Source: Draconibacterium mangrovi
Lineage (GTDB): Bacteria > Bacteroidota > Bacteroidia > Bacteroidales > Prolixibacteraceae
NCBI RefSeq assembly: GCF_010586825.1
Contig: NZ_JAAAGB010000001.1
Span: 620,001 to 684,000, forward strand
Direction of reading: 5' to 3'
DNA: 64,000 nucleotides
Shown: positions 1 through 64,000 of the stretch, in pieces
How positions within the stretch are numbered: position 1 is the first letter of the stretch
How the letters are laid out: each line of letters begins with the position of its first letter
Position numbers and translations under genes: made by a program
The notes under the pieces: generated by a model
Told to the model about the DNA's origin: nothing
What the model saw: the letters and a program-made list of their open reading frames with translations, nothing else
The model's database searches: none

Positions 1-1
1 C

Positions 2-463
2 GCCGGAGCTTTTTATCATTTCCTGGATGACGAGCAGGTGGAACTAATCGGAGTGGAAGCTGCCGGAAAAGGAGTTGACACCAACGAAACTGCAGCAACT
101 TTAACTGTTGGAACTCCCGGCGTCTTACACTCGAGCCGAACTGTATTAATGCAAAATGAGGACGGACAAATTACCGAACCATATTCCATCTCTGCCGGAC
201 TGGATTACCCGGGAATAGGGCCGTTACATGCGCACCTTTTTAAAACCGGTCGAGCAAAGTTTCTGGCTGCCACCGACGAGGAAGTTTTACAGGCAGTGTT
301 GCTGCTAACACAAAAAGAAGGCATTATTCCGGCACTGGAATCAGCTCATGCGCTTGCGGCACTGGATAAAATAAAAATGAATCCTGACGATGTGAATGTG
401 ATTAACCTTTCGGGCAGTGGAAACAAGGATATGGAAACTTACCTGGATTATTTTGGATATTAA
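2..463 (+). CDS. trpB: Tryptophan synthase beta chain, C-terminal part (5' end outside window)
   Basis: The open frame runs in from the window edge, so only about the last 153 residues are seen. It carries the TrpB signatures IGVEAAGKG, SISAGLDYPGIGP, ESAHALAAL and NLSGSGNKD; the serine of the last motif corresponds to the residue that contacts the pyridine nitrogen of PLP in known TrpB. TrpB condenses indole and serine into tryptophan in the alpha2beta2 complex in the cytoplasm. The PLP lysine and the glycine-rich phosphate loop lie upstream, outside the window. trpA follows after 42 bases, the usual order of a trp operon. The gap holds two near-copies of a CTTCCGACT-like 12-mer and no terminator, so the two genes are probably co-transcribed. 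Confidence 0.96.
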   Translation, partial: AGAFYHFLDDEQVELIGVEAAGKGVDTNETAATLTVGTPGVLHSSRTVLMQNEDGQITEPYSISAGLDYPGIGPLHAHLFKTGRAKFLAATDEEVLQAVLLLTQKEGIIPALESAHALAALDKIKMNPDDVNVINLSGSGNKDMETYLDYFGY

Positions 464-505
464 CCTCGGACTTCCGACTTCGGGCTTCCGACTATTTCAA
501 TAAAA

Positions 506-1288
506 ATGAACAACAGAATCAATCAACTTTTCGAAAGAAAAAAAGAAAACATACTCTCGGTATATTTTACTGCCGGGTTCCCCAATCTGAACGATACCGT
601 TGAAATTATTCAGCAGCTGGAAAAAAATGGCGTCGACCTCATCGAAATTGGTATGCCTTTTTCCGATCCTACAGCTGACGGTCCAACCATTCAGCGCACC
701 AGCGAAATTGCCTTAAAAAACGGCATGTCAATCAAAGTACTTTTCGAGCAATTAAAAACCATTCGTGAATCGGTTTCTATACCACTGGTTTTAATGGGAT
801 ACTTAAATCCTGTATATCAATATGGCGTAGAAAAGTTTTGCCAAAAGTGCAACGAAATTGGCATAGACGGAACAATTCTGCCCGACCTTCCGTTGGATGA
901 GTTTGAAGCAAACTACAAAACTATATTTGAACAAAACAACCTGCACAATATTTTGCTGATTACGCCACAAACGTCGGAAGCACGCATTCGACAGATCGAT
1001 GATGCCAGCGAAGGATTTATTTACATGGTGTCATCGTCGTCGACAACAGGTGCCGGCAAAAAAGTGGAAGATTTCCATGCGGACTATTTTGAGCGCATTC
1101 AGGCAATGAATCTCAAAAATCCGCGCCTTATCGGGTTTGGAATTTCGGATAATGCCACATTTACAAATGCCTGTAAATATGCCAGCGGAGCCATTATCGG
1201 AAGTGCCTTTGTAAGTTCATTCAGCGAGGAAGTAAAAACTGCCGATTCGGTTGCCCAATTTGTAAAAAACATGCTAACGGCCGACTAA
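506..1288 (+). CDS. trpA: Tryptophan synthase alpha chain
   Basis: A 260-residue protein of normal TrpA length that cleaves indole-3-glycerol phosphate to indole and glyceraldehyde 3-phosphate; indole is channelled to TrpB. The TIM-barrel motifs are clear: LIEIGMPFSDPTADGP contains the two catalytic acids, Glu47 and Asp58 (equivalent to E49 and D60 in E. coli), the mobile loop SSSTTGAGKK lies near residue 178, and GFGISDNA near residue 211 is the phosphate-binding loop. The ATG start is preceded by an A-rich stretch as is common in Bacteroidota. It is the last gene of the trp operon here: after the stop comes 200 bases without a gene. All key residues are present, so it should be active. Confidence 0.97.
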   Translation: MNNRINQLFERKKENILSVYFTAGFPNLNDTVEIIQQLEKNGVDLIEIGMPFSDPTADGPTIQRTSEIALKNGMSIKVLFEQLKTIRESVSIPLVLMGYLNPVYQYGVEKFCQKCNEIGIDGTILPDLPLDEFEANYKTIFEQNNLHNILLITPQTSEARIRQIDDASEGFIYMVSSSSTTGAGKKVEDFHADYFERIQAMNLKNPRLIGFGISDNATFTNACKYASGAIIGSAFVSSFSEEVKTADSVAQFVKNMLTAD

Positions 1289-1488
1289 TGTGTGACTGCT
1301 AAAAGTTTAACAAAAATAAATGTTCTGAAACATGATTTAGGTAGAACCGATCTAAATAACACATGCTCAGCGTAATAGAATGTGGTCGCTGAAAAAGACT
1401 CGTTAATTAGTGTTAAAGGATATTTTACAGCATACTTTAATTCAATTTTGGATGTTATTTTTAGTAACGAACAATAAAAGAAGAAGCC

Positions 1489-1680
1489 ATGTTAGAATAC
1501 GCAAAAGTAATTCTACCCAAAGTTAGTTTTAGCAAAGAATTGTTCAGTAAAGAGTTATCCAAATGCATTAACTGGGTAGAGCCCGATCAGTTGCAGAACT
1601 TACGCAACTGGTGCTATGAAAATTTTAAAGAGATGTACCCCGATGTACTGGCAGAAGCATTTGCCGGCATCGCGGCTTAA
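1489..1680 (+). CDS. Small 63-residue protein of unknown function
   Basis: A short acidic/basic mixed protein beginning MLEYAKVILPKVSF with repeated SKELF/SKELSK segments, two Cys (near residues 26 and 42), and an aromatic C-terminal half (NWVEPDQLQNLRNWCYENF). No signal peptide or membrane segment is visible, so it is probably cytosolic. An A-rich, purine-rich AGAAGAAGCC stretch lies just before the ATG and a strong terminator follows 11 bases after the stop, so it looks like an independent expressed unit. I recall similar short proteins starting MLEYAKVILPKVSF in Bacteroidota, but I can give no function. It is helical by composition and could be a regulatory or adaptor protein. Confidence 0.8.
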   Translation: MLEYAKVILPKVSFSKELFSKELSKCINWVEPDQLQNLRNWCYENFKEMYPDVLAEAFAGIAA

Positions 1681-1691
1681 AGTATTAACCG

Positions 1692-1716
1692 GGCGGGATT
1701 TTATCCCGCCTTTTTT
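1692..1716 (+). terminator. Intrinsic terminator after the 63-residue gene
   Basis: Perfect 8-bp stem GGCGGGAT/ATCCCGCC with a TTT loop, followed by six T. The convergent GNAT gene ends 6 bases further on; on its strand the stem is followed by a weaker T tract. Confidence 0.9.
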
Positions 1717-1721
1717 ATGCT

Positions 1722-2198
1722 TCAAAGTTTTTTAATCATCCAAATATCGCAGCCCGTATGCCCCGAATCACCTAATGGCTTATCCAGTTGTTCAAATCCT
1801 GCCCGTTCGTACATTCCCACCGCATTATCAAACTCTGGCAAGGTTTCAATGTATATTTCGGAATAACCCAGTTCTTTTGCCGACTCGATACTTTGTTCCA
1901 TTAATACCGTGCCCAAACCTTTTCCCCGGGCTTTTGCCAACAGGTAAAACTTTACCAATTCAGCGCAGCCTTTGGGCAAACCAACGGTAGGGTAAATGCC
2001 GCAACATCCTAAAACATCGCCATCCTTCTCTGCTACCCAGAGAACCGATTTCTCATTCTGAAACAGCTCATACAAGTTATCGGTAGTTGGATCGGAAAAG
2101 ACAGTTCCTTGCCGCGGAGCATCGTACTCAATAAAAGCTGCTCTTATTAAATCGGCTAGGTGTTTATTATCTGATTTTTGGACTTTTCTAATCTTCAT
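1722..2198 (-). CDS. GNAT-family N-acetyltransferase
   Basis: A 158-residue single-domain acetyltransferase. The acetyl-CoA pyrophosphate loop is KARGKGLGTVLM (residues 89-100, R-x-x-G-x-G type) following the beta4 strand CAELVKFYLL, and the C-terminal region has the family pattern AVGMYERAGFEQL. It would transfer an acetyl group from acetyl-CoA to an amine; the substrate cannot be told from sequence. It stands alone: convergent with the 63-residue gene on its 3' side and separated from the SusC leader on its 5' side. A frame on the opposite strand is only its shadow. Confidence 0.9.
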   Translation of the reverse strand: MKIRKVQKSDNKHLADLIRAAFIEYDAPRQGTVFSDPTTDNLYELFQNEKSVLWVAEKDGDVLGCCGIYPTVGLPKGCAELVKFYLLAKARGKGLGTVLMEQSIESAKELGYSEIYIETLPEFDNAVGMYERAGFEQLDKPLGDSGHTGCDIWMIKKL

Positions 2199-2958
2199 TT
2201 TTCAATCATTATCGGATATGTACCCCTGAAGTTCAACACCTTCAATATACAGGATTATCGAAGTGTGCGTTTACGACAAACGCTTATTTTGCACTATAAT
2301 TCATTATGGATTTAAAAATAATGGATTTTATGATACATCAAAAAATATTATCAGCATACATTTCGCAGGTTCGGTAAATCTATATGAATCGTTAATTTGG
2401 CTTATCCATTTAAAATTGATCACGAAACGCACCCGTTTTACGGTTACCAACATTCTTTCGTCTGCCAATACCCCTTTTATGTCAGCCAACAACATCCTTT
2501 TCGGCTTTTGTTCTCATATCTACCGTTTATTTCCATTTATCGCTTTGTGCTTACCGTTGGTTGATAAAAATTACGGCGTATCGCAGCATTCTGTAAGTTT
2601 GATCAAAAAGCTAAAAATCCGGCAAACGCTAAACAGCTCAAACCGGCACGTAAACAACATTAAACAGGGGATTCGGGGAATTAGAAACGTTAACAGCGGC
2701 ACTCCATTTTTTTTACATAGAAACAGAATTAAACAGCATTTAAAATGTAAAAAGTGCAATTATCTGGCCGGCTGGCAGATAATAAACTCCCGTTTCCCCG
2801 ACGGGAGTTTTCTTTTGGAAATCACAAAAGCGAAGGGTAATAACGCTTGAGTATGAATATAAGTTTTATCGGTGAAACGAACACGGAAATTCTTACCCAA
2901 AAGTAAGGAGAGAAATGCACGTTCCACATGATAGTTTAACATCTACAATTTGAATCAT
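2199..2958 (+). other. Long gene-free leader region upstream of susC
   Basis: This 760-base stretch holds no convincing gene. A 195-codon frame across 2263-2850 has no family resemblance and runs through a terminator-like hairpin, so I reject it. Visible structure: an inverted repeat GCGTTT-ACGAC-AAACGC at 2267-2283; a bulged hairpin ATCTG..CAGAT at 2762-2780; and the strong hairpin with T tail listed separately. The last 142 bases before susC are A-rich. The region looks like a long 5' untranslated leader or a separate small RNA followed by the susC promoter. Confidence 0.5.
2784..2816 (+). terminator. Terminator or attenuator hairpin upstream of susC
   Basis: Perfect 10-bp stem AAACTCCCGT/ACGGGAGTTT, loop TTCCCCG, then TCTTTT on the plus strand. 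It sits 142 bases before the susC start with no gene upstream on that strand, so it either ends a small RNA or acts as a leader attenuator. Confidence 0.7.
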
Positions 2959-5900
2959 ATGAAAAAACTACTTCTATTAGTTGTGGCTTTGTTTTGTGGA
3001 GTGGGAATACTATTCGCCCAAACAAAGCAAATTAGGGGAACGGTTACTTCATCCGAAGATGGACTACCCATTCCCGGTGTTTCGGTTGCCGTAAAAGGAA
3101 CTACTACCGGAACCACTACCGACCTGGACGGTAACTATACGTTAACCGTGCCTGTCGATGAAATCCTTATTTTCTCCTTTGTTGGAATGAAACGCGAGGA
3201 AGTCCCCGTCACCGATGCTATGGTTTACAACGTTACACTTGAACCTGATGTAATTGGTGTTGACGAAGTTATGGTTGTGGCCTACGGTACTGCTAAAAAG
3301 GAATCGTTTACAGGCTCGGCCCAGGTGGTTGACAACGAAATGCTGCAAAAGCGGCCCGTTGCCGATATTTCGAAGGCTTTGGAAGGACAGGTAGCCGGTG
3401 TTCAAACCACCTCCGGAACCGGACAACCCGGCGAAGGAGCGGAAATCGTTATTCGAGGTTTTGGCTCCATTAACTCCAGCAACAATCCGCTGTATGTAGT
3501 TGATGGTGTGCCTTTCGATGGTAACCTGAACTCGATAAACCCGGGCGATATTGAGTCGATGACCATTTTGAAAGATGCTTCGGCCGGTGCGCTTTACGGA
3601 TCGCGTGGTGCGAACGGAGTTGTGGTGATTACCACTAAAAAAGGCCAGTCGAAAGAATTGTCGGTGGAATTAAAAGCCACTTACGGATTTTCGAACCGTG
3701 CTATTAAACCATACGAAACACTTGGCACAGCCGATTTTATCGAAGCTTCGTTCCAGGGTTATAAGAATGCGTTGATCTACACCGATGGTGTTCATCCTGA
3801 TTTGGCCGGCCCGATGGCCGTTGACGCCTTAAGAGGAAGCAGCGGTATTTTTGGTGCCAACGAAATGTACAATCCATACAACATGCCGGTTTCTGAATTA
3901 ATCGATCCGCAAACCGGCCGGGTTAATCCTTCGGCTAAATTGCTTTACGAATCAAACTGGCTTGATGAAGTGACCAACGACAATGCAACACGTCAGGAAT
4001 ATCAGTTGTTTATTAATGGTGGCTCCGACAACTCACAGGTTTACGCATCAGTAGCATACCTAAAAGATGAAGGTTTGCTGAAAACCACCGATTTCGAACG
4101 TATCTCCGGAAGGATTGGCGCAGAGCTGACTCCAAAAAACTGGTTTAAATACGGCGGTAATGTCAACTTCTCAAAAACAGAAACCAATTACCTGGGTTAC
4201 GATGGTACCACATCCAACTCAAACGTTTGGTATTCGGCGCAGTTTATGGCACCTATTTACCCGGTTTATCTGCAAGATGAAAATGGCAGTCCTATACTCT
4301 CGGAAACAGGCGAGAAACAGTTCGACTATGGTTTAACCCGTCCGTCGGGTGCCAACCCGAACTGGAACCCTGTGGCAACTTTGTATGAAGATGCTTACGA
4401 AACTACTGCCGACAACCTGTCGGGAAGATTCCATTTAAATCTGTTGGGTAGTGGACTTGGCAGTTCTTTCGACGGAGTATCATTTACCACAAACGTAGGT
4501 TTCGATTACATAAATACCAATCAAACCGTATACTGGAATCCTGATTTTGGTAATGCAGCCAATATTGGCGGTTACCTCGATAAAACGAACACCCGTAGCC
4601 TGTCGTACACCATTAACCAACTGTTGCGTTACGAAAAAGACTTTGGTAAACACAGTATTAATGTGTTGGCTGGCCACGAGTTTTATAAACTTACCATTAA
4701 CGAACTGGAAGGTTCAAAATCGGGCTTCCCCTACTCAGGAATTAAAGAACTGGCTCCGGGATCAACCACTTCGGGACTTACTTCGTTCGAGGATAATTAT
4801 TCCATCGAATCGTTCCTGAGCAATGTTACTTACGACTTTGCTGACCGATATTACCTCTCTGCAAGTTTCCGTACCGATGGTTCATCGCGTTTCCACAAAG
4901 ATTTCCGCTGGGGTAACTTCTGGTCGGTTGGTGGATCGTGGCGTATCAGCGAAGAAAGTTTTATGCAAGAAATGACTTTCATCGACAACCTGAAACTGAA
5001 AGCCAGTTACGGAAAACAGGGTAACGACAATATTGGTACTTATTATGGCTGGCAGTCGCTTTATAACCTCGACTGGGCCAATGCCAACCTCAATGGAGCA
5101 CTACTTTCATCGCTCGAAAATACATCGATTAAATGGGAAGAAAACAACAACTTTAACGTAGGTGTTGATGCCGTTCTTTTCGATCGTTTTGATATTAGTT
5201 TTGAATATTACCGCCGCCGCACCGTGGATATGCTTATGGAAAAACCAATGGCTACATCGCTTGGTTTCGACAGCTACTGGGCCAATGTTGGCGAGATGCT
5301 GAACACAGGTTTCGAGTTCAATGCGAACCTGAACATCATCACCAATCCGAACTTTGTTTGGAATGCCAACCTGAACCTTACCACTTTAAGCAACGAAATT
5401 GTTGAGCTGGATGGCGAAACAGATCAAATTGTTAACGGTAATATTATTCAGCGAAAAGGTGCAGAAATTAACTCGTACTACCTGGCACAATCTGCCGGAG
5501 TGGATCCTGCAACCGGAGCGCAGCTGTACTGGGTTTACGACCTTGATGCTGATGGAAAACCGGGCGACTCCTATCTTTCTGATGATTTCCAGAAAGCGTC
5601 GCAAAGTAAACGGATATCGGGCAGCCGTATCCCCGACTTTTACGGTGGTTTTGGCAGTAACTTCAAAATTTACAAAAACTTTGACGTTTCGTTCATGACC
5701 ACTTTCTCGGTTGGAGGAGAAGTGTATGAGAGTGTTTATTCAAACCTGATGAACCCGATTTACATCGGTACCAACTACGCAGCAAATGTAGAACGTGCCT
5801 GGAGAAAGCCCGGCGATGTAACCGATATTCCACGTATTCAGAACGGAACCGGTTTCTCGCGTCCGTTTACCGACAGCCAACTGATCGATGCATCGTACTT

Positions 5901-6114
5901 TTCAATAAAGAATATTACGGTAGGTTATACACTTCCTAAATCCATTCTGCAAAATGTGGGTATCGAAAGTGTTCGTGCTTATGTGGCAGTGGACAACCTG
6001 GCCATTTTCTCTCATCTCGATGGAATGAATCCGCAGTTTGACTTTACCGGAACTACAGATTTTTCATACACTCCTGTGAGAACGAGTCTTTTCGGAATTG
6101 AATTAAAATTTTAA
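2959..6114 (+). CDS. SusC/RagA-family TonB-dependent outer-membrane receptor
   Basis: A 1051-residue TonB-dependent transporter. It starts at the ATG of MKKLLLLVVALFC, which gives a clean signal peptide (cleavage near LFAQ); an in-frame TTG nine bases upstream is less likely. Domains in order: a carboxypeptidase-like regulatory domain (IRGTVTSSEDGLPIPGVSV to about residue 105), the plug with VMVVAYGT, NNPLYVVDGVPFDG and DASAGALYGSRGANGVVVITT, then a 22-strand barrel ending in the aromatic FGIELKF. With SusD it imports a large nutrient, typically a glycan or peptide fragment, powered by TonB. It heads a three-gene operon with susD 12 bases on. No glycoside hydrolase, sigma factor or hybrid regulator is adjacent, so the substrate is unknown. 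Confidence 0.97.
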   Translation: MKKLLLLVVALFCGVGILFAQTKQIRGTVTSSEDGLPIPGVSVAVKGTTTGTTTDLDGNYTLTVPVDEILIFSFVGMKREEVPVTDAMVYNVTLEPDVIGVDEVMVVAYGTAKKESFTGSAQVVDNEMLQKRPVADISKALEGQVAGVQTTSGTGQPGEGAEIVIRGFGSINSSNNPLYVVDGVPFDGNLNSINPGDIESMTILKDASAGALYGSRGANGVVVITTKKGQSKELSVELKATYGFSNRAIKPYETLGTADFIEASFQGYKNALIYTDGVHPDLAGPMAVDALRGSSGIFGANEMYNPYNMPVSELIDPQTGRVNPSAKLLYESNWLDEVTNDNATRQEYQLFINGGSDNSQVYASVAYLKDEGLLKTTDFERISGRIGAELTPKNWFKYGGNVNFSKTETNYLGYDGTTSNSNVWYSAQFMAPIYPVYLQDENGSPILSETGEKQFDYGLTRPSGANPNWNPVATLYEDAYETTADNLSGRFHLNLLGSGLGSSFDGVSFTTNVGFDYINTNQTVYWNPDFGNAANIGGYLDKTNTRSLSYTINQLLRYEKDFGKHSINVLAGHEFYKLTINELEGSKSGFPYSGIKELAPGSTTSGLTSFEDNYSIESFLSNVTYDFADRYYLSASFRTDGSSRFHKDFRWGNFWSVGGSWRISEESFMQEMTFIDNLKLKASYGKQGNDNIGTYYGWQSLYNLDWANANLNGALLSSLENTSIKWEENNNFNVGVDAVLFDRFDISFEYYRRRTVDMLMEKPMATSLGFDSYWANVGEMLNTGFEFNANLNIITNPNFVWNANLNLTTLSNEIVELDGETDQIVNGNIIQRKGAEINSYYLAQSAGVDPATGAQLYWVYDLDADGKPGDSYLSDDFQKASQSKRISGSRIPDFYGGFGSNFKIYKNFDVSFMTTFSVGGEVYESVYSNLMNPIYIGTNYAANVERAWRKPGDVTDIPRIQNGTGFSRPFTDSQLIDASYFSIKNITVGYTLPKSILQNVGIESVRAYVAVDNLAIFSHLDGMNPQFDFTGTTDFSYTPVRTSLFGIELKF

Positions 6115-6126
6115 AACAAACAGATC

Positions 6127-7707
6127 ATGAAAATAGATAAAATCCTTATCCTGTTATTTCTGGTGGTTGCAGGATTTGCCTGCCAGGATGAACTGGACAC
6201 AAACCCTACAGACAGTACATCGGGAGATGTTTTATTCTCCGATGTTCAGAAAGCGAATGTGGCGCTTAACGGAATTTACCGCGCCATGTACGTGGCCGAC
6301 GAGTGGTCGGTAAACTGGGCCGACGAAGAGTTCGGAGTTACAGCGTTTTTGCTTACCTACGACCTTATGGGCGACGATATGGTACAAAACGAAGGCGGTA
6401 GCGGCTGGTTCTGGTTCGATTATATGTACAATGTAAAATCGGATTATACACACAAAAGCGGCCGTCCTTATTCGGTGTGGTTTTTCTACTATACAGTAAT
6501 TTCAAATGCCAACTCAATTATTGCATCACAGGAAGTTTTAACCGGTGCACCATCGGAGATCAGCAGCCTTATCGGGCAGGCCTACGCTTTGCGTGCTTAT
6601 GCTTATTTCAGCCTTATCCGTTTCTATCAGCAAACTTATGTAGGTAACGAAAATGCTCCAGGAGTTCCGATTTATACCGAACCAACTACCAACGCTTCGG
6701 AAGGAAGTCCGAGAGGAACGGTAGCAGATGTTTACACACAAATTGATGCTGATCTTCAGCAGGCACTCACCTTGCTCGATCCAGATGTGGCAGCACCACG
6801 TATTCATCCGTCGCATATCGATTATTACGTGGCCAACGGATTAAAAGCACAGGTTGCCCTGGAAAAACAAGATTGGCCAACCGCCGAATCGGCAGCTACA
6901 ATGGCCATGAGCGGAGGTACAACAATGCTTTCGCGCGAGAATCTGGCAAACGGTTTTGGATTTAACGATGCCAACGCAGGAGCAGTGCTTTGGGGCCTGC
7001 AAATTATTGCCGAGCAAATATCTGACACCGAATCCTTGTTTGGACACATGGATGCCAGTACATCATCGTATGCCGAAAACGCACGAAAATGTGTGAGCTC
7101 GTGGTTATACGACCAAATGGCGGACTCCGATGTAAGAAAACAAATGTGGTGGAACGGCCCGCTGGAAGTAGATGAACCACTGGGAACTCAGTTGAGTTAC
7201 AACCAGTTTAAATTCCGTTTCTCAGATCCTACAAATGCTTTGGGCGATTATATTCTGATGCGTCACGAAGAAATGATGCTGATAAAAGCAGAAGCACTTT
7301 GTATGCAAAACCGATTTGGTGAAGCACGAACCATTCTTACTGAACTGATGGAAGAACGCGATCCGAATTACGATATTACGGGATTGACAGATGCCAGTAC
7401 ACTAACCGTAAACGATGCAAACGGCCCAACAACTCCGCTTGGAGGTTCATCAACCTTACTCGACGAAATTATCCTGCAACGACGCATTGAATTGTGGGGC
7501 GAAGTAGGCCGTATTCTTGATATTAAACGTTTAAAAACGGGTTTCTCGCGCGATTTCGAAGGCAGTAACCACACACAAAAACTACTGTCGCGCAATACAC
7601 TCGATCCGGAATATCCTGATTTTGTGATGTCGATACCACAATCGGAATTTGACGGGAATAAAAATATGGACGAGGTGAGTGATCAGAATCCATGGGCTGA
7701 CAATTAA
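6127..7707 (+). CDS. SusD/RagB-family outer-membrane lipoprotein
   Basis: A 526-residue surface lipoprotein that forms the lid of the SusC barrel and binds the nutrient. The signal ends in the lipobox GFAC with Cys19 as lipid site, followed by the acidic DELD that favours surface export in Bacteroidota. SusD hallmarks are the N-terminal ANVALNGIYRAMY helix, the TPR-like core with LIGQAYALRAYAYFSLIRFY and QVALEKQDWPTAESAA, and the C-terminal QRRIELWGEVGRILDIKRL followed by a loop-rich ligand region. It lies 12 bases after susC and 11 before the next lipoprotein gene, so it is the middle gene of the operon. Confidence 0.96.
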   Translation: MKIDKILILLFLVVAGFACQDELDTNPTDSTSGDVLFSDVQKANVALNGIYRAMYVADEWSVNWADEEFGVTAFLLTYDLMGDDMVQNEGGSGWFWFDYMYNVKSDYTHKSGRPYSVWFFYYTVISNANSIIASQEVLTGAPSEISSLIGQAYALRAYAYFSLIRFYQQTYVGNENAPGVPIYTEPTTNASEGSPRGTVADVYTQIDADLQQALTLLDPDVAAPRIHPSHIDYYVANGLKAQVALEKQDWPTAESAATMAMSGGTTMLSRENLANGFGFNDANAGAVLWGLQIIAEQISDTESLFGHMDASTSSYAENARKCVSSWLYDQMADSDVRKQMWWNGPLEVDEPLGTQLSYNQFKFRFSDPTNALGDYILMRHEEMMLIKAEALCMQNRFGEARTILTELMEERDPNYDITGLTDASTLTVNDANGPTTPLGGSSTLLDEIILQRRIELWGEVGRILDIKRLKTGFSRDFEGSNHTQKLLSRNTLDPEYPDFVMSIPQSEFDGNKNMDEVSDQNPWADN

Positions 7708-7718
7708 AAATTACGATT

Positions 7719-8477
7719 ATGAAGAAAATACAATTAGCACTATTGGTTTTTGTTCTGGCCTTAACAGCATGCGACCAGGACAATATCGGAGAACTCTACG
7801 AGACCGATGCGTATGTAGCTTTTAGCTCTTCCATCGTGGTCAACAATCTCCTTACATCCGAAAATAATTATTCAGTAAGCGTACAGGTTGTGCGTACTGA
7901 TGGAACCGGAACAGAAACGGTTGGCATCAGCCTTGAACCAAACGATAACATTGATGGCATATTTGAGCTGGAAAGCAATACGGTAACTTTTAACGATGGT
8001 GAAACAGTTGCTTATGCCAAAATTGTTCCGCTGGTACCTCCTACCGGAATTGCACCGGGTGTTACTTTTAATTTTAACCTGAGTTTAAGCGATGCAACGG
8101 TATCGGAGTTTTTTGGAACAACGACATACAAAGCTACTTTGAAACTTGATTTCACAGCCATTGGCACCGGAACATTCGACTCGCCATTTTGGGGCGAGGT
8201 ATTGCAACCCGAAATGTACGAAGCCAGCCTTGGCACAGTGCAGTTGTACAAAACAATAGGCTTGTACGAAAGTGGTTATGATATTATTTTCATTGTAGAT
8301 GGAACAACAGTAACCGTTAATGCCCAGCCGGCATGGTACTACGACGATGAATACGGCGAAGTATATGTTGAAGGTAGCGGCACCATTGACGGCAATGTTA
8401 TTTCGGTAACGCTAACACACTTTATTCCTGATGTGTATGCCTGGGATTCATCGGTTGAGGTTTTGACTTTACCATAA
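7719..8477 (+). CDS. Lipoprotein of the SusCD operon (Calx-beta/DUF4843-like N-terminus)
   Basis: A 252-residue lipoprotein (lipobox LTAC, Cys18, then DQD). The first 130 residues have the alternating strand pattern and the TVTFNDGETVAYAKI segment seen in Calx-beta-like or DUF4843-like beta-sandwich domains that often follow SusD genes; the second half is rich in Tyr, Trp and Gly and is unassigned. By position it should be an accessory surface-exposed binding protein, like SusE or SusF, for the substrate of the preceding pair. It is the last gene of the operon, ending at a terminator. Domain assignment is by pattern only; the location and lipid anchor are well supported. Confidence 0.85.
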   Translation: MKKIQLALLVFVLALTACDQDNIGELYETDAYVAFSSSIVVNNLLTSENNYSVSVQVVRTDGTGTETVGISLEPNDNIDGIFELESNTVTFNDGETVAYAKIVPLVPPTGIAPGVTFNFNLSLSDATVSEFFGTTTYKATLKLDFTAIGTGTFDSPFWGEVLQPEMYEASLGTVQLYKTIGLYESGYDIIFIVDGTTVTVNAQPAWYYDDEYGEVYVEGSGTIDGNVISVTLTHFIPDVYAWDSSVEVLTLP

Positions 8478-8502
8478 CGAATCTAACCAAAGATAAACAC
8501 TT

Positions 8503-8533
8503 AAAAGGGTTGCCTGACAGGCAGCCCTTTTCT
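8503..8533. terminator. Bidirectional terminator between the SusCD operon and a convergent lipoprotein gene
   Basis: Stem AAAAGGGTTGCCTG/CAGGCAGCCCTTTT (13 pairs plus one G-T) with a very small loop and A/T tracts on both sides, so it can stop transcription from either direction. Confidence 0.88.
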
Positions 8534-9242
8534 ATTCCGGAAATTCGTGTATCCGGCTAAATTTTCGTTCTACAATGTTTTCTGAATTTAATAACTGCAG
8601 GGTAATTCTATTCTTGTTAAAATCGATTGTCCAAAAAGCTCTGTTCACATTGTCTCCGTATGGTATTAACTCCACTTCTGGCTTGTGACCATGAACATTG
8701 TAAACGCCGTTAATTCTTCCCTTATCCGAACGAATAACAAATTGTCCATCCCAACGAAAGAAAATGCTGGCTTTACCAACTTTTGCATCCTCTGTTCCGA
8801 AATAATCGCCATCGCCAACCGCATCCTCCAGTTTCCATAAACCAAGAAGTTCGTCGCCATACGTTGCGGGCAGATGATCCGAGCGTTTTAAAGTTACGTC
8901 AACACTCTCCCCATCTTCACTTCTTTTCCAGGTCATCCGATCGTTTTCCAAAGTAACTTTAAACGGTTCGGCCGGATCTTTTATGCCGTTTTCATTAACA
9001 ACCGATAGTTCGTTTGTTTCGGCGTTAAGGCTCCAGGTTCCGTAAGAATGTTGCAACCATCCGTTCCCTGATTGCTGTGAGGAATCAGAATTAAAACGCA
9101 TCCACCTTGCATTTGGAGTCATTTCCTGATCGCCGACTTTTACCCGTTCAACTATCCAAAGCCCTTCAATGGTGGGTTTATCTGCACAGCTAACAAATGC
9201 AAGTAGTATAACAATAGCTATAAATTGAATCGTCTTTTTCAT
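8532..9242 (-). CDS. Lipoprotein with two lipocalin-like halves, function unknown
   Basis: A 236-residue lipoprotein: MKKTIQFIAIVILLAFVSC gives a lipobox with Cys19. The mature protein shows two similar modules, IEGLWIVERVKVGD (from about residue 26) and LLGLWKLEDAVGDG (from about residue 132), each followed by strands with a YGTWSL or GVYNVH turn. The GxW start and beta pattern are those of lipocalin-like domains common in Bacteroidota lipoproteins, so this is probably an internal duplication. It is transcribed alone or with the next small lipoprotein gene 109 bases upstream. A role in binding a small or hydrophobic ligand at the envelope is a guess. Confidence 0.82.
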   Translation of the reverse strand: MKKTIQFIAIVILLAFVSCADKPTIEGLWIVERVKVGDQEMTPNARWMRFNSDSSQQSGNGWLQHSYGTWSLNAETNELSVVNENGIKDPAEPFKVTLENDRMTWKRSEDGESVDVTLKRSDHLPATYGDELLGLWKLEDAVGDGDYFGTEDAKVGKASIFFRWDGQFVIRSDKGRINGVYNVHGHKPEVELIPYGDNVNRAFWTIDFNKNRITLQLLNSENIVERKFSRIHEFPE

Positions 9243-9351
9243 TGCCCTTTCTTAGTAATCTATAAGCTATAACCCTTAAGGACAAGCATTTGTTGTGATT
9301 CGATAAAAGTTCAGGAATTAAAGAGGTGAATGTGTTTGAAACAAGCTTTCT

Positions 9352-9744
9352 TTAATGTGCGGATTGAGTTACCCTAATGCCGTCAAAATAAGCACCGGCT
9401 TCAAGACCGATAATCAACACCCTCTCATTATCACTTAGGTTTTCGCTCATTGAAATATGAATTTCGGTGGCATTTTTTCGCTCAATCTTAAATTCAGGCT
9501 CTTCAATCACGAAGTTATCAGCGGTAGTGACCATGTCATCAATATTAATATTTGAACCGTTAAGCTTAAGAGCATCAATCCACCACCACTCTCCTTCCGT
9601 GGTTATAACAATGGTATTTTCCTTAGCATCAAATTCAACTTCTTTTTGAGACAGTTTTATGTTATCGTCCCACAAACCAATCGGGGTGTCTTTTGAGCAC
9701 GATAGAATGGCAATTAAACTCAGAAGCAAAAGCAATTTTTTCAT
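9352..9744 (-). CDS. Small lipoprotein with a BACON-like domain
   Basis: A 130-residue lipoprotein. I place the start at MKKLLLLLSLIAILSC because this gives a standard lipoprotein signal (Cys16); the open frame extends 15 codons further with an unlikely polar sequence. The mature part has VEFDAKENTIVITTEGEWWWID, which matches the strand-turn-Trp pattern of BACON-type Ig-like domains found on Bacteroidota surface proteins, and ends ..GAYFDGIRVTQSAH, a typical final strand of that fold. Function unknown; the domain is thought to bind carbohydrate or mucin in some proteins. It lies upstream of the two-module lipoprotein on the same strand. Confidence 0.72.
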   Translation of the reverse strand: MKKLLLLLSLIAILSCSKDTPIGLWDDNIKLSQKEVEFDAKENTIVITTEGEWWWIDALKLNGSNINIDDMVTTADNFVIEEPEFKIERKNATEIHISMSENLSDNERVLIIGLEAGAYFDGIRVTQSAH

Positions 9745-9822
9745 ACGGGCTAATTGTTGAGATTTATGTTTATTAGACGATGGAGGCAAAACCGGAATGG
9801 TTGCGTATACCTTTAAATGTTT

Positions 9823-10383
9823 TCAATAATCGCGCTGATCGTCTTCAACAATGGCGTAATGGAAATTATCTTTCCACTCTCCGCGTATGGGCAAAATTTT
9901 TCGGCGCAATCCCTCGCGGGTCATTCCAATTTTCTCGAGCACTTTTACTGATTTTATGTTTTCGGTGGCTACACCGGCTTCCACCTTATGTAAGCCAAAA
10001 GTGTTAAATCCCAGCAACACCAGTCTTTTTGCCAGTTCCGTAGCATAACCGTTTCCCCAATATACCGGATCAAGTTTATAGTAAATTTCACCCAACTTAA
10101 ACCTATTGTTCGACAATGAAAATCCGGCCACGCCAATAAAATCTTCGGTTTCTTTTAATACAACTTTCCACATGTAAGAACTGCGTGGCGTTTTGCTTTT
10201 GGCCTCCAACTGTTGCCGCAAAAATTGCTCAGTGTCTTTTATCGATTCAGGAATTCCAAGCGTATTAAATTCATCCACTTCGGGTATAGAATGCAGGCGA
10301 TGTAGCTTTTCAAGATCTTTCGCTTCGATCTCGATCAAACTTAGACGTTCGGTTTCCAGAGTATTTATTTCTGCGTTACTCAT
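9823..10383 (-). CDS. RimJ/RimL-type GNAT acetyltransferase
   Basis: A 186-residue GNAT protein of the ribosomal-protein-alanine acetyltransferase type. Markers are the N-terminal LETERLSLIEI strand, IGVAGFSL, the KLDPVYWGNGYATELAKRL acetyl-CoA loop (residues 107-125), and the C-terminal HKVEAGVATENIKSVKVLEKIGMTREG block. Such enzymes acetylate an amino terminus, an amino sugar or an antibiotic; the substrate here is not predictable. Its start lies 10 bases after the stop of the cyclophilin gene, so the two form one leftward operon with the cyclophilin first. Confidence 0.92.
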   Translation of the reverse strand: MSNAEINTLETERLSLIEIEAKDLEKLHRLHSIPEVDEFNTLGIPESIKDTEQFLRQQLEAKSKTPRSSYMWKVVLKETEDFIGVAGFSLSNNRFKLGEIYYKLDPVYWGNGYATELAKRLVLLGFNTFGLHKVEAGVATENIKSVKVLEKIGMTREGLRRKILPIRGEWKDNFHYAIVEDDQRDY

Positions 10384-10393
10384 CCTTGCTATT

Positions 10394-10972
10394 TTACTGC
10401 ACCCGCATTTCTTTAATCCTTACTTTCTCCACAAGCGTTTGCTGCTCATCCTTTTGTTGCTGAATTTTACGCACCACCTCCATTCCCGAAACCACTTGTC
10501 CGAAAGCGGCAAAACCCTGCCCATCGGGATTTCGTTTGCCACCAAAATCCAACTCAGGCTGATCGCCAACACAAATAAAAAACTCGGTTGATGCTGTGCC
10601 CGGCTCCATTCGCGCCATCGACAGTGTGCCGTCAAGGTGTTTTATTCCGGTGGTTTCGGTTGTTTCGTGTGCAATTGGTTTTAAGGTCTCAAAACGTGGT
10701 TCGGTGTATATTCCTCCCTGTATTACTTCAATTTTCACATCATTATTAGGCTGGTTATCCATTCGCACCACACGGTAAAACCAGGCATTTTCATAGGTAT
10801 TGGCCTTAGCGTGCTGTAGAAAATTTGTTGCGGTTAGCGGCGCATTTACGGTATCAATTTCAACCACAATGTTTCCAAAATCGGTTTTCATTTCAACGCG
10901 GGGAAGTTCCTGAGCGATGGTTTGAAACACCAACACCAGAGCAGGAATCAAAAAGATTATGGCTTTCCTCAT
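10394..10972 (-). CDS. Cyclophilin-type peptidyl-prolyl cis-trans isomerase, exported
   Basis: A 192-residue protein with a signal peptide (MRKAIIFLIPALVLVFQTIAQ) followed by a compact cyclophilin domain. Recognisable parts are MKTDFGNIVVEIDTVNAPLTATNFLQHA, FYRVVR, VIQGGIY, GTLSMARMEPGTASTEFFI and FAAFGQVVSGMEVVRKIQ. It would catalyse proline isomerisation during folding of envelope proteins in the periplasm. The usual active-site Arg is seen in FYRVVR, while the QPNND insertion before VIQGG departs from the usual spacing. It heads a two-gene operon with the RimJ-type acetyltransferase; a TAnnTTTG promoter element lies 34 bases upstream. Confidence 0.93.
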   Translation of the reverse strand: MRKAIIFLIPALVLVFQTIAQELPRVEMKTDFGNIVVEIDTVNAPLTATNFLQHAKANTYENAWFYRVVRMDNQPNNDVKIEVIQGGIYTEPRFETLKPIAHETTETTGIKHLDGTLSMARMEPGTASTEFFICVGDQPELDFGGKRNPDGQGFAAFGQVVSGMEVVRKIQQQKDEQQTLVEKVRIKEMRVQ

Positions 10973-11005
10973 AATTTAATTTGAATATTATTTTTTAATT
11001 GCAAT

Positions 11006-11013
11006 CAAATGTA
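11006..11013 (-). promoter_or_regulatory. Predicted -7 promoter element of the cyclophilin operon
   Basis: Reads TACATTTG on the minus strand, an exact TAnnTTTG match, 34 bases before the start codon. No good -33 TTTG lies at the expected distance. Confidence 0.5.
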
Positions 11014-11062
11014 CAAAAAACGGTTTTGGATAACCAGAGCCAATGCATAATTCAAAAAACTC

Positions 11063-12364
11063 ATGAAGAAATTTCAACTGTTACTGGTTCTGCTGTTGCT
11101 TTCGGCAGTAACTTTTTCGCAAACCACACTAAAAGCTTTTCTCGAGAGTCAACCCGAGATTAAAAGTATTGAACAAATGAACTGCACCGATTTTTTTGCA
11201 GTTAAATACAAAATAATGGTGGAGCAGCCTGTTGATCATTCCGATCCATCGAAAGGAACATTTTTGCAACGGGTGCTGATCGCCGACAAAGGAGTTGACC
11301 AGCCCGTAGTTTTTATTACTGAAGGCTACAACGGCGGATATTCTGAAAACCCAAATTACATAAACGAGCTATGCCCGATTTTAGGGGCCAATCAAATTTG
11401 CATGGATCATCGTTATTTTGGCGAATCGATGCCGGAGCCTTTAAACTGGAATAACCTGACCGTGCGTAATGCCGCTGCCGATCATCACCACATTATTCAA
11501 ATGATGAAAAAATATTATTCGGGGAAATGGGTTAACACAGGCATTAGCAAAGGTGGACAAACAACAGCTTATCACCGCTGGCTTTACCCCAACGATGTTG
11601 ATGTTTCGGTACCGTATGTGGCGCCACTTAACTTTGGTGTTGAAGATGGCCGGCATGAGCCGTTTATTGCCCATACAACAGGAACACCGGAAGGCCGGGC
11701 AAAAGTACAGGCATTCCAACTGCACATTCTTAAAAACCGCGAAACGTACCTGCCACTTCTTCAGCAATATTGCAAGAATCAGAAGCTGCATCCGTTACTG
11801 GATAACAACGAGATGCTGGATTATGTGGTGCTGGAATTCTCTTACGGTTTTTGGCAGTACGACAACTCATTGGATGATATTCCACCATTGGATGCACCGG
11901 CAAAAGATTTGTTTACGGAGTTGGTTAAAGTATCGTCGCCCATGTACTTATCGAGTGAAGGCGTGGATATCTTTAAGTCGTTTTATGTGCAGGCGGCGCA
12001 CGAATTGGGTTATTACGGTTACGATGTAAAACCGTTCAAAGATTATTTGTCGATTAAAAGTGCAGAAGGCTGGCTGAACCGCATTTATCTGCCCGAACTG
12101 GCCATTAAATACAACAAAAAGACCGCTAAAGAGGTAGAAAAATTCATCAAAAAAACCGATTCCAAGATACTGTTTATTTACGGGGAGTGGGATCCGTGGT
12201 CGGCTTCGGCATTTGAAGTTCCGAACAAACCCAATTTCCTGAAAATTGTAAAACCAAAAGGGAGTCACAGTACCCGAATCGGAAATTTGCCTAAAGAACA
12301 AAAACGGCAGGTAAAAGAAACGCTTGAAGATTGGCTGGATATGAAAGTAAATATCGAGATTTAG
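11063..12364 (+). CDS. Exported S37-type (PS-10) tripeptidyl aminopeptidase-like serine peptidase
   Basis: A 433-residue alpha/beta-hydrolase peptidase with a signal peptide (MKKFQLLLVLLLLSAVTFSQ). The N-terminal VDHSDPSKGTFLQRVLI and FITEGYNGGYSE are typical of the S37 family. The nucleophile is in GISKGGQTT (Ser about residue 167), the acid in YGEWDPWSA and the base in GSHSTRIG near residue 402, giving a complete catalytic triad. It would remove tripeptides from peptides in the periplasm or at the surface. An intergenic inverted repeat follows and the next gene is convergent, so it is a single-gene unit. Confidence 0.92.
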   Translation: MKKFQLLLVLLLLSAVTFSQTTLKAFLESQPEIKSIEQMNCTDFFAVKYKIMVEQPVDHSDPSKGTFLQRVLIADKGVDQPVVFITEGYNGGYSENPNYINELCPILGANQICMDHRYFGESMPEPLNWNNLTVRNAAADHHHIIQMMKKYYSGKWVNTGISKGGQTTAYHRWLYPNDVDVSVPYVAPLNFGVEDGRHEPFIAHTTGTPEGRAKVQAFQLHILKNRETYLPLLQQYCKNQKLHPLLDNNEMLDYVVLEFSYGFWQYDNSLDDIPPLDAPAKDLFTELVKVSSPMYLSSEGVDIFKSFYVQAAHELGYYGYDVKPFKDYLSIKSAEGWLNRIYLPELAIKYNKKTAKEVEKFIKKTDSKILFIYGEWDPWSASAFEVPNKPNFLKIVKPKGSHSTRIGNLPKEQKRQVKETLEDWLDMKVNIEI

Positions 12365-12383
12365 TAGTTTTCAACCTAAAAAA

Positions 12384-12442
12384 GTCACACTGAGCGAAGT
12401 CGAAGTGACATCTCAATAGTCTTCTACTTCGCTCAGACTGAC
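12384..12442. repeat. Intergenic inverted-repeat element with GAGCGAAGTCGAAGTGAC core
   Basis: Arms GTCACACTGAGCGAAGT (12384-12400) and ACTTCGCTCAGACTGAC (12426-12442) match at 15 of 17 positions. I recall very similar GAGCGAAGTCGAAG elements scattered between genes in many Bacteroidota genomes. It can fold as a hairpin between two convergent genes and may serve as a terminator. Confidence 0.75.
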
Positions 12443-12445
12443 GAT

Positions 12446-13357
12446 CTACAAAAAGAACATGGCCACACCCCCAACAGTAATTACGGCCCCCAGAATTTCC
12501 TTCCAGTTTACCTTTTCTTTAAACAATAATATTGAAGGCCCGATAATCAAAACCGGAACAATAGCCATCAGTGTTGCTGCAATTCCGGCCTGCGTATGCT
12601 GAACTGCCAATAACGAAAAGGAAACACCAAGGAAAGGACCGAAGAAAGCACCAAGTGTAATTCGTTTCATAGCCGGCCCGTTTTTTAAGGCCGCCCAAAC
12701 GCGTGGCCAGCGTTTTAGAAATACAAAGAGAATAGAAAAACCAACAGTTCCCGCCAGAATTCGTATTTGGGTAGCCGAGAAAGCATCATAATCGCCCATT
12801 CCCTTTTTGCTGATTACCAAACCGGCTGCCTGCCCCATGGCACCACCCAAAGCCAGTAAAATTCCCTGAATAGGGTACGACGATTTAAACCTTCGGATTT
12901 TAACACCATTCTCTTCCGATTTTTCGCGTTTCAGAATAACAATAATAATTCCGGTCATGGTAATGGCCATTCCCAACCAACTTTGTGGAGCAAGTACTTC
13001 GCCCAAAAGCAGCCAGCCAATAAGCGCGGCAAAAGGTGGTGCCAGCGCCATTAACAACATGGCAATTCGTGCACCTATCAAAACGAAGGACTGAAAAAGT
13101 AATAAGTCGCCGATGACAAAACCAACCAATCCGGAAAAAGCCAGCCATTTCCAGGCATATAGGCTTGCGTCGGAGGGGAAGAAAAAACCACGGGCTATCC
13201 AACTGTAGGCACCAACCAGAAAGAAGGCAATTACCAAACGAATGAGATTAACCGCAAGCGAACCAACCTTTTTCCCGGCCGATTCGAATGCCAGTGATGT
13301 TACTGTCCAAAATACGGCAGTCAATACACCGGCTATTTCTCCAAAATGATTTTGCAT
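12446..13357 (-). CDS. EamA-family (DMT superfamily) membrane transporter
   Basis: A 303-residue protein with about ten hydrophobic segments in two five-helix halves, the duplicated EamA layout: first half ends with WLGMAITMTGIIIVILKRE, second with KEILGAVITVGGVAMFFL. Conserved features are GVLTAVFWTVTSLAFE in helix 1, ALAPPFAALIGWLLLGE and AIVPVLIIGPSILLFKE at the end of each half. It should export or import a small metabolite across the inner membrane; the substrate is unknown. An exact TAnnTTTG element lies only 5 bases before the ATG (13362-13369), which is too close for a normal leader, while a terminator-bearing RNA candidate lies on the same strand 74 bases upstream. Regulation by attenuation is therefore possible. 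Confidence 0.93.
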   Translation of the reverse strand: MQNHFGEIAGVLTAVFWTVTSLAFESAGKKVGSLAVNLIRLVIAFFLVGAYSWIARGFFFPSDASLYAWKWLAFSGLVGFVIGDLLLFQSFVLIGARIAMLLMALAPPFAALIGWLLLGEVLAPQSWLGMAITMTGIIIVILKREKSEENGVKIRRFKSSYPIQGILLALGGAMGQAAGLVISKKGMGDYDAFSATQIRILAGTVGFSILFVFLKRWPRVWAALKNGPAMKRITLGAFFGPFLGVSFSLLAVQHTQAGIAATLMAIVPVLIIGPSILLFKEKVNWKEILGAVITVGGVAMFFL

Positions 13358-13423
13358 GCGGCAAATGTACTAAATACAACCAATGTATTTACCGATTTCT
13401 TTTAGCCGAAAAAATCAGGCCTA

Positions 13424-13462
13424 ACATAAAAAAAGATCCTGACAAAAATGCCAGGATCTTTT
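13424..13462 (-). terminator. Intrinsic terminator inside the EamA upstream region
   Basis: Perfect 11-bp stem AAAAGATCCTG/CAGGATCTTTT with a 10-base loop; on the minus strand the stem runs into seven T in all. No coding gene ends here, which points to a non-coding transcript. Confidence 0.82.
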
Positions 13463-13590
13463 CCTCCTCTCTAGCCTTAAAAAGCAACTTTTAATTGGTC
13501 ACACATTCATAATTGGTCCTCCACCTCTTCCTTCTATCACAACTTAACCAATTACCTCAACAATTCAACTCTTCAATACTCTTATGGTTT
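13431..13590 (-). ncRNA. Candidate small RNA or transcription attenuator upstream of the EamA gene
   Basis: The 422-base gap between the TlpA-like and EamA genes holds no gene, but on the minus strand it shows a TACATTTG promoter element (13598-13605, exact TAnnTTTG), then about 160 bases ending in a hairpin with seven T. Inside, one TAATTGGT segment (on the minus strand, at 13547-13554) can pair with either of two downstream ACCAATTA copies (13492-13499 and 13510-13517), giving two exclusive hairpins. Purine-rich GAGAGGAGGAAAA precedes the terminator. No Rfam family is recognised. It may be a free small RNA or a leader switch for the transporter. The -33 element is poor (TTTG at 22 instead of 19 bases). 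Confidence 0.5.
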
Positions 13591-13716
13591 GTGCTTACAA
13601 ATGTATATTCAAAATAGAAACCCGCACCAAAACTATTGCTGAATAAGACAGCGTAAAAAACTGAATTTTAACTTCCCTTTTACTGACCCATTTTATTGCC
13701 AACTGATTATGAAGCA

Positions 13717-13756
13717 CAAAAAAACCGTTTTAAGCAGTTATCCTTAAAACGGTTTT
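13717..13756 (-). terminator. Terminator of the TlpA-like gene
   Basis: Perfect 14-bp stem AAAACCGTTTTAAG/CTTAAAACGGTTTT with an 8-base loop, ending in a T tract on the minus strand, 24 bases after the stop codon. Confidence 0.92.
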
Positions 13757-13779
13757 CCTTTATTGAACTTCAGCTCGTT

Positions 13780-14877
13780 TTATTTGCTAAGGAACTCAGC
13801 AACAGTTTGACCCAGTTCTTCGCCTCTTTTGTTTTTAGCAACAATCTTTCCGGTTTTGTCAACCAACAAACTTGATGGGATGGAGTTTACACCATAGATT
13901 TGTGCTGCTGCATTATTCCAGTAAGCCAGATCGGAAACATGAGCCCAGGTTAAACCATCATCCTCGACAGCTTTTAACCAGGCATCCTTATCCCGGTCGA
14001 GCGAAACGCCAAACACACTAAATCCCTGATCTTTGTATTTGTTATACGTTGCAACAACATTCGGATTCTCGGCACGGCAAGGTCCACACCACGATGCCCA
14101 GAAGTCGAGCAAAGTCAGCTCATTCTGTGAATAGATATCCGAAAACTTAACCGGATTTCCATCTGCATCGTTTTGAGTGAAGTCAGGAGCTGTTTTTCCA
14201 ACGGCTACGGTTTTCAGTTTCTCAATTTTTGCTTTTAAATCCAGAATAGCAGGAACTGAGTCTAATTTTGCATCCAGATTACTCACTAAAGCTTCCAGTT
14301 CGTCAACTTCTTTTTCGTACTGAATTTGGCTTAACAGCAGCGGAGTAACATACGAAGCCGGATTTTCTTTCACAAAATCTTCCTGAATTACACCAACGCT
14401 GGCGTACAGGTCTTCAACCTGTTTCATCAATTCACTGGCTTTGGCCGTATCGCCTGAAGCGCTTGCTGTACGTGCTTCCTGGTAAATTGCCATGTACTCT
14501 TCGCTAATTTTCTGAATCTTATCGTTTATCGTTTTAAACTCATCGTGCGAAGCAGAACCACTAACCTGGATACCTGCAATTGAATCGGCTTTTCCGGTAA
14601 TCGACATGCTCGTATTTTCAACAAACACAACAGCCTTGTTACGTTCTCCGTTTACCGACAAATAATATACACCCGGGAAATCCACTTCTCCTTCCAAAAC
14701 AGCAACTCCATCAACCACCTCGGCAGTATCAATGCCAATCCACTGGCTGGCTCCACGTTGCTCCAACATCACATTTCCGTCAGCACCATCCAGTTTAACG
14801 GTAATTTTAAAACCATTCTGCGGCTGCGAACAGGCAAACAAGGCCAAACCTATAATAACAACTAATAATTTTCTCAT
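13780..14877 (-). CDS. TlpA/ResA-like thiol-disulfide oxidoreductase lipoprotein
   Basis: A 365-residue lipoprotein counted from MRKLLVVIIGLALFAC (lipobox LFAC, Cys16); the frame is open for 18 more codons but that stretch is not signal-like. Residues about 22-110 form a DUF4369-type beta domain (FKITVKLDGADGNVMLEQRG), residues 115-225 are helical, and the C-terminal 140 residues are an AhpC/TSA-thioredoxin domain with the redox motif WCGPC (263-267), a GVSLDRD segment and the cis-proline loop NSIPSSLLVD. It would reduce or form disulfides in periplasmic proteins. Single gene with its own terminator; the patatin gene is divergent. Confidence 0.94.
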   Translation of the reverse strand: MRKLLVVIIGLALFACSQPQNGFKITVKLDGADGNVMLEQRGASQWIGIDTAEVVDGVAVLEGEVDFPGVYYLSVNGERNKAVVFVENTSMSITGKADSIAGIQVSGSASHDEFKTINDKIQKISEEYMAIYQEARTASASGDTAKASELMKQVEDLYASVGVIQEDFVKENPASYVTPLLLSQIQYEKEVDELEALVSNLDAKLDSVPAILDLKAKIEKLKTVAVGKTAPDFTQNDADGNPVKFSDIYSQNELTLLDFWASWCGPCRAENPNVVATYNKYKDQGFSVFGVSLDRDKDAWLKAVEDDGLTWAHVSDLAYWNNAAAQIYGVNSIPSSLLVDKTGKIVAKNKRGEELGQTVAEFLSK

Positions 14878-14948
14878 CGTGCAGTTTTTTCTATTTATTG
14901 AATTTGGGTCGAATATAATCATTCTGTACATTCCTTAAAAATGATTAG

Positions 14949-14980
14949 TTTGAATTATACTCCGGAATTTAATTAATTTG
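14949..14980 (+). promoter_or_regulatory. Predicted promoter of the patatin/amidotransferase operon
   Basis: TTTG at 14949-14952, 20 bases, then TTAATTTG at 14973-14980, one mismatch from TAnnTTTG. The ATG lies 22 bases downstream. Confidence 0.55.
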
Positions 14981-15002
14981 CGTAGCTTAACTAAAAAGCA
15001 AA

Positions 15003-15884
15003 ATGAGTAAAAACGTTGCCTTGGTACTTTCGGGAGGAGCAGCCCGCGGAATGGCACATATTGGTGCAATTGAAGAATTAGAGGCCCGGGGGTACAACAT
15101 CACCTCAGTAGCCGGCACATCGATGGGTGCACTGATTGGCGGAATTTATGCTCTGGGTAAATTGCCGGAGTTTAAAGAGTGGGCCATATCGCTGGAGCGG
15201 CATGATATGTTTCGTATGGTAGATTTTTCGTTTGGCGGAAACGGACTGATAAAAGGTGAAAAGGTACTGACCAAAATTCAGGAATTCATTCCCGATGCGC
15301 TTATCGAAGATTTGCCTATTCCATTCTCGGCAACTGCCGTTGATTTAAAACACCGTGAAGAAGTGGTGTTTACCAAAGGCAGTTTGTTTAATGCCATTCG
15401 TGCTTCAATATCAATTCCTTCTGTTTTTACGCCAGTTACCAGCGAGAACGCCATTTTGGTTGATGGTGGCGTTATGAACAACCTGCCTATTTCGAATGTA
15501 AAACGCACGGAGGGCGATGTGCTTATTGCCGTTCATGTAAATGCAGCCATTCCGCTTCCACAAAAGTTTTACGAGAAAGAAGACGAGACGGAAAAGGAAT
15601 CGAAATACAAAAAATGGCTGAACGAGTTTTACGATTTTTTGAATATTAACCATCCGAAAGAGAAAAAGGAGCAACTCGGAATGCTTTCACTAATGGATCA
15701 GGCGTTAGCTACCGGAATGCTGAAACAGGTAGACTATGCCATTGAAAAAGGAAAACCCGATGTGGTTATTAAGGTTTCGCGCGATGTTTGCGGAACCTAC
15801 GACTTTTACAAGGCAAAAGAGGTGATTGAAATCGGGCGCCATTCAGCTGTTCTTGAACTCGACAAAGCAAAATTTAATGGCTAA
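15003..15884 (+). CDS. Patatin-like phospholipase
   Basis: A 293-residue cytosolic or membrane-associated lipid hydrolase of the RssA/NTE type. It has the oxyanion-hole loop GGAARG (11-16), the nucleophile elbow GTSMG with Ser40, and the catalytic Asp154 in VDGGVMNNLPI, so the Ser-Asp dyad is complete. IRASISIPSVFTP is the conserved helix before the Asp loop. It has no signal peptide or barrel extension, unlike the longer PlpD-type patatins. The following amidotransferase gene overlaps its end by 8 bases, so the two are translationally coupled. Confidence 0.94.
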   Translation: MSKNVALVLSGGAARGMAHIGAIEELEARGYNITSVAGTSMGALIGGIYALGKLPEFKEWAISLERHDMFRMVDFSFGGNGLIKGEKVLTKIQEFIPDALIEDLPIPFSATAVDLKHREEVVFTKGSLFNAIRASISIPSVFTPVTSENAILVDGGVMNNLPISNVKRTEGDVLIAVHVNAAIPLPQKFYEKEDETEKESKYKKWLNEFYDFLNINHPKEKKEQLGMLSLMDQALATGMLKQVDYAIEKGKPDVVIKVSRDVCGTYDFYKAKEVIEIGRHSAVLELDKAKFNG

Positions 15885-16440
15885 AATAGTTGTAGTAAAT
15901 AATGCCGAGCCCGGAATTAGGGAGTTTGCCGAACCAATAGTGCAAATTATTTCAGATGCAGGATCAACACCCGCTTTTATTGAATACGCCGGGTGCCCCG
16001 CTATAAATTTGAATGCTTTTGACGGTATAATTTTAAGCGGATCGCCACAAGGCGACGATATCGTGGAGCACCACGCCCCCTATTTTCAATGGATTAAGGA
16101 CTTTGAAAAACCGGTACTTGGTATTTGCGCCGGACACCACGTTACCGGTTATTTATACGGATCGGAATTGCTGCGAAGCCAGGAACCGGAGTCGGGCGAT
16201 TTTGAGGTGGAAATTGTTAAGACCGATCCGCTTTTTAATGAGCTGGCTCAAATGTTTACCGTGAGGCAAATGCACAACGACTCAATAACTCTACCCAACG
16301 ATTTTGAATTGCTGCTTACATCGGCAACATGCAAAAACCAACTGATGAAACACAAAAACAAACCTTTATATACCTGCCAGTTTCATCCCGAGTTTTATAA
16401 CCACCGGCTAATCCTGAATTTTATTGCCTTGTGTGGCTAA
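15877..16440 (+). CDS. Class I glutamine amidotransferase, GMP-synthase-like
   Basis: A 187-residue GATase1 domain alone. I choose the ATG of MAKIVVVNNA, which overlaps the patatin stop; an upstream frame extension lies inside the patatin gene. The nucleophile is Cys84 in LGICAGHHV, and the His-Glu pair is H170 and E172 in CQFHPEFY, so the triad is intact. It resembles the separate glutaminase subunit of split GMP synthases and related stand-alone amidotransferases that act on unknown acceptors. No synthetase partner is next to it; the coupling to a patatin is not an arrangement I can explain. The 41-bp repeat array starts 29 bases after its stop. Confidence 0.9.
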   Translation: MAKIVVVNNAEPGIREFAEPIVQIISDAGSTPAFIEYAGCPAINLNAFDGIILSGSPQGDDIVEHHAPYFQWIKDFEKPVLGICAGHHVTGYLYGSELLRSQEPESGDFEVEIVKTDPLFNELAQMFTVRQMHNDSITLPNDFELLLTSATCKNQLMKHKNKPLYTCQFHPEFYNHRLILNFIALCG

Positions 16441-16468
16441 TCAGATCACGACTCCTGTAATCTGATAA

Positions 16469-16794
16469 TTCAGACTTATATTTTGTGCGCAAAATGCCCA
16501 TCCTGGCGGTTCAGATTCATATTTTCTGCGCAAAATGTCCATCCTGATGATTTTTTTTCATGTTTTCTGTGCAAAACATCCATCCCGACGGTTCAGATTC
16601 ATGTTTTCTGCGCAAAATGCCAATACTAACGGTTCAGAAGCCTGTTTTCTACGCAAAATGCCAATCTTGATGATTTTTTTTCACGTTTTGTCCGTAAAAC
16701 AACAATCCTGATGGTTCAGATTCACATTTTGTGTGGAAAATGCCCATTCTAATCATTTTTTCACGGTTTGTAAGCAAAACAACAATCCTAAAAC
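16469..16794. repeat. Tandem array of eight degenerate 41-bp repeats
   Basis: Units begin at 16469, 16510, 16551, 16592, 16633, 16674, 16715 and 16756. A representative core is TTTTCTGCGCAAAATG followed by CCATCCTGA. Units 1-3 and 4-6 form a three-unit (123-bp) higher-order pattern: the third of each starts with eight T in place of TTCAGATT, and the pattern ends with a T-rich eighth unit. No reading frame is kept, since 41 is not a multiple of three. Confidence 0.9.
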
Positions 16795-17055
16795 TTCGTC
16801 CGGGACAACGAACTGCCTCCATCCAATTTTCTTCGCCGGACTTGCAGATGCAGATTCTACTTCCCTAAACCGGGGCGATGTAATTCTTTGATTTACTCTG
16901 CACCGGGCTAAAATAAAACGCACTTTCAGCGCTCTCATAGATAGCCCCAATGGGGCGAAGGCAATTGCCCGGTGCGTAGCGCCGGGATGAAATGTCCGAA
17001 GGATAATCGTCCGGCGAAGAAAGCTCATCAATGCTTGTTTCTTGTCCCGGACGAA
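16795..17055. mobile_element. MITE-like element with long imperfect terminal inverted repeats
   Basis: Ends are TTCGTCCGGGACAA (16795-16808) and its exact reverse complement TTGTCCCGGACGAA (17042-17055). A second exact pair, TTTCTTCGCCGGAC (16828-16841) and GTCCGGCGAAGAAA (17009-17022), lies inward at the same spacing. The 261-base body has GCACCGGGC and CCCGGTGCG hairpin parts and no transposase. A diverged right-half relative lies at 27620-27708. This looks like a non-autonomous inverted-repeat element; no clear target duplication is visible. Confidence 0.65.
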
Positions 17056-17143
17056 AAACGGCTGTCTTTTCCTTTATCGACTTTAAGAAAAAACATTCAT
17101 GATTTATGGGATCACCAACAGGATTGAAAGGATATCAATATTG

Positions 17144-17235
17144 TTTCACGCAAAGAAAAGAAGAAGCGCAAAATTCGCAAAGGTATTGAATCTGTTTTGC
17201 GAGCTTTGCGAAAACTTAGTGATCTCTGCGTGAAC
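17144..17235. repeat. Imperfect palindromic CGCAAAG-type intergenic repeat
   Basis: Left arm starts TTTCACGCAAAG and contains GCGCAAAATTCGCAAAG; right arm has TTTTGCGAGCTTTGCG and ends CTGCGTGAA. The two arms pair imperfectly over about 40 bases. I recall TTTCACGCAAAGACGCAAAG elements as abundant in Bacteroidota intergenic DNA. Confidence 0.65.
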
Positions 17236-17265
17236 TTTTTTGTTTTTACCAAAGTGACTTTCAAC

Positions 17266-17295
17266 AAAAAAGCCATCCGTATAAAACGAATGGCT
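17266..17295 (-). terminator. Terminator of asnB
   Basis: On the minus strand AGCCATTCGT-TTTAT-ACGGATGGCT with one mismatch, then TTTTTTG, 29 bases after the asnB stop. Confidence 0.85.
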
Positions 17296-17323
17296 CCCTG
17301 AGTTGATTGATAATAAATTAAAA

Positions 17324-19012
17324 TTATTTCTTCTTAATGTCCCTAAATGTCGCTCCTTGTGCATGAACCGTGTTAACCGCACGACCTGATGGGTCGGCAT
17401 TCCCCTGGAACGAAGCATCCCACTCAAGAGCAGCAGCGGTACTACATGCAATTGAAGCCTCAGACGGTACACAAGCTGCAGCCGCATCCGACGGGAAGTG
17501 TTCGCTGTAAATTTCGCGGTACACATACTCTTCTTTGTTTCGTGGTGGGTTTACCGGGAAACGATATTTCGCATTTTCCATCATCTCGTCGCTCACCTTG
17601 TCTTCTGCAATTTGTTTCAGCGTGTCAATCCAGCCATAGCCAACACCGTCGGAGAATTGCTCTTTCTGGCGCCATGCCACTTCTTCGGGCAGGTATTTGG
17701 CAAATCCTTCACGCAGACAATGTTTTTCCATTTTACCGTCTTTGGCCATTTTGGCCTCCGGGTTAAAACGCATTGCCACGTCAACAAATTCTTTATCAAG
17801 GAATGGCACACGACCTTCAACGCCCCATGCAGCCAACGATTTATTGGCACGCAGACAGTCGTACAAATTCAGTCGGCTCACTTTACGCACACTTTCTTTG
17901 TGGAATTCTTCAGCATTTGGTGCTTTGTGGAAATACAGATATCCTCCAAAAATTTCATCTGCACCCTCGCCGGTTAGCACCATTTTAATACCCATCGATT
18001 TTATAACACGCGACAGCATGTACATAGGTGTTGATGCACGAACGGTAGTTACATCGTATGTTTCGATATGGTAGATTACATCACGGATGGCATCCAAACC
18101 TTCCTGGATGGTATAATTAATTTCGTGGTGAACCGTTCCGATATGATCGGCAACTTTACGTGCAGCAGCCAAATCGGGCGAGCCGTCCAAACCAATTACA
18201 AACGAGTGCAACTGTGGCCACCAGGCGTCTTTTTCGCCACCATCTTCAATACGTTTTGATGAGAATTTCTTAGCCAGCGCCGAAGTTATCGATGAGTCTA
18301 AACCCCCCGAAAGCAGCACTCCATATGGCACATCCGACATCAATTGACGATGTACAGCATCTTCCAGAGCTTGCGACAACTCTTCAACACTTGCCGGATT
18401 ATCTTTAACATTTTCAAATTCCACCCAGTCACGAACATACCATTTTTTTAGTTCGCCATCTTTGCTGTATAAATAATGGCCCGGAGGAAATTCCTCTATC
18501 TTGGTACAAAATCCTTCCAACGATTTTAATTCGGACGCAACATAGTAGTTCCCCCACTTGTCCCATCCCTGGTACAACGGAATAATACCAATATGGTCGC
18601 GACCGATCAGATAGGAATCGTTTACCTCGTCGTAAAGGGCAAAAGCAAAAATACCGTTCATCTCGTCCAGGAATTTTTCCTTTTTGTCGTTATACAGGGC
18701 TAAAATTACCTCACAGTCCGACTTGGTTAAGAATTCGTATTTCCCTTCGTAACGCTTACGAATTTCACGGTGATTATAAATTTCGCCGTTAACACCCAAA
18801 ATAAGATTTCCATCTTTACTATATAAAGGTTGTCCACCCGACTCCGGGTCAACAATTGAAAGACGCTCGTGAGCTATTATCGCTTTTTCGCCACAATAAA
18901 TACCCGACCAGTCCGGTCCGCGGTGACGAACTTTTTTACTCATCATCAGCACCTGAGGGCGGAGATCCTCAGCTTTAACTTTTAAATCAAATGCTCCAAC
19001 AATTCCACACAT
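17324..19012 (-). CDS. asnB: Asparagine synthetase B (glutamine-hydrolysing)
   Basis: A 562-residue two-domain enzyme of normal length that makes asparagine from aspartate, ATP and glutamine. Cys2 in MCGIVGAF is the N-terminal nucleophile of the glutaminase domain, supported by RHRGPD (29-34), NGEIYNHREIR and the ASELKSL loop. The synthetase domain carries the PP-loop SGGLDSS (235-241), GEGADEIFGGY and REGFAKYLPEEVAWRQKEQFSDGVGYGWID. The C-terminus with the Ala-rich SDAAAACVPSEASIACS is typical of bacterial AsnB. It is a single gene with its own terminator and a predicted promoter about 60 bases upstream. Confidence 0.97.
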   Translation of the reverse strand: MCGIVGAFDLKVKAEDLRPQVLMMSKKVRHRGPDWSGIYCGEKAIIAHERLSIVDPESGGQPLYSKDGNLILGVNGEIYNHREIRKRYEGKYEFLTKSDCEVILALYNDKKEKFLDEMNGIFAFALYDEVNDSYLIGRDHIGIIPLYQGWDKWGNYYVASELKSLEGFCTKIEEFPPGHYLYSKDGELKKWYVRDWVEFENVKDNPASVEELSQALEDAVHRQLMSDVPYGVLLSGGLDSSITSALAKKFSSKRIEDGGEKDAWWPQLHSFVIGLDGSPDLAAARKVADHIGTVHHEINYTIQEGLDAIRDVIYHIETYDVTTVRASTPMYMLSRVIKSMGIKMVLTGEGADEIFGGYLYFHKAPNAEEFHKESVRKVSRLNLYDCLRANKSLAAWGVEGRVPFLDKEFVDVAMRFNPEAKMAKDGKMEKHCLREGFAKYLPEEVAWRQKEQFSDGVGYGWIDTLKQIAEDKVSDEMMENAKYRFPVNPPRNKEEYVYREIYSEHFPSDAAAACVPSEASIACSTAAALEWDASFQGNADPSGRAVNTVHAQGATFRDIKKK

Positions 19013-19074
19013 ATTCGTAAATTTTCTTAGCTGTCAAATATTTTGTGTCAAAAATAATCACTTTGTCAATACTG

Positions 19075-19105
19075 CAAAATTATTATTGACAAATTTCTAC
19101 TTAAA
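19075..19105 (-). promoter_or_regulatory. Predicted asnB promoter
   Basis: On the minus strand TTTA (19102-19105), 19 bases, TAATTTTG (19075-19082); the -7 part is an exact TAnnTTTG and the -33 differs by one base. The start codon is 62 bases downstream. Confidence 0.55.
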
Positions 19106-19474
19106 TTAACATTTAGCTATCTTTTTAGGACTTTAATAGCAGTTAATAAAACATTTTAATAATCTTATATTATACAATCACCCCCTTCTCGACAAGGCAT
19201 GTTCTTCATGTTTTATTTCTTTTTTCGTTTACCCCCTAAAAAATGACAGCATAGCGATTAAAAAAAGTATATATTTCCACAACACACCCTAACAGGGATC
19301 ACAGATAAAAAGTTTTAACAAACACCCCTGTATTAATCAAACTGTTAACAAATCGGCAACATTTATGACAATTCAATTGTCGGCAAGTAGCAATATTTTC
19401 GAATATGTAAGAAAATTACGTCGTTTTAGCCCGATATATTATTGACCAACCGTGTAGAATTGGTTGATTTGCAG
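19106..19474. other. AT-rich gene-free stretch between the NifX-like operon and asnB
   Basis: No gene is supported. Visible items are a perfect 7-bp inverted repeat GACAATT-C-AATTGTC at 19367-19381, a weak hairpin ACCAA..TTGGT near 19445-19465 that could end the leftward operon stopping at 19475, and long A/T runs. Confidence 0.5.
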
Positions 19475-19822
19475 CTATAAAAATCGAATTTGAATGTTGT
19501 CTCCAACCTGCTCAAAATTGTATGCTCCCTCGCGCAGAAGTTCGCATTTACGTTTTTCGGTCTCGTTTTTTAGGTTGGCAAAAATCGTTGCAGCATCTTT
19601 TGCAATACAATCTTCATGAAAGTAACAATGTAGTTTATCGGTGCTTTCTTCGTTAAACTGTATAATAAATGCGCCATGCTCCGGAAAAACAAGATCTTCG
19701 TAAGCATAGCTAATATCTAATCCGGTTGCTTCGTTTACAATTTGCCTAACGGCTTCCAGGTCTCTGTAATTCATAGTATAAATTTTTTGTCCGAATACAG
19801 CTGCTCCGTTATTCGGGTTCAT
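19475..19822 (-). CDS. Hypothetical protein, third gene of NifX-like operon
   Basis: A 115-residue soluble protein, not recognised. It is acidic, has an EDLVFPEHGAFIIQF strand-rich centre followed by KLHCYFHEDC with two Cys and two His close together, which could bind a metal, and a helical IFANLKNETEKRKCELLREGAY before a last strand. A shorter start at MNYRDLEAV (residue 17) is possible. It begins 7 bases after the Nif11-like gene, so it is co-transcribed with that gene and the NifX-like gene. By context it may act with them in handling a metal cluster or redox cofactor; this is inference from position only. Confidence 0.75.
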   Translation of the reverse strand: MNPNNGAAVFGQKIYTMNYRDLEAVRQIVNEATGLDISYAYEDLVFPEHGAFIIQFNEESTDKLHCYFHEDCIAKDAATIFANLKNETEKRKCELLREGAYNFEQVGDNIQIRFL

Positions 19823-19829
19823 TAAATAA

Positions 19830-20051
19830 TTATAGGGATAAAAACCACATGCGTATCTGCTGATACACTTCGGCCTGCTCGTAGGTTTGGCATTTTACCA
19901 GCTGCATATTTATAGCATCGTCGAACTCTACCTCAGTAAAACCTTTTTCTTCCAGTAAGCTCTCTCTCGACGGGGCCCGGTAACAAGCTTTCCGAAAATC
20001 GCTTTCGGAAGTTGCCCGTTTTACAAATGTTATTGCTTTATCGATTGCCAT
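19830..20051 (-). CDS. Small Nif11-like protein, second gene of NifX-like operon
   Basis: A 73-residue protein whose first 50 residues, MAIDKAITFVKRAT then SLLEEKGFTEVEFDDAI, resemble the helical Nif11 domain pattern (N-terminal AIxFVxR helix, then a GF-x-x-x-E-F helix). Nif11-type proteins occur near nitrogen-fixation genes and as leader peptides of modified peptides. There is no double-Gly cleavage site, Cys-rich core or modifying enzyme nearby, so a leader role is unlikely here. It starts 6 bases after the stop of the NifX-like gene. The family assignment is by eye and moderate at best; the gene itself is well supported by tight operon spacing. Confidence 0.7.
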   Translation of the reverse strand: MAIDKAITFVKRATSESDFRKACYRAPSRESLLEEKGFTEVEFDDAINMQLVKCQTYEQAEVYQQIRMWFLSL

Positions 20052-20057
20052 AAGCCT

Positions 20058-20456
20058 CTAATTTTTACACGATGTTGAACTGCATGAACTACAACCACTC
20101 TCGCAGCCCCACAATTCGCGTGCTGCCTGCGAGGTAAACGATTCCAATTGGTTTTGGGTAAAAAAGCTGATGTTTTCGTGTACATTTCGGCCGCGTGCTT
20201 TTAATACTGAAAAACCATTACGTGTAAAAATTTGCAAAACCATGGGCGGAATATAGCCGCTGATAATCGTATTTATTTGCAAACGTTTTAACTCGTGGGT
20301 CAGATCGCCAGGGTTGGGACTGATCTCTGATGTCTCTTTCCACTCAAAAGCTTTTGACTCCGAATCGTAGATACACACCAATTTAGCATTATGAAAACCT
20401 CGTGCGATTTTCTCTCTTCCTGTTTCTTTTCCGGCAACGGGTAATAGCACTCTCAT
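20058..20456 (-). CDS. NifX/NifB-C-terminal-like dinitrogenase iron-molybdenum cofactor family protein
   Basis: A 132-residue protein of the dinitrogenase iron-molybdenum cofactor biosynthesis fold. It begins MRVLLPVAGKETGREKIARGFHNAKLVCIYD (strand 1 and the first helix), has LKRLQINTIISGYIPPMVLQIFTRNGFSVLKARG (the cofactor-domain helix and turn), and ends with a Cys-rich tail WGCESGCSSCSSTSCKN with four Cys, well suited to bind an Fe-S cluster. In known relatives the fold carries FeMo-cofactor precursors; outside nif clusters its role is unknown. A GTG three codons upstream is an alternative start. It leads a three-gene leftward operon; the SDR gene is divergent. No nifHDK genes are in the window. 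Confidence 0.85.
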   Translation of the reverse strand: MRVLLPVAGKETGREKIARGFHNAKLVCIYDSESKAFEWKETSEISPNPGDLTHELKRLQINTIISGYIPPMVLQIFTRNGFSVLKARGRNVHENISFFTQNQLESFTSQAARELWGCESGCSSCSSTSCKN

Positions 20457-20735
20457 ATCCTGCACATTTAAATTGTTTGGCTTGAACCGGGCAAATGAAA
20501 TACCAAAAAAATCAGGTTACTGGAAACCAGCGATTTGAAAAACTGAACTGCAGCTCAACATTTCTTTTTTGTAAGAAAAATGTGGCGATCCTACAAAAAT
20601 GTAGTGTTTTCTGCTCCCGATAAGTTTTGCTAAAACGTATTTGGAATCGACTTCCTTTTTTGCCACTCATCCTGAAGTGAAACAATCGAAATTGATTAAC
20701 TTTATTGGAGAAGATTATTGAAGAAGATTAATCGT

Positions 20736-21482
20736 ATGAAAAAACATGTAATTGTAACCGGAGGCACCCAGGGAATTGGCAAACACCTGGTTGTTGATTT
20801 ACTAAACAACAATTATGCGGTATCGGTTTTTGAAATTGACGAAGAAGCCATTGCTGAATTTCGTGAGGAATTTACCGATGAAACAGTTCAGGTTTATCAG
20901 GTAGATGTATCCGATGAGAAATCGGTTGAGGCGGCGGTAAAAGAATCGGAGAAACAGCACGGAAACATTTATGCACTGGTAAACAATGCGGCAATTAGTA
21001 TCGACAAACCATTGGAGAAACTTTCTTTCGGGGAGTGGAACAAAGTAATAGGCACCAACCTTTCCGGCGCCTTTTTGTGCTCGAAATATGTAACACCGTT
21101 TATGAAACCATATGGAGGCAGGATTATTAACATGGCATCCACCCGCGCTTTACAATCGGAGCCTGACACAGAAGCTTACTCAGCAAGCAAAGGCGGAATT
21201 CTTGCACTTACACACGCACTGGCGGTAAGTCTTGGCCCCCAAATAAAAGTAAACGCCATCAGCCCCGGATGGATTGATGTATCGGCAACAAAGAAGCGCT
21301 CCCTTGCCCATCAGGAGAAACTAACAAAAGAAGACCACGCACAACATCCGGCCGGGCGGGTTGGCAAAGCAGAAGACATTGCCGGCATGGTTATTTTCCT
21401 GTTAAAAAAGGAAAACGACTTTATTACCGGACAGAATTTTGTAATTGACGGAGGAATGACCAAAAAGATGATTTACGTTTAG
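20736..21482 (+). CDS. Short-chain dehydrogenase/reductase
   Basis: A 248-residue classical SDR enzyme. I place the start at the ATG of MKKHVIVTGG; an in-frame TTG 18 bases upstream is less likely. The NAD(P)-binding motif is TGGTQGIG (8-15), NNAA lies at 83-86, and the catalytic residues are Ser135, Tyr148 and Lys152 in the YSASK motif. NAISPGWID and GQNFVIDGG are standard late motifs. The Asp-rich VFEIDEEA after strand 2 suggests NAD rather than NADP. The substrate, a sugar, fatty or steroid-like alcohol, cannot be told. It is divergent from the NifX-like operon, with 279 bases between starts, and convergent with the next gene. Confidence 0.93.
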   Translation: MKKHVIVTGGTQGIGKHLVVDLLNNNYAVSVFEIDEEAIAEFREEFTDETVQVYQVDVSDEKSVEAAVKESEKQHGNIYALVNNAAISIDKPLEKLSFGEWNKVIGTNLSGAFLCSKYVTPFMKPYGGRIINMASTRALQSEPDTEAYSASKGGILALTHALAVSLGPQIKVNAISPGWIDVSATKKRSLAHQEKLTKEDHAQHPAGRVGKAEDIAGMVIFLLKKENDFITGQNFVIDGGMTKKMIYV

Positions 21483-21484
21483 CT

Positions 21485-21994
21485 TTATTTCGCGGTGAGC
21501 GTAACCTCGTATAAACCATCGGTATCCTTGTACGAGAAATTGGTTTTCATGTGGTTGGCAACCGTTTTTAACAGTCCGTCGGAGCAGGCCAGAAACTCGT
21601 TATACGAAATTCCGTAAGCCGGTCCCTGTATAAAAAGCTTATTCATATTACTCATTGTAAAGCGAATCATCTTTTCGTTTTGCTCAACAATTTTCATTTC
21701 GCTGTACGGATTTACTCCCTGCAAAATAAACATGATCTGGTTAACGAAAAACGGGAAACCTGCCTCCGGATCCCAAAACACCTGAAACTGCTCGCCAATA
21801 TATTTTCCATACGCTTCAGTCGAAACGCCTTTTTCTTTAGCCATGTTTAGCCCCGCCGCAAAATAAGCGTAAACATGATTATAAAGCACTTCCGTTTCCT
21901 GCTCCGGAGTAAGTTGAGGAACAGTAAATGATTCCTGTGCACAAAGTGTTGAGGCGGATAATAATGCCGCAAAAATGATAGTCAGAATTTTCAT
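21485..21994 (-). CDS. Exported protein of unknown function
   Basis: A 169-residue protein with a clear signal peptide (MKILTIIFAALLSASTLCAQ). The mature part is mostly helical, with an aromatic YNHVYAYFAAGLNMAKEKGVS helix, a FWDPEAGFPFFVNQIMFILQGV segment, and a C-terminal pattern ending YKDTDGLYEVTLTA. I do not recognise the family. It stops 2 bases past the convergent SDR stop with no visible terminator between them. A periplasmic role is likely from the signal; no enzymatic motif is seen. Confidence 0.75.
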   Translation of the reverse strand: MKILTIIFAALLSASTLCAQESFTVPQLTPEQETEVLYNHVYAYFAAGLNMAKEKGVSTEAYGKYIGEQFQVFWDPEAGFPFFVNQIMFILQGVNPYSEMKIVEQNEKMIRFTMSNMNKLFIQGPAYGISYNEFLACSDGLLKTVANHMKTNFSYKDTDGLYEVTLTAK

Positions 21995-22131
21995 AGGTGT
22001 GGTTTTAATTTGAAATTGTAACGAAGAAACCCGCCCTGCGCGCTACAGGACGAGTCTCATGTTGCGATTTTTATAAACATGGAGGAATACGTAATCCATT
22101 AGTAAAAGTTATACTATTGGACATTTTGCGC

Positions 22132-22827
22132 TTATTTTTTTGTAATTCCGAATCCCAATCGTGCAGTATTCTTATACGCCGGTATGGTTGAAAAAGGAAA
22201 TGGAGGTTCCCCGGTTTTCACACACTGAACCAAAATTAGTTGGGTCCAGTCGTTGAAAATACCTATTTCTTCATCGTTATTGTTATACCACACACCTACC
22301 GGATACCACTCTCCTTCTGTTTTTAGCTGATCATCGTGATTTGCTGCAACCATTTTCTGGAATTGCGACCACTGCTTACCATTCTCATCTACTCCACTAA
22401 ATTGAAAGGTAATCCATGCATCCGAACCAATCCATTCGTCGAGGCTGCCAGGATAAACACCTTCTTTTGAAATTAATGCCTCATTCCAGCGCATATGTAA
22501 ATTAACATCTCTTAAATACCAGGCAATACTCCACAAATCATACATAAGGTCACCGGGATCGGCCGGAGTAATCTCATCATCTACGCCCATGTAAGGCGTT
22601 GTATGCGACCATGGAGCAAATGCATATAAATTGTCGCCAACAATAGCATTATAAAAACTTCCATTAAAATGATGTGCGTTCCAGTTATAGCCGTACTCAT
22701 CAACTCCGGTTACTTTATCAGAATTTGCACTTTTTAGTTCCATGTTGCCAGTTGGTTCGTCAACAAAGTCTTTTTCGCACCCGGCAAAAACCAGTGCTAT
22801 TGCAAGTATTAGAATTAATTTTTTCAT
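22132..22827 (-). CDS. Lipoprotein of unknown function
   Basis: A 231-residue lipoprotein: MKKLILILAIALVFAGC (Cys17) followed by EKDF, an acidic start that fits surface export. The mature part is very rich in Trp and Tyr (for example YGYNWNAHHFNGSFYNAI and YDLWSIAWYLRDVNLHMRW) and has DDEITPADPGD and NNNDEEIG acidic loops that could bind calcium. No family is recognised. It lies 35 bases after a small exported-protein gene on the same strand, so the two may share a transcript. Confidence 0.78.
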   Translation of the reverse strand: MKKLILILAIALVFAGCEKDFVDEPTGNMELKSANSDKVTGVDEYGYNWNAHHFNGSFYNAIVGDNLYAFAPWSHTTPYMGVDDEITPADPGDLMYDLWSIAWYLRDVNLHMRWNEALISKEGVYPGSLDEWIGSDAWITFQFSGVDENGKQWSQFQKMVAANHDDQLKTEGEWYPVGVWYNNNDEEIGIFNDWTQLILVQCVKTGEPPFPFSTIPAYKNTARLGFGITKK

Positions 22828-22862
22828 GATTGTTTTTTTATAGAATTATGTATCAACTACCT

Positions 22863-23237
22863 CTACCATGAGGTACAGTAAAAAGTATATTCTCCGGTAA
22901 CTGCATTCCATTGCATGTAAGTAACCAAACCCTCTTCTCCAATTACTCTGAAAATGACCAGCTTGCCAATACTTTCAACATATACAAACCGGTATTTTTC
23001 ATGAGAAGTTTGTCCGGTCATTTCTCCAAACTGCACGTTCCAATGCTCACTATTCTTATTTACAACATGGTTCCATGTTACAGTACCTACAAGTAATTCT
23101 CCGGCACATAAGCATTGTATCTGTACTTCTTCTTCGATTCTTTCTGATTTAGCCTGCGATTTTTCGCTCTGTGCTCCCGATGTATATGTAAGGAAACACA
23201 AACTAAAAATGATTAAGATAATTTTGAGATTTTTCAT
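22863..23237 (-). CDS. Small exported protein of unknown function
   Basis: A 124-residue protein with a signal peptide (MKNLKIILIIFSLCFLTYTSGAQ). The mature part begins with a charged SEKSQAKSERIEEEVQIQ segment, then has CLCAGELLVGTVTWNHVV and an alternating-strand pattern ending YTFYCTSW; three Cys could form disulfides. No family recognised. It sits upstream of the Trp-rich lipoprotein gene and downstream of the membrane AraC regulator gene, all leftwards, so the regulator and these exported proteins may be linked. That link is inference. Confidence 0.72.
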   Translation of the reverse strand: MKNLKIILIIFSLCFLTYTSGAQSEKSQAKSERIEEEVQIQCLCAGELLVGTVTWNHVVNKNSEHWNVQFGEMTGQTSHEKYRFVYVESIGKLVIFRVIGEEGLVTYMQWNAVTGEYTFYCTSW

Positions 23238-23393
23238 GACAATTAGTTTTAAAGTTTATGCTACAAAGTTCCTGTGAAAAGGCTTTTACAACTTATCAGC
23301 GATGAAGCATAAACTTTAAAATTTGACGCACCCTTTGCAATTTTGAAGCATACAAAGGAAACCTTATGGTAGTTCGAGAATTTTAGAAATAAA

Positions 23394-25262
23394 TTAAAGC
23401 GGATTGGATTGTGGAAAAACAACACCAACATCATTCACCAATTCCTGAAATTCGGGATGATTATGCAGCGGATAATAAAGCGGATACGACAAAACAAAAG
23501 GCAGGTCTTCATTCCGCACTTCGTAGGCAACTTTAAGGTAATCGATGGTGCCTTCAATATCATTAACCATCATAAATAAACCCGATACCACCGACTGGTT
23601 ACAACAGTATTTATCCTGTCCGGTTAATGCCCCTTTCATATAAAACCTAATGCAGTCTTCAAACGAAGGGCCGGTTCTGTAATACTCGGCAACTGCCTCA
23701 TTTCGCATCAGGTCTTGCAGTTGGGTCCATATTTCAATCGATTTTTCAGGGAAACCTTGTTGCAGATATACATAACCCAAACTATGCATGGCAAAACCAA
23801 AGGTGGGAAACAACTCAAGCACCTCGTTGTAGGTAGCAATCGACTTTTCATATTCGCCCACAATGTAATAGCGTTCGGCTAAAAAACTCAGCGTTCGCGG
23901 ATTCAGCGGGTCCAGCAACTTTGCAGTCAGTGCCTCGCTTATCGCATTTTTATAGTCACCCTTCACCGTAAAATAGTTCGAGAGAACAAGGTGTGCATCC
24001 GAGTTACTGGGTTGTAATTCCAGCGCCTTTTCAGCAAGCTGTTTCATTTGTACCCAATCCCAGTCGAGTTTTCCCACCAGGTTGGCTTTTGTAGTGTAGG
24101 CATCGGCAAGCGTTGCATCCAATTCCAAGGCTTTATCAACGGCAGCCCTTGCATTTGTGCGGTAAACCTGTTCTTCTGCATGGTCGTACACCAGCCGGTC
24201 GAGTGCCATGTAACATTCAGCCAGCGTTAAATAGGCCGGAGCAAAATCCGGATCGATCGTTACCGATGCTGTCAGGTACTCAACAGCATCTTTCATTTTA
24301 TCTTTCCTGATATCCTGCGTTAACCACAACATCCTTCCTTTTTGGTACAACTCGTGGGCTTGCCCATCAACTGCCGGCAATTCTTGTGGCGCTGCCGGCT
24401 GAGTGGCATTCAGAATTTCAGTGGCGATATTATAACTCAGGTCGCTAACTACCTGTAATATTTTTGTTGTTCGTTGATAATATTGATTGGCCCAAATGTG
24501 GTCTTCCTGCGGAAAAGGATTTATCAGCTGCACATTCACCAGCATACTGTCGTCTTCGGTTAACACACTTCCTTCCAGCAAGAGGTCGGCCCCGAGGTAT
24601 TCTGCAATCTCGGAATAAATGCGTACCGAGTCGCGAAAAATCATTGCCGAACCACGTGAGGTTACCCGAAATCCTTTCATTTTCGACAGTTCGGTGATCA
24701 GATTATCGGTCAATCCCAAAGCCAGGTGCGACCGGTTATTCATTTCCGAAAGATCGAGAAACGGCAAAACAGCTATCGCGATTTCTTCCGTTTCGGCTTC
24801 ACCGGGTTTTGCCAGTTTGGCTCCCCAATAACCAAACCCAACCGTTACGATTATAAATAGCAGAAACATTCCGGCCACCTTCATTCGGTTATTTGGTGTT
24901 GAAGCTGCTTTTGTTTCAATCGCCGAAAATCCTTCCTCCCCGGCTTGCTTTTTATATTCGCCCGGTGTACATCCGTATTTATCGTGGAAACATTTATTGA
25001 AATACGACGGACTGCTAAAGCCCACTTTATAGGCAATCTCGGAGGCTGTATGATCGTCTTTTTCGATAAGCGAAATGGATTCTTCCAATCGAATGTCGCG
25101 AATAAACTTGTTGGCAGATTTTCCGGTTTCGGACTTTATTTTGCGAAGAAATTGCGAACGGCTCAATCCCATTTCGGCAGCCAGTTCACTAACACCAAAT
25201 TTATCATTCTCGAGGTTATCGAGGATAAATTGTTTGGCTTTAGTAATGAAAAGCTCAGGCAT
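23394..25262 (-). CDS. Membrane-anchored AraC-type regulator with TolB/FlgO-like and TPR domains
   Basis: About 622 residues counted from MPELFITKAK. Residues 1-105 are an AraC-type double helix-turn-helix (GVSELAAEMGLSRSQFLRKIK and TASEIAYKVGFSSPSYFNKCFHDKYGCTPGEYKK). One membrane helix follows at about 128-147 (AGMFLLFIIVTVGFGYWGA). Then comes a TolB/FlgO-like module (IAVLPFLDLS, GLTDNLITELSKMKGFRVTSRGSA, GADLLLEGSVL) and at least six TPR-like repeats to the end. The layout mimics CadC-type one-component regulators and adenylate-cyclase-like TPR proteins, but with an AraC domain at the N-terminus. It would sense something outside the membrane and bind DNA inside. Target genes are unknown; the two exported proteins downstream are candidates. 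Confidence 0.9.
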   Translation of the reverse strand: MPELFITKAKQFILDNLENDKFGVSELAAEMGLSRSQFLRKIKSETGKSANKFIRDIRLEESISLIEKDDHTASEIAYKVGFSSPSYFNKCFHDKYGCTPGEYKKQAGEEGFSAIETKAASTPNNRMKVAGMFLLFIIVTVGFGYWGAKLAKPGEAETEEIAIAVLPFLDLSEMNNRSHLALGLTDNLITELSKMKGFRVTSRGSAMIFRDSVRIYSEIAEYLGADLLLEGSVLTEDDSMLVNVQLINPFPQEDHIWANQYYQRTTKILQVVSDLSYNIATEILNATQPAAPQELPAVDGQAHELYQKGRMLWLTQDIRKDKMKDAVEYLTASVTIDPDFAPAYLTLAECYMALDRLVYDHAEEQVYRTNARAAVDKALELDATLADAYTTKANLVGKLDWDWVQMKQLAEKALELQPSNSDAHLVLSNYFTVKGDYKNAISEALTAKLLDPLNPRTLSFLAERYYIVGEYEKSIATYNEVLELFPTFGFAMHSLGYVYLQQGFPEKSIEIWTQLQDLMRNEAVAEYYRTGPSFEDCIRFYMKGALTGQDKYCCNQSVVSGLFMMVNDIEGTIDYLKVAYEVRNEDLPFVLSYPLYYPLHNHPEFQELVNDVGVVFPQSNPL

Positions 25263-25427
25263 AAGGCTCAATTCATTTTGGTTTTCGAACGTATCACAAT
25301 CACCTAAATATACAACTTTTACAACACATTGAAAAACAATTGCCTAAAGCAACTTTTTGCTACAAAACAATTTCGAACGTATGTAATATAATCGCAAATA
25401 ATAAGGGGAATATTATCCTACATTGTG

Positions 25428-26846
25428 TCAATGCGTTCTTTTTAAAGTGTAATCTCCGTAGGAATCTTCAATTCCCTGAAGATTCACAAGCATTTCATCA
25501 TCACGAATAGTGCCTTTAACTTCCAGTATTTTACCCGATTTTGTTTGAAAGGTAAAACAGAATTGATGTCCTGACATTCTGAGATTATCGACATTATATG
25601 GCGCATCCCCGGAATCCGGGGAAATAACAGCGGTAACGGCATTGCCTTTCACTTCAAAGTTTATTAAAAAGCGCGGTTCATCTTCATCTCCTGTTCGACT
25701 GCTTTCCCAGGTTCCCATAAAAAAGTGATTCGTACTGTCGGTGTAAGAATCGGTATGATTAACAATCCGATCAGTAAACTGCCTGGCGGATAAGTCGCCA
25801 AAAGTATAAAAATCCTTGGGCAGAACGGGTAATAATTCAAACCGGAGAAAATGCTGCATGATATTTTTAGAATAGGGCTTAAACACCGACAGAATATTGC
25901 CACTAAAAGCGGTGGCCATATTCAATACCAGCGCCGGTTCGCTGTTGTTAAAATCAATTTCATCCATTATCAGGGTCTTTCTTTCGGGATTGATACGGGT
26001 GCGAAAATGAACCGTTCGATTTTGGGCATCGAACAGGATCGACCACTCAGGATCGTTGAAAACACGCAAGGTTTTAAGCATGTAAAAACCATAATCAATG
26101 GGGTCATCTTCTTTTTGGTAGTTATCGATCATCACCGCTGTACGCACAAAACGGGGCACATTCGGATCCGTTTCGTCGGGCTGGTATTCGCCACCAAAAC
26201 CACGGAAATATTTCGACAATTCCAGCTCACGATCATACGGAGAATTAAAAAGTGCCGGAACCGGCATTTCATCTCCGGTGTGCACTACCACTTCGCCATT
26301 TATAAAGGCAATTGCAGCCGTATTTCCCTCGGCATCGCCAACAAAAAAGTGACAGGCCCAGCCATCGATCTCAAATTCCGAGGCACAACGAATAGCCTCT
26401 TCAGTAGTTGAATAGTTATCGAGAATGTACTGCATCCAGTTCATTTGGTTCAGTTTGGGCAGGCTGTCGTTTTTCGGATAATCGGCTTCTTCGTTCATCT
26501 CCCAAATAAACAAACCCGCTTCGTTCATTCCGCCATCGGGGAAATCTTTCCCGAAATTATTGAAAGTAACCGAGCCGTAGCGCGAAATCCAGGTGTGCGA
26601 AGAAGGATTTATCCGCCCTCGAGTAATGATCTCGCTCCAGGTTCGGCCTGTTTTAAACATTCCGCGTTTGTTGATGAACACCAGACCCGGCACACCGATA
26701 TCACCTTCGTTGAGGTTGTGCCCGTAAATCAGGGTTTTCCCTTTTTGCAATTTAAAGGTTGACGATGCCAGAACGCCGCTGTGTTGCGGCAGAAATAAAA
26801 ACCAAGAAGTAACAAACAGCGCAATTATAGTTTGTTGAATTCTCAT
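25428..26846 (-). CDS. Exported choloylglycine-hydrolase/linear-amide Ntn hydrolase with Ser at the nucleophile site
   Basis: A 472-residue protein counted from MRIQQTIIALFV; a start 12 bases upstream is also possible. The signal peptide ends VLA, and cleavage after Ala27 would expose SSTF at the N-terminus where the family has CSTF or CTxF, so the usual Cys nucleophile is replaced by Ser28. The next block, TLIYGHNLNEG, matches the family's GRNxD loop with His and Asn replacing Arg and Asp. MNEAGLFIWEMN and FFVGDAEGNTAAIAF are further family segments. The last 100 residues (FMGTWESSRTGDEDEP onwards) form a lipocalin-like beta domain. It may hydrolyse N-acyl or amide bonds in the periplasm, or be a non-catalytic binder. 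Confidence 0.85.
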   Translation of the reverse strand: MRIQQTIIALFVTSWFLFLPQHSGVLASSTFKLQKGKTLIYGHNLNEGDIGVPGLVFINKRGMFKTGRTWSEIITRGRINPSSHTWISRYGSVTFNNFGKDFPDGGMNEAGLFIWEMNEEADYPKNDSLPKLNQMNWMQYILDNYSTTEEAIRCASEFEIDGWACHFFVGDAEGNTAAIAFINGEVVVHTGDEMPVPALFNSPYDRELELSKYFRGFGGEYQPDETDPNVPRFVRTAVMIDNYQKEDDPIDYGFYMLKTLRVFNDPEWSILFDAQNRTVHFRTRINPERKTLIMDEIDFNNSEPALVLNMATAFSGNILSVFKPYSKNIMQHFLRFELLPVLPKDFYTFGDLSARQFTDRIVNHTDSYTDSTNHFFMGTWESSRTGDEDEPRFLINFEVKGNAVTAVISPDSGDAPYNVDNLRMSGHQFCFTFQTKSGKILEVKGTIRDDEMLVNLQGIEDSYGDYTLKRTH

Positions 26847-26958
26847 TTTTCCCGGCATTGAATTATTTGTTTTATAACGCGTAAATCCTTAGGTCGTTAC
26901 GCTTGTCTTCTTTAACAAATAACGAATGTGGCTTGTTCGACTTTTGTTTTGCGGCTCT

Positions 26959-27228
26959 TTTGGGAGTACTCCCAAAGCTCCACCAACGCATGTTTCTTGC
27001 TTTGGGAGTACTCCCAAAGCTTCCCTACTACAGTTTTCTTGCTTTGGGAGTACTCCCAAAGCCTCCCTAACGTAGTTTTCTTGCTTTGGGAGTACTCCCA
27101 AAGACTCCCTAACGCAGTTTTCTTGCTTTGGGAGTACTCCCGAAGGCTCCCTAATGCAGTTTTCTTGCTTTGGGAATACTCCCAAAGCTTCCCTAACGCT
27201 GTTTTCTTGTTTTGGGAGTACTCCCAAA
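26959..27228. repeat. Array of seven 42-bp repeats, each with a perfect palindrome
   Basis: The 18-base core TTTGGGAGTACTCCCAAA begins at 26959, 27001, 27043, 27085, 27127, 27169 and 27211, an exact 42-base period. Copies 1-4 and 7 have intact cores; copy 5 (CCCGAAG) and copy 6 (GGAATACT) carry single changes. Spacers of 24 bases follow CCTCCCTAACGCAGTTTTCTT. Spacers are near-identical, so this is not CRISPR. Because 42 is divisible by three, several frames stay open on both strands; these are artefacts. Confidence 0.95.
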
Positions 27229-27234
27229 ACAAAT

Positions 27235-27370
27235 AGGGTTTGAAAGTGGCCCTACCCTTTTGTCCCCGACGTAAAGTACGGGATTTGGCTATGGCCGATT
27301 TTCAATTCGCAAGCTTAACTGTCGACATTACTGCCTTCCAGTAGGCAAGGTTCCCTTACAAAGGGAAAAC
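27235..27370. repeat. Composite hairpin repeat, copy A, next to the palindrome array
   Basis: Contains AGGGTTTGAAAGTGGCCC and TACCCTTTTGTC (27235-27264), then TGTCGACATT (27320-27329) and the hairpin TTCCCTTACAAAGGGAAAAC (27351-27370). The same ordered blocks recur in copy B at 27735-27816. Copy A has about 55 extra bases between the first two blocks and about 20 between the last two. Confidence 0.8.
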
Positions 27371-27619
27371 TGGATCACATGAAATATCTGGTGGGGATTA
27401 TTTCACCGACGTCAGAGAATTACGGCGCAAGCCATCATTGCATTTCAAAGAACTTACCGGTTGCGCCTTTGATATATTTTCACATCTACCCCGGGTTTCA
27501 CCCGCGGTTATTAATATTTCATCCCTTCGGAATGTTGAAACGATTTATAGGTAAAGACCAATTCCTTGTGCTATCGTTTTAATAAGCTTTGTGGCGCTGA
27601 AAGCGGCGAATGTGAATAA

Positions 27620-27708
27620 CCCGGTGCATAGCGCCGGGGTTAAACCACCGAAGAGAAATCGTCCGGCGAAGTTAGCCAATCGAAGCCAAGCGGTTCTTCC
27701 AGACGAAA
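27620..27708. repeat. Diverged right-half copy of the MITE-like element
   Basis: Shares CCCGGTGC-TAGCGCCGGG, then AATCGTCCGGCGAAG and a degenerate TTCTTCCAGACGAAA end, in the same order as 16947-17055. The left half at 27440-27600 is different and includes CCCCGGGTTTCACCCG and ATTTCATCCCTTCGG segments that resemble other scattered Bacteroidota repeats. Confidence 0.6.
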
Positions 27709-27734
27709 TTCATACAGCAATACACATAAAAAGA

Positions 27735-27816
27735 TGGGAGTACTCCCAAAAGAAAAAGGGTTTGAAGGTGGCCCTACCCTTTTGTCTGTCGACATTTTCC
27801 CTTACAAAGGGAAAAC
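27735..27816. repeat. Composite hairpin repeat, copy B, with a single palindrome
   Basis: Begins with one TGGGAGTACTCCCAAAA palindrome (27735-27751), then AGGGTTTGAAGG.. to TTTTGTC (27757-27786), TGTCGACATT (27787-27796) and TTCCCTTACAAAGGGAAAAC (27797-27816). It is the short form of copy A, with one palindrome instead of seven. Confidence 0.8.
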
Positions 27817-27870
27817 ATCATTGATGTAGGGCAACGAATAGACTGAACCGCCTTCGAACCTCCCAACAGA

Positions 27871-27907
27871 AAAAGCCACCCTCTGTCAACTGACAGAAAG
27901 TGGCTTT
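27871..27907 (-). terminator. Terminator of the etfBA-dehydrogenase operon
   Basis: On the minus strand AAAGCCACTTTCTGTCA pairs with TGACAGAGGGTGGCTTT (two G-T/mismatch positions), then a T tract; 43 bases after the stop codon. Confidence 0.88.
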
Positions 27908-27950
27908 ACTATTTTGCTAAAAGCGATGAGCTTACGGCTCGAAGCTTTTA

Positions 27951-29660
27951 TTACATTTCAAATTTGTAATCACCTACGTCGCTTAATTCCGAAGCACGGA
28001 TAAACTCGGCATGTGCTTTCACCTGTGCTTTTGCAAAGGCGATATAGTTTTTCGTCGATTTCAGGAACGAAGCCTCGCGGTTGGTATCCAGCAACAACAG
28101 GTAGCTCATAATAATGTGGCCTGCCATTTCAACCAAACGACGTGCGTGGAAATCAACAAACTCGTTGTCGCCTGCAGCAGTTACTTTCTTAACCGCTTCT
28201 TCGTAATCGGCAGTTAAAATAATAAGCGTACGTTTCAGGTGCTCTAATGTTGGCGAAACTTTTTCAGCTTCGTATGCACGAATCTGGTTCAGGTAACCGC
28301 CGGTAGTAACACCACGGATGGCAGCCACAACCTGCAGCTGTGTAGTTCCTTCGTAAATTGAAGTAATACGCGCATCGCGGTAAATCCGTTCAACCGGGTA
28401 GTCTTTCATAAAACCGGATCCACCATGAATCTGAACCGCATCGTAAGCCAGCTGGTTACTGTATTCGCTCGCCATACCTTTTACAAGCGGAGTAAAGATA
28501 TCGGCCAAACGCTGGTATTTTTTCATTTCGTCGCGCTCTTCTTTCTCCAGTTTACGCTCTTCGGCAATGTGCATGTAAGTTTTGTACATATCAACAAAAC
28601 GTGAAGTTTCGTACAACAAAGTACGCGATGCATCCAGTTTGGCTTTCATCAGCGAAAGCATTTCGTAAACAGCCGGGAATTTGATGATCGCTTTACCGAA
28701 CTGCATACGTTCTTTGGCGTATTCCAAAGCTTCGCGGTAAGCTGCTTCACACACTCCCACCGACTGCGCTGCAATACCCAAACGGGCACCGTTCATCAAC
28801 GCCATAACGTATTTGATCAGTCCCATTTTACGCGATCCAACCAATTCGGCCGGGGCATCTTTGAATACCAGCTCGCAGGTTGGCGAACCAATAATACCCA
28901 TTTTGTGCTCGATACGACGAACGGTTACTCCGCCCGATTGTTTGTCGTAAATATACATCGACAAACCACGACCGTCAGATGTTCCGGCTTCCGAACGGGC
29001 CAAAACAAGCGAAATATCGCCGTCGCCGTTGGTGATGAAACGTTTCACACCATTAAGCAACCAAACTTGTTTCTCCTCGTTCCAGGTAGCTTTTAACTGT
29101 ACCGCCTGAAGGTCGGAACCGGCATCCGGCTCGGTTAAGTCCATTGCCATTGTGTCGCCGTTGCAAACACGTGGCAGGTATTTTTCTTTTTGCTCTTCCG
29201 AAGCAAATTCGTTAATGGTTTCGGCACAATCCTGCAAACCCCAAATGTTTACAAAACCGGCGTCGGCGCGCGATACAATATCGGCAGCCATAATATAAGG
29301 CACAATCGGGAAGTTCAAACCTTCGTATTTGTAAGGCAACGACATTCCCATCAAACCGGCCTGGTTTAATGCTTTGATGTTTTCCTCGGTTCCGCGGGCA
29401 TATTTTACGTGTCCGTCGATTACTTCCGGTCCTTCAGCATCAATACTTTCGGCATTTTCAGAAACAATGTTTCCGCAAATTTCGCCAACAACCTCCAGTA
29501 CACGATCGTAACTGTCAATTGCATCTTCGTAATCCAGTGGAGCAAAATCAAATTCATCCTTGAAAGTATATTCACGTTCTTTTAAGCGAACGATCTCTTT
29601 CATTAAAGGGTGATTCAGGTGAAATTTTAACTCGCTGTTATCTGTATAATAATTTGCCAT
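27951..29660 (-). CDS. Acyl-CoA dehydrogenase family protein
   Basis: A 569-residue FAD enzyme with an extra C-terminal helical domain beyond the usual 380-residue core. Core markers are AMDLTEPDAGSDLQAVQLKA (FAD/substrate loop), RFITNGDGDISLVLAR, EHKMGIIGSPTCELVFKD, ERMQFGKAIIKFPAV and the catalytic-base region RIYRDARITSIYEGTTQLQ with Glu in YEGTTQ. It oxidises an acyl-CoA thioester and passes electrons to ETF. The gene lies 21 bases after etfA in a three-gene operon, so its electron acceptor is almost certainly the EtfAB made upstream. The acyl chain cannot be told from sequence; related Bacteroidota enzymes are annotated as general or long-chain dehydrogenases. Confidence 0.95.
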   Translation of the reverse strand: MANYYTDNSELKFHLNHPLMKEIVRLKEREYTFKDEFDFAPLDYEDAIDSYDRVLEVVGEICGNIVSENAESIDAEGPEVIDGHVKYARGTEENIKALNQAGLMGMSLPYKYEGLNFPIVPYIMAADIVSRADAGFVNIWGLQDCAETINEFASEEQKEKYLPRVCNGDTMAMDLTEPDAGSDLQAVQLKATWNEEKQVWLLNGVKRFITNGDGDISLVLARSEAGTSDGRGLSMYIYDKQSGGVTVRRIEHKMGIIGSPTCELVFKDAPAELVGSRKMGLIKYVMALMNGARLGIAAQSVGVCEAAYREALEYAKERMQFGKAIIKFPAVYEMLSLMKAKLDASRTLLYETSRFVDMYKTYMHIAEERKLEKEERDEMKKYQRLADIFTPLVKGMASEYSNQLAYDAVQIHGGSGFMKDYPVERIYRDARITSIYEGTTQLQVVAAIRGVTTGGYLNQIRAYEAEKVSPTLEHLKRTLIILTADYEEAVKKVTAAGDNEFVDFHARRLVEMAGHIIMSYLLLLDTNREASFLKSTKNYIAFAKAQVKAHAEFIRASELSDVGDYKFEM

Positions 29661-29681
29661 TTTTTCAATTTTAAGTCGTGA

Positions 29682-30701
29682 CTATTTGCTGTTCTTTTTA
29701 TAATACTTGATCATTTTAGGAATGACCTCTGCCACATCTCCGGTAATTACATAGTCGGCTATTGCATTAATAGGAGCTTCAGGATCGGTATTGATCGCGA
29801 TGATCTGTGCCGATTCTTCCATTCCGGCACGGTGCTGAATTTGCCCCGAGATACCGCAGGCTATGTACAGTTTCGGACGAACAGTAATACCTGTTTGCCC
29901 AATCTGACGCTCGTGACTTGCCAAACCAGAATCAACCGCAGCACGCGAAGCACCAACTTCGCCACCAAGTACTTCTGCCAAATCGTATAACAACTTGAAG
30001 TTCTCTTTCGATCCTACACCGTAACCACCGGCAACAACAATAGGTGCACCTTTAACGTTCACCTTGCTTTTTTCCATGTGGCGCTCGATGATCTCAACCA
30101 CGAAATCTTCGTCGCTTACATATTTAGCCACATCAAGTTTTACAACTTTTCCTTTGTATTTCGGATCAAGAATTTCTTTTTTCATTACTCCCTCGCGCAC
30201 GGTTGCCATTTGCGGACGGCAATCGGGGTTGATAATGGTTGCAATGATGTTACCTCCAAATGCCGGACGAATCTGGTAAAGAAGGTTTTCGTAATTCTTG
30301 TCTTGTTTTTTATCGTAATGATCGCCAATTACAAGGCTGGTACAGTCGGCAGTTAAACCACTGTGCAATGCCGACGAAACGCGTGGTCCTAAATCACGAC
30401 CGATCGACGAAGCACCCATCAAAGCGATCTGAGGCTTTTGCTCTTTAAACAGGTTCACCACAATTGATGTATGCGGCAAAGTCTGGTAGGGGAACAAACG
30501 CTCATCGTCTGCAATGTAAAGTGTATCTACACCGTAAGGAATTATTTGATCGCCTACTTTATCGAGTTTGCTCCCGATAGCAATGGCTTCCAGTTTACAT
30601 TTTAATTCATTTGCCAGGGTACGTCCCTTGGTTAGCAGTTCCTGACTAACATCAGCTACCTGGCCATCTTCTATTTCGCAATAAACAAATACGCTGCTCA
30701 T
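29682..30701 (-). CDS. etfA: Electron transfer flavoprotein alpha subunit
   Basis: A 339-residue EtfA that holds the FAD of the ETF heterodimer. The N-terminal domain has the interface pattern LLTKGRTLANELKCKLEAI, and the C-terminal FAD domain has VAGGYGVGSKENF, GASRAAVDSGLASHERQIGQTG, ACGISGQIQHRAGM and INTDPEAPINAIADYVITGD, all standard EtfA motifs. It accepts electrons from the dehydrogenase encoded next to it and hands them to the quinone pool via ETF dehydrogenase or another partner. It is the second gene of etfB-etfA-acyl-CoA dehydrogenase, 33 bases after etfB. Confidence 0.96.
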   Translation of the reverse strand: MSSVFVYCEIEDGQVADVSQELLTKGRTLANELKCKLEAIAIGSKLDKVGDQIIPYGVDTLYIADDERLFPYQTLPHTSIVVNLFKEQKPQIALMGASSIGRDLGPRVSSALHSGLTADCTSLVIGDHYDKKQDKNYENLLYQIRPAFGGNIIATIINPDCRPQMATVREGVMKKEILDPKYKGKVVKLDVAKYVSDEDFVVEIIERHMEKSKVNVKGAPIVVAGGYGVGSKENFKLLYDLAEVLGGEVGASRAAVDSGLASHERQIGQTGITVRPKLYIACGISGQIQHRAGMEESAQIIAINTDPEAPINAIADYVITGDVAEVIPKMIKYYKKNSK

Positions 30702-30734
30702 TTCTTCAAATTTTTAACTATTCATTTAATGGCC

Positions 30735-31610
30735 TTAGCCGATTGTGTGACTCTTAATTAACTCAACCATCATGGCTTCAATTTCGTCGTCGGCTGCCGA
30801 AATTACTTTCGAATCTTTAGCCTGAAGAACAACATTCTCAACCGTTTTTACTTTGGTTGGCGAGCCGGTAAGACCAAGCTGCGATGCATCAGTTTCAATA
30901 TCGTTAACGGTCCATTCCTGAATCATCAGGTCGGGGTGTTCGTTGTACAATGCAGTATAATCTTCATTCTCTTTTTGAAGTTCGGTAACTGTACGTGCCT
31001 TTTTGAATTTCATGATTCGTTTGGCATTACGTGCGCGGCAATCAGGAGCTGATCCGTTAACAGTCATTACCAATGGCATCGGACATTTTGCTGTTTCCAC
31101 ACCATTCTCTAAACGGCGTTTTACGGTAACCGTTTTGTCTGTTACCTCCAGCACCTCTTCAACGTATGTTATCTGCAACATACCCAGCTTTTCGGCCACC
31201 TGAGGGCCAACCTGGGCAGTATCACCATCGATCGCCTGACGACCTGCGATGATCATATCAATTTTACCCATTTTTTTCAACGCCTGTCCAATGGCATACG
31301 ATGTTGCCAAAGTATCCGAACCGGCAAAAGCACGGTCGGTTAGCAGAATACCACCGTCGGCACCGCGATATAAACCTTCGCGAATAATGTCGGCAGCCCT
31401 ACCCGGCCCCATGGTTAGAATATTGATTTTTGATTCAGGAAATTGATCTTTAATGCGTAGTGCTTGTTCGAGGGCGTTCAAATCCTCGGGATTAAAGATG
31501 GCAGGAAGCACAGCCCTGTTTATCGTCCCGTCAGCCTTCATCGCATCTTTCCCCACATTTCGTGTGTCGGGAACCTGCTTCGCCAAAACAATAATGTTAT
31601 AAGCCTTCAT
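30735..31610 (-). CDS. etfB: Electron transfer flavoprotein beta subunit
   Basis: A 291-residue EtfB, which binds AMP or a second flavin and pairs with EtfA. Motifs include LAKQVPDTRNVGKDAMKADGTINR at the N-terminus, ILTMGPGRAADIIREGLYRGADGGILLTDRAFAGSDTLATSYA and GRQAIDGDTAQVGPQVAEKLG, the signature loop of EtfB. Typical EtfB is about 260 residues, so a slightly longer C-terminal helix is present. It is the first gene of the operon. Upstream, a perfect 5-bp inverted repeat GTAGC-AATTTA-GCTAC at 31668-31683 may be an operator or part of the promoter. Confidence 0.96.
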   Translation of the reverse strand: MKAYNIIVLAKQVPDTRNVGKDAMKADGTINRAVLPAIFNPEDLNALEQALRIKDQFPESKINILTMGPGRAADIIREGLYRGADGGILLTDRAFAGSDTLATSYAIGQALKKMGKIDMIIAGRQAIDGDTAQVGPQVAEKLGMLQITYVEEVLEVTDKTVTVKRRLENGVETAKCPMPLVMTVNGSAPDCRARNAKRIMKFKKARTVTELQKENEDYTALYNEHPDLMIQEWTVNDIETDASQLGLTGSPTKVKTVENVVLQAKDSKVISAADDEIEAMMVELIKSHTIG

Positions 31611-32154
31611 TCAGTAAGATTTTTTATTGATTGATATATAATTTCTTTATTTTTTCGATCTATTGCCGTAGCAATTTAGCTACTCCTGCAATTTCAAAGC
31701 TAACAAATATAAAAATCGGTATAAAACTAACCAAAGAGATTAGGACTCAGAGACCTTTAATATTTGTTAAAGAGCAGAGCAGTCAAGGCATTCAGCACTC
31801 AGGTACCCGTCCAAACGCAATGCTGACAATGCTTTAAAACAATCAACCTCAATATTCCAAAATTCTGAGCTGAAAAAGTGACAATTAATTTAAAACCATT
31901 TTAATTAAAAACAGAAGGTTTTAGGCTGTTTTCAGGCGTTTCAACCAGCCATTTTTAGTAGAAAAGGTCTCACTATGTGATTTGAATACACCTCCCTTTT
32001 CTTCCGGTGTTTTGTTACTTTTCATCCAGAAGAAACTTTAAGTCAAATATTGAATGCTTCAAGTTAAGCCAAAACTCCGTTTTCAAATGATTAAGGAACA
32101 ACAACATCGTTCATACCAAATTGTATAATTTACTGATTGTTGCATTTGGATAAT

Positions 32155-32240
32155 TTTATTACCTTCATCGGCGGATTTCAAACCAAATCTAACCAAATTA
32201 ATTCAGAGAACCGGTTCGTTAATTACGGGCCGGTTTTTTT
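32155..32240 (+). ncRNA. Candidate small RNA ending in an orphan terminator
   Basis: A strong hairpin AACCGGTTCGT-TAATT-ACGGGCCGGTT (32209-32235, two G-U pairs) with a run of T follows no gene on the plus strand. About 60-90 bases upstream is ATTG, 17 bases, TGCATTTG (32141-32148, one mismatch from TAnnTTTG), which would start an RNA near 32155. The proposed RNA is about 85 bases and contains a repeated AACCAAAT motif (two copies, 32180-32199). Family unknown. Confidence 0.4.
32209..32240 (+). terminator. Orphan intrinsic terminator
   Basis: Stem AACCGGTTCGT/ACGGGCCGGTT with a TAATT loop, then seven T in total. No coding gene lies upstream on this strand for over 800 bases. Confidence 0.82.
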
Positions 32241-32443
32241 ATGCCCTGGCAATCCTCAATCTGTTTTTCTGATGAGTTTCAAGAATGTTGCCCGTTTAAT
32301 TTCATCGCCCTTACGGACGATGCTATTATGTGTCGGGGCTTTGCCCCTATTGATTTCACAGGACTGAAAGTCCGATATGTGATAGCGTAGTCAGTGAGGA
32401 CAACAGATTAATTAGCCTATAAGTATTAACCCGATAATGATAT

Positions 32444-32477
32444 AAAAAAAAGAGGAACCACTAATGATTCCTCTTTT
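32444..32477 (-). terminator. Terminator of the rpoB-rpoC-DUF3467 operon
   Basis: On the minus strand AAAAGAGGAA pairs with TTCCTCTTTT around a 10-base loop and runs into eight T, 20 bases after the stop of the DUF3467 gene. Confidence 0.93.
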
Positions 32478-32497
32478 AATATTATGCTTGTTAAATA

Positions 32498-32824
32498 CTA
32501 AGCCTGAGCTGTAGGTCCACCAAAGTTCATTGGTGGCAAGTTCGGATCGGAACCCGGCGTAACGTTTTTAATGGGGCCATGCTGAGCTTCAAATTTTGCA
32601 ATATTGTCCTGCAAAGCCATTAATAAACGTTTGGCATGTTCCGGTGTAAGAATAATACGAGACTTTACATTCGCTTTTGGAATACCTGGCATAATCCGTA
32701 CAAAATCAACTACAAATTCAGAAGTTGAGTGAGTAATAACAGCAAGGTTCGAATAGGTTCCCTGAGCTACTTCCTCGTTCAATTCAATGTTTATTTGTTG
32801 CGATTTATGCTTTTTATCTTCCAT
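32498..32824 (-). CDS. DUF3467 protein, linked to rpoC
   Basis: A 108-residue soluble protein. The core SQQINIELNEEVAQGTYSNLAVITHSTSEFVVDFVRIMPG, then ANVKSRIILTPEHAKRLLMALQDNIAKFEAQHG, is the DUF3467 pattern; the tail is Pro-rich (DPNLPPMNFGGP). It starts 18 bases after rpoC and ends the operon at a strong terminator. I recall this gene directly following rpoC in many Bacteroidota, which suggests a link to RNA polymerase, but its biochemical role is not known to me. Confidence 0.92.
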   Translation of the reverse strand: MEDKKHKSQQINIELNEEVAQGTYSNLAVITHSTSEFVVDFVRIMPGIPKANVKSRIILTPEHAKRLLMALQDNIAKFEAQHGPIKNVTPGSDPNLPPMNFGGPTAQA

Positions 32825-32842
32825 GGTACTCCTTTTTAGCTA

Positions 32843-35800
32843 TTAATCCGTATGTCTCATATCAACCAACCTGTCGTATTCTGATTTAGAACCAACAACA
32901 AGGTTTTTGTATTCTTTCAATCCGGTTCCTGCCGGTATCAGGTGACCACAAATTACGTTCTCTTTCAGTCCGTCAAGGTAATCCATTTTACCATTGATAG
33001 CGGCTTCGTTAAGAACTTTTGTTGTTTCCTGGAACGATGCAGCAGACAACCAGCTGCGTGTTTGTAACGCTGCTTTTGTAATACCCTGAAGAATCTGGCT
33101 TGATGTTGCAGGAATTGCATCCCTCGACTCTACCAGTTTTTTATCTTTTCTTCGGAGTTGCGAATTCTCATCTCTCAAACGACGTGAAGATACAATCTGT
33201 CCGGCTTTCATTCCTTCAGCGTCTCCCGGATCAACTACAACTTTTTTGTTGTAGATCCAGTCGTTTTCAGACATGAATTCGTTTTTGTCAACCACTTGCT
33301 TTTCAAGGAAACGAGTATCACCCGGATCAACGATTTCTACTTTACGCATCATCTGACGGATGATAATCTCAAAGTGTTTATCGTTAATTTTTACCCCCTG
33401 CATACGGTACACATCCTGAACTTCGTTCAAAATATATTCCTGAACAGCAGTAGGCCCTTTAATTGCAAGAATATCAGAAGGAGTTGTTGCTCCGTCAGAT
33501 AAAGGTATACCTGCTCTGATGTAGTCATTCTCCTGAACAAGGATCTGTTTCGACAGCGGTACAAGATATTTCTTCACATCGCCGTTTTTAGTGGTTACAA
33601 TGATCTCGCGGTTACCACGTTTGATCTTACCTAATGAAACTTCACCGTCTACCTCCGAAACAACCGCAGGATTAGATGGGTTACGTGCTTCGAATAACTC
33701 GGTAACACGTGGCAGACCCCCTGTGATATCGCCTGCTTTACCAGCAGCACGAGGAATCTTAACCAAAATCTTACCTGCTTTAACCTCTTGTCCGTTATCA
33801 ACAGAGATGTGACCTCCAACCGGAAGGTTGTACGAGCGGATCATTTCACCGGCATCGTCCATAATCTTCAATGTTGGGTTTTTGGTCTTATCTTTTGTTT
33901 CAATAATTACACGCTCGCTATAACCGGTTTGCTCATCCGATTCCTGGCGGAAAGTAATACCTTCGATCAGGTTCTCGAACTCTACTTTACCATCGAACTC
34001 GGTAATAATTACACCGTTAAATGGGTCCCAATCACAGATCATAGTTCCTTTACGGATTTCCTGACCGTTTTTCACATACAATTTACAACCGTATGGAAGT
34101 GGGTGGGTAGAAAGCGGAATATTTGTGTTTTTATCGATAATCTTTAATTCGGCCAAACGACTTACTACGATCTCAACGTCATTTCCATCGTCATCTTTGT
34201 GCGTTACCGAACGAAGTTCTTCAATCTCACAGTATCCATCGTATCTTGATTCAACTGTTGATTGTGCTGAGATGTTACCCGCGATACCCCCTACGTGGAA
34301 GGTACGAAGTGTAAGCTGTGTACCAGGTTCACCGATCGACTGTGCTGCAATAACACCGGTAGCTTCACCTTTCTGAACTTTCTTGCCGGTAGCCAGGTTA
34401 CGTCCGTAACACTTGGCACAAACACCAACTTTCGATTCACAGGTTAATACCGAACGAATTTCAACGGTTTCAATTGGCGAGTCTTCGATTACTTTAGCAA
34501 TCTCTTCAGTAATTTCATCACCCGATTTGATGATCAATTCACCATTTAACGGGTGGTAAATATCGTGTACTGTTGTACGACCAATAATTCTTTCGAATAA
34601 TGACGCAACAACCTCTTCGTTATTTTTAACATCGCTGGCTACCAAACCACGTAATGTTCCACAGTCGTCTTCCGAGATGATAACATCCTGGGCAACGTCT
34701 ACCAAACGACGTGTTAAGTAACCCGCATCAGCTGTTTTAAGTGCGGTATCCGCCAAACCTTTACGAGCACCGTGAGTAGAAATAAAGTACTCAAGTACCG
34801 AAAGACCTTCTTTAAAGTTTGCCAAAATCGGGTTTTCAATAATCTGAGAACCTGTAGAACCAGATTTTTGTGGTTTTGCCATCAAACCCCTCATTCCGCA
34901 CAACTGGCGAATCTGCTCTTTAGAACCCCTCGCTCCGGAATCAAGCATCATATAAATTGAGTTGAATCCCTGACGGTCGGTACTAATTGTTTTCATTACC
35001 GAATTTGTCAGCCTGGAGTTTGCATGTGTCCAAATATCAATAACCTGGTTGTAACGTTCGTTATTGGTAATGAAACCCATGTTATAGTTGTTGATTACCT
35101 CTTCAACTTCCTTGTAACCGTTACCAACAATTTCAGCTTTATCATCAGGAATGATAACATCGCCAAGGTTGAACGACAGACCACCGCGGTAAGCCATTGT
35201 GTAACCAAGGTTTTTAATGTCATCAAGGAATTTTACCGTAATTGCGTTACCACTCTTATTAAATACGTCGGTAATAATGCTACGTAACGATTTTTTAGTC
35301 AAAATCTGGTTTACGTAACCTGCCTGACGTGGCACGTATTCGTTGAAAAGAACACGACCTACAGTTGTTTCGATGATATGGTTAAAGTATTCTCCATTCT
35401 CATCGATATCTTCAACTTTAACTTTAATAATGGCGTGAAGATCGATTGCTTTCTCTTCGTATGCAATAGTTACTTCTTCTGCTGAATAGAAAATCATTCC
35501 TTCGCCACGACCACCTTTACGTGGTTTGGTCATGTAATACAGACCCAAAACCATATCCTGCGATGGTACCTGAATAGGTGCTCCGTTAGCAGGGTTCAAA
35601 AGGTTGTGCGAAGCAAGCATTAACAACTGAGCTTCCAAAATTGCAGCATTACCTAATGGTAAGTGAACCGCCATCTGGTCACCATCGAAGTCGGCGTTAA
35701 AACCGGTACATACCAACGGGTGCAGCTGAATTGCTTTTCCTTCAATAAGAACAGGCTGGAATGCCTGAATTGACAGACGGTGCAGAGTAGGTGCCCTGTT

Positions 35801-37105
35801 TAACATTACAGGGTGTCCTTTCAGCACGTTTTCAAGAATTTCCCAAACTACAGGATCTTTTCTGTCAACGATTTTCTTTGCCGATTTTACAGTTTTTACA
35901 ATACCTCTTTCAATCAACTTACGGATTACAAAAGGTTTGTAAAGTTCTGCTGCCATATCTTTTGGAATACCGCATTCGTGAATCCTTAATTTAGGACCAA
36001 CAACGATTACCGAACGTGCAGAATAGTCAACACGTTTACCCAAAAGGTTCTGACGGAAACGACCTTGCTTTCCTTTCAAACTGTCAGACAGTGATTTTAA
36101 AGCGCGGTTGTTTTCTGTTTTAACAGCATTAGATTTTCTTGAGTTATCGAATAACGAATCCACAGCTTCCTGTAGCATACGTTTCTCGTTCCTTAAAATT
36201 ACCTCAGGAGCTTTAATCTCGATCAATCGTTTCAAACGGTTGTTACGGATAATTACTCTTCGGTACAGGTCATTCAAATCTGATGTTGCGAAACGACCAC
36301 CATCGAGCGGCACTAACGGACGCAAATCAGGAGGAATTACAGGCACCACCCTAACGATCATCCATTCCGGACGGTTAAGGTTTTTACTTGCCCTGAAAGC
36401 CTCAACAACCTGCAGGCGTTTTAACGCCTCGTTTTTACGCTGCTGCGATGTTTCGGTGTTTGCTTTATGACGCAATGTGAATGACAAATCATCCAACTCC
36501 AAACGACTTAGAATATCAAACAGTGCTTCAGCACCCATTTTGGCGATAAACTTGTTTGGATCGTCATCGTCAAGGAATTGATTTTCTTTTGGAAGCGTAT
36601 CCAGAATATCCAGGTACTCTTCTTCAGTAAGGAAATCTAATTCTTTAACGCCATCCTGATGTTTAACACCCGCCTGGATAACAACATAGCGTTCGTAATA
36701 AATAATGGTATCCAGCTTTTTGGTAGGTAAACCAAGCAGGTAACCAATTTTGTTAGGCAACGATTTGAAATACCAAATGTGAGCTACCGGTACCACAAGT
36801 GAAATGTGTCCCATACGCTCACGACGTACTTTCTTTTCGGTTACTTCAACACCACAACGGTCGCAAACGATACCTTTATAACGGATACGTTTGTATTTAC
36901 CACAGTGACATTCGTAGTCTTTTACCGGTCCGAAAATACGCTCACAAAACAAACCATCACGTTCTGGTTTATATGTTCTGTAGTTAATTGTTTCTGGCTT
37001 CAGTACTTCACCATACGATCTTTCCAGAATTTCTTCAGGAGAAGAAAGGCTTACTGAAACTTTTGAGAAACTAGTTTTTGCTTTATTATCTTTTTTGAAT
37101 GCCAT
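32843..37105 (-). CDS. rpoC: DNA-directed RNA polymerase subunit beta'
   Basis: A 1420-residue beta' subunit, the catalytic half of RNA polymerase. The N-terminal zinc site is C66, C68, C81 and C84 in [20 protein letters not shown]. The catalytic Mg2+ motif NADFDGDQM is at 470-478. The second zinc site [16 protein letters not shown] and the trigger-loop region [21 protein letters not shown] are intact. The C-terminus ([28 protein letters not shown]) is the omega/beta-contact part. It follows rpoB after 42 bases in the same leftward operon and is followed by the DUF3467 gene. Confidence 0.99.
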
Positions 37106-37147
37106 AATTCAAATTAACTAACGTTTTAAAACTGCACCTAACTTATT

Positions 37148-40100
37148 CTACTCCATTCTCACGCTCAGACCAAGTCCGCGTAATTCGTGAAGCAGTACAT
37201 TCAGCGATTCAGGAATTCCCGGTTGTGGCATTGGCTCACCTTTCACGATAGCTTCGTAAGCTTTTGCACGTCCCATTACGTCATCCGACTTAACGGTAAG
37301 AATTTCCTGAAGGATATGAGAAGCACCAAATGCCTCAAGTGCCCAAACTTCCATCTCACCAAAACGCTGACCACCAAACTGTGCTTTACCACCTAATGGC
37401 TGCTGCGTAATTAATGAGTAAGGTCCGATTGAACGGGCGTGCATTTTGTCTTCTACCATGTGGCCCAGTTTCAGCATGTAAATTATACCAACTGTTGCAG
37501 GCTGGTCGAATGGTTCTCCGGTTTCACCGTTAATCAAGCGTGTTTCTCCATAACGAGGAACACCTGCTTTATCGGTATATTCAGAAACCTCATCCAAACT
37601 AGCACCATCAAAAATAGGTGTTGCGAATTTCAAACCAAGCTCTTTACCGGCCCAACCCAATACAGTTTCGTAAATCTGTCCAAGGTTCATACGCGATGGT
37701 ACACCAAGTGGGTTCAATACGATATCAACCGGTGTTCCGTCTGCAAGGAATGGCATATCTTCGGCACGTACAACACGCGAAACAATACCTTTGTTTCCGT
37801 GACGTCCCGCCATTTTATCACCAATTTGCAGTTTGCGTTTTTTAGCAATATAAATTTTTGCTAACTGGATAATACCTGCAGGAAGCTCATCACCGATAGT
37901 TACATTGTAACGCTCGCGGCGTGATACTGCTTCTGCTTCTTTCTGCTTCATAATGAAGTTGTTCACCAATCTAAAAATCAAATCGTTTTTAGCTTTATCG
38001 GTGGTCCATTTTGAAGGATCAATATTCAGGTAGTCCAGTTCCTGTAATTGCTTCAGTGTAAATTTAACGCCTTTCGGAATAAACTCTGTTCCGTAATAGT
38101 CTTTTACTCCCTGCGAAGTTTTACCATTAACTAACGTGAATAGTTTATCCTCGAGCTTTATACGAAGTGCTGCAATATCTTTTTCCAGTTTCTCATCGAT
38201 TTGGTCAAGCAAAGTTTTTGTTGCTTTACCTTTTTTGTCTTTCGCTACACGCGAGAACAATTTTTTATCGATAACAACACCTTTTAAAGATGGAGATGCT
38301 TTTAATGAAGCATCTTTTACATCACCAGCTTTATCACCAAAGATTGCACGTAAAAGTTTTTCTTCCGGTGAAGGATCAGATTCTCCTTTTGGTGTAATTT
38401 TACCAATAAGAATGTCGCCAGGTTTTACGTTGGCTCCAACTCTGATCAAACCATTTTCATCCAGGTTACGGGTAGCTTCTTCACTTACGTTAGGAATATC
38501 AGAAGTAAATTCTTCAACTCCACGTTTTGTGTCGCGCACTTCCAAAGTATATTCATCAACATGTACCGATGTGAATACATCTTCGCGAACGATACGCTCT
38601 GAAATTACAATCGCATCCTCGTAGTTATAACCCTGCCAAGGCATGAATGCCACCTGCAGGTTCCGACCAAGTGCCAGTTCTCCTTTATCGGTTGCGTAAC
38701 CTTCGGTAAGGATTTCACCTTCTGTTACACGCTGACCTTTTACTACAATTGGTTTCAGGTCAACCGTAGTTCCCTGGTTGGTTTTAGTATATTTTTGCAG
38801 ATTATAAGTTACCACTTCCGGATCGAAGCTCACATAGCGATCTTCTTCCGTCATATCGTAACGAACAATAATCTGTGTTGCATCAACAAATTCGATAACA
38901 CCATCGCCTTCGGCACAAATCATTACCCCTGAGTCTTTAGCTACACTTGCCTCCAAACCGGTACCAACAATAGGCGCTTCCGGACGAAGCAGTGGTACAG
39001 CCTGGCGCATCATGTTCGATCCCATTAATGCACGGTTAGCATCATCGTGCTCAAGGAACGAAATAAGTGATGCAGCAACCGAAGCAATCTGGTTAGGACC
39101 AACGTCCATCAGTTCAACTTCACCTGCATCAACTACAGGATAATCACCATCCAGACGTGCTTTAACCTTTTCGTTAATAAATTTTCCGTCTTCGGCAATT
39201 GGCGCATTCGCCTGTGCAATAATTTTACCTTCTTCCTCTTCAGCAGTAAGGTAAACAGAACCTGTTTCTGACAGGTCGACTTTACCATTTTCTACTTTTC
39301 GGTATGGTGTTGAAATAAATCCGAGATCGTTAATTTTTGCGAAAACACACAAAGAAGAGATCAAACCAATGTTTGGACCTTCAGGTGTTTCAATCGGACA
39401 TAAACGACCGTAGTGCGTAAAGTGAACGTCACGAACCTCGAAACCTGCACGTTCGCGCGACAGACCACCAGGACCTAAAGCCGACATACGACGTTTGTGC
39501 GTCATTTCAGCCAGTGGGTTGGTTTGATCCATAAACTGCGACAATGCGTTTGTTCCGAAGAATGAGTTGATAACTGAAGACAATGTTTTCGAGTTAATCA
39601 AATCAATCGGAGTAAACACTTCGTTATCGCGAACATTCATACGCTCGCGAATTGTACGTGCCATACGCGCCAAACCTACACCAAACTGGTTATACATTTG
39701 CTCGCCTACCGTACGTACCCTACGGTTACTTAAGTGGTCAATATCATCAACATCGGTTTTCGAGTTTACCAACTGAATCAGGTTTTTGATAATCTCAATG
39801 ATGTCGACTTTTGTTAGGACACGGTTTTCCATGTCCACATCGATTCCTAATTTTTTATTAATTCTGTAACGACCAACTTCTCCAAGGTCGTATCTCTTAT
39901 CCGAGAAGAACAGTTTATCAATAACGTCGCGTGCAGTAGCTTCATCGGGCGGTTCTGCGTTACGCAACTGACGGTAGATGTGAAGAACGGCTTCTTTCTC
40001 CGAGTTACATGGATCTTTTTGAAGCGTGTTGTAAATAATAGCAAAATCTTGCTGGTTTTGATCTTCTTTGTGTAACAGAATGGTTTTTACACCTGATTCA

Positions 40101-40957
40101 AGAATTTCTTCAATGTGATCTTCTTCAATGTCTGTTTCACGATCAATGATTACTTCGTTACGCTCGATCGATACAACTTCACCGGTATCTTCATCAACAA
40201 AGTCTTCTACCCATGATTTAAGTACACGGGCTGCCAGTCTTCTACCGACTACTTTCTTTAAACCTGACTTCGAAACTTTTACTTCGTCAGCCAGATCGAA
40301 TATTTCTAGAACATCTTTATCGCTTTCGTAGCCAATCGCACGCAATAATGTGGTTACAGGTAATTTCTTTTTCCTGTCGATGTACGCAAACATCACACTG
40401 TTGATGTCGGTAGCAAATTCAATCCACGATCCTTTGAAAGGAATAATACGTGCAGAATATAATTTTGTACCGTTAGCATGTAAACTTTGGCCAAAGAATA
40501 CACCCGGAGACCTGTGCAGCTGAGATACAATAACACGTTCGGCACCATTGATAATAAAGGTACCTCTGTTGGTCATGTATGGCACAGTTCCTAAATATAC
40601 GTCCTGAACCACGGTATCGAAATCTTCGTGTTCCGGATCGGTACAGTAAAGTTTCAGTTTTGCTTTTAGCGGCACGCTAAAAGTCAGACCACGTTCTATA
40701 CACTCGTCTATTGAGTATCGAGGAGGATCGACCTGGTAGTCGATAAATTCCAACACGAAATTGTTTCGAGTATCCGATATTGGAAAGTTTTCTTCAAAAA
40801 CTCTGTATAAACCCTCCCCTTTTCTTTTGTCAGGTGTGGTTTTTAACTGAAAAAAATCTTTAAATGATTTAACTTGTACTTCTAAGAAGTCAGGGTAATC
40901 AAACCTGGTTTGTGTTGAGGAAAAATTAATCCTCTCTTTTTTTGCTTGTACTGACAT
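37148..40957 (-). CDS. rpoB: DNA-directed RNA polymerase subunit beta
   Basis: A 1269-residue beta subunit. I place the start at [16 protein letters not shown] because Bacteroidota beta subunits begin with a short lysine-rich stretch; the open frame runs 19 codons further but through the intergenic hairpin. The rifampicin-pocket region is normal ([25 protein letters not shown], then [14 protein letters not shown]), and [17 protein letters not shown] and [27 protein letters not shown] are intact. The segment MDQTNPL with Asp and the HKRR His and Arg are as in sensitive types. It lies downstream of rplL; a perfect hairpin in the gap may tune its expression. Confidence 0.98.
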
Positions 40958-40995
40958 GCATTTATACAGGTTAATTATATAAAATATAAATACAC

Positions 40996-41034
40996 AAAAA
41001 GGTTTAGAACCCAACTTACGTAGGGTTCTAAACC
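40996..41034 (-). terminator. Perfect 12-bp hairpin between rplL and rpoB (probable attenuator)
   Basis: Stem GGTTTAGAACCC/GGGTTCTAAACC with a 10-base loop, then TTTTT on the transcribed strand. It lies between rplL and rpoB, where E. coli has a partial terminator, so it most likely reduces rpoBC relative to the ribosomal protein genes. Confidence 0.8.
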
Positions 41035-41060
41035 GTATTACCTATAAATAGGCATTTTGC

Positions 41061-41438
41061 TTATTTTACTTCAACTTCAGCTCCAGCTTCTTCTAACTGT
41101 GCTTTTAAAGCTTCAGCTTCGTCTTTCGAAACTTTTTCTTTAAGCGCTTTTGGAGCTTCATCTACAACTGCTTTGGCTTCTTTCAGACCAAGGCCAGTTA
41201 GTTCTTTAACGAGTTTAACAACTGCAAGTTTCGATGCACCAGCAGCTTTTAAGATCACGTCAAATTCAGTTTGTTCAGCAGCAGCCTCTTCGCCACCACC
41301 TGCAGCTGGTCCTGCAACTGCTACTGCAGCAGCAGCTGGTTCGATACCATATTCGTCTTTTAGAATACCAGCTAATTCGTTAACCTCTTTAACAGTCAAG
41401 TTTACTAACTCTTCTGCAAGCTGTTTTAAATCTGCCAT
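41061..41438 (-). CDS. rplL: 50S ribosomal protein L7/L12
   Basis: A 125-residue stalk protein, normal length. The N-terminal dimer domain ([31 protein letters not shown]) is followed by an Ala/Gly-rich hinge ([23 protein letters not shown]) and the C-terminal factor-binding domain with [27 protein letters not shown]. Binds L10 and recruits EF-Tu and other GTPases. It lies 33 bases after rplJ; the rpoB hairpin begins 27 bases after its stop. Confidence 0.98.
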
Positions 41439-41471
41439 TTTTATTTCTTTTTAAATATTATTTCAAAAAAA

Positions 41472-41990
41472 TTATTCTTTTTCCTTCAGTGTATCAAGAA
41501 CACCGTGAATGATATTACCACCAGACTGCAACTGTCCGAGAACTGTTTTCATTGGTGATTGTAACAGAGCAACAACATCAGCAATAAGCTCGTTTTTAGA
41601 TTTAACGGCTATTAATGCCTCCAATTGGTCGGCTCCCATGTAAACTGATTCTTCAACATAAGCTGCCTTTAAAACAGGCTTTTTATGCTTTTTAGCGAAG
41701 TCTTTAATCAATTTAGCAGGAGTGTTACCACTTGAAGAAAACATTACTGTGGTGTTTCCCTTTAGTGCATCAAAAATCTCTTCAGCCTCTTTATTAGAGT
41801 TCTCAAGAGCTTTTCGTAGTAGAGTATTCTTAACAACAACCAGTTTTACATCTTGGCTGAAACATAGTCTCCTTAAATCACTGGTATTTTCAGCATTTAA
41901 GCCGGCAATGTCGGTCAGGTAAAAATGGTCGTATGAATCTATCTGTTCTTGTAACTGATTAATAATAACTTGTTTCTCTGAACTCTTCAT
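41472..41990 (-). CDS. rplJ: 50S ribosomal protein L10
   Basis: A 172-residue stalk base protein counted from MKSSEKQVIINQL; an ATG three codons upstream is equally possible and leaves only 2 bases after the rplA stop. Family motifs are FYLTDIAGLNAENTSDLRRLC, LVVVKNTLLRKALE, KPVLKAAYVEESVYMGADQLEALIAVKSKNELIADVVALLQSP and the C-terminal L7/L12-binding helix VLGQLQSGGNIIHGVLDTL. It anchors L7/L12 dimers to 23S rRNA. In many bacteria free L10 or L10-L12 represses its own mRNA; no leader long enough for this is present here because rplA is adjacent. Confidence 0.97.
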   Translation of the reverse strand: MKSSEKQVIINQLQEQIDSYDHFYLTDIAGLNAENTSDLRRLCFSQDVKLVVVKNTLLRKALENSNKEAEEIFDALKGNTTVMFSSSGNTPAKLIKDFAKKHKKPVLKAAYVEESVYMGADQLEALIAVKSKNELIADVVALLQSPMKTVLGQLQSGGNIIHGVLDTLKEKE

Positions 41991-42001
41991 AATTCTCATT
42001 T

Positions 42002-42697
42002 TTATTCTGCAAACGACTTAGCTTCTACTTGAATACCAGGGCTCATGGTACTTGATAAATAGATACTCTTAATGTAGGTTCCTTTTGCAGCAACAGGTTT
42101 TAATTTGTTGATCGTGTTGATAAATTCAACGGCATTTTCTTTAATCTTATCAGGAGAGAATGAAACTTTCCCGATTGAAGTATGAACAATACCAAATTTA
42201 TCAACTTTAAAATCAATCTTACCCTGTTTTACTTCGGAGATAGCTTTTCCAACTTCCATGGTTACTGTACCACTTTTTGGGTTTGGCATTAAGCCACGAG
42301 GACCTAAAATACGTCCTAACTGCCCAACTTTCCCCATTACTGGAGGCATGGTAATAATAACATCTACATCGGTCCAACCACCTTTTATTTTCTCAACGTA
42401 CTCGTCAAGTCCTACATAGTCGGCTCCGGCATCTTTGGCTTCCTGCTCTTTGTCAGGAGTAACCATTGCCAAAACACGTACCTCTTTACCTGTCCCATGG
42501 GGTAACGAAACTACGCCTCTAACCATCTGGTTAGCTTTTCTAGGATCAACTCCAAGTCTTACATCAATATCAACTGATGCATCAAATTTGGTAAATGTAA
42601 TTTCTTTCACCAACTCTGCTGCTTCATCGATAGAGTAAACTTTTCCTTTTTCGAGTTTATCCGAAGACGCTTTTTGATTTTTCGTAATTCTGCCCAT
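42002..42697 (-). CDS. rplA: 50S ribosomal protein L1
   Basis: A 231-residue L1. It has [35 protein letters not shown] near the start, then [35 protein letters not shown] (the typical PNPK loop) and [20 protein letters not shown] at the end. L1 forms the mobile stalk near the ribosomal E site and, in other bacteria, represses the L11-L1 messenger. It follows rplK after 14 bases. Confidence 0.98.
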
Positions 42698-42711
42698 CGT
42701 AAAAGATATTT

Positions 42712-43155
42712 TTAGTTATTGAATGGTGAAGCACCTTTTACAGTGATTCCCATACTTCTGGCAGTTCCAGCTACCATTTTCATCGCTGATTCAACTGTAA
42801 AGCAGTTCAGGTCAGCCATTTTGCCTTCGGCAATAGACTTTACCTGATCCCAGGTTACCGAACCCACTTTTTTAATGTGAGGTTCTGGTGAACCACTTTT
42901 CAGTTTCGCAACTTCTAATAATTGAACAGCCACAGGAGGTTGTTTGATTATGAAGTCAAAAGACTTGTCTGCATAAACAGTAATAATAACAGGAAGTACT
43001 TTTCCTGCCTGGTCTTGTGTACGACCATTAAACTGTTTACAGAACTGCATAATGTTTACCCCTTTGGCACCCAATGCTGGTCCCACCGGTGGTGAAGGAT
43101 TAGCTGCACCACCTTTGATCTGTAATTTAATTAATCCAGCAACTTCTTTCGCCAT
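42712..43155 (-). CDS. rplK: 50S ribosomal protein L11
   Basis: A 147-residue L11 with the usual two domains: N-terminal [38 protein letters not shown] and C-terminal [46 protein letters not shown]. It binds 23S rRNA at the GTPase centre and is required for the stringent response. The prolines in [11 protein letters not shown] that contact thiostrepton are conserved. It lies between nusG and rplA in the standard order. Confidence 0.98.
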
Positions 43156-43175
43156 AACAATAAATTAAAGCGTTA

Positions 43176-43724
43176 CTATTCCTTTTCAACTTGCATAAAG
43201 CTAAGTTCCAAAGGAGTTTTACGTCCAAAAATCTTCACCATCACCTGCAGCTTCTTCTTCTCCTCATTGATTTCTTCAATGGTTCCGTTAAAGCCGTTGA
43301 ATGGTCCGTCGATTACTTTCACAGTTTCTCCTACCACATATGGGATATTGATTTCTTCGTCGGTTTCTGCCAATTCATCCACACGACCCAAAATCCTGTT
43401 TACCTCGCTCTGCCGCATCGGCACCGGATCTCCACCCTTGGTGTCGCCTAAAAATCCGATTACGTTAGGAAAATTCCTTAGTGTGTGTGTAACTTCACCC
43501 ACTAAAGCAGCTTCGATTAAAACATACCCCGGAAAAAAGTTTCGCTCCTTACTGATTTTTTTACCATTTCGGATCTGATAAACTTTTTCGGTTGGTATTA
43601 AAACCTGATCTACATACCCTTTGAGGTCTCCTACCGCGATTTCGTTCTCGATATATTCTTTAACCTTCTTCTCTTTGCCGCCAATCGCACGCAGAACATA
43701 CCATTTTTTACTATTTTCGCTCAT
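43176..43724 (-). CDS. nusG: Transcription termination/antitermination protein NusG
   Basis: A 182-residue NusG. The N-terminal NGN domain starts KKWYVLRAIGGKEKKVKEYIENEI and contains FFPGYVLIEAALVGEVTHTLRNFPNVIGFLG; the C-terminal KOW domain is GETVKVIDGPFNGFNGTIEEINEEKKKLQVMVKIFGRKTPLELSFMQVE. It binds the clamp of RNA polymerase and links transcription to Rho or to the ribosome. The gene lies between secE and rplK, the universal order. Confidence 0.98.
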   Translation of the reverse strand: MSENSKKWYVLRAIGGKEKKVKEYIENEIAVGDLKGYVDQVLIPTEKVYQIRNGKKISKERNFFPGYVLIEAALVGEVTHTLRNFPNVIGFLGDTKGGDPVPMRQSEVNRILGRVDELAETDEEINIPYVVGETVKVIDGPFNGFNGTIEEINEEKKKLQVMVKIFGRKTPLELSFMQVEKE

Positions 43725-43743
43725 AAAGCCTTAAGGGTTTTGA

Positions 43744-43935
43744 TTAATAAAATAATCCATAAATAAAATCCATTATGTTTCTGAATGACAGATCCATAAC
43801 GAAAATAACTAATGATATTATAAAGGAAGCAATCATTACTACCAAGGCGCTACTTTGTAGCTCTTTCCAAGTTGGCCATGTAACTTTATGCATCAGTTCA
43901 TCATAGGCCTCTTGTATATATACTTTTAGTTTCAT
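43744..43935 (-). CDS. secE: Preprotein translocase subunit SecE
   Basis: A 63-residue single-membrane-helix SecE of the short type. The cytoplasmic amphipathic helix is IQEAYDELMHKVTWPTWKELQSS, with the conserved VTWPTWKEL, and the helix LVVMIASFIISLVIFVMDLSF spans the membrane. It stabilises SecY in the SecYEG channel. The gene lies 19 bases before nusG. Between it and tuf are a tRNA-like relic and a hairpin. Confidence 0.96.
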   Translation of the reverse strand: MKLKVYIQEAYDELMHKVTWPTWKELQSSALVVMIASFIISLVIFVMDLSFRNIMDFIYGLFY

Positions 43936-43953
43936 TTAGTATAACTTATTTTG

Positions 43954-44016
43954 CTCGGAAGGTAAGGTTCGAACTTACTGTTTATCCAACCACTCCCACT
44001 ATTGAGTTTCAACCGA
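43954..44016 (-). pseudogene. tRNA-like relic lacking an anticodon arm
   Basis: On the minus strand this 63-base segment folds partly as a tRNA: acceptor halves TCGGTTG (44010-44016) and CTTCCGA (43955-43961) pair at five of seven positions; a 4-bp D arm ACTC/GAGT with loop AATAGTGG follows; then a perfect T arm GTAAG-TTCGAAC-CTTAC (43962-43978). Only 13 bases lie between the D and T arms, so the anticodon arm and variable loop are missing. It sits between tuf and secE, where I recall a tRNA-Trp in many Bacteroidota. Probably a decayed tRNA gene, or a tRNA-like processing signal. Confidence 0.5.
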
Positions 44017-44018
44017 AA

Positions 44019-44046
44019 TTAATCCCGGGCCGTAACCCGGGATTAA
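44019..44046 (-). terminator. Perfect 11-bp hairpin after tuf
   Basis: Stem TTAATCCCGGG/CCCGGGATTAA with a 6-base loop, 24 bases after the tuf stop. The T tract behind it is short, so it is more likely a partial terminator or mRNA processing/stability element between tuf and secE. Confidence 0.75.
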
Positions 44047-44069
44047 ATCTATTTCTTTATATCTTAATA

Positions 44070-45254
44070 TTAAAGAATTTCAGTTATCTGACCTGCACCT
44101 ACTGTACGACCACCTTCGCGGATTGCGAAACGAAGACCTAAGTTCAATGCTACCGGATAAATCAAATCTACTTCAATAGTTACGTTATCACCAGGCATAA
44201 CCATTTCGCGACCTTCTTCCAGGTGAATTTCGCCAGTTACGTCAAGAGTACGTAAGTAGAATTGAGGACGGTATTTGTTATGGAATGGAGTGTGACGACC
44301 ACCTTCTTCTTTTTTCAATACATAAACCTCAGCTTTAAATTTGTTATGAGGAGTGATTGAACCAGGTTTTGCCAAAATCTGTCCACGTTTGATTTCTTTC
44401 TTGTCAACACCACGCAACAACAAACCTACGTTGTCACCTGCCATACCTTCGTCCAAAATCTTACGGAACATCTCAACACCAGTACAAACAGTCTTACGAC
44501 CTTCAGCACCCAAACCGATCAACTGCATTTCATCACCTGTGTGAATAATACCAGTTTCGATACGACCAGTTGCTACTGTACCACGACCAGTGATTGAGAA
44601 TACGTCCTCAACAGGCATCAGGAATGGTTTATCAATATCACGTGGAGGAAGTGGAATCCAAGTATCACAAGCATCCATCAACTCAAGAATTTTTTCTTCC
44701 CACTCTGGCTCTCCGTTTAAACCACCAAGAGCAGATCCCATTATAACAGGAGTGTTGTCGCCGTCGAATTCGTAGAAATCAAGAAGCTCACGAACTTCCA
44801 TTTCAACAAGTTCTAACAACTCTTCGTCGTCAACCATATCCACTTTATTCAGGAATACAACCAAACGAGGAACGTTTACCTGACGTGCAAGAAGAATGTG
44901 CTCGCGAGTCTGAGGCATAGGACCATCAGTAGCAGCAACAACGATAATAGCACCGTCCATCTGGGCAGCACCAGTTACCATGTTCTTTACGTAGTCGGCG
45001 TGACCCGGACAGTCAACGTGTGCATAGTGACGTGTTGCTGTTTCGTACTCAACGTGAGCAGTGTTAATTGTAATACCCCTTTCTTTCTCTTCAGGAGCGT
45101 TATCAATTTGATCAAATGCTTTTACTTCGCAAAAGCCTTTTTTTGCTAAAACAGTAGTAATAGCAGCAGTTAAGGTAGTTTTACCATGGTCAACGTGGCC
45201 GATAGTACCAATGTTCACATGGTCCTTGTCCCTGTTAAAATGTTCTTTAGCCAT
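44070..45254 (-). CDS. tuf: Elongation factor Tu
   Basis: A 394-residue EF-Tu of normal length. G1 is GHVDHGKT (19-26), the effector segment is [15 protein letters not shown]3 is [10 protein letters not shown], and G4 is NKVD. Domains 2 and 3 follow with [16 protein letters not shown] and [22 protein letters not shown]. It delivers aminoacyl-tRNA to the ribosome. The gene follows tRNA-Gly and tRNA-Thr in one leftward transcript, a common arrangement. No other copy of tuf is in the window. Confidence 0.99.
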
Positions 45255-45293
45255 AATTGCAAAATTTTAATTTATTATCTTTTAAATCATCTG

Positions 45294-45365
<72 letters not shown>

Positions 45366-45430
45366 CTTAAACACACAAAGAGACGGGAATTGAGAACAAT
45401 TGCTTGTCCAAAATTCCAATCTCTGTTCTG

Positions 45431-45503
45431 AGCGGGAAACGGGACTCAAACCCGCGACCCTTAGCTTGGAAGGCTAATGCTCTATCAACTGAGCTATTCC
45501 CGC
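45431..45503 (-). tRNA. tRNA-Gly (anticodon TCC)
   Basis: A 73-base tRNA on the minus strand: acceptor GCGGGAA/TTCCCGC, D arm GCTC..GAGC, anticodon loop CTTCCAA with TCC, T arm GCGGG-TTTGAGT-CCCGT, discriminator T, no encoded CCA. Confidence 0.97.
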
Positions 45504-45708
45504 TTATAGTCTACTGGCAAAAAATGCCGTGCAAAATTACAACTTTTTTCCAAACAACCGAATATTTTTCACTACTCGTGTGCTTTTTTTCAATTTTTCT
45601 CATTTTTCTTTTTGCAAAGCGAAATTCAAAAAACCATTTCAAAAGCTTCAATTCTCTGCAAAGCACTCTATTTTCAGCTGTCTTCAGAACGCCCCTAAAA
45701 AGGGTGTG

Positions 45709-45716
45709 CAAATGTA
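45709..45716 (-). promoter_or_regulatory. Possible promoter element of the tRNA-tuf transcript
   Basis: Reads TACATTTG on the minus strand (exact TAnnTTTG). The start would be near 45702, about 200 bases before tRNA-Gly, with a CACCCTTTTTAGGGGCG hairpin just downstream. No TTTG is found 19 bases upstream. The 45504-45763 gap contains no gene. Confidence 0.45.
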
Positions 45717-45763
45717 AAAATATTATTTTAAAAAACTAAGATTTAGACTTTAATTTTTAAATA

Positions 45764-46066
45764 TTATTTACTCTTCAATTTTTCCTTGTATTTAACAAGC
45801 TGTTTCTTAATAGCATCGATAGCTAAATCTGTCGCTTCTTCAAATGTATCTGCCTGCTTTTTGGCAAAAAGATTCTCCTTTGAAGGAATGGAAACTTTTA
45901 ACTCAGAAACTTTATTATTTGCTGCCTCGGGCTTTGCAACCTTAAGGATTACCTCAGCCTTTAATATACCATCAAAAAAAGTATCCAGTTTGCTTACTTT
46001 TTTATTTACGAATTCCACCAACTTCTGGTCGGCGTTAAAATGCACTGAATTAATTTTTACTTCCAT
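45764..46066 (-). CDS. hpf: Ribosome hibernation-promoting factor (short form)
   Basis: A 100-residue HPF/RaiA-fold protein: MEVKINSVHFNADQKLVEFVNKKVSKLDTFFDGILKAEVILKV, then SELKVSIPSKENLFAKKQADTFEEATDLAIDAIKKQLVKYKEKLKSK. It binds the small subunit in slow growth and blocks mRNA and tRNA binding. The short length lacks the C-terminal dimerisation domain of long HPF. It starts 2 bases after the xerC stop as the last gene of rpsU-xerC-hpf. Confidence 0.93.
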   Translation of the reverse strand: MEVKINSVHFNADQKLVEFVNKKVSKLDTFFDGILKAEVILKVAKPEAANNKVSELKVSIPSKENLFAKKQADTFEEATDLAIDAIKKQLVKYKEKLKSK

Positions 46067-46068
46067 AA

Positions 46069-46965
46069 TTAATCGTTTTTACCACCACGGGGGTGGGCTT
46101 GTTTATAACTCTGTTGCAGCTTCTCGAATGTGGTATGTGTGTACACCTGAGTTGCTGCCAAATTTGCATGTCCCAGCAATTCTTTTACTGCATTAAGATC
46201 GGCACCATTATTCAACAAATGTGTTGCGTAAGTATGCCTCAAAACATGCGGACTCTTCTTTTCTAGAGACGTTACCCTTGCTAAATTATTTTTCACAACG
46301 CGGTAAACCAGTTTTTCGTAAATCTGCTTTCCTTTTTCCGTTACAAATAAATAGCCACTATTGTTTACGATTTCGTCGTTTCTTATTTCTAAATAATCAT
46401 TAAACAATTGGTTAATTTCTCTTGGATATGGAACAATCCTTTCTTTATTACGTTTCCCCAGCACCTTTATCAAATATTCGACGGTGTTAAAATCCCTGTC
46501 TTTTAGGTTAATTAACTCTGCCAAACGAATACCGGTCCCGTAAAATAACGAAATAATCAGTTTGTCTCTCCTCCCCCTGAACCCATTATCAAAAAGATCA
46601 TCATCTAACAGATGGTTCAGGTTATTCTCCTCAACAAAATGCGGCAGCTTCTTCCTTATTTTCGGAAGTGGAACTTTTATAGCCGGATTGATATCAACAA
46701 CCTGCTCGCGAAGCAAAAAGTTATAGAACGACTTTACCGCTGTCATCATTCTGCTTACCGAACTCGGATTATAATCGTGCTCCATTAAGTCTACCACCCA
46801 AGAACGCAGTAGTTTGAGGTCAACATCATTAACAACAAAATCCCCGACCATTTTTGTGCAAAATTCCACAAACCGATCGAGGTCTTTTTCATATGCTTTC
46901 ACCGTATGAGGAGAATACCTCTTCTCATACTTCAAAAAATTGATAAACGATTCCTGATAACTCAT
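46069..46965 (-). CDS. Tyrosine recombinase XerC/XerD
   Basis: A 298-residue site-specific recombinase with an N-terminal SAM-like core-binding domain (FLKYEKRYSPHTVKAYEKDL) and a C-terminal catalytic domain. The catalytic residues R147 (GTGIRLAEL), K171, H240 and R243 (PHVLRHTYATHLL), H266 (LLGHANLAATQ) and Y275 (VYTH) are all present. It resolves chromosome dimers at dif with its partner. The place between rpsU and hpf is conserved in Bacteroidota as I recall, which supports a housekeeping Xer rather than an integrase of a mobile element. Confidence 0.94.
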   Translation of the reverse strand: MSYQESFINFLKYEKRYSPHTVKAYEKDLDRFVEFCTKMVGDFVVNDVDLKLLRSWVVDLMEHDYNPSSVSRMMTAVKSFYNFLLREQVVDINPAIKVPLPKIRKKLPHFVEENNLNHLLDDDLFDNGFRGRRDKLIISLFYGTGIRLAELINLKDRDFNTVEYLIKVLGKRNKERIVPYPREINQLFNDYLEIRNDEIVNNSGYLFVTEKGKQIYEKLVYRVVKNNLARVTSLEKKSPHVLRHTYATHLLNNGADLNAVKELLGHANLAATQVYTHTTFEKLQQSYKQAHPRGGKND

Positions 46966-47007
46966 TGGCCATCTAAACTAATAATTCAGGAATCACCAAA
47001 GAAAACT

Positions 47008-47199
47008 TTAGTCTTCCTGTTGCTGCAGACCTTGTACGTATGCTGCCTTTTTCAATTCTTCCCTTCTTCTCACAGAAGGCTTGGTGAACTTCTGACGATC
47101 ACGTAACTCTTTAATAACGCCAGTTTTCTCGAATTTTCTCTTGAACCTCTTCAAAGCTCTTTCAATATTTTCGCCTTCTTTAACCGGAATAATAATCAT
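47008..47199 (-). CDS. rpsU: 30S ribosomal protein S21
   Basis: A 63-residue basic protein: MIIIPVKEGENIERALKRFKRKFEKTGVIKELRDRQKFTKPSVRRREELKKAAYVQGLQQQED. The first 45 residues match S21, including the ALKRFKRKFEKTGVIKELR helix; the C-terminal tail is longer and less basic than in E. coli. It helps mRNA binding near the anti-Shine-Dalgarno end of 16S rRNA; in Bacteroidota, S21 with S18 and S6 is thought to hide this end, fitting the lack of strong ribosome-binding sites in this window. First gene of the operon with a consensus promoter. Confidence 0.96.
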   Translation of the reverse strand: MIIIPVKEGENIERALKRFKRKFEKTGVIKELRDRQKFTKPSVRRREELKKAAYVQGLQQQED

Positions 47200-47232
47200 A
47201 TCTTTCGGATTTACATTTTAAAAATTGAGGCG

Positions 47233-47263
47233 CAAATTTAGAAATAATTCATAGTATATCAAA
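47233..47263 (-). promoter_or_regulatory. Consensus promoter of rpsU-xerC-hpf
   Basis: On the minus strand TTTG (47260-47263), exactly 19 bases, TAAATTTG (47233-47240), a perfect match to the Bacteroidota TTTG-N19-TAnnTTTG pattern. The transcript would start about 7 bases later, leaving a leader near 27 bases. Confidence 0.85.
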
Positions 47264-47315
47264 TTTAAAGCAAAAAAATAATAATTCCTATCGAGAAAAA
47301 ATAGTTTTCACTTTT

Positions 47316-48419
47316 TTAACGACAGGTTATATAGGGCCTTATTTTATCAATAAACTCAGCATCAATTGATTCAAGTGCTTCCAGTTCCGATAAATTTTTT
47401 ATGGGTCCGTTTTTATCCTTTTCATTTAGTATTGCGTTTACCTTCGATTTATCAAAATAAGGATGACTGATCATTTCTGAGAATTCGGCATAATTAATTC
47501 GAATTGGTTTTATTGCTGTTGTATCAATAGTAACAGAAGGTTTAATGGACGTGAGAAGCTCTTCTGAAAAACCATAAACTTCCATTAATTGATTGGTCAT
47601 GTAAAAGCCACCAAGCAGGTTGCGGTATTTTATAATGCGCGATGCGTAAACCGAACCAATCCCATTTAACTGAATCAGGTCGGAAGTATCGGCACTATTT
47701 AGTTCAACAATAAACAATTCTTCTGGCGACACCTTTTGCGGCTCTATAACCACTTCGATTTTCAGGTAAGGGGAAATCTGTTTATAGGTAGCCGAATCGA
47801 CTCCATATATCTTTAAAAGGTCCTCTGGCCTGCGATAACTTCCGCCGCTTTCTCGATACGACACAATATTATCGGCCTGATAGGAAGTAAAGCCAAACTT
47901 TTGCAATTCCTCCTTGCCCGCCGTATTCGGATCGAAGAATCCTAACGGTTGTGTTGTTTCTGGCTCGTAGGTTCTTTTTGTTTGCTTTTTTGAAGTGGCT
48001 TCAGGTATAACAATGTATGGGGCGACATACTGAAATACCGAATCGCTCATGCCGTAAAGTTTCCGCAAATCGTTTTTCGATTTAAAACTTCCGCCGGCAG
48101 CACGATATTTCATGATGTTCCGTTTAATTTGTTCGGGCAAATCCAACGAATCGAGCGCACTTTCATCTATGATATTCGGATTAAAAGTAAAAAGACTTAA
48201 TACCTCTCCATTTTCATCTGGCTGCCAGGCTGCGTCCCACTGCGCCTGTATCTCCTGAAATTGTTCCGGAGTATAATAAGGTTTAGGCGCTATTCTTTTC
48301 ACGAAAGCATTAGCGCCAAGCAACAGCAAAATCAAAATTGACAAGATAATGATACCTACCCGGTCGCCTCTGGTGTAGGAAAGAAATCCATTTTTTATTT
48401 TAAGCCAGGCTTTTCTCAT
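47316..48419 (-). CDS. Membrane-anchored helix-hairpin-helix (ComEA-like) protein
   Basis: A 367-residue protein with one N-terminal membrane helix (VGIIILSILILLLLGANAFV, about residues 21-40) and four helix-hairpin-helix-like DNA-binding repeats: ESALDSLDLPEQIKRNIMKYRAAGGSF, GKEELQKFGFTSYQADNIVSYRESGGSY, DTSDLIQLNGIGSVYASRIIKYRNLLGGF and a weaker C-terminal one. Each is followed by a KLYG/KIYGV/EVYGF turn. The repeats resemble ComEA, which binds incoming DNA in natural transformation. The multi-repeat architecture is common in Bacteroidota, where a role in competence is not established as far as I know. Confidence 0.9.
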   Translation of the reverse strand: MRKAWLKIKNGFLSYTRGDRVGIIILSILILLLLGANAFVKRIAPKPYYTPEQFQEIQAQWDAAWQPDENGEVLSLFTFNPNIIDESALDSLDLPEQIKRNIMKYRAAGGSFKSKNDLRKLYGMSDSVFQYVAPYIVIPEATSKKQTKRTYEPETTQPLGFFDPNTAGKEELQKFGFTSYQADNIVSYRESGGSYRRPEDLLKIYGVDSATYKQISPYLKIEVVIEPQKVSPEELFIVELNSADTSDLIQLNGIGSVYASRIIKYRNLLGGFYMTNQLMEVYGFSEELLTSIKPSVTIDTTAIKPIRINYAEFSEMISHPYFDKSKVNAILNEKDKNGPIKNLSELEALESIDAEFIDKIRPYITCR

Positions 48420-48589
48420 TGCATCTGGGTTAAATAGTTGACATTGATTGACGTTTTGCTAAGTTACAATATTGAAATTAAGTAAGCAAAACAATACAAT
48501 CGTACCAGGACATTCTTATACACAATGCAACAACCGAATAATGGAGTTCTAAAACTCCTGTTCGAAAAGCAAAAACGGATACCGGGCAG

Positions 48590-49954
48590 TTAGAATTTTA
48601 ACAGCCCGAAATTATTCAACATTACAATGGCAATTGCTATTGGAGCAATAAATTTCACCAGGAACATAAATATAGACAGAAGCGCTCCCGAAAGTGTTCC
48701 ACCCTGCGATACTTCTTCCTGAACTTTTTTACGTCCGAAATACCAACCAATAAATAAGGCAATAAACATACCTCCAATTGGCAGGAATAAGTTAGCCGAA
48801 ATCCAGTCCATTAAATCGAAAATATTCAATCCAAAGAATGTATATGGCGATAATACGCCCATTGAAAGTGAGCACAAAACACCTAATATTGAAATAAGAA
48901 CTGTTGCCAAAATAGTTGATGCCTTCCGGCCCATATTGAATTCTTCTTTGAAATAGGCCACAACAACCTCCAGAATTGAAATGGAAGATGTTAGTGCAGC
49001 TACCGACAGAAGTACAAAAAACGCGATTGAAAATATATAACCACCCGGCATTTGATGAAATACGTTAGGTAGTGTAACGAAAATCAAGCCGGGCCCCTGG
49101 CTTGGTTCGATACCAAAAGCAAACACAGCCGGAAAAATTGCAATCCCTGCCATTATTGCAATTACGGTGTCAGCAACCGTTACATTAATAACAGTATTTA
49201 CCAGGTTATTATCTTTCTGTACATACGATCCGTAGGTTATAAGTGTACCCATTCCTAGGCTAAGCGTAAAAAAGGCATGACCTAATGCACTTAAAATACC
49301 ATCGGCAGTAAGTTTTGAAAAATCAGGTTTAAACAAAAAGTTAAGGCCGGCTTTTGCTCCTTCAAGCGAAACAGATTTAATACACAAAAAGACAAGTATA
49401 ATAACCAGCAATGGCATTAAAATTTTAGTGTACTTCTCAATCCCTTTTTGAATACCAACAATAACAATTGCAGCACTCAGAATCATAAATATTAGCTGAT
49501 ATATCACCGGTTTAACAGGCGATCCGATAAGTGTAGTAAATAACATTCCTATCTCATCGGGGCTTTTAGTTGAAAATCCATTCTCCAGAGACAAGACAAT
49601 ATATTCCAGGCTCCAACCGGCAACAACACCGTAAAACGATAAAATCAGAAATGCAGCCCCCACGCCTAAAATACCAATATACCGCCACGGTGTGCCCGGA
49701 GCAAGAACTTTAAACGCACCAAAAGCATTCTTCCTCGAACTTCTACCAATAATTAATTCTGATAACATAACCGGAATTCCAATTGCAAGGATAAAAGCGA
49801 GGTAAACAAAGAGGAACGCAGCACCGCCATAAACTCCGGCGATGTAAGGAAATTTCCAAATATTACCCAGACCAACTGCCGAACCCGCAGCTGCTGCTAT
49901 TACACCAAATTTTGAACTAAATGAATCGCGGTTACCCGAAGGAAGATTTGACAT
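48590..49954 (-). CDS. Sodium-dependent transporter of the neurotransmitter:sodium symporter family
   Basis: A 454-residue membrane protein with about 11-12 helices. The first helix carries the family signature AAAAGSAVGLGNIWKFPYIAGVYGGAAFLFVYL, including the sodium- and substrate-binding region GSAVGLGNIWKFPY. Further motifs are GVVAGWSLEYI, AFFTLSLGMGTLITYGSYV (helix 6 with the unwound SLGMG) and VALTSSISILEVVVAY (helix 8 with the Ser/Thr sodium ligands). It couples uptake of an amino acid or related amine to sodium entry, like LeuT and MhsT. Single gene. Confidence 0.94.
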   Translation of the reverse strand: MSNLPSGNRDSFSSKFGVIAAAAGSAVGLGNIWKFPYIAGVYGGAAFLFVYLAFILAIGIPVMLSELIIGRSSRKNAFGAFKVLAPGTPWRYIGILGVGAAFLILSFYGVVAGWSLEYIVLSLENGFSTKSPDEIGMLFTTLIGSPVKPVIYQLIFMILSAAIVIVGIQKGIEKYTKILMPLLVIILVFLCIKSVSLEGAKAGLNFLFKPDFSKLTADGILSALGHAFFTLSLGMGTLITYGSYVQKDNNLVNTVINVTVADTVIAIMAGIAIFPAVFAFGIEPSQGPGLIFVTLPNVFHQMPGGYIFSIAFFVLLSVAALTSSISILEVVVAYFKEEFNMGRKASTILATVLISILGVLCSLSMGVLSPYTFFGLNIFDLMDWISANLFLPIGGMFIALFIGWYFGRKKVQEEVSQGGTLSGALLSIFMFLVKFIAPIAIAIVMLNNFGLLKF

Positions 49955-50119
49955 AGAAACTAATATTTTGAGAGCTGTTCTCTCCTTTAACTAACAATAT
50001 GTAAAAATTTAAGCCCCAAAAATGCAAAAAAATAATTCATAACCAGCAAAGCTCACAAAAAACATTCGTGTTTGGAGCCATTCACCATCAAGAATTAAAA
50101 TTCGGCTCCCAAACAGTCT

Positions 50120-50265
50120 TCCTCACACAAAAAACAGCCGTCCTACGCCGGGAAAACACGCTCCTACACTCAAAAAACCCATCCTACGACGAAAGAGGTG
50201 TTTCCTACACCGAAAAGTATGCGTCCTTCGACGTCAAAAACTCGTCCTTCACATCAAGGACGAGA
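50120..50265. repeat. Seven degenerate 21-bp tandem repeats
   Basis: Units begin at 50120, 50141, 50162, 50182, 50203, 50224 and 50245 (one is 20 bases). The pattern is TCCTACG or TCCTACA followed by an A-rich stretch, for example TCCTACACCGAAAAGTATGCG. A 75-codon frame at 50068-50295 runs across it and reads a heptad-like pattern (SYTEKYA, SFDVKNS). It occupies the 473-base gap between the symporter and TamL genes, where nothing else is visible. A leaderless frame with a GTG start is poor evidence for a real protein. Confidence 0.75.
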
Positions 50266-50427
50266 TTTTTACAACAAAGAACGGTCGCTTTATAGCATTT
50301 ATCCACAATATCTTCATTTCATCCAGGTTTTCTTAAAAAAAGAACCAGTCATGCTTGTTGGCAACGTATAGAAAAATGATTTTGAACTGCCGGGATGAAG
50401 TATTTCTTCCGGCTTGATCTGAGAAGC

Positions 50428-52776
50428 TTAAAACGGGTAACCAATGGCGAACGAAAAAGTAAAGTCACTTCCTTTATAGCCCCGGTTACCAATAATCCAT
50501 CGCTCTCCCTGAGGCGCCGCGGGGTCTCGAAGTTTCATACCAATATCAGTACGGAGAATAAAATACGATAAATCGAAGCGGAAACCGGTTCCGGTACCAA
50601 CAGCAAACTGCCTGTAAAACTTGTCCACTTTAAAAACAGCCCCTTCGCGGTTATCACTACTGTTAATTGCCCAAATGTTTCCGGCATCCAAAAACAGTGC
50701 ACCTTCCAGCGATCCTAACAAACGAAAGCGATATTCGATATTGGCCTCCAGTTTAATATCCGATGATTGGTTTGGATAAGCATTCTCATCTTCCGGGGTG
50801 TAGGTACCCGGCCCCAATGATCGAACCTGCCACGCCCGAATTCCGTTCGCACCACCGGCAAAATATTGTTTTTCAAATGGCAAAAAGGGTGAGTTTCCGT
50901 AAGGTAATCCTACGCCGCCGAACAATCGCCCCACCACGTAATTGTACCGGTCAATCTGGATTGCCTTCCTCAGCTCCAGGTCGGCTTTAACGTATTGGGC
51001 AAAACGTACATTAAATACTTTGTAATATTCGGAAATTTTCTGGGTAACGGAGTCTTGCTCAAAGGTTAGATCGCGGCCTGCAAGTTCCGATATTGCCCAA
51101 AGTAAATTTCCCGACGACTCGACATTTAATCGTGCATACGTATAATTTCTACTTGACGAAAGCCGCTGATTGTTGAATATCAACGAGTAGTTCATGGCAA
51201 AAATCAGGTGGTCGGTAAAACTACTCTTAATATATAAATCCTGAATGGAGTTGATAAACTTCGGATCGAATTCATACAATCGAACCACGTTCATATCCAT
51301 GAAATTCCAGAGGTGCTGATAGTTTTGAGAGGTCTTCCAATCGTAACCAAATTTAAAGTTGGTAATGGTTCGGGTGTATTCGGGCCGGCGCTGAAAGTTA
51401 TAACCTATATTAAAAACGGTTTTCGGCAAATACTTCCCAAAACTTTTTATGTATTTACCCGGCCCCAAAAGTTTTGGTACCATTAAACTGGTTTCAACAC
51501 CAAATTCGCGAGTGTTAAAAGCTTCCGAAGTTCCGTCGCCTACCGACCTGTGCAGGCGCTCAGTTGCCCCTTTTAACCGCACCTGAAATACCTCGGCACC
51601 TTTAAACAGGTTTCGGTGCTGGTAATATATATTTCCAGCCACACCCAAATTACCAGATGTGTTGGTCCCCTCAATATCAAACGAAGTGGATTGTTTATTT
51701 AATGGTGCCAACCGAATATTGCAGTCGAGCAAATTGGTATCTTGTTCCGGGTAAGTCTCTTCAAACTGAATATCGACAAACCGAAACTGACGCAATCGGT
51801 TCAATGCATTAAACGTGTTTTCAACCTCGGTAATATTATAAAGGTCGCCGCTTTGCATTTGGTTTGTCCGGATAAAAAGCCCGGGTGGATACGAAACCTG
51901 TTCGTTGGCATAAAGTGTTGAGTTATCCCAATACAGGGTGTCGGAGAAATTATACTCTTGTTTTCGGTTTGATGTAACCGGTGTATTTCCGGGCATTACC
52001 GAATAGTAAAAATTATTCAGGTAATAAGGCTTTAATAACTTTGTGCTGTCAACCTGGCTCGACCGGGGTTCTCCAATAAAAAGATCGAGAATTACCTGTT
52101 TGTCATACAGTGTAGAATCGGCAAGATAGCGTACCTGGTTGTTCGAGAAATAATAATAGCCGTTGTTTTGGTATAAATTTACGATTCGTTTCTGCTGCTT
52201 CTCCAGTTCGTAAATATCGAAAGCGGTGCCGGCCTGCATTTGGTATTTAGCCGAATCGTTAAAAAATATCTTTTGTAACTCAGTAGTTTCAAAGTGGTAA
52301 TTTACCCGTCGGATTTTATACTGATCGCCTGATTCGACCGAGAATTTTAGTTTTGCCTTCCGTTTCTTTTCATTCAACTGAATATCCTGGGTAACTTTAG
52401 CCTGGTAATAACCACGTTGCCCCATGTACCCTTCCAGTTGTTCGGCCGACCGTTCTGCCATAACCTTATCGTACAGCTGAGGGGCCTCCCCAATTCGTTT
52501 GAGCCAATCGTCGGTCTTTTTCTTTGACGACATATTGTACAGCAACAAATAGAATTTAATAAACCCAAGGATCTTGTAATTTTCTTTTTGCCGTAAAACA
52601 GATTTGGCTTCTTCCCTGCTCACCTCCTGGTTGTCAAGTTCGAGTTCCACCTTTTGCAACAAATACTCTTGTTCGGCCACAAAACGAGTTTGAGAACACG
52701 ATGCAAGCAGCATTGCAGATAAAACAAATATCCACTTGTAGCTTCCTATCTTTTGCCTGTAATACTTCTCTGCCAA
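50428..52776 (-). CDS. TamL-like Omp85 lipoprotein (BamA/TamA family)
   Basis: A 782-residue outer-membrane Omp85 protein. The signal peptide ends in the lipobox LLASC (Cys27), so it is a lipidated TamA-like protein, as recalled for the Bacteroidota TamL type. POTRA-type domains span about 30-400 (GYMGQRGYYQAKVTQDIQ, LYQNNGYYYFSNNQVRYL, TEVENTFNALNRLRQFRFVDIQFEE), then the barrel, with the loop-6 motif GGANGIRAWQVRSLGPG (the VRGF-like motif as IRAW) and the end KGSDFTFSFAIGYPF, a terminal aromatic. It should insert outer-membrane proteins. No tamB follows here. Confidence 0.92.
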   Translation of the reverse strand: MAEKYYRQKIGSYKWIFVLSAMLLASCSQTRFVAEQEYLLQKVELELDNQEVSREEAKSVLRQKENYKILGFIKFYLLLYNMSSKKKTDDWLKRIGEAPQLYDKVMAERSAEQLEGYMGQRGYYQAKVTQDIQLNEKKRKAKLKFSVESGDQYKIRRVNYHFETTELQKIFFNDSAKYQMQAGTAFDIYELEKQQKRIVNLYQNNGYYYFSNNQVRYLADSTLYDKQVILDLFIGEPRSSQVDSTKLLKPYYLNNFYYSVMPGNTPVTSNRKQEYNFSDTLYWDNSTLYANEQVSYPPGLFIRTNQMQSGDLYNITEVENTFNALNRLRQFRFVDIQFEETYPEQDTNLLDCNIRLAPLNKQSTSFDIEGTNTSGNLGVAGNIYYQHRNLFKGAEVFQVRLKGATERLHRSVGDGTSEAFNTREFGVETSLMVPKLLGPGKYIKSFGKYLPKTVFNIGYNFQRRPEYTRTITNFKFGYDWKTSQNYQHLWNFMDMNVVRLYEFDPKFINSIQDLYIKSSFTDHLIFAMNYSLIFNNQRLSSSRNYTYARLNVESSGNLLWAISELAGRDLTFEQDSVTQKISEYYKVFNVRFAQYVKADLELRKAIQIDRYNYVVGRLFGGVGLPYGNSPFLPFEKQYFAGGANGIRAWQVRSLGPGTYTPEDENAYPNQSSDIKLEANIEYRFRLLGSLEGALFLDAGNIWAINSSDNREGAVFKVDKFYRQFAVGTGTGFRFDLSYFILRTDIGMKLRDPAAPQGERWIIGNRGYKGSDFTFSFAIGYPF

Positions 52777-52868
52777 ATCCTACAACTTTTATTGATCAAA
52801 AATAACCTCGTGTTTTCCAGAAACAGTAACTTTACCACAAATATTATATGAATTCAGTTCAAAAATAA

Positions 52869-53639
52869 ATGATTGGTAAAAGTACAACAAAACTTATTAA
52901 TTCGCTGGCTTTAAAAAAATACCGTACAAAAGAAAACTGCTTTCTTATTGAAGGGGATAAAATGGTGAAAGAAGCGCTGGATTCAGACATGAAGATCAAA
53001 CTATTAATTGTTACCGATCAATTCTTAAACCGTTTCCCGATTACACAAAACGATGCAGTAAGAATTATTGAAACGGATGCCAACGAACTAAAAAAGGTGA
53101 GCCTGTTACAACATCCGCAAAACAGCCTGGCCGTTTGTGAAATTCCTGAGAAGCCGGATTTTCCCGATTCTCTGCCCGATGGGTTATCCGTTTATCTTGA
53201 TGGAGTTCAGGACCCCGGCAACATGGGAACCATTGTGCGAATTTGCGATTGGTACGGTATTCAGCATCTTTTTTGTTCGCCCGATTCCGTTGATCTGTAC
53301 AACCCCAAAGTAATCCAGGCAAGTATGGGCTCTTTCAGCCGGATAAAACTGCATGAATGTGATTTTGAAGAACTCGCCAACTTAGCACATAAATCAGAAG
53401 CACCCTTGTTTGGTGCATTTATGAATGGCGATAACATTTACCAAAAGCAACTACCTAAACAAGCCGTGCTTGTAATGGGCAACGAAGGAAACGGAATAAG
53501 ACCTGCAGTTGAAAAACGAATAACGAACAAATTGAGCATTCCTAATTTTTCAGAAAATGAAATAAAAGCCGAATCATTAAATGTATCGGTTGCGACTGCA
53601 ATACTTTGCTCCGAATTTAAACGTGCTTATTCAAAGTGA
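52869..53639 (+). CDS. TrmH-family (SpoU) RNA 2'-O-methyltransferase
   Basis: A 256-residue SPOUT methyltransferase. An N-terminal RNA-binding domain (LINSLALKKYRTKENCFLIEGDKMVKEAL) precedes the knot domain with motif 1 DPGNMGTIVRICDWYGI, motif 2 VLVMGNEGNGIRPAV and motif 3 LSIPNFSENEIKAESLNVSVATAILCSEF, the S-adenosylmethionine-binding knot. It methylates ribose in rRNA or tRNA; RlmB-like and TrmH types cannot be separated here. Divergent from TamL with 92 bases between. Its last 13 bases overlap the end of the convergent porT gene. Confidence 0.93.
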   Translation: MIGKSTTKLINSLALKKYRTKENCFLIEGDKMVKEALDSDMKIKLLIVTDQFLNRFPITQNDAVRIIETDANELKKVSLLQHPQNSLAVCEIPEKPDFPDSLPDGLSVYLDGVQDPGNMGTIVRICDWYGIQHLFCSPDSVDLYNPKVIQASMGSFSRIKLHECDFEELANLAHKSEAPLFGAFMNGDNIYQKQLPKQAVLVMGNEGNGIRPAVEKRITNKLSIPNFSENEIKAESLNVSVATAILCSEFKRAYSK

Positions 53640-54379
53640 AATGAAAGGGTAAAAATCTTTGACCGCAGATTTTTTATCGACTGTGCGTAATATAAACGTT
53701 GTGTTGGTGCCGGAAGGTCGCCCAGCTGATCATTCAATCCAAAACTAAATTTGGCTTCCAGCGAGAACCTGAAAAATGCAAAATAATGATCCCAGCCACC
53801 ACCAACTTCCGCATAAAAACCACCGGTCTTCAACTTAATCAAGTCTTCTTGCGCGGTTCGCGAAATATCGTGTCGATAGGCTCCACCAAAAATCACATAA
53901 GGCCGGTCGTTGTTAATGCGTCGGGCCTTGTATTTTACCAATAAGGGAAAATCGAGAAAAGTAGATCGAACGGTGTAGAAAGAAAGATCTTCGTCGTAAA
54001 CATTAATATCTTTTACCGGTACATTAAAAGTTAACTGCCGTTCGCCAAACGACAAGCCCGGTAGAAAACGTAAGTTGAAATCTTTTGAAAGCCTCATACT
54101 TGTTACAATTCCAACGGTAAATCCGGGAACTAAGGTAGCCACATCTGAACGGATTTGACTATCCCAGATTATTCGATCGAGCGGATAAGGTACAAAATCA
54201 GGATTTTCGCCGATAGGATTGTAATTCACCACATTAAAATCGAGGGTATTCATCCCTATAGTAAAACCAAAATGAAAAAGTTTATCATCAAATGTAGTCA
54301 GGTAGTTAATTTTTTGCTTTTGCCCAAAAACACTACAAGCTGCAATAAGGAATATGATTGAGATTAAAACTTTTTTCAC
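53627..54379 (-). CDS. porT: PorT-like outer-membrane protein of the type IX secretion system
   Basis: A 250-residue outer-membrane beta-barrel protein with a signal peptide (MKKVLISIIFLIAACSVFGQ). The order FDDKLFHFGFTIGMNTLDF, GFTVGIVTSMRLSKDFNLRFLPGLSFGER, DFPLLVKYKARRINNDRPYVIFGGAYRHDIS and the final FTLSFHFE is the PorT pattern, an eight-stranded barrel. PorT is needed for type IX secretion in Porphyromonas and Flavobacterium, and a sorting-domain protein is encoded at 59771-63046 in this window. It follows ubiE after 59 bases; I recall porT next to ubiE in many Bacteroidota. The other T9SS genes are not in the window. Confidence 0.9.
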   Translation of the reverse strand: MKKVLISIIFLIAACSVFGQKQKINYLTTFDDKLFHFGFTIGMNTLDFNVVNYNPIGENPDFVPYPLDRIIWDSQIRSDVATLVPGFTVGIVTSMRLSKDFNLRFLPGLSFGERQLTFNVPVKDINVYDEDLSFYTVRSTFLDFPLLVKYKARRINNDRPYVIFGGAYRHDISRTAQEDLIKLKTGGFYAEVGGGWDHYFAFFRFSLEAKFSFGLNDQLGDLPAPTQRLYYAQSIKNLRSKIFTLSFHFE

Positions 54380-54438
54380 CTTCTTAAAGTTGCTTTTATG
54401 AAAAACAAAAAAACAAATAATTTATTGTTTGCTTTGTT

Positions 54439-55170
54439 TTAATTGTTGGGTTTATGTGCCATATAAATTGAGGCAATTCCAAAAGTTTGTCGATAACATT
54501 CATTCTGAACAAAACCAACATCAGCTAAAATAGTTAAAAATCTGTCACCATCAGGGAATTCATTTACCGATTCGGGCAAATAAGTATACGCCCTGCTGTC
54601 TTTCGATACCATTCGGCCAATTAAGGGCAAAATGCGCATGAAATAAAACATGTAAATCTGTTTGAAAGGGAAACTCACCGGTTTCGAAAATTCGAGAACA
54701 AAAAATACGCCTCCGGGTTTTAAAACACGTTTGATTTCGGAAAGCCCTTTTTCCAGATTTTCGAAATTACGAACGCCAAAACCAACAATGGCGGCATCAA
54801 AAGTTCCATTGCCGAAAGGCAGGTTTTCGGAATCGGCTTTTTGAAAGCTGATTTTGTCTTCCAGTTTTTTTGCCCTTATTTTTTCCCGTCCAACATTCAG
54901 CATTCCTTCTGAAATGTCGATACCGGTAACTTTTACATCGCCCAGTTTTAAAGCGGCAACAGCAAAATCGCCGGTACCCGTTGCAATATCCAGAATATTT
55001 TCGGGCTGATATGGCCGTAGTTTATTAATGGTTTTTCTGCGCCATATTTTATCAATATTCAACGATAGTACATGGTTCAGAAAATCATAACGGTGAGAGA
55101 TATTATCAAACATCTCCTCTACCTGACCTTTCTTGGATTGTTTTGATTGCTTATAAGGAAGAGCTGCCAT
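54439..55170 (-). CDS. ubiE: Demethylmenaquinone methyltransferase (UbiE/MenG)
   Basis: A 243-residue methyltransferase. Markers are MFDNISHRYDFLNHVLSLNIDKIWRRK (family signature), DIATGTGDFAVAALKLG (SAM-binding motif 1), NLPFGNGTFDAAIVGFGVRNFENLEKGLSEIKRVLKPGGVFFVLEFSKP and the C-terminal YRQTFGIASIYMAHKP. It makes menaquinone from demethylmenaquinone; Bacteroidota use menaquinone, so the MenG role applies. Its ATG overlaps the stop of the AIR-synthase-related gene by one base, and porT follows, so the three are one operon. Confidence 0.96.
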   Translation of the reverse strand: MAALPYKQSKQSKKGQVEEMFDNISHRYDFLNHVLSLNIDKIWRRKTINKLRPYQPENILDIATGTGDFAVAALKLGDVKVTGIDISEGMLNVGREKIRAKKLEDKISFQKADSENLPFGNGTFDAAIVGFGVRNFENLEKGLSEIKRVLKPGGVFFVLEFSKPVSFPFKQIYMFYFMRILPLIGRMVSKDSRAYTYLPESVNEFPDGDRFLTILADVGFVQNECYRQTFGIASIYMAHKPNN

Positions 55171-56210
55171 TAAGATCCAACCGTCATTTTATCGATGTAA
55201 CCCAACGACTGATCGTCGATTCTGATCTCTCCTTTGGTAACATGCCCTAAGGTAAAGAAAGGCACATTTATTTCCGACATTGCATCAACGAACTCATCCT
55301 CTTTGTCAGGATTTACACCAACAATTAAACGGCCCATCGATTCGCCAAAAAGGAATGCATCGTTTCTGGTCTCTGCATCTGGTGTGATATCAAATCCTAA
55401 TTCATTTGGGATGGCAGCGCGTAATAAGGTAAAGAAAAGTCCTCCTTTGCCAACCGGGCTGGCACTTTCTATCAGCTTTTTACCGATTAAGGTTTTTATT
55501 GCTTTCTGAACCGCAATTTCATCCTCGATATTAAACGCAGGTAGAGGTGACTCAGAAATACCGTGGTAAAACTCGAGATATTCCGATGAGTTGATGTCGT
55601 CGAGCGACCGGCCAATTACAAATATGTGGTTACCTTTCTTTTTAAAGCTATGGGTTATTAAATTTTCGCCTTCGGGCACCTGTGCCATAATACTGATGAT
55701 AATAGTTGGAGGCACCGGACCGTGTTCCGAGAAATGGTCAAAGCGAATTTTCCGATCAGAAATTTTAAGCCCGAACTTTGCCGCAGCATTTTCGAGGCCT
55801 TTTTTGGCACCTGAAGCAATAAACTGACCGTTTGGATCGGCAAAATCGATGTGATACAAAAATGCACTAACTGCAAAAGGCTGAGCGCCAAAACACAACA
55901 TTTTACGTGTAGCACGCGAGATTAAAATTTCGGTTGCTTTCTGAGGATCGCTTTCCAAATGGTGATGAAAAGCGTGCGTGCTCATGGCCATTCGTGTGCC
56001 ATTACCTTCCAACTCAAAAATTCCTATTTCATCGGTTTCGCTTTCACCAATTGACTCGGGCGAAATACCCTGATCGCTAAAATCATTGAAATAGTTAATG
56101 GTTGATAAGTTTGGATTAACCATTAAGGAATATACTATCTCCTCCAGGTTCTCCGGTTCAGGAATCATATCGATCGAGAACTCTTTTTCAGTCTGAACAG
56201 CATTACTCAT
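55170..56210 (-). CDS. AIR-synthase-related (PurM/PurL-like) protein
   Basis: A 346-residue protein with a single PurM-like module as in FGAM synthase and AIR synthase. Recognisable segments are NPNLSTINYFNDFSDQGISPESIG, GAKKGLENAAAKFGLKI, VPPTIIISIMAQVPEG, the ATP-domain HIFVIGRSLDDINSSEYLEFYHG, and ESASPVGKGGLFFTLLRAAIP, which aligns to the PurL HDxSDGGL motif but lacks its acidic residues. It is too short to be a full PurL. The family is known in Bacteroidota as AIR synthase-related, with no proven role. It starts the ubiE-porT operon. Confidence 0.88.
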   Translation of the reverse strand: MSNAVQTEKEFSIDMIPEPENLEEIVYSLMVNPNLSTINYFNDFSDQGISPESIGESETDEIGIFELEGNGTRMAMSTHAFHHHLESDPQKATEILISRATRKMLCFGAQPFAVSAFLYHIDFADPNGQFIASGAKKGLENAAAKFGLKISDRKIRFDHFSEHGPVPPTIIISIMAQVPEGENLITHSFKKKGNHIFVIGRSLDDINSSEYLEFYHGISESPLPAFNIEDEIAVQKAIKTLIGKKLIESASPVGKGGLFFTLLRAAIPNELGFDITPDAETRNDAFLFGESMGRLIVGVNPDKEDEFVDAMSEINVPFFTLGHVTKGEIRIDDQSLGYIDKMTVGS

Positions 56211-56427
56211 ACAGCATTTCTTTTCTTGTTAACCTTAAGCAAAGGTAATTAAGTAGCCGATTCTACCATAGATTTTAAAGTATTTTTTAACGCTAGTTGC
56301 CGTTGACATAAACCGGATATAGAATTTTTGATACATAAGTTTAAATAACCTGACAAAGGAAGACCGGTTTCATTGTCCCCTACTTTTCAAAAGCAATGTT
56401 CTGTTATTTAAAGGACAATAATTTAAT

Positions 56428-56435
56428 TAACTTTG
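56428..56435 (+). promoter_or_regulatory. Predicted -7 promoter element of the glycosyltransferase/two-component operon
   Basis: TAACTTTG, an exact TAnnTTTG, 18 bases before the ATG; the start would leave a leader of about 12 bases. No good TTTG lies 19 bases upstream. Confidence 0.5.
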
Positions 56436-56453
56436 CAGTTCAATTTCAAAAAA

Positions 56454-57164
56454 ATGTCAGAAGCTATAGTAATTACTCCGGTTAAAGATTCGTTGCACAC
56501 GACTCAACGAACAATTAAAGCTATAATGGAAGCCGGTGGCAATTTTTCGTATTATGTATTTAATGATTTTAGTCAACCCGAAACGAAACAGTATCTTGAT
56601 TCGGCGGCTAAAGAACTTGGATTCACGGTAGTTCACCTTGAAGATATTACCGATACACCGTCGCCAAACTACAAGATCGTACTGCAGAAAGCCCAGCAAC
56701 TCGCTCTCGAGGCAGGAGTTCCTTTGCTGATAATTGAATCGGACGTGGTGGTTAAAAAGGATACCATCCAATCGTTACTGGATATAATGAAAGCAGAGCA
56801 AAAACCGGGCTTGGTTGGCGCCATTACCGTTGATGAAAATGGTGATTATAATTTCCCGTATAATTTCGAAAAAATGAAAAGTGACGATGTTGTCGACACT
56901 TCGCATAGTTTAAGTTTTTGCTGTACGCTTATTTCGGTTCCTTTTCTTGAAAAATTTGATTTTAAGGAGTTAGCTAAAGATAAAGATTGGTTTGATGTTT
57001 TTATTAGCCGTCAATCGAAAAAAATTGGCTTTACCAATTACCTGGCAAAAGGTGTAAGAGTTTTGCATCTGCCCCACTCAAGCAGGCCCTGGAAAAATCT
57101 AAAATATAAAAACCCGGTGCTTTATTATTTAAAAAAGATATTTTTAAAGCGCGACAGAATTTAA
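56454..57164 (+). CDS. Glycosyltransferase family 2-like protein
   Basis: A 236-residue GT-A fold protein counted from MSEAIVITPVKDS; the seven codons before start at a TTG and overlap the promoter, so I leave them out. It has the nucleotide-sugar strand AIVITPVKDSLHTTQRTIKAI and a variant DxD-like site ESDVVVKKDT about residue 101, followed by GAITVDENGDYNFPYN and a basic C-terminus (YYLKKIFLKRDRI). It lacks membrane helices. It adds a sugar to a surface polymer or lipid; which one is unknown. The two-component genes follow with no gap, so it is the first gene of a three-gene operon. Confidence 0.85.
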   Translation: MSEAIVITPVKDSLHTTQRTIKAIMEAGGNFSYYVFNDFSQPETKQYLDSAAKELGFTVVHLEDITDTPSPNYKIVLQKAQQLALEAGVPLLIIESDVVVKKDTIQSLLDIMKAEQKPGLVGAITVDENGDYNFPYNFEKMKSDDVVDTSHSLSFCCTLISVPFLEKFDFKELAKDKDWFDVFISRQSKKIGFTNYLAKGVRVLHLPHSSRPWKNLKYKNPVLYYLKKIFLKRDRI

Positions 57165-58226
57165 ATGCGAAAACACCTGCTAAATAAACGTAACAAGATT
57201 TTCGGGCACATTCTTTTTTGGATGGCCAGCGTTGTGTTTTTGTGTTTCCTGTTTTTCATATATAGCCGCGAGTTTAATTTAACCTCCATTGCAAAATCAG
57301 TGGTTATAAACGCCGGCTTTGCGGTAGCGGTTTATCTTAACCTAAATATTCTTATCCCCCGGTTCCTGATTCGAAAACAATACATTTATTACATCTTTTG
57401 GCTGGTGGTTCTGCTTTCGTTCAGCAGTTTGTTTGTGCAGGTCCTCATTGTTTATCCTTTACGGCAATTTCTCGAAGTATCGGAACGATTACAATCATTA
57501 AGTACCGAAACCCACTCGGCCTTTTTCTTTGCCACACTTTTTTATATCGGGATAACCACATTTTTAAAGCTGTTTAAAGATTGGTTGTCGCTACAGGATT
57601 TAAACTACAAACTGGCCAAAACCGAAAAGGGGAAACTTGAAGCCGAGCTAAAATCGTTAAAAGGACAGTTAAATCCCCACTTTCTATTTAATTCGCTTAA
57701 CAACATTTACTCCTTGTCGCTTATTAACTCCGAAAAAGTTCCTGACTTAATTTTGCGTCTTTCCGACCTTATGCGTCACATTATTTACGAATCGAAGGAT
57801 AACTTTATTAGTTTGCGAAAGGAGATTGAGTTTGTGGATAATTTCATAGCACTTCAGCGAATCAGAGTAGCAGAAAATACCGCTATTAATTACGAAAAAC
57901 CAAATATTACAAACTCTTCTTACATTGCTCCGTTGCTTTTTGAACCTTTCATCGACAATGCCTTTAAACACGGTCTTCCCGGCACCGAAAATGATTATAT
58001 AAACATCTCCATAAGTACAAACGAAGACTGGTTAAATTTTAATCTTGAAAACAATTTTGCGGAGCCGGAGAATTTTGACTCAAAAAATTCCGGAATAGGA
58101 ATCGCTAACGTAAAACAACGCCTTAAACACCTATACCACGCCAACGAATATCAGCTCGATATAAAACAAGAAGAATTTACCTATTCTGTTCATTTAAGAC
58201 TAAAACTTAAAGACCATGGCAATTAA
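57165..58226 (+). CDS. LytS-type sensor histidine kinase
   Basis: A 353-residue membrane kinase. Four membrane segments lie in the first 135 residues (HILFWMASVVFLCFLFFIY, VVINAGFAVAVYLNLNI, IFWLVVLLSFSSLFVQV and FFATLFYIGITTFL), followed by a coiled coil (KLAKTEKGKLEAELKSLK). The phosphoaccepting His172 lies in QLNPHFLFNSLNNIYSL, and the ATP-binding part has LLFEPFIDNAFKHG (N box) and NSGIGIANVKQRLKHLY (G box). It lacks an obvious ligand domain outside the membrane segments. It starts right after the glycosyltransferase stop and overlaps the regulator by 11 bases. Confidence 0.95.
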   Translation: MRKHLLNKRNKIFGHILFWMASVVFLCFLFFIYSREFNLTSIAKSVVINAGFAVAVYLNLNILIPRFLIRKQYIYYIFWLVVLLSFSSLFVQVLIVYPLRQFLEVSERLQSLSTETHSAFFFATLFYIGITTFLKLFKDWLSLQDLNYKLAKTEKGKLEAELKSLKGQLNPHFLFNSLNNIYSLSLINSEKVPDLILRLSDLMRHIIYESKDNFISLRKEIEFVDNFIALQRIRVAENTAINYEKPNITNSSYIAPLLFEPFIDNAFKHGLPGTENDYINISISTNEDWLNFNLENNFAEPENFDSKNSGIGIANVKQRLKHLYHANEYQLDIKQEEFTYSVHLRLKLKDHGN

Positions 58227-58935
58227 AGCACTAATAATCGACGATGAACCCCTGGCCCAGAATGTTATCAAACAATATGCGCTAAAAATTCCTTCGCTTG
58301 ATATTGTTGGGGCATGCAACGACGCCATTTGTGCCCAGGAGTTTCTACTTAAAAATAAGGTGGATCTCCTGTTTCTTGACATTAACATGCCAAAACTTTC
58401 AGGCATTTCATTTCTTAAAAATCTGAATAAAAATGTATTAGTCATCTTTACAACGGCCTATTCGGAATATGCCCTCGAAGGTTATGAACTTAATGCTTTG
58501 GACTATCTGAAAAAGCCTTTCTCTTTTGAACGCTTTTTTAAAGCTTTTGTAAAAGCCGAAGAAATGTATTGGCTAAAAAACAAAGCCGAAAGTACATCAG
58601 AAAATGAAACAACTACAGACTTTCTGTTCATTAAATCGAACAAGAAGACGATTAAAATTAAATTTACGGATATACTTTACATCGAAGGTCTAGGCGATTA
58701 CATAAAAATACATGTTAGTGATAACAAATTTGTTACCAACCTGTCGATGAAAAAGATTCATTCACTTCTGCCCCAGGACCAATTTTATCGAACGCATAAA
58801 TCATTTATTGTTTCGGTAGACAAAATTGAATCGCTTGAAGGCAACCTGGTTTCTATTAACGGTGAGAAACTTCCTATCGGCAACAGTTACCGCCAGGACT
58901 TTTTTGCTTACATAAATAAGTTTACCGCCGATTAA
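58216..58935 (+). CDS. LytTR-family response regulator
   Basis: A 239-residue regulator. The receiver has the acidic pair in IIDDEPLAQ, the phosphoacceptor Asp55 in LLFLDINMPKLSG, and the Lys in LDYLKKPFSFERF. The C-terminal LytTR DNA-binding domain has IKFTDILYIEGLGDYIKIHVSDNK and FYRTHKSFIVSVDKIESLEGN. LytTR regulators bind direct repeats upstream of envelope or autolysis genes. It is coupled to the kinase by an 11-base overlap. Its 3' end overlaps the convergent nitroreductase gene by 4 bases. Confidence 0.96.
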   Translation: MAIKALIIDDEPLAQNVIKQYALKIPSLDIVGACNDAICAQEFLLKNKVDLLFLDINMPKLSGISFLKNLNKNVLVIFTTAYSEYALEGYELNALDYLKKPFSFERFFKAFVKAEEMYWLKNKAESTSENETTTDFLFIKSNKKTIKIKFTDILYIEGLGDYIKIHVSDNKFVTNLSMKKIHSLLPQDQFYRTHKSFIVSVDKIESLEGNLVSINGEKLPIGNSYRQDFFAYINKFTAD

Positions 58936-59675
58936 TCAGCTAAAAATCCCTGAGCTTTTATTGTTTCCAACATCTTTGCGGAAAAGAATTCATTATCCGC
59001 TTTTTTATATCTCACATCGGTAAATACCTGCGCTAATGTTTGTTTACCATTTTCGGCTACAAAAGCTTTCGACGATTCCAGACTTTCTTTAAACGCATAC
59101 AATTCGTTGATTCTCTCCTGATCATAATCCTGGTATACTTCGTCATGAATAATACCTTCTACGGGAATCCTATCTGTTAATTCCGGAGTCTCTTCAGGAT
59201 AGCCGATGGCAACAGTCGTGACAGGAAATGTTAGTTTTGGTAAACCAAGTACCTCGATGTGTTCTTTTGCATTGTAGGCTGTTGTACCCAGGTAGCAAAT
59301 TCCCAGTCCATTATTTTCGGCAGCTATACACACATTTTGTGCGGCCAGCGAAGTATCGATTACCGCATTGGTAAAAGAGATTAAATTGTTGTAGCCCGGT
59401 TGCGCTTCGTTATGCAGGCACCATTTGGAAAAACGATTAAAATCGGCTACAAAAGTGAGGAGTATCGGAGCATTTTTGGCAACAGGTTGATTAAAATGTA
59501 ATGGAAGTAGTTTTTGCTTCCTTTCAGCATCTTTAGTTACAATTACACTATACAGCTGCATATTTCCCGTTGTAGAGGCTCTTGTACCTGAGTAAATGAT
59601 ACTTTTCAACAAATCAGGATCAATTACTTTCTCCGAAAATTTCCTGATGGACACGTGCTTATTTAATAACTCCAT
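58932..59675 (-). CDS. NfsA-like nitroreductase family protein
   Basis: A 247-residue flavin enzyme. It begins LLNKHVSIRKFSEKVIDPDLLKSIIYSGTRASTTGNMQLYSVIV, which is the nitroreductase FMN-binding start (HxSxRxF), and later has NAVIDTSLAAQNVCIAAENNGLGICYLGTTAYN and LPKLTFPVTTVAIGYPEETPELTDRIP. This looks like NfsA/FRP-type NADPH oxidoreductases that reduce nitro compounds or flavin. The physiological substrate is unknown. Single gene, leftward. Confidence 0.92.
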   Translation of the reverse strand: MELLNKHVSIRKFSEKVIDPDLLKSIIYSGTRASTTGNMQLYSVIVTKDAERKQKLLPLHFNQPVAKNAPILLTFVADFNRFSKWCLHNEAQPGYNNLISFTNAVIDTSLAAQNVCIAAENNGLGICYLGTTAYNAKEHIEVLGLPKLTFPVTTVAIGYPEETPELTDRIPVEGIIHDEVYQDYDQERINELYAFKESLESSKAFVAENGKQTLAQVFTDVRYKKADNEFFSAKMLETIKAQGFLAD

Positions 59676-59722
59676 ATAACCTGTTTATTTAAGAATTACG
59701 AGATCACAAAAGTATTGAAAAT

Positions 59723-59753
59723 AAAAAAAGGGAAGCTAAAAGCTTCCCTTTTT
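59723..59753 (-). terminator. Terminator of the SprB-repeat protein gene
   Basis: On the minus strand AAAAAGGGAAGCT-TTT-AGCTTCCCTTTTT (13-bp perfect stem, 3-base loop) with seven T in total; 17 bases after the stop codon. Confidence 0.94.
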
Positions 59754-59770
59754 AATCAATCAATTCGGTA

Positions 59771-62700
59771 TTATCTTTTAATCAATCTTACTGATTTAAC
59801 AATTTCGCCATCAGCGGTTAATGTGATTATATAAACACCGGCATTCAGATTTCCGGTAGGTATTTCATAATCCGGAGATTCAATATCAAGCACACGTTGA
59901 CCAGCAATGTTGGAAATAACTACACGGTCAAGTTCTGTTGCCATGTCAATTCTAATGAACTCATTAAATGGGTTAGGATAAACTTTAAAGTCAGCAACTT
60001 TAAAATCAGGTTCAGTTCCCAACGGATAATCGTCACCTGTTGTGAACGACCAGTTTCCTGTAACTCCATCCCAGGCCATTCCGTCGCCCATAACAATACC
60101 GCTATCGACAGAAACGGTATAAGTAGTGTTAATTGCCAGGGCACCAAGTACCAAATAATCGTAGTCAATTGTAATTGTATTTCCATCAACCATATCAGCT
60201 GTAATTGGTATTACAAGCGTAGCTTCAGTTGAGTCTACTGCTGTTACAGTTAGGAATCCACTTACTGATTCGTTAAATGTAATCGGAACCTCATTAGTAA
60301 AAACAATTGTAAAGACGGCATGATTTGTTTCTATTGTAACACCATTCGGACTTACAGAGTCAAGAACAGGCATTGCTCTTTCTCTGGCATCAAGTGTTAA
60401 AACCACTTCTTCAACGCATGCTGCCTCAATGTCATTATATAACATATGACTTGTTTGGCCTTCAACTTCAGCTACCAGCATCGTATCAATTGTACCGTAC
60501 ACAAACTGTGTTGTATCGCCAACATAAACGCTTAGCAAGGTGTCCATGCTTATTGGGTAAGCTAACTCCAATAAAGTATCCGTCATGCAACCATGTGCAT
60601 CCGTTACACTAATATCGTGAACTCCTCCGCCTAAACTTAATTCTGTTCCGGTGGTTGCTTCGCCGTTAAGCATGAAAGTATAAGGAGCAACACCCCCTGC
60701 AGCGGCAAGAGTAATACCTGTTGTACAGCCATCAACACTGCCTTCTGTAACGGTTAATTCAAGTGGAGTTACCTGATCGAATTTCATCGTTTGAATAACA
60801 GCCTCACAGCCTTTATCATCAACAACAGTAAATTGATAAAAAATATCATTACCATCAGAACTGAAGGCAAACTTCTGGTCTAATTTTATTGGTTCGTTAA
60901 ACCATGCTGATGTATCGGTATAATCACCAGCTGCTGTTTCAATTTTTTGCCAAAGCACCTGGTACATTCTACCCTCTTCAAAAGCTACTTCAACCCATGC
61001 TGAAGCCATTGTATCATCAGAACAAGTAACATCAGAAAGTACAAATTCAATTGGAGGCACAGGATCAATAGTGATTACATTAGAAGTATCGGTACATCCA
61101 TTGGCGTCCTTCACAATAACAAAGTAGTCATTATCAATTGCTACCAAAAATGAATTAGATGTCTGAAAATCTGTCTTAAGAACTGAATTCTGCCAAAGCT
61201 GGTACATAAAACCTGTGCCTTCAGTACCTCCGCTAACTGCTGTTTCGATATAACCAATGTTATCTCCCGGACATGTAAATTCACCTTCGGCTTTATCAAG
61301 AAGCGCTTCTAAAACCTGAGGCTCTGTAAAAGTAACCGTATCACGTCCTACACATCCATTTTCATCTGTAACAACAATATAGTATGTACCGGCACCCAGG
61401 TTGGCAAGAGTATTTGTTTCATCATCGTTAATCGTCACTGTATAAACAGGATTTTCAACAACTACTCCATCCTTATAAATCATTACATCATCAGCGTTTA
61501 CACTGATACTTCCGGTTAAATCGCCGTTACAAGCCGGCGCATTCATTACAGTCACGTCAACAACAACTTCCATTACCGGTTTTTGAATTTCTACGTTCCA
61601 GGCATCGACCGAACTTCCAAGATCATCCTCTTCTCCTCCAATCACACATCCGTTGGCATCCATTGCCCAAACAAAATATGTTCCGGGTTCAGTAACCGTA
61701 AAAATACTGTCTGTTTGCCAAGCTGAACTATCTGCATCCGGTACGGTAATATATTCGGGTAATTTAGACAACTCCGCGAAATACTTATAACCACCTGCTC
61801 CGCCAGATACCTGCACCGAAAATTTACCATCTTCTATACATACTATATCTTGTATATGCGTAGTATTTAACATTAATGCTGTTGGTTCTTCAACCATTAT
61901 ATCATCAATAGAAAAGTCGCAACCAGCCGCGTCTTCAATTCTAACACTGTAAGTGCCGGCCACCAGACCTGTAAAAGTGTTTACACCAGCCGCATCGTAA
62001 GCCATATCTGCAGTAACTGTACCTGTTAAGTACAAATGGTATGGTGCAACACCTCCGGTAACTTCGCTTATCATGATTTCGCCATTGGCACCGCCGTTAC
62101 ACAATACGTTTTTGGTAACAGTAGCTATACCCGAGATTGCCGCAGGAGCAGTTATTACCGCTGTTGCGAATCCTTCGCAGGAATTGTCTACTCCCCAGTT
62201 TTCAATAACTTTTACGTTATAAGTACCGGCGGGTAAATCAGTATAGGTAACAGAAGGCCCACTAATATTGGAACTCCATAACTCGTCGTTTACATATACA
62301 TTATAATCGACTGGATATGCCCCCAAATGACCTCCGGAAATTGTTACAGTGAACGCTCCATCGGGACTACATACACTATTAACATTATCAACGGCTGTTG
62401 TTACAGCGACAGGTGCCGGCTCACTGATGATGAAAGTTACACTCTCGGTTGTACAATCCGGAGCCAAAGCGTCGCGAACCTGAATCACATATTCTCCTGC
62501 CTCGGTAACAACGATATCTTTATAATCGGAACCATCAGGGAAATCTCTCCAGTTATTGTTATTAATCTTGAACTGGTATGTCCCGCTACCTCCTGCAGCC
62601 CAGATCTCAATTAAACCATCACTTGCCCCATTACACGACATATCTTCAAAGTTATGGTTGCTGATAACCACCGCGTCACCTGGTGCAGCTCCAGCTACAT

Positions 62701-63046
62701 CAATATTTGCTGTTTCCGCCCAACAACCTTCAGTATCAGTAGCAATTACTTTATAAGTTCCGTAAGGAAGACCGGAATATACCGTATCAGCTACACCAAC
62801 ATAAGGAGTAACGTTTACCCAAGCTGCTGCCTCCCATACTTGTAAAGTATAAGTATATACTCCAGTACCTCCTTTAGCAGAGAATACTGTAATTTCTCCG
62901 GTGCTTTCTCCACCACAGGCGATATCTGTTACAGCTGCTGCAGCATCAGTAATAGTGACATTACACTGAGCCTTTAGCTCCGTAACAAAGCCCACCATTA
63001 AGAAAAGTAACACCAAACTAAAAATCCTTGTAAACATTTTTCTCAT
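59771..63046 (-). CDS. Large SprB-repeat adhesin-like protein with T9SS sorting domain
   Basis: A 1091-residue secreted protein. It has a signal peptide (MFTRIFSLVLLFLMVGFVTELKAQ), then a series of at least seven SprB-type repeats with the pattern CxGxxxGxIxVxxxGGTxxYTYxL (for example GGESTGEITVFSAKGGTGVYTY, CNGASDGLIEIWAAGGSGTYQF, CNGGANGEIMISEVTGGVAPYHL). Near residue 900 is an Ig-like Big_5-type domain (RAMPVLDSVSPNGVTIETNHAVFTI). The C-terminal 85 residues, DFKVYPNPFNEFIRIDM to the end VYIITLTADGEIVKSVRLIKR, form a type A T9SS sorting domain. It is exported via PorT-dependent secretion and should be a surface adhesin or gliding-type filament part. Confidence 0.93.
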   Translation of the reverse strand: MRKMFTRIFSLVLLFLMVGFVTELKAQCNVTITDAAAAVTDIACGGESTGEITVFSAKGGTGVYTYTLQVWEAAAWVNVTPYVGVADTVYSGLPYGTYKVIATDTEGCWAETANIDVAGAAPGDAVVISNHNFEDMSCNGASDGLIEIWAAGGSGTYQFKINNNNWRDFPDGSDYKDIVVTEAGEYVIQVRDALAPDCTTESVTFIISEPAPVAVTTAVDNVNSVCSPDGAFTVTISGGHLGAYPVDYNVYVNDELWSSNISGPSVTYTDLPAGTYNVKVIENWGVDNSCEGFATAVITAPAAISGIATVTKNVLCNGGANGEIMISEVTGGVAPYHLYLTGTVTADMAYDAAGVNTFTGLVAGTYSVRIEDAAGCDFSIDDIMVEEPTALMLNTTHIQDIVCIEDGKFSVQVSGGAGGYKYFAELSKLPEYITVPDADSSAWQTDSIFTVTEPGTYFVWAMDANGCVIGGEEDDLGSSVDAWNVEIQKPVMEVVVDVTVMNAPACNGDLTGSISVNADDVMIYKDGVVVENPVYTVTINDDETNTLANLGAGTYYIVVTDENGCVGRDTVTFTEPQVLEALLDKAEGEFTCPGDNIGYIETAVSGGTEGTGFMYQLWQNSVLKTDFQTSNSFLVAIDNDYFVIVKDANGCTDTSNVITIDPVPPIEFVLSDVTCSDDTMASAWVEVAFEEGRMYQVLWQKIETAAGDYTDTSAWFNEPIKLDQKFAFSSDGNDIFYQFTVVDDKGCEAVIQTMKFDQVTPLELTVTEGSVDGCTTGITLAAAGGVAPYTFMLNGEATTGTELSLGGGVHDISVTDAHGCMTDTLLELAYPISMDTLLSVYVGDTTQFVYGTIDTMLVAEVEGQTSHMLYNDIEAACVEEVVLTLDARERAMPVLDSVSPNGVTIETNHAVFTIVFTNEVPITFNESVSGFLTVTAVDSTEATLVIPITADMVDGNTITIDYDYLVLGALAINTTYTVSVDSGIVMGDGMAWDGVTGNWSFTTGDDYPLGTEPDFKVADFKVYPNPFNEFIRIDMATELDRVVISNIAGQRVLDIESPDYEIPTGNLNAGVYIITLTADGEIVKSVRLIKR

Positions 63047-63472
63047 AGAACTTCTTTTAAATTGAACTTAAGCGATTGGTAGATTCTAATATCTCTAATT
63101 TTATTATTCCTTTAGGAAAATTGGTTTCAATTTGCGCTATATATCTTTGATATATGCCTAAATTTCCGTCAATGTACAAAATATAACTTGCAAAAAAGAC
63201 ATTCTCCGGCACTATGTTTTCAACACGACTAAACCAAATTTCAGGCTTAGTCGTTAATATCCTGCTATTTTTTGGGTTAAAATGCCGTCCAAATTCTGCA
63301 TTTACCTACAATTTTAAGCTTATTTTTTTAAATTCATATAATAAAAAACCTATTTTTTCGCTTATAAGTAATGAGACCAGTTTTCGCAATGCAAAGAATC
63401 GACCATAAATATACCAAAAACCACTACTTTTCAAGACATTACATTACAGGAAAATCCAATTTATCTTTCAAA
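63047..63472. other. AT-rich region upstream of the SprB-repeat and small-lipoprotein genes
   Basis: No gene is supported in these 426 bases. It must hold the leftward promoter of the SprB-repeat protein gene and the rightward one of the small lipoprotein gene. AT-rich tracts and short frames without resemblance are all I see. Confidence 0.5.
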
Positions 63473-63619
63473 ATGAAGGCTATTGCCAAAGCATTTTTAA
63501 CCGGCTTACTCCTGTTCATTCTGACGCTATTTATTGGCTCATGCAAAACGTGCAAATGCCCTGCTTACAGTTACCAACAATTACCGCAAACAGGAATTAC
63601 CGCACCTTCAAATTCGTAA
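63473..63619 (+). CDS. Very small lipoprotein (48 residues)
   Basis: A short frame starting MKAIAKAFLTGLLLFILTLFIGSC gives a lipoprotein signal with Cys24, leaving a mature peptide CKTCKCPAYSYQQLPQTGITAPSNS. I recall such tiny lipoproteins with the CKTCKCPAYS motif in many Bacteroidota, which supports a real gene. Three Cys near the N-terminus suggest metal or disulfide chemistry, but no function is known to me. The upstream open frame is longer but unlikely. Confidence 0.8.
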   Translation: MKAIAKAFLTGLLLFILTLFIGSCKTCKCPAYSYQQLPQTGITAPSNS

Positions 63620-64000
63620 CTTCAATTTACTACATTCTATTTGCGATTTGGCTGCAAAATCGTTCCATTTGACGATCCATCCATTTTATACCTTATTGAA
63701 GGACCGGAAATCCGTTTTACTAAAAATTCCCTGTTTTTTTAGCCAATACATATTTATCTGCCAAAATTTTTGGGCAATCTCCTTCCGGTTTATCATATTG
63801 ACAACCTGCTCTTTAATCAATTTTCAAACCGGCGAGAATGCCATATTCACAATCTTCCTTTAAAATAGGCCGCAAAATGCCACTTATTCCATGCAAAACA
63901 CTTTAAGTAAATATTAAGGTTCGGACGAAAAAAAAAACAGCGCTTGACTCAATAAATAATTTGTACTTACTTTGTGGGGCTAAAAAAATACAGGCAGTTA
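63620..64000. other. Window end: gene-free stretch with a possible rightward promoter
   Basis: No coding gene is supported. The last 60 bases hold a possible rightward promoter, TTGA (63944-63947), 19 bases, TTACTTTG (63967-63974), one mismatch from TAnnTTTG, whose gene would begin beyond the window. Confidence 0.5.
63944..63974 (+). promoter_or_regulatory. Predicted rightward promoter at the window edge
   Basis: TTGA, then exactly 19 bases, then TTACTTTG. Same spacing as the perfect rpsU promoter; -7 part has one mismatch. The product lies outside the window. Confidence 0.45.

Follow-up and report, generated by a model that had tools for sequence, protein, structure and literature searches.

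The window, which is the whole 64,000-nucleotide stretch of Draconibacterium mangrovi DNA analysed here, contains a candidate small RNA gene (locus A) in the interval between a gene for a TlpA-like lipoprotein and an EamA transporter gene (Table 1). The sequence elements listed in a preliminary description of this interval were all found again on the minus strand: a TAnnTTTG element at 13598-13605, which reads TACATTTG, a TAATTGGT arm with two possible ACCAATTA partners, and a terminator with seven T. The terminator hairpin (13462-13431) forms up to 14 pairs when G-U pairs are included, and ends 74 bases before the EamA ATG. A terminator-like hairpin also follows the tlpA-like gene, so the interval has a terminator at either end. 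The second TAnnTTTG element that had been seen upstream of eamA is likewise present, again as TACATTTG, at 4 bases from the ATG. This TAnnTTTG-N4-ATG arrangement is kept in 14 of 15 relatives, and the remaining one has TACATTTA, in which the last base is changed. A -7 element has a usual distance to the transcription start; with that spacing, an element 4 nt from the ATG predicts a leaderless eamA mRNA that would be independent of the upstream RNA. We also noted an inverted pair, CTGAGCGAAGTCGAAG and CTACTTCGCTCAG, at 12386-12450 (3' of an ORF at 11063-12364), which resembles an interspersed or terminator-like repeat.

Table 1. Features of locus A and its surroundings, and positions of the related copies in the window's genome (contig:position)
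Feature	Position	Strand	Remarks
Small RNA gene, locus A (candidate)	13429..13592	-	~164 nt; ends inferred from -7 element and terminator; transcript predicted from ~13592 to ~13429
-7 promoter element TACATTTG (TAnnTTTG)	13598..13605	-	Kept in 13 relatives, one of them an indel variant
5' box ACAAACC at inferred start	13586..13592	-	Almost every family member has ACAAACC(C) after its -7 element
Left arm TAATTGGT	13554-13547	-	Read from sequence
Two partner copies ACCAATTA	13517-13510 and 13499-13492	-	Read from sequence
Most conserved unpaired core CCAATTATGAATGTGTGAC	13498..13516	-	13-sequence alignment
Weak conserved hairpin 5' of terminator	13462..13488	-	Across the genus, 92-96% of cells are paired
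Intrinsic terminator, stem-loop and seven T	13428..13462	-	Loop diverged from the family's ANTGGACG
Proximal TTCAG	13639..13643	-	Starts 38 bp before -7 element
Distal TTCAG	13661..13665	-	22 bp further upstream than proximal
Third TCAG, same 22-bp phase	13683..13686	-	Read from sequence
EamA transporter gene (neighbour, outside RNA)	12446..13357	-	PF00892, E 4.4e-37
Separate eamA -7 element TACATTTG, 4 nt before ATG	13362..13369	-	15-relative comparison
TlpA-like thioredoxin-fold lipoprotein gene with DUF4369 (neighbour)	13780..14877	-	PF00578, PF14289
Terminator-like hairpin 3' of tlpA-like gene	13721..13756	-	14-pair stem; T-run read from sequence
Copy B1	C2:43270-43375		CCGGANTGGACGCC search
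Copy B2	C2:43563-43676		CCGGANTGGACGCC search; convergent gene downstream
Copy C	C11:848590-848701		CCGGANTGGACGCC search; convergent gene downstream
Copy D	C22:363919-364007		CCGGANTGGACGCC search; convergent gene downstream

A DNA search returned matches to the interval in 14 of 61 related genomes, and a covariance model built solely from locus A (R1) found the RNA in 15 of the 37 genomes of the genus. In the loci that were read, the RNA sits between the tlpA-like gene and eamA; in three species (L004, L007, L012) the RNA gene is separated from the tlpA-like gene by a gene for a 273-aa lipoprotein-like protein. In an alignment of 13 sequences, conservation covers the promoter, the ACAAACC start, the core CCAATTATGAATGTGTGAC, AAGTTG, GACTAGAGA-GAGGA and the terminator, and the 5' third of the RNA is variable in length. 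Judged from these sequences, the interval is conserved in relatives as a gene, beyond what chance would give. Further R1 hits in G081 (L072) and G008 (L071) and motif hits at L149, L155 and L175 were discarded as coding or chance sequence. A 34-base similarity of the 5' region of a DEAD-box helicase gene (L016, L026) to the start of the RNA was also set aside; it comprises the promoter and a few further bases, and fades in relatives.

R1 also detected a second locus in G006, G036, G003 and G029 (L067-L070), flanked by a gene for an acid-phosphatase-like HAD protein (PF12689) and a peptidase-like gene. The RNAs of this second locus have in common TTTGTAnnnTACAAACCC, an AGTTGTT...GACTGGATTA block and the 3' end AATCCCGGAGTGGACGCCGGGATT. 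Searching the window's own genome with CCGGANTGGACGCC returned four copies besides locus A (B1, B2, C and D). Common to the family members are a TAnnTTTG...ACAAACC(C) start and the terminator AATCCCGGANTGGACGCCGGGATT, although the invariance of the terminator among paralogs was partly imposed by the search pattern. TAnnTTTG...RCAAA was present at most 190 nt upstream of 34 of 38 distinct terminator-type motifs, versus 3.4% of random stretches from the same loci. A second model (R2), made from 18 short members with the locus-A sequences left out, matched L066 at 3.7e-12 and L065 at 4.1e-11. These are the most divergent locus-A members, from the tlpA-eamA locus in two species, and they keep the terminator CCCGGAGTGGACGCCGGG; because they carry the family terminator, they tie the locus in the window to the family. 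At E<=1e-4, R2 gave 68 matches in 28 of the 37 genus genomes, training sequences counted in. A sample of 392 other genomes from across the order gave no R2 match, and the whole-genome search with R2 misses locus A of the window's genome, in whose clade the terminator loop has diverged. An exact terminator scan of 84,980 species genomes returned Draconibacterium, Maribellus and Bacteroidota MAGs only, bar one chance hit, which is betaproteobacterial. Plasmids and viral contigs gave no match, and a literature search yielded no account of Draconibacterium small RNAs. No Rfam 15 family matched at its gathering score, in line with the preliminary description, which had recognized no known family. 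Independent promoters and terminators occur at several conserved loci, which is what generally marks a paralogous sRNA family. Most likely, the interval is a small regulatory RNA gene that stands on its own and has sister copies in the window's genome, about five in all; a free small RNA, which had been put forward earlier as the alternative reading, is supported by the conserved RNA gene with its own promoter, its own terminator and paralogous copies.

Many upstream regions of the family carry regularly spaced repeats (Table 1). When 22 distinct upstream regions were anchored on the -7 element, TCAG stood at -37 in 11 of them, while the best TCAG offset in 1000 shuffle sets was shared by at most 4 of the 22. 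TCAG was also present at -59 in 8/22 and at -81 in 7/22 regions, and 13 of the 22 had a 22-bp-spaced TCAG pair (shuffled mean 0.05, maximum 2). The fixed place of these 22-bp-spaced TTCAG repeats suggests that a common regulator probably switches together the copies that have them. Two direct repeats with a period of about 21-23 bp lie just upstream of the promoter, the arrangement typical of LytTR-controlled promoters, and the common regulator of the repeat-bearing copies is perhaps of the LytTR type. LytTR-type, LRS-like operons of Bacteroides are likewise reported to have 11-bp direct repeats separated by 11 bp, a period of 22 bp, just 5' of a TAnnTTTG-type promoter (PMC6193735). The LytTR assignment is nevertheless a lead only, since the repeat letters differ, being TCCGGTATTCA in the Bacteroides sites (PMC6193735) and TTCAGnnTTTT in the Draconibacterium family. 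The TAACTGA repeats of Beggiatoaceae (PMC4679880) were considered and rejected as a parallel: they are contiguous heptamers near start codons, a layout unrelated to that of the TTCAG repeats.

In the window's genome, a genus-wide search with the pattern WTCAG-N17-WTCAG-N32-34-TAnnTTTG recovered locus A, B1, B2 and one additional site; from other genomes it returned promoters of secreted proteins, whose mRNAs likewise begin TTACAAACCC. For example, secreted proteins of ~490 aa have both the 22-bp TTCAG repeats and the TTACAAACCC mRNA start at L185, L192 and L206 (G010, G014, G031). The promoter class is thus not confined to small RNAs. Because ACAAACCC in some genomes also begins mRNAs of this class, the start box may belong to the promoter and not act as a seed. 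We also noted a promoter-like TTCAG-N17-TTCAG site at G000:C25:113469-113536 that recurs in eight genomes; at the four loci inspected, L183, L200, L203 and L204, it precedes a small operon whose first protein reads MKKVAIPIAN... At locus D, a ATGACAAAGGTCATTTTGA palindrome stands at a fixed distance before the promoter in several species (L140, L142, L146, L157), which suggests a candidate CRP/FNR-type operator.

The whole RNA is more stable than shuffled sequences (z = -4.0), an excess that is due to the terminator; without it, no excess folding was found among 13 relatives (z between -1.2 and +1.7). Conserved structure is limited to the terminator, in which 4 of 12 sequences have a G-C pair exchanged for A-U, and to the weak hairpin just before it, which varies mostly via G-U changes on one side. 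These findings bear on the reading that the preliminary description had favored, a cis-acting riboswitch or attenuator of eamA in which alternative TAATTGGT/ACCAATTA hairpins govern terminator formation. A terminator on the same strand, 74 nt 5' of eamA, and an arm with two candidate partners would suit such a device, and the two exclusive hairpins are indeed possible in the window sequence. They are not, however, conserved among relatives: 5 of 12 distinct relatives have lost the TAATTGGT arm, and in L006 and L009-L013 it is altered beyond pairing while the first ACCAATTA partner is nearly invariant. The check for covarying pairs in relatives was negative: pair counts showed no compensatory change at the first partner, and at the second they did not exceed those of shuffles. 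In an own-versus-swapped arm test, 845 of 10000 permutations were equally good, and the part before the terminator folds like shuffled sequence. The helix with the second partner (13554-13547 with 13499-13492) may exist in the close clade, at a level of support that does not exceed shuffles. Moreover, eamA has a conserved putative promoter of its own, which argues against dependence on the promoter of the RNA, and paralogs B2, C and D, which have no same-strand gene downstream, face convergent genes, so that a leader role is excluded for those copies. With the arm not conserved, a separate -7 element at eamA and such paralogs, we consider control of eamA by this RNA in cis to be very unlikely.

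The recurrence of a similar hairpin at several loci could also point to dispersed repeats or plain terminators, brought about by transposition or convergence and without regulatory function, the more so as a terminator shape alone evolves easily. Yet each copy holds its orthologous intergenic position across species, the middle varies while promoter, start box, upstream repeats and terminator loop stay conserved as a set, and a plain terminator would not need a conserved loop. Such an origin is therefore unlikely. A micro-ORF or leader peptide (ATG AAT GTG TGA, with GGAGG 5' of the ATG) would be compatible with the presence of ATGAATGTGTGA or ATGAATTTGTGA in 12 of 13 relatives, but it has three codons only, the MNV* frame is lost in L013 (TTAAGGATGTGTAAC) and missing from the paralogs, and Shine-Dalgarno sites are rarely used in Bacteroidota, which together leave this reading extremely improbable. 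The RNA might instead titrate a protein via the terminator loop UGGACG or via GGA-rich stretches, rather than pair with mRNAs. This would fit a family in which the start box and the terminator loop are the most constant parts across loci and the middle differs between paralogs, and in which GGAAGAGGTGGAGG is unpaired in locus A; one locus-A clade, however, lacks the loop and still keeps its own unpaired core, and we hold titration to be possible, if rather doubtful.

Paralogous sRNA families are already known as a kind, for example FopS of Bacteroides (Rfam RF04319; PMC11697453). FopS (RF04319) resembles the Draconibacterium family in its occurrence in Bacteroidota, its TAnnTTTG promoters and its several copies per genome with a single-stranded 5' part and an intrinsic terminator; several copies with an unpaired 5' part and an intrinsic terminator are what we found in Draconibacterium as well. 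Nevertheless, the RF04319 covariance model scored 14.6 bits (E 8.7), below its gathering score of 56, so the Draconibacterium family is not FopS. It also differs from FopS in copy number (about 1-5 versus 12-15) and in having a conserved terminator loop and 22-bp TTCAG repeats. GibS of Bacteroides thetaiotaomicron (PMC7366714) is likewise a conserved, largely unstructured intergenic Bacteroidota sRNA, but no sequence relation to locus A, itself without an Rfam match, was found. 6S RNA and 6S-Flavo are similar in length to locus A, which by contrast matches no Rfam family and lacks a long bubble-containing hairpin.

From the conservation, paralogy, architecture and repeat phasing observed at these loci, we infer that each copy is transcribed from its own TAnnTTTG promoter, starting with ACAAACC(C). 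The product would be largely unpaired and stabilized by the intrinsic terminator, which keeps the loop ANUGGACG at most loci. A shared candidate regulator acting via the 22-bp-spaced TTCAG would switch loci A, B1, B2 and some others together, and locus D would receive a CRP/FNR-type input via its TGACAAAGGTCA palindrome in place of the TTCAG repeats. The RNAs most likely pair in trans, between their unpaired conserved segments and mRNAs, perhaps with an RRM-domain protein as carrier. The window's genome encodes two such RRM_1 proteins, and in Bacteroides the paralogous FopS sRNAs, which are further marked by repression of susC-like mRNAs, are bound by an RRM protein, RbpB (PMC11697453). Collectively, our results make it probable that the interval is a stand-alone sRNA gene and a member of a paralogous family, probably co-regulated and most likely trans-acting. 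More tentatively, as a possible rather than an expected extension, we suggest an undescribed multi-copy Draconibacterium/Maribellus sRNA regulon in which a protein would recognize the terminator loop ANUGGACG, a LytTR-type regulator would switch most copies together via as many as three TTCAG sites in 22-bp phase and a single copy would be CRP/FNR-wired, so that different signals would feed one RNA pool.

Elsewhere in the window, an Acido-Lenti-1 RNA (RF01687) was detected at 32303-32348 on the plus strand of this Bacteroidota genome, at 37.5 bits against a gathering score of 37, and two tRNA genes lie side by side on the minus strand (45294-45365 and 45431-45503).

Knowledge of RNA regulation in Bacteroidota comes mainly from Bacteroides and a few flavobacteria. 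If our reading is true, a co-regulated set of paralogous sRNAs exists in the culturable D. orientale, D. sediminis and Maribellus, and such sets would have originated more than once in the phylum. The conserved terminator loop and the defined upstream repeat are handles for finding the protein partner and the regulator.
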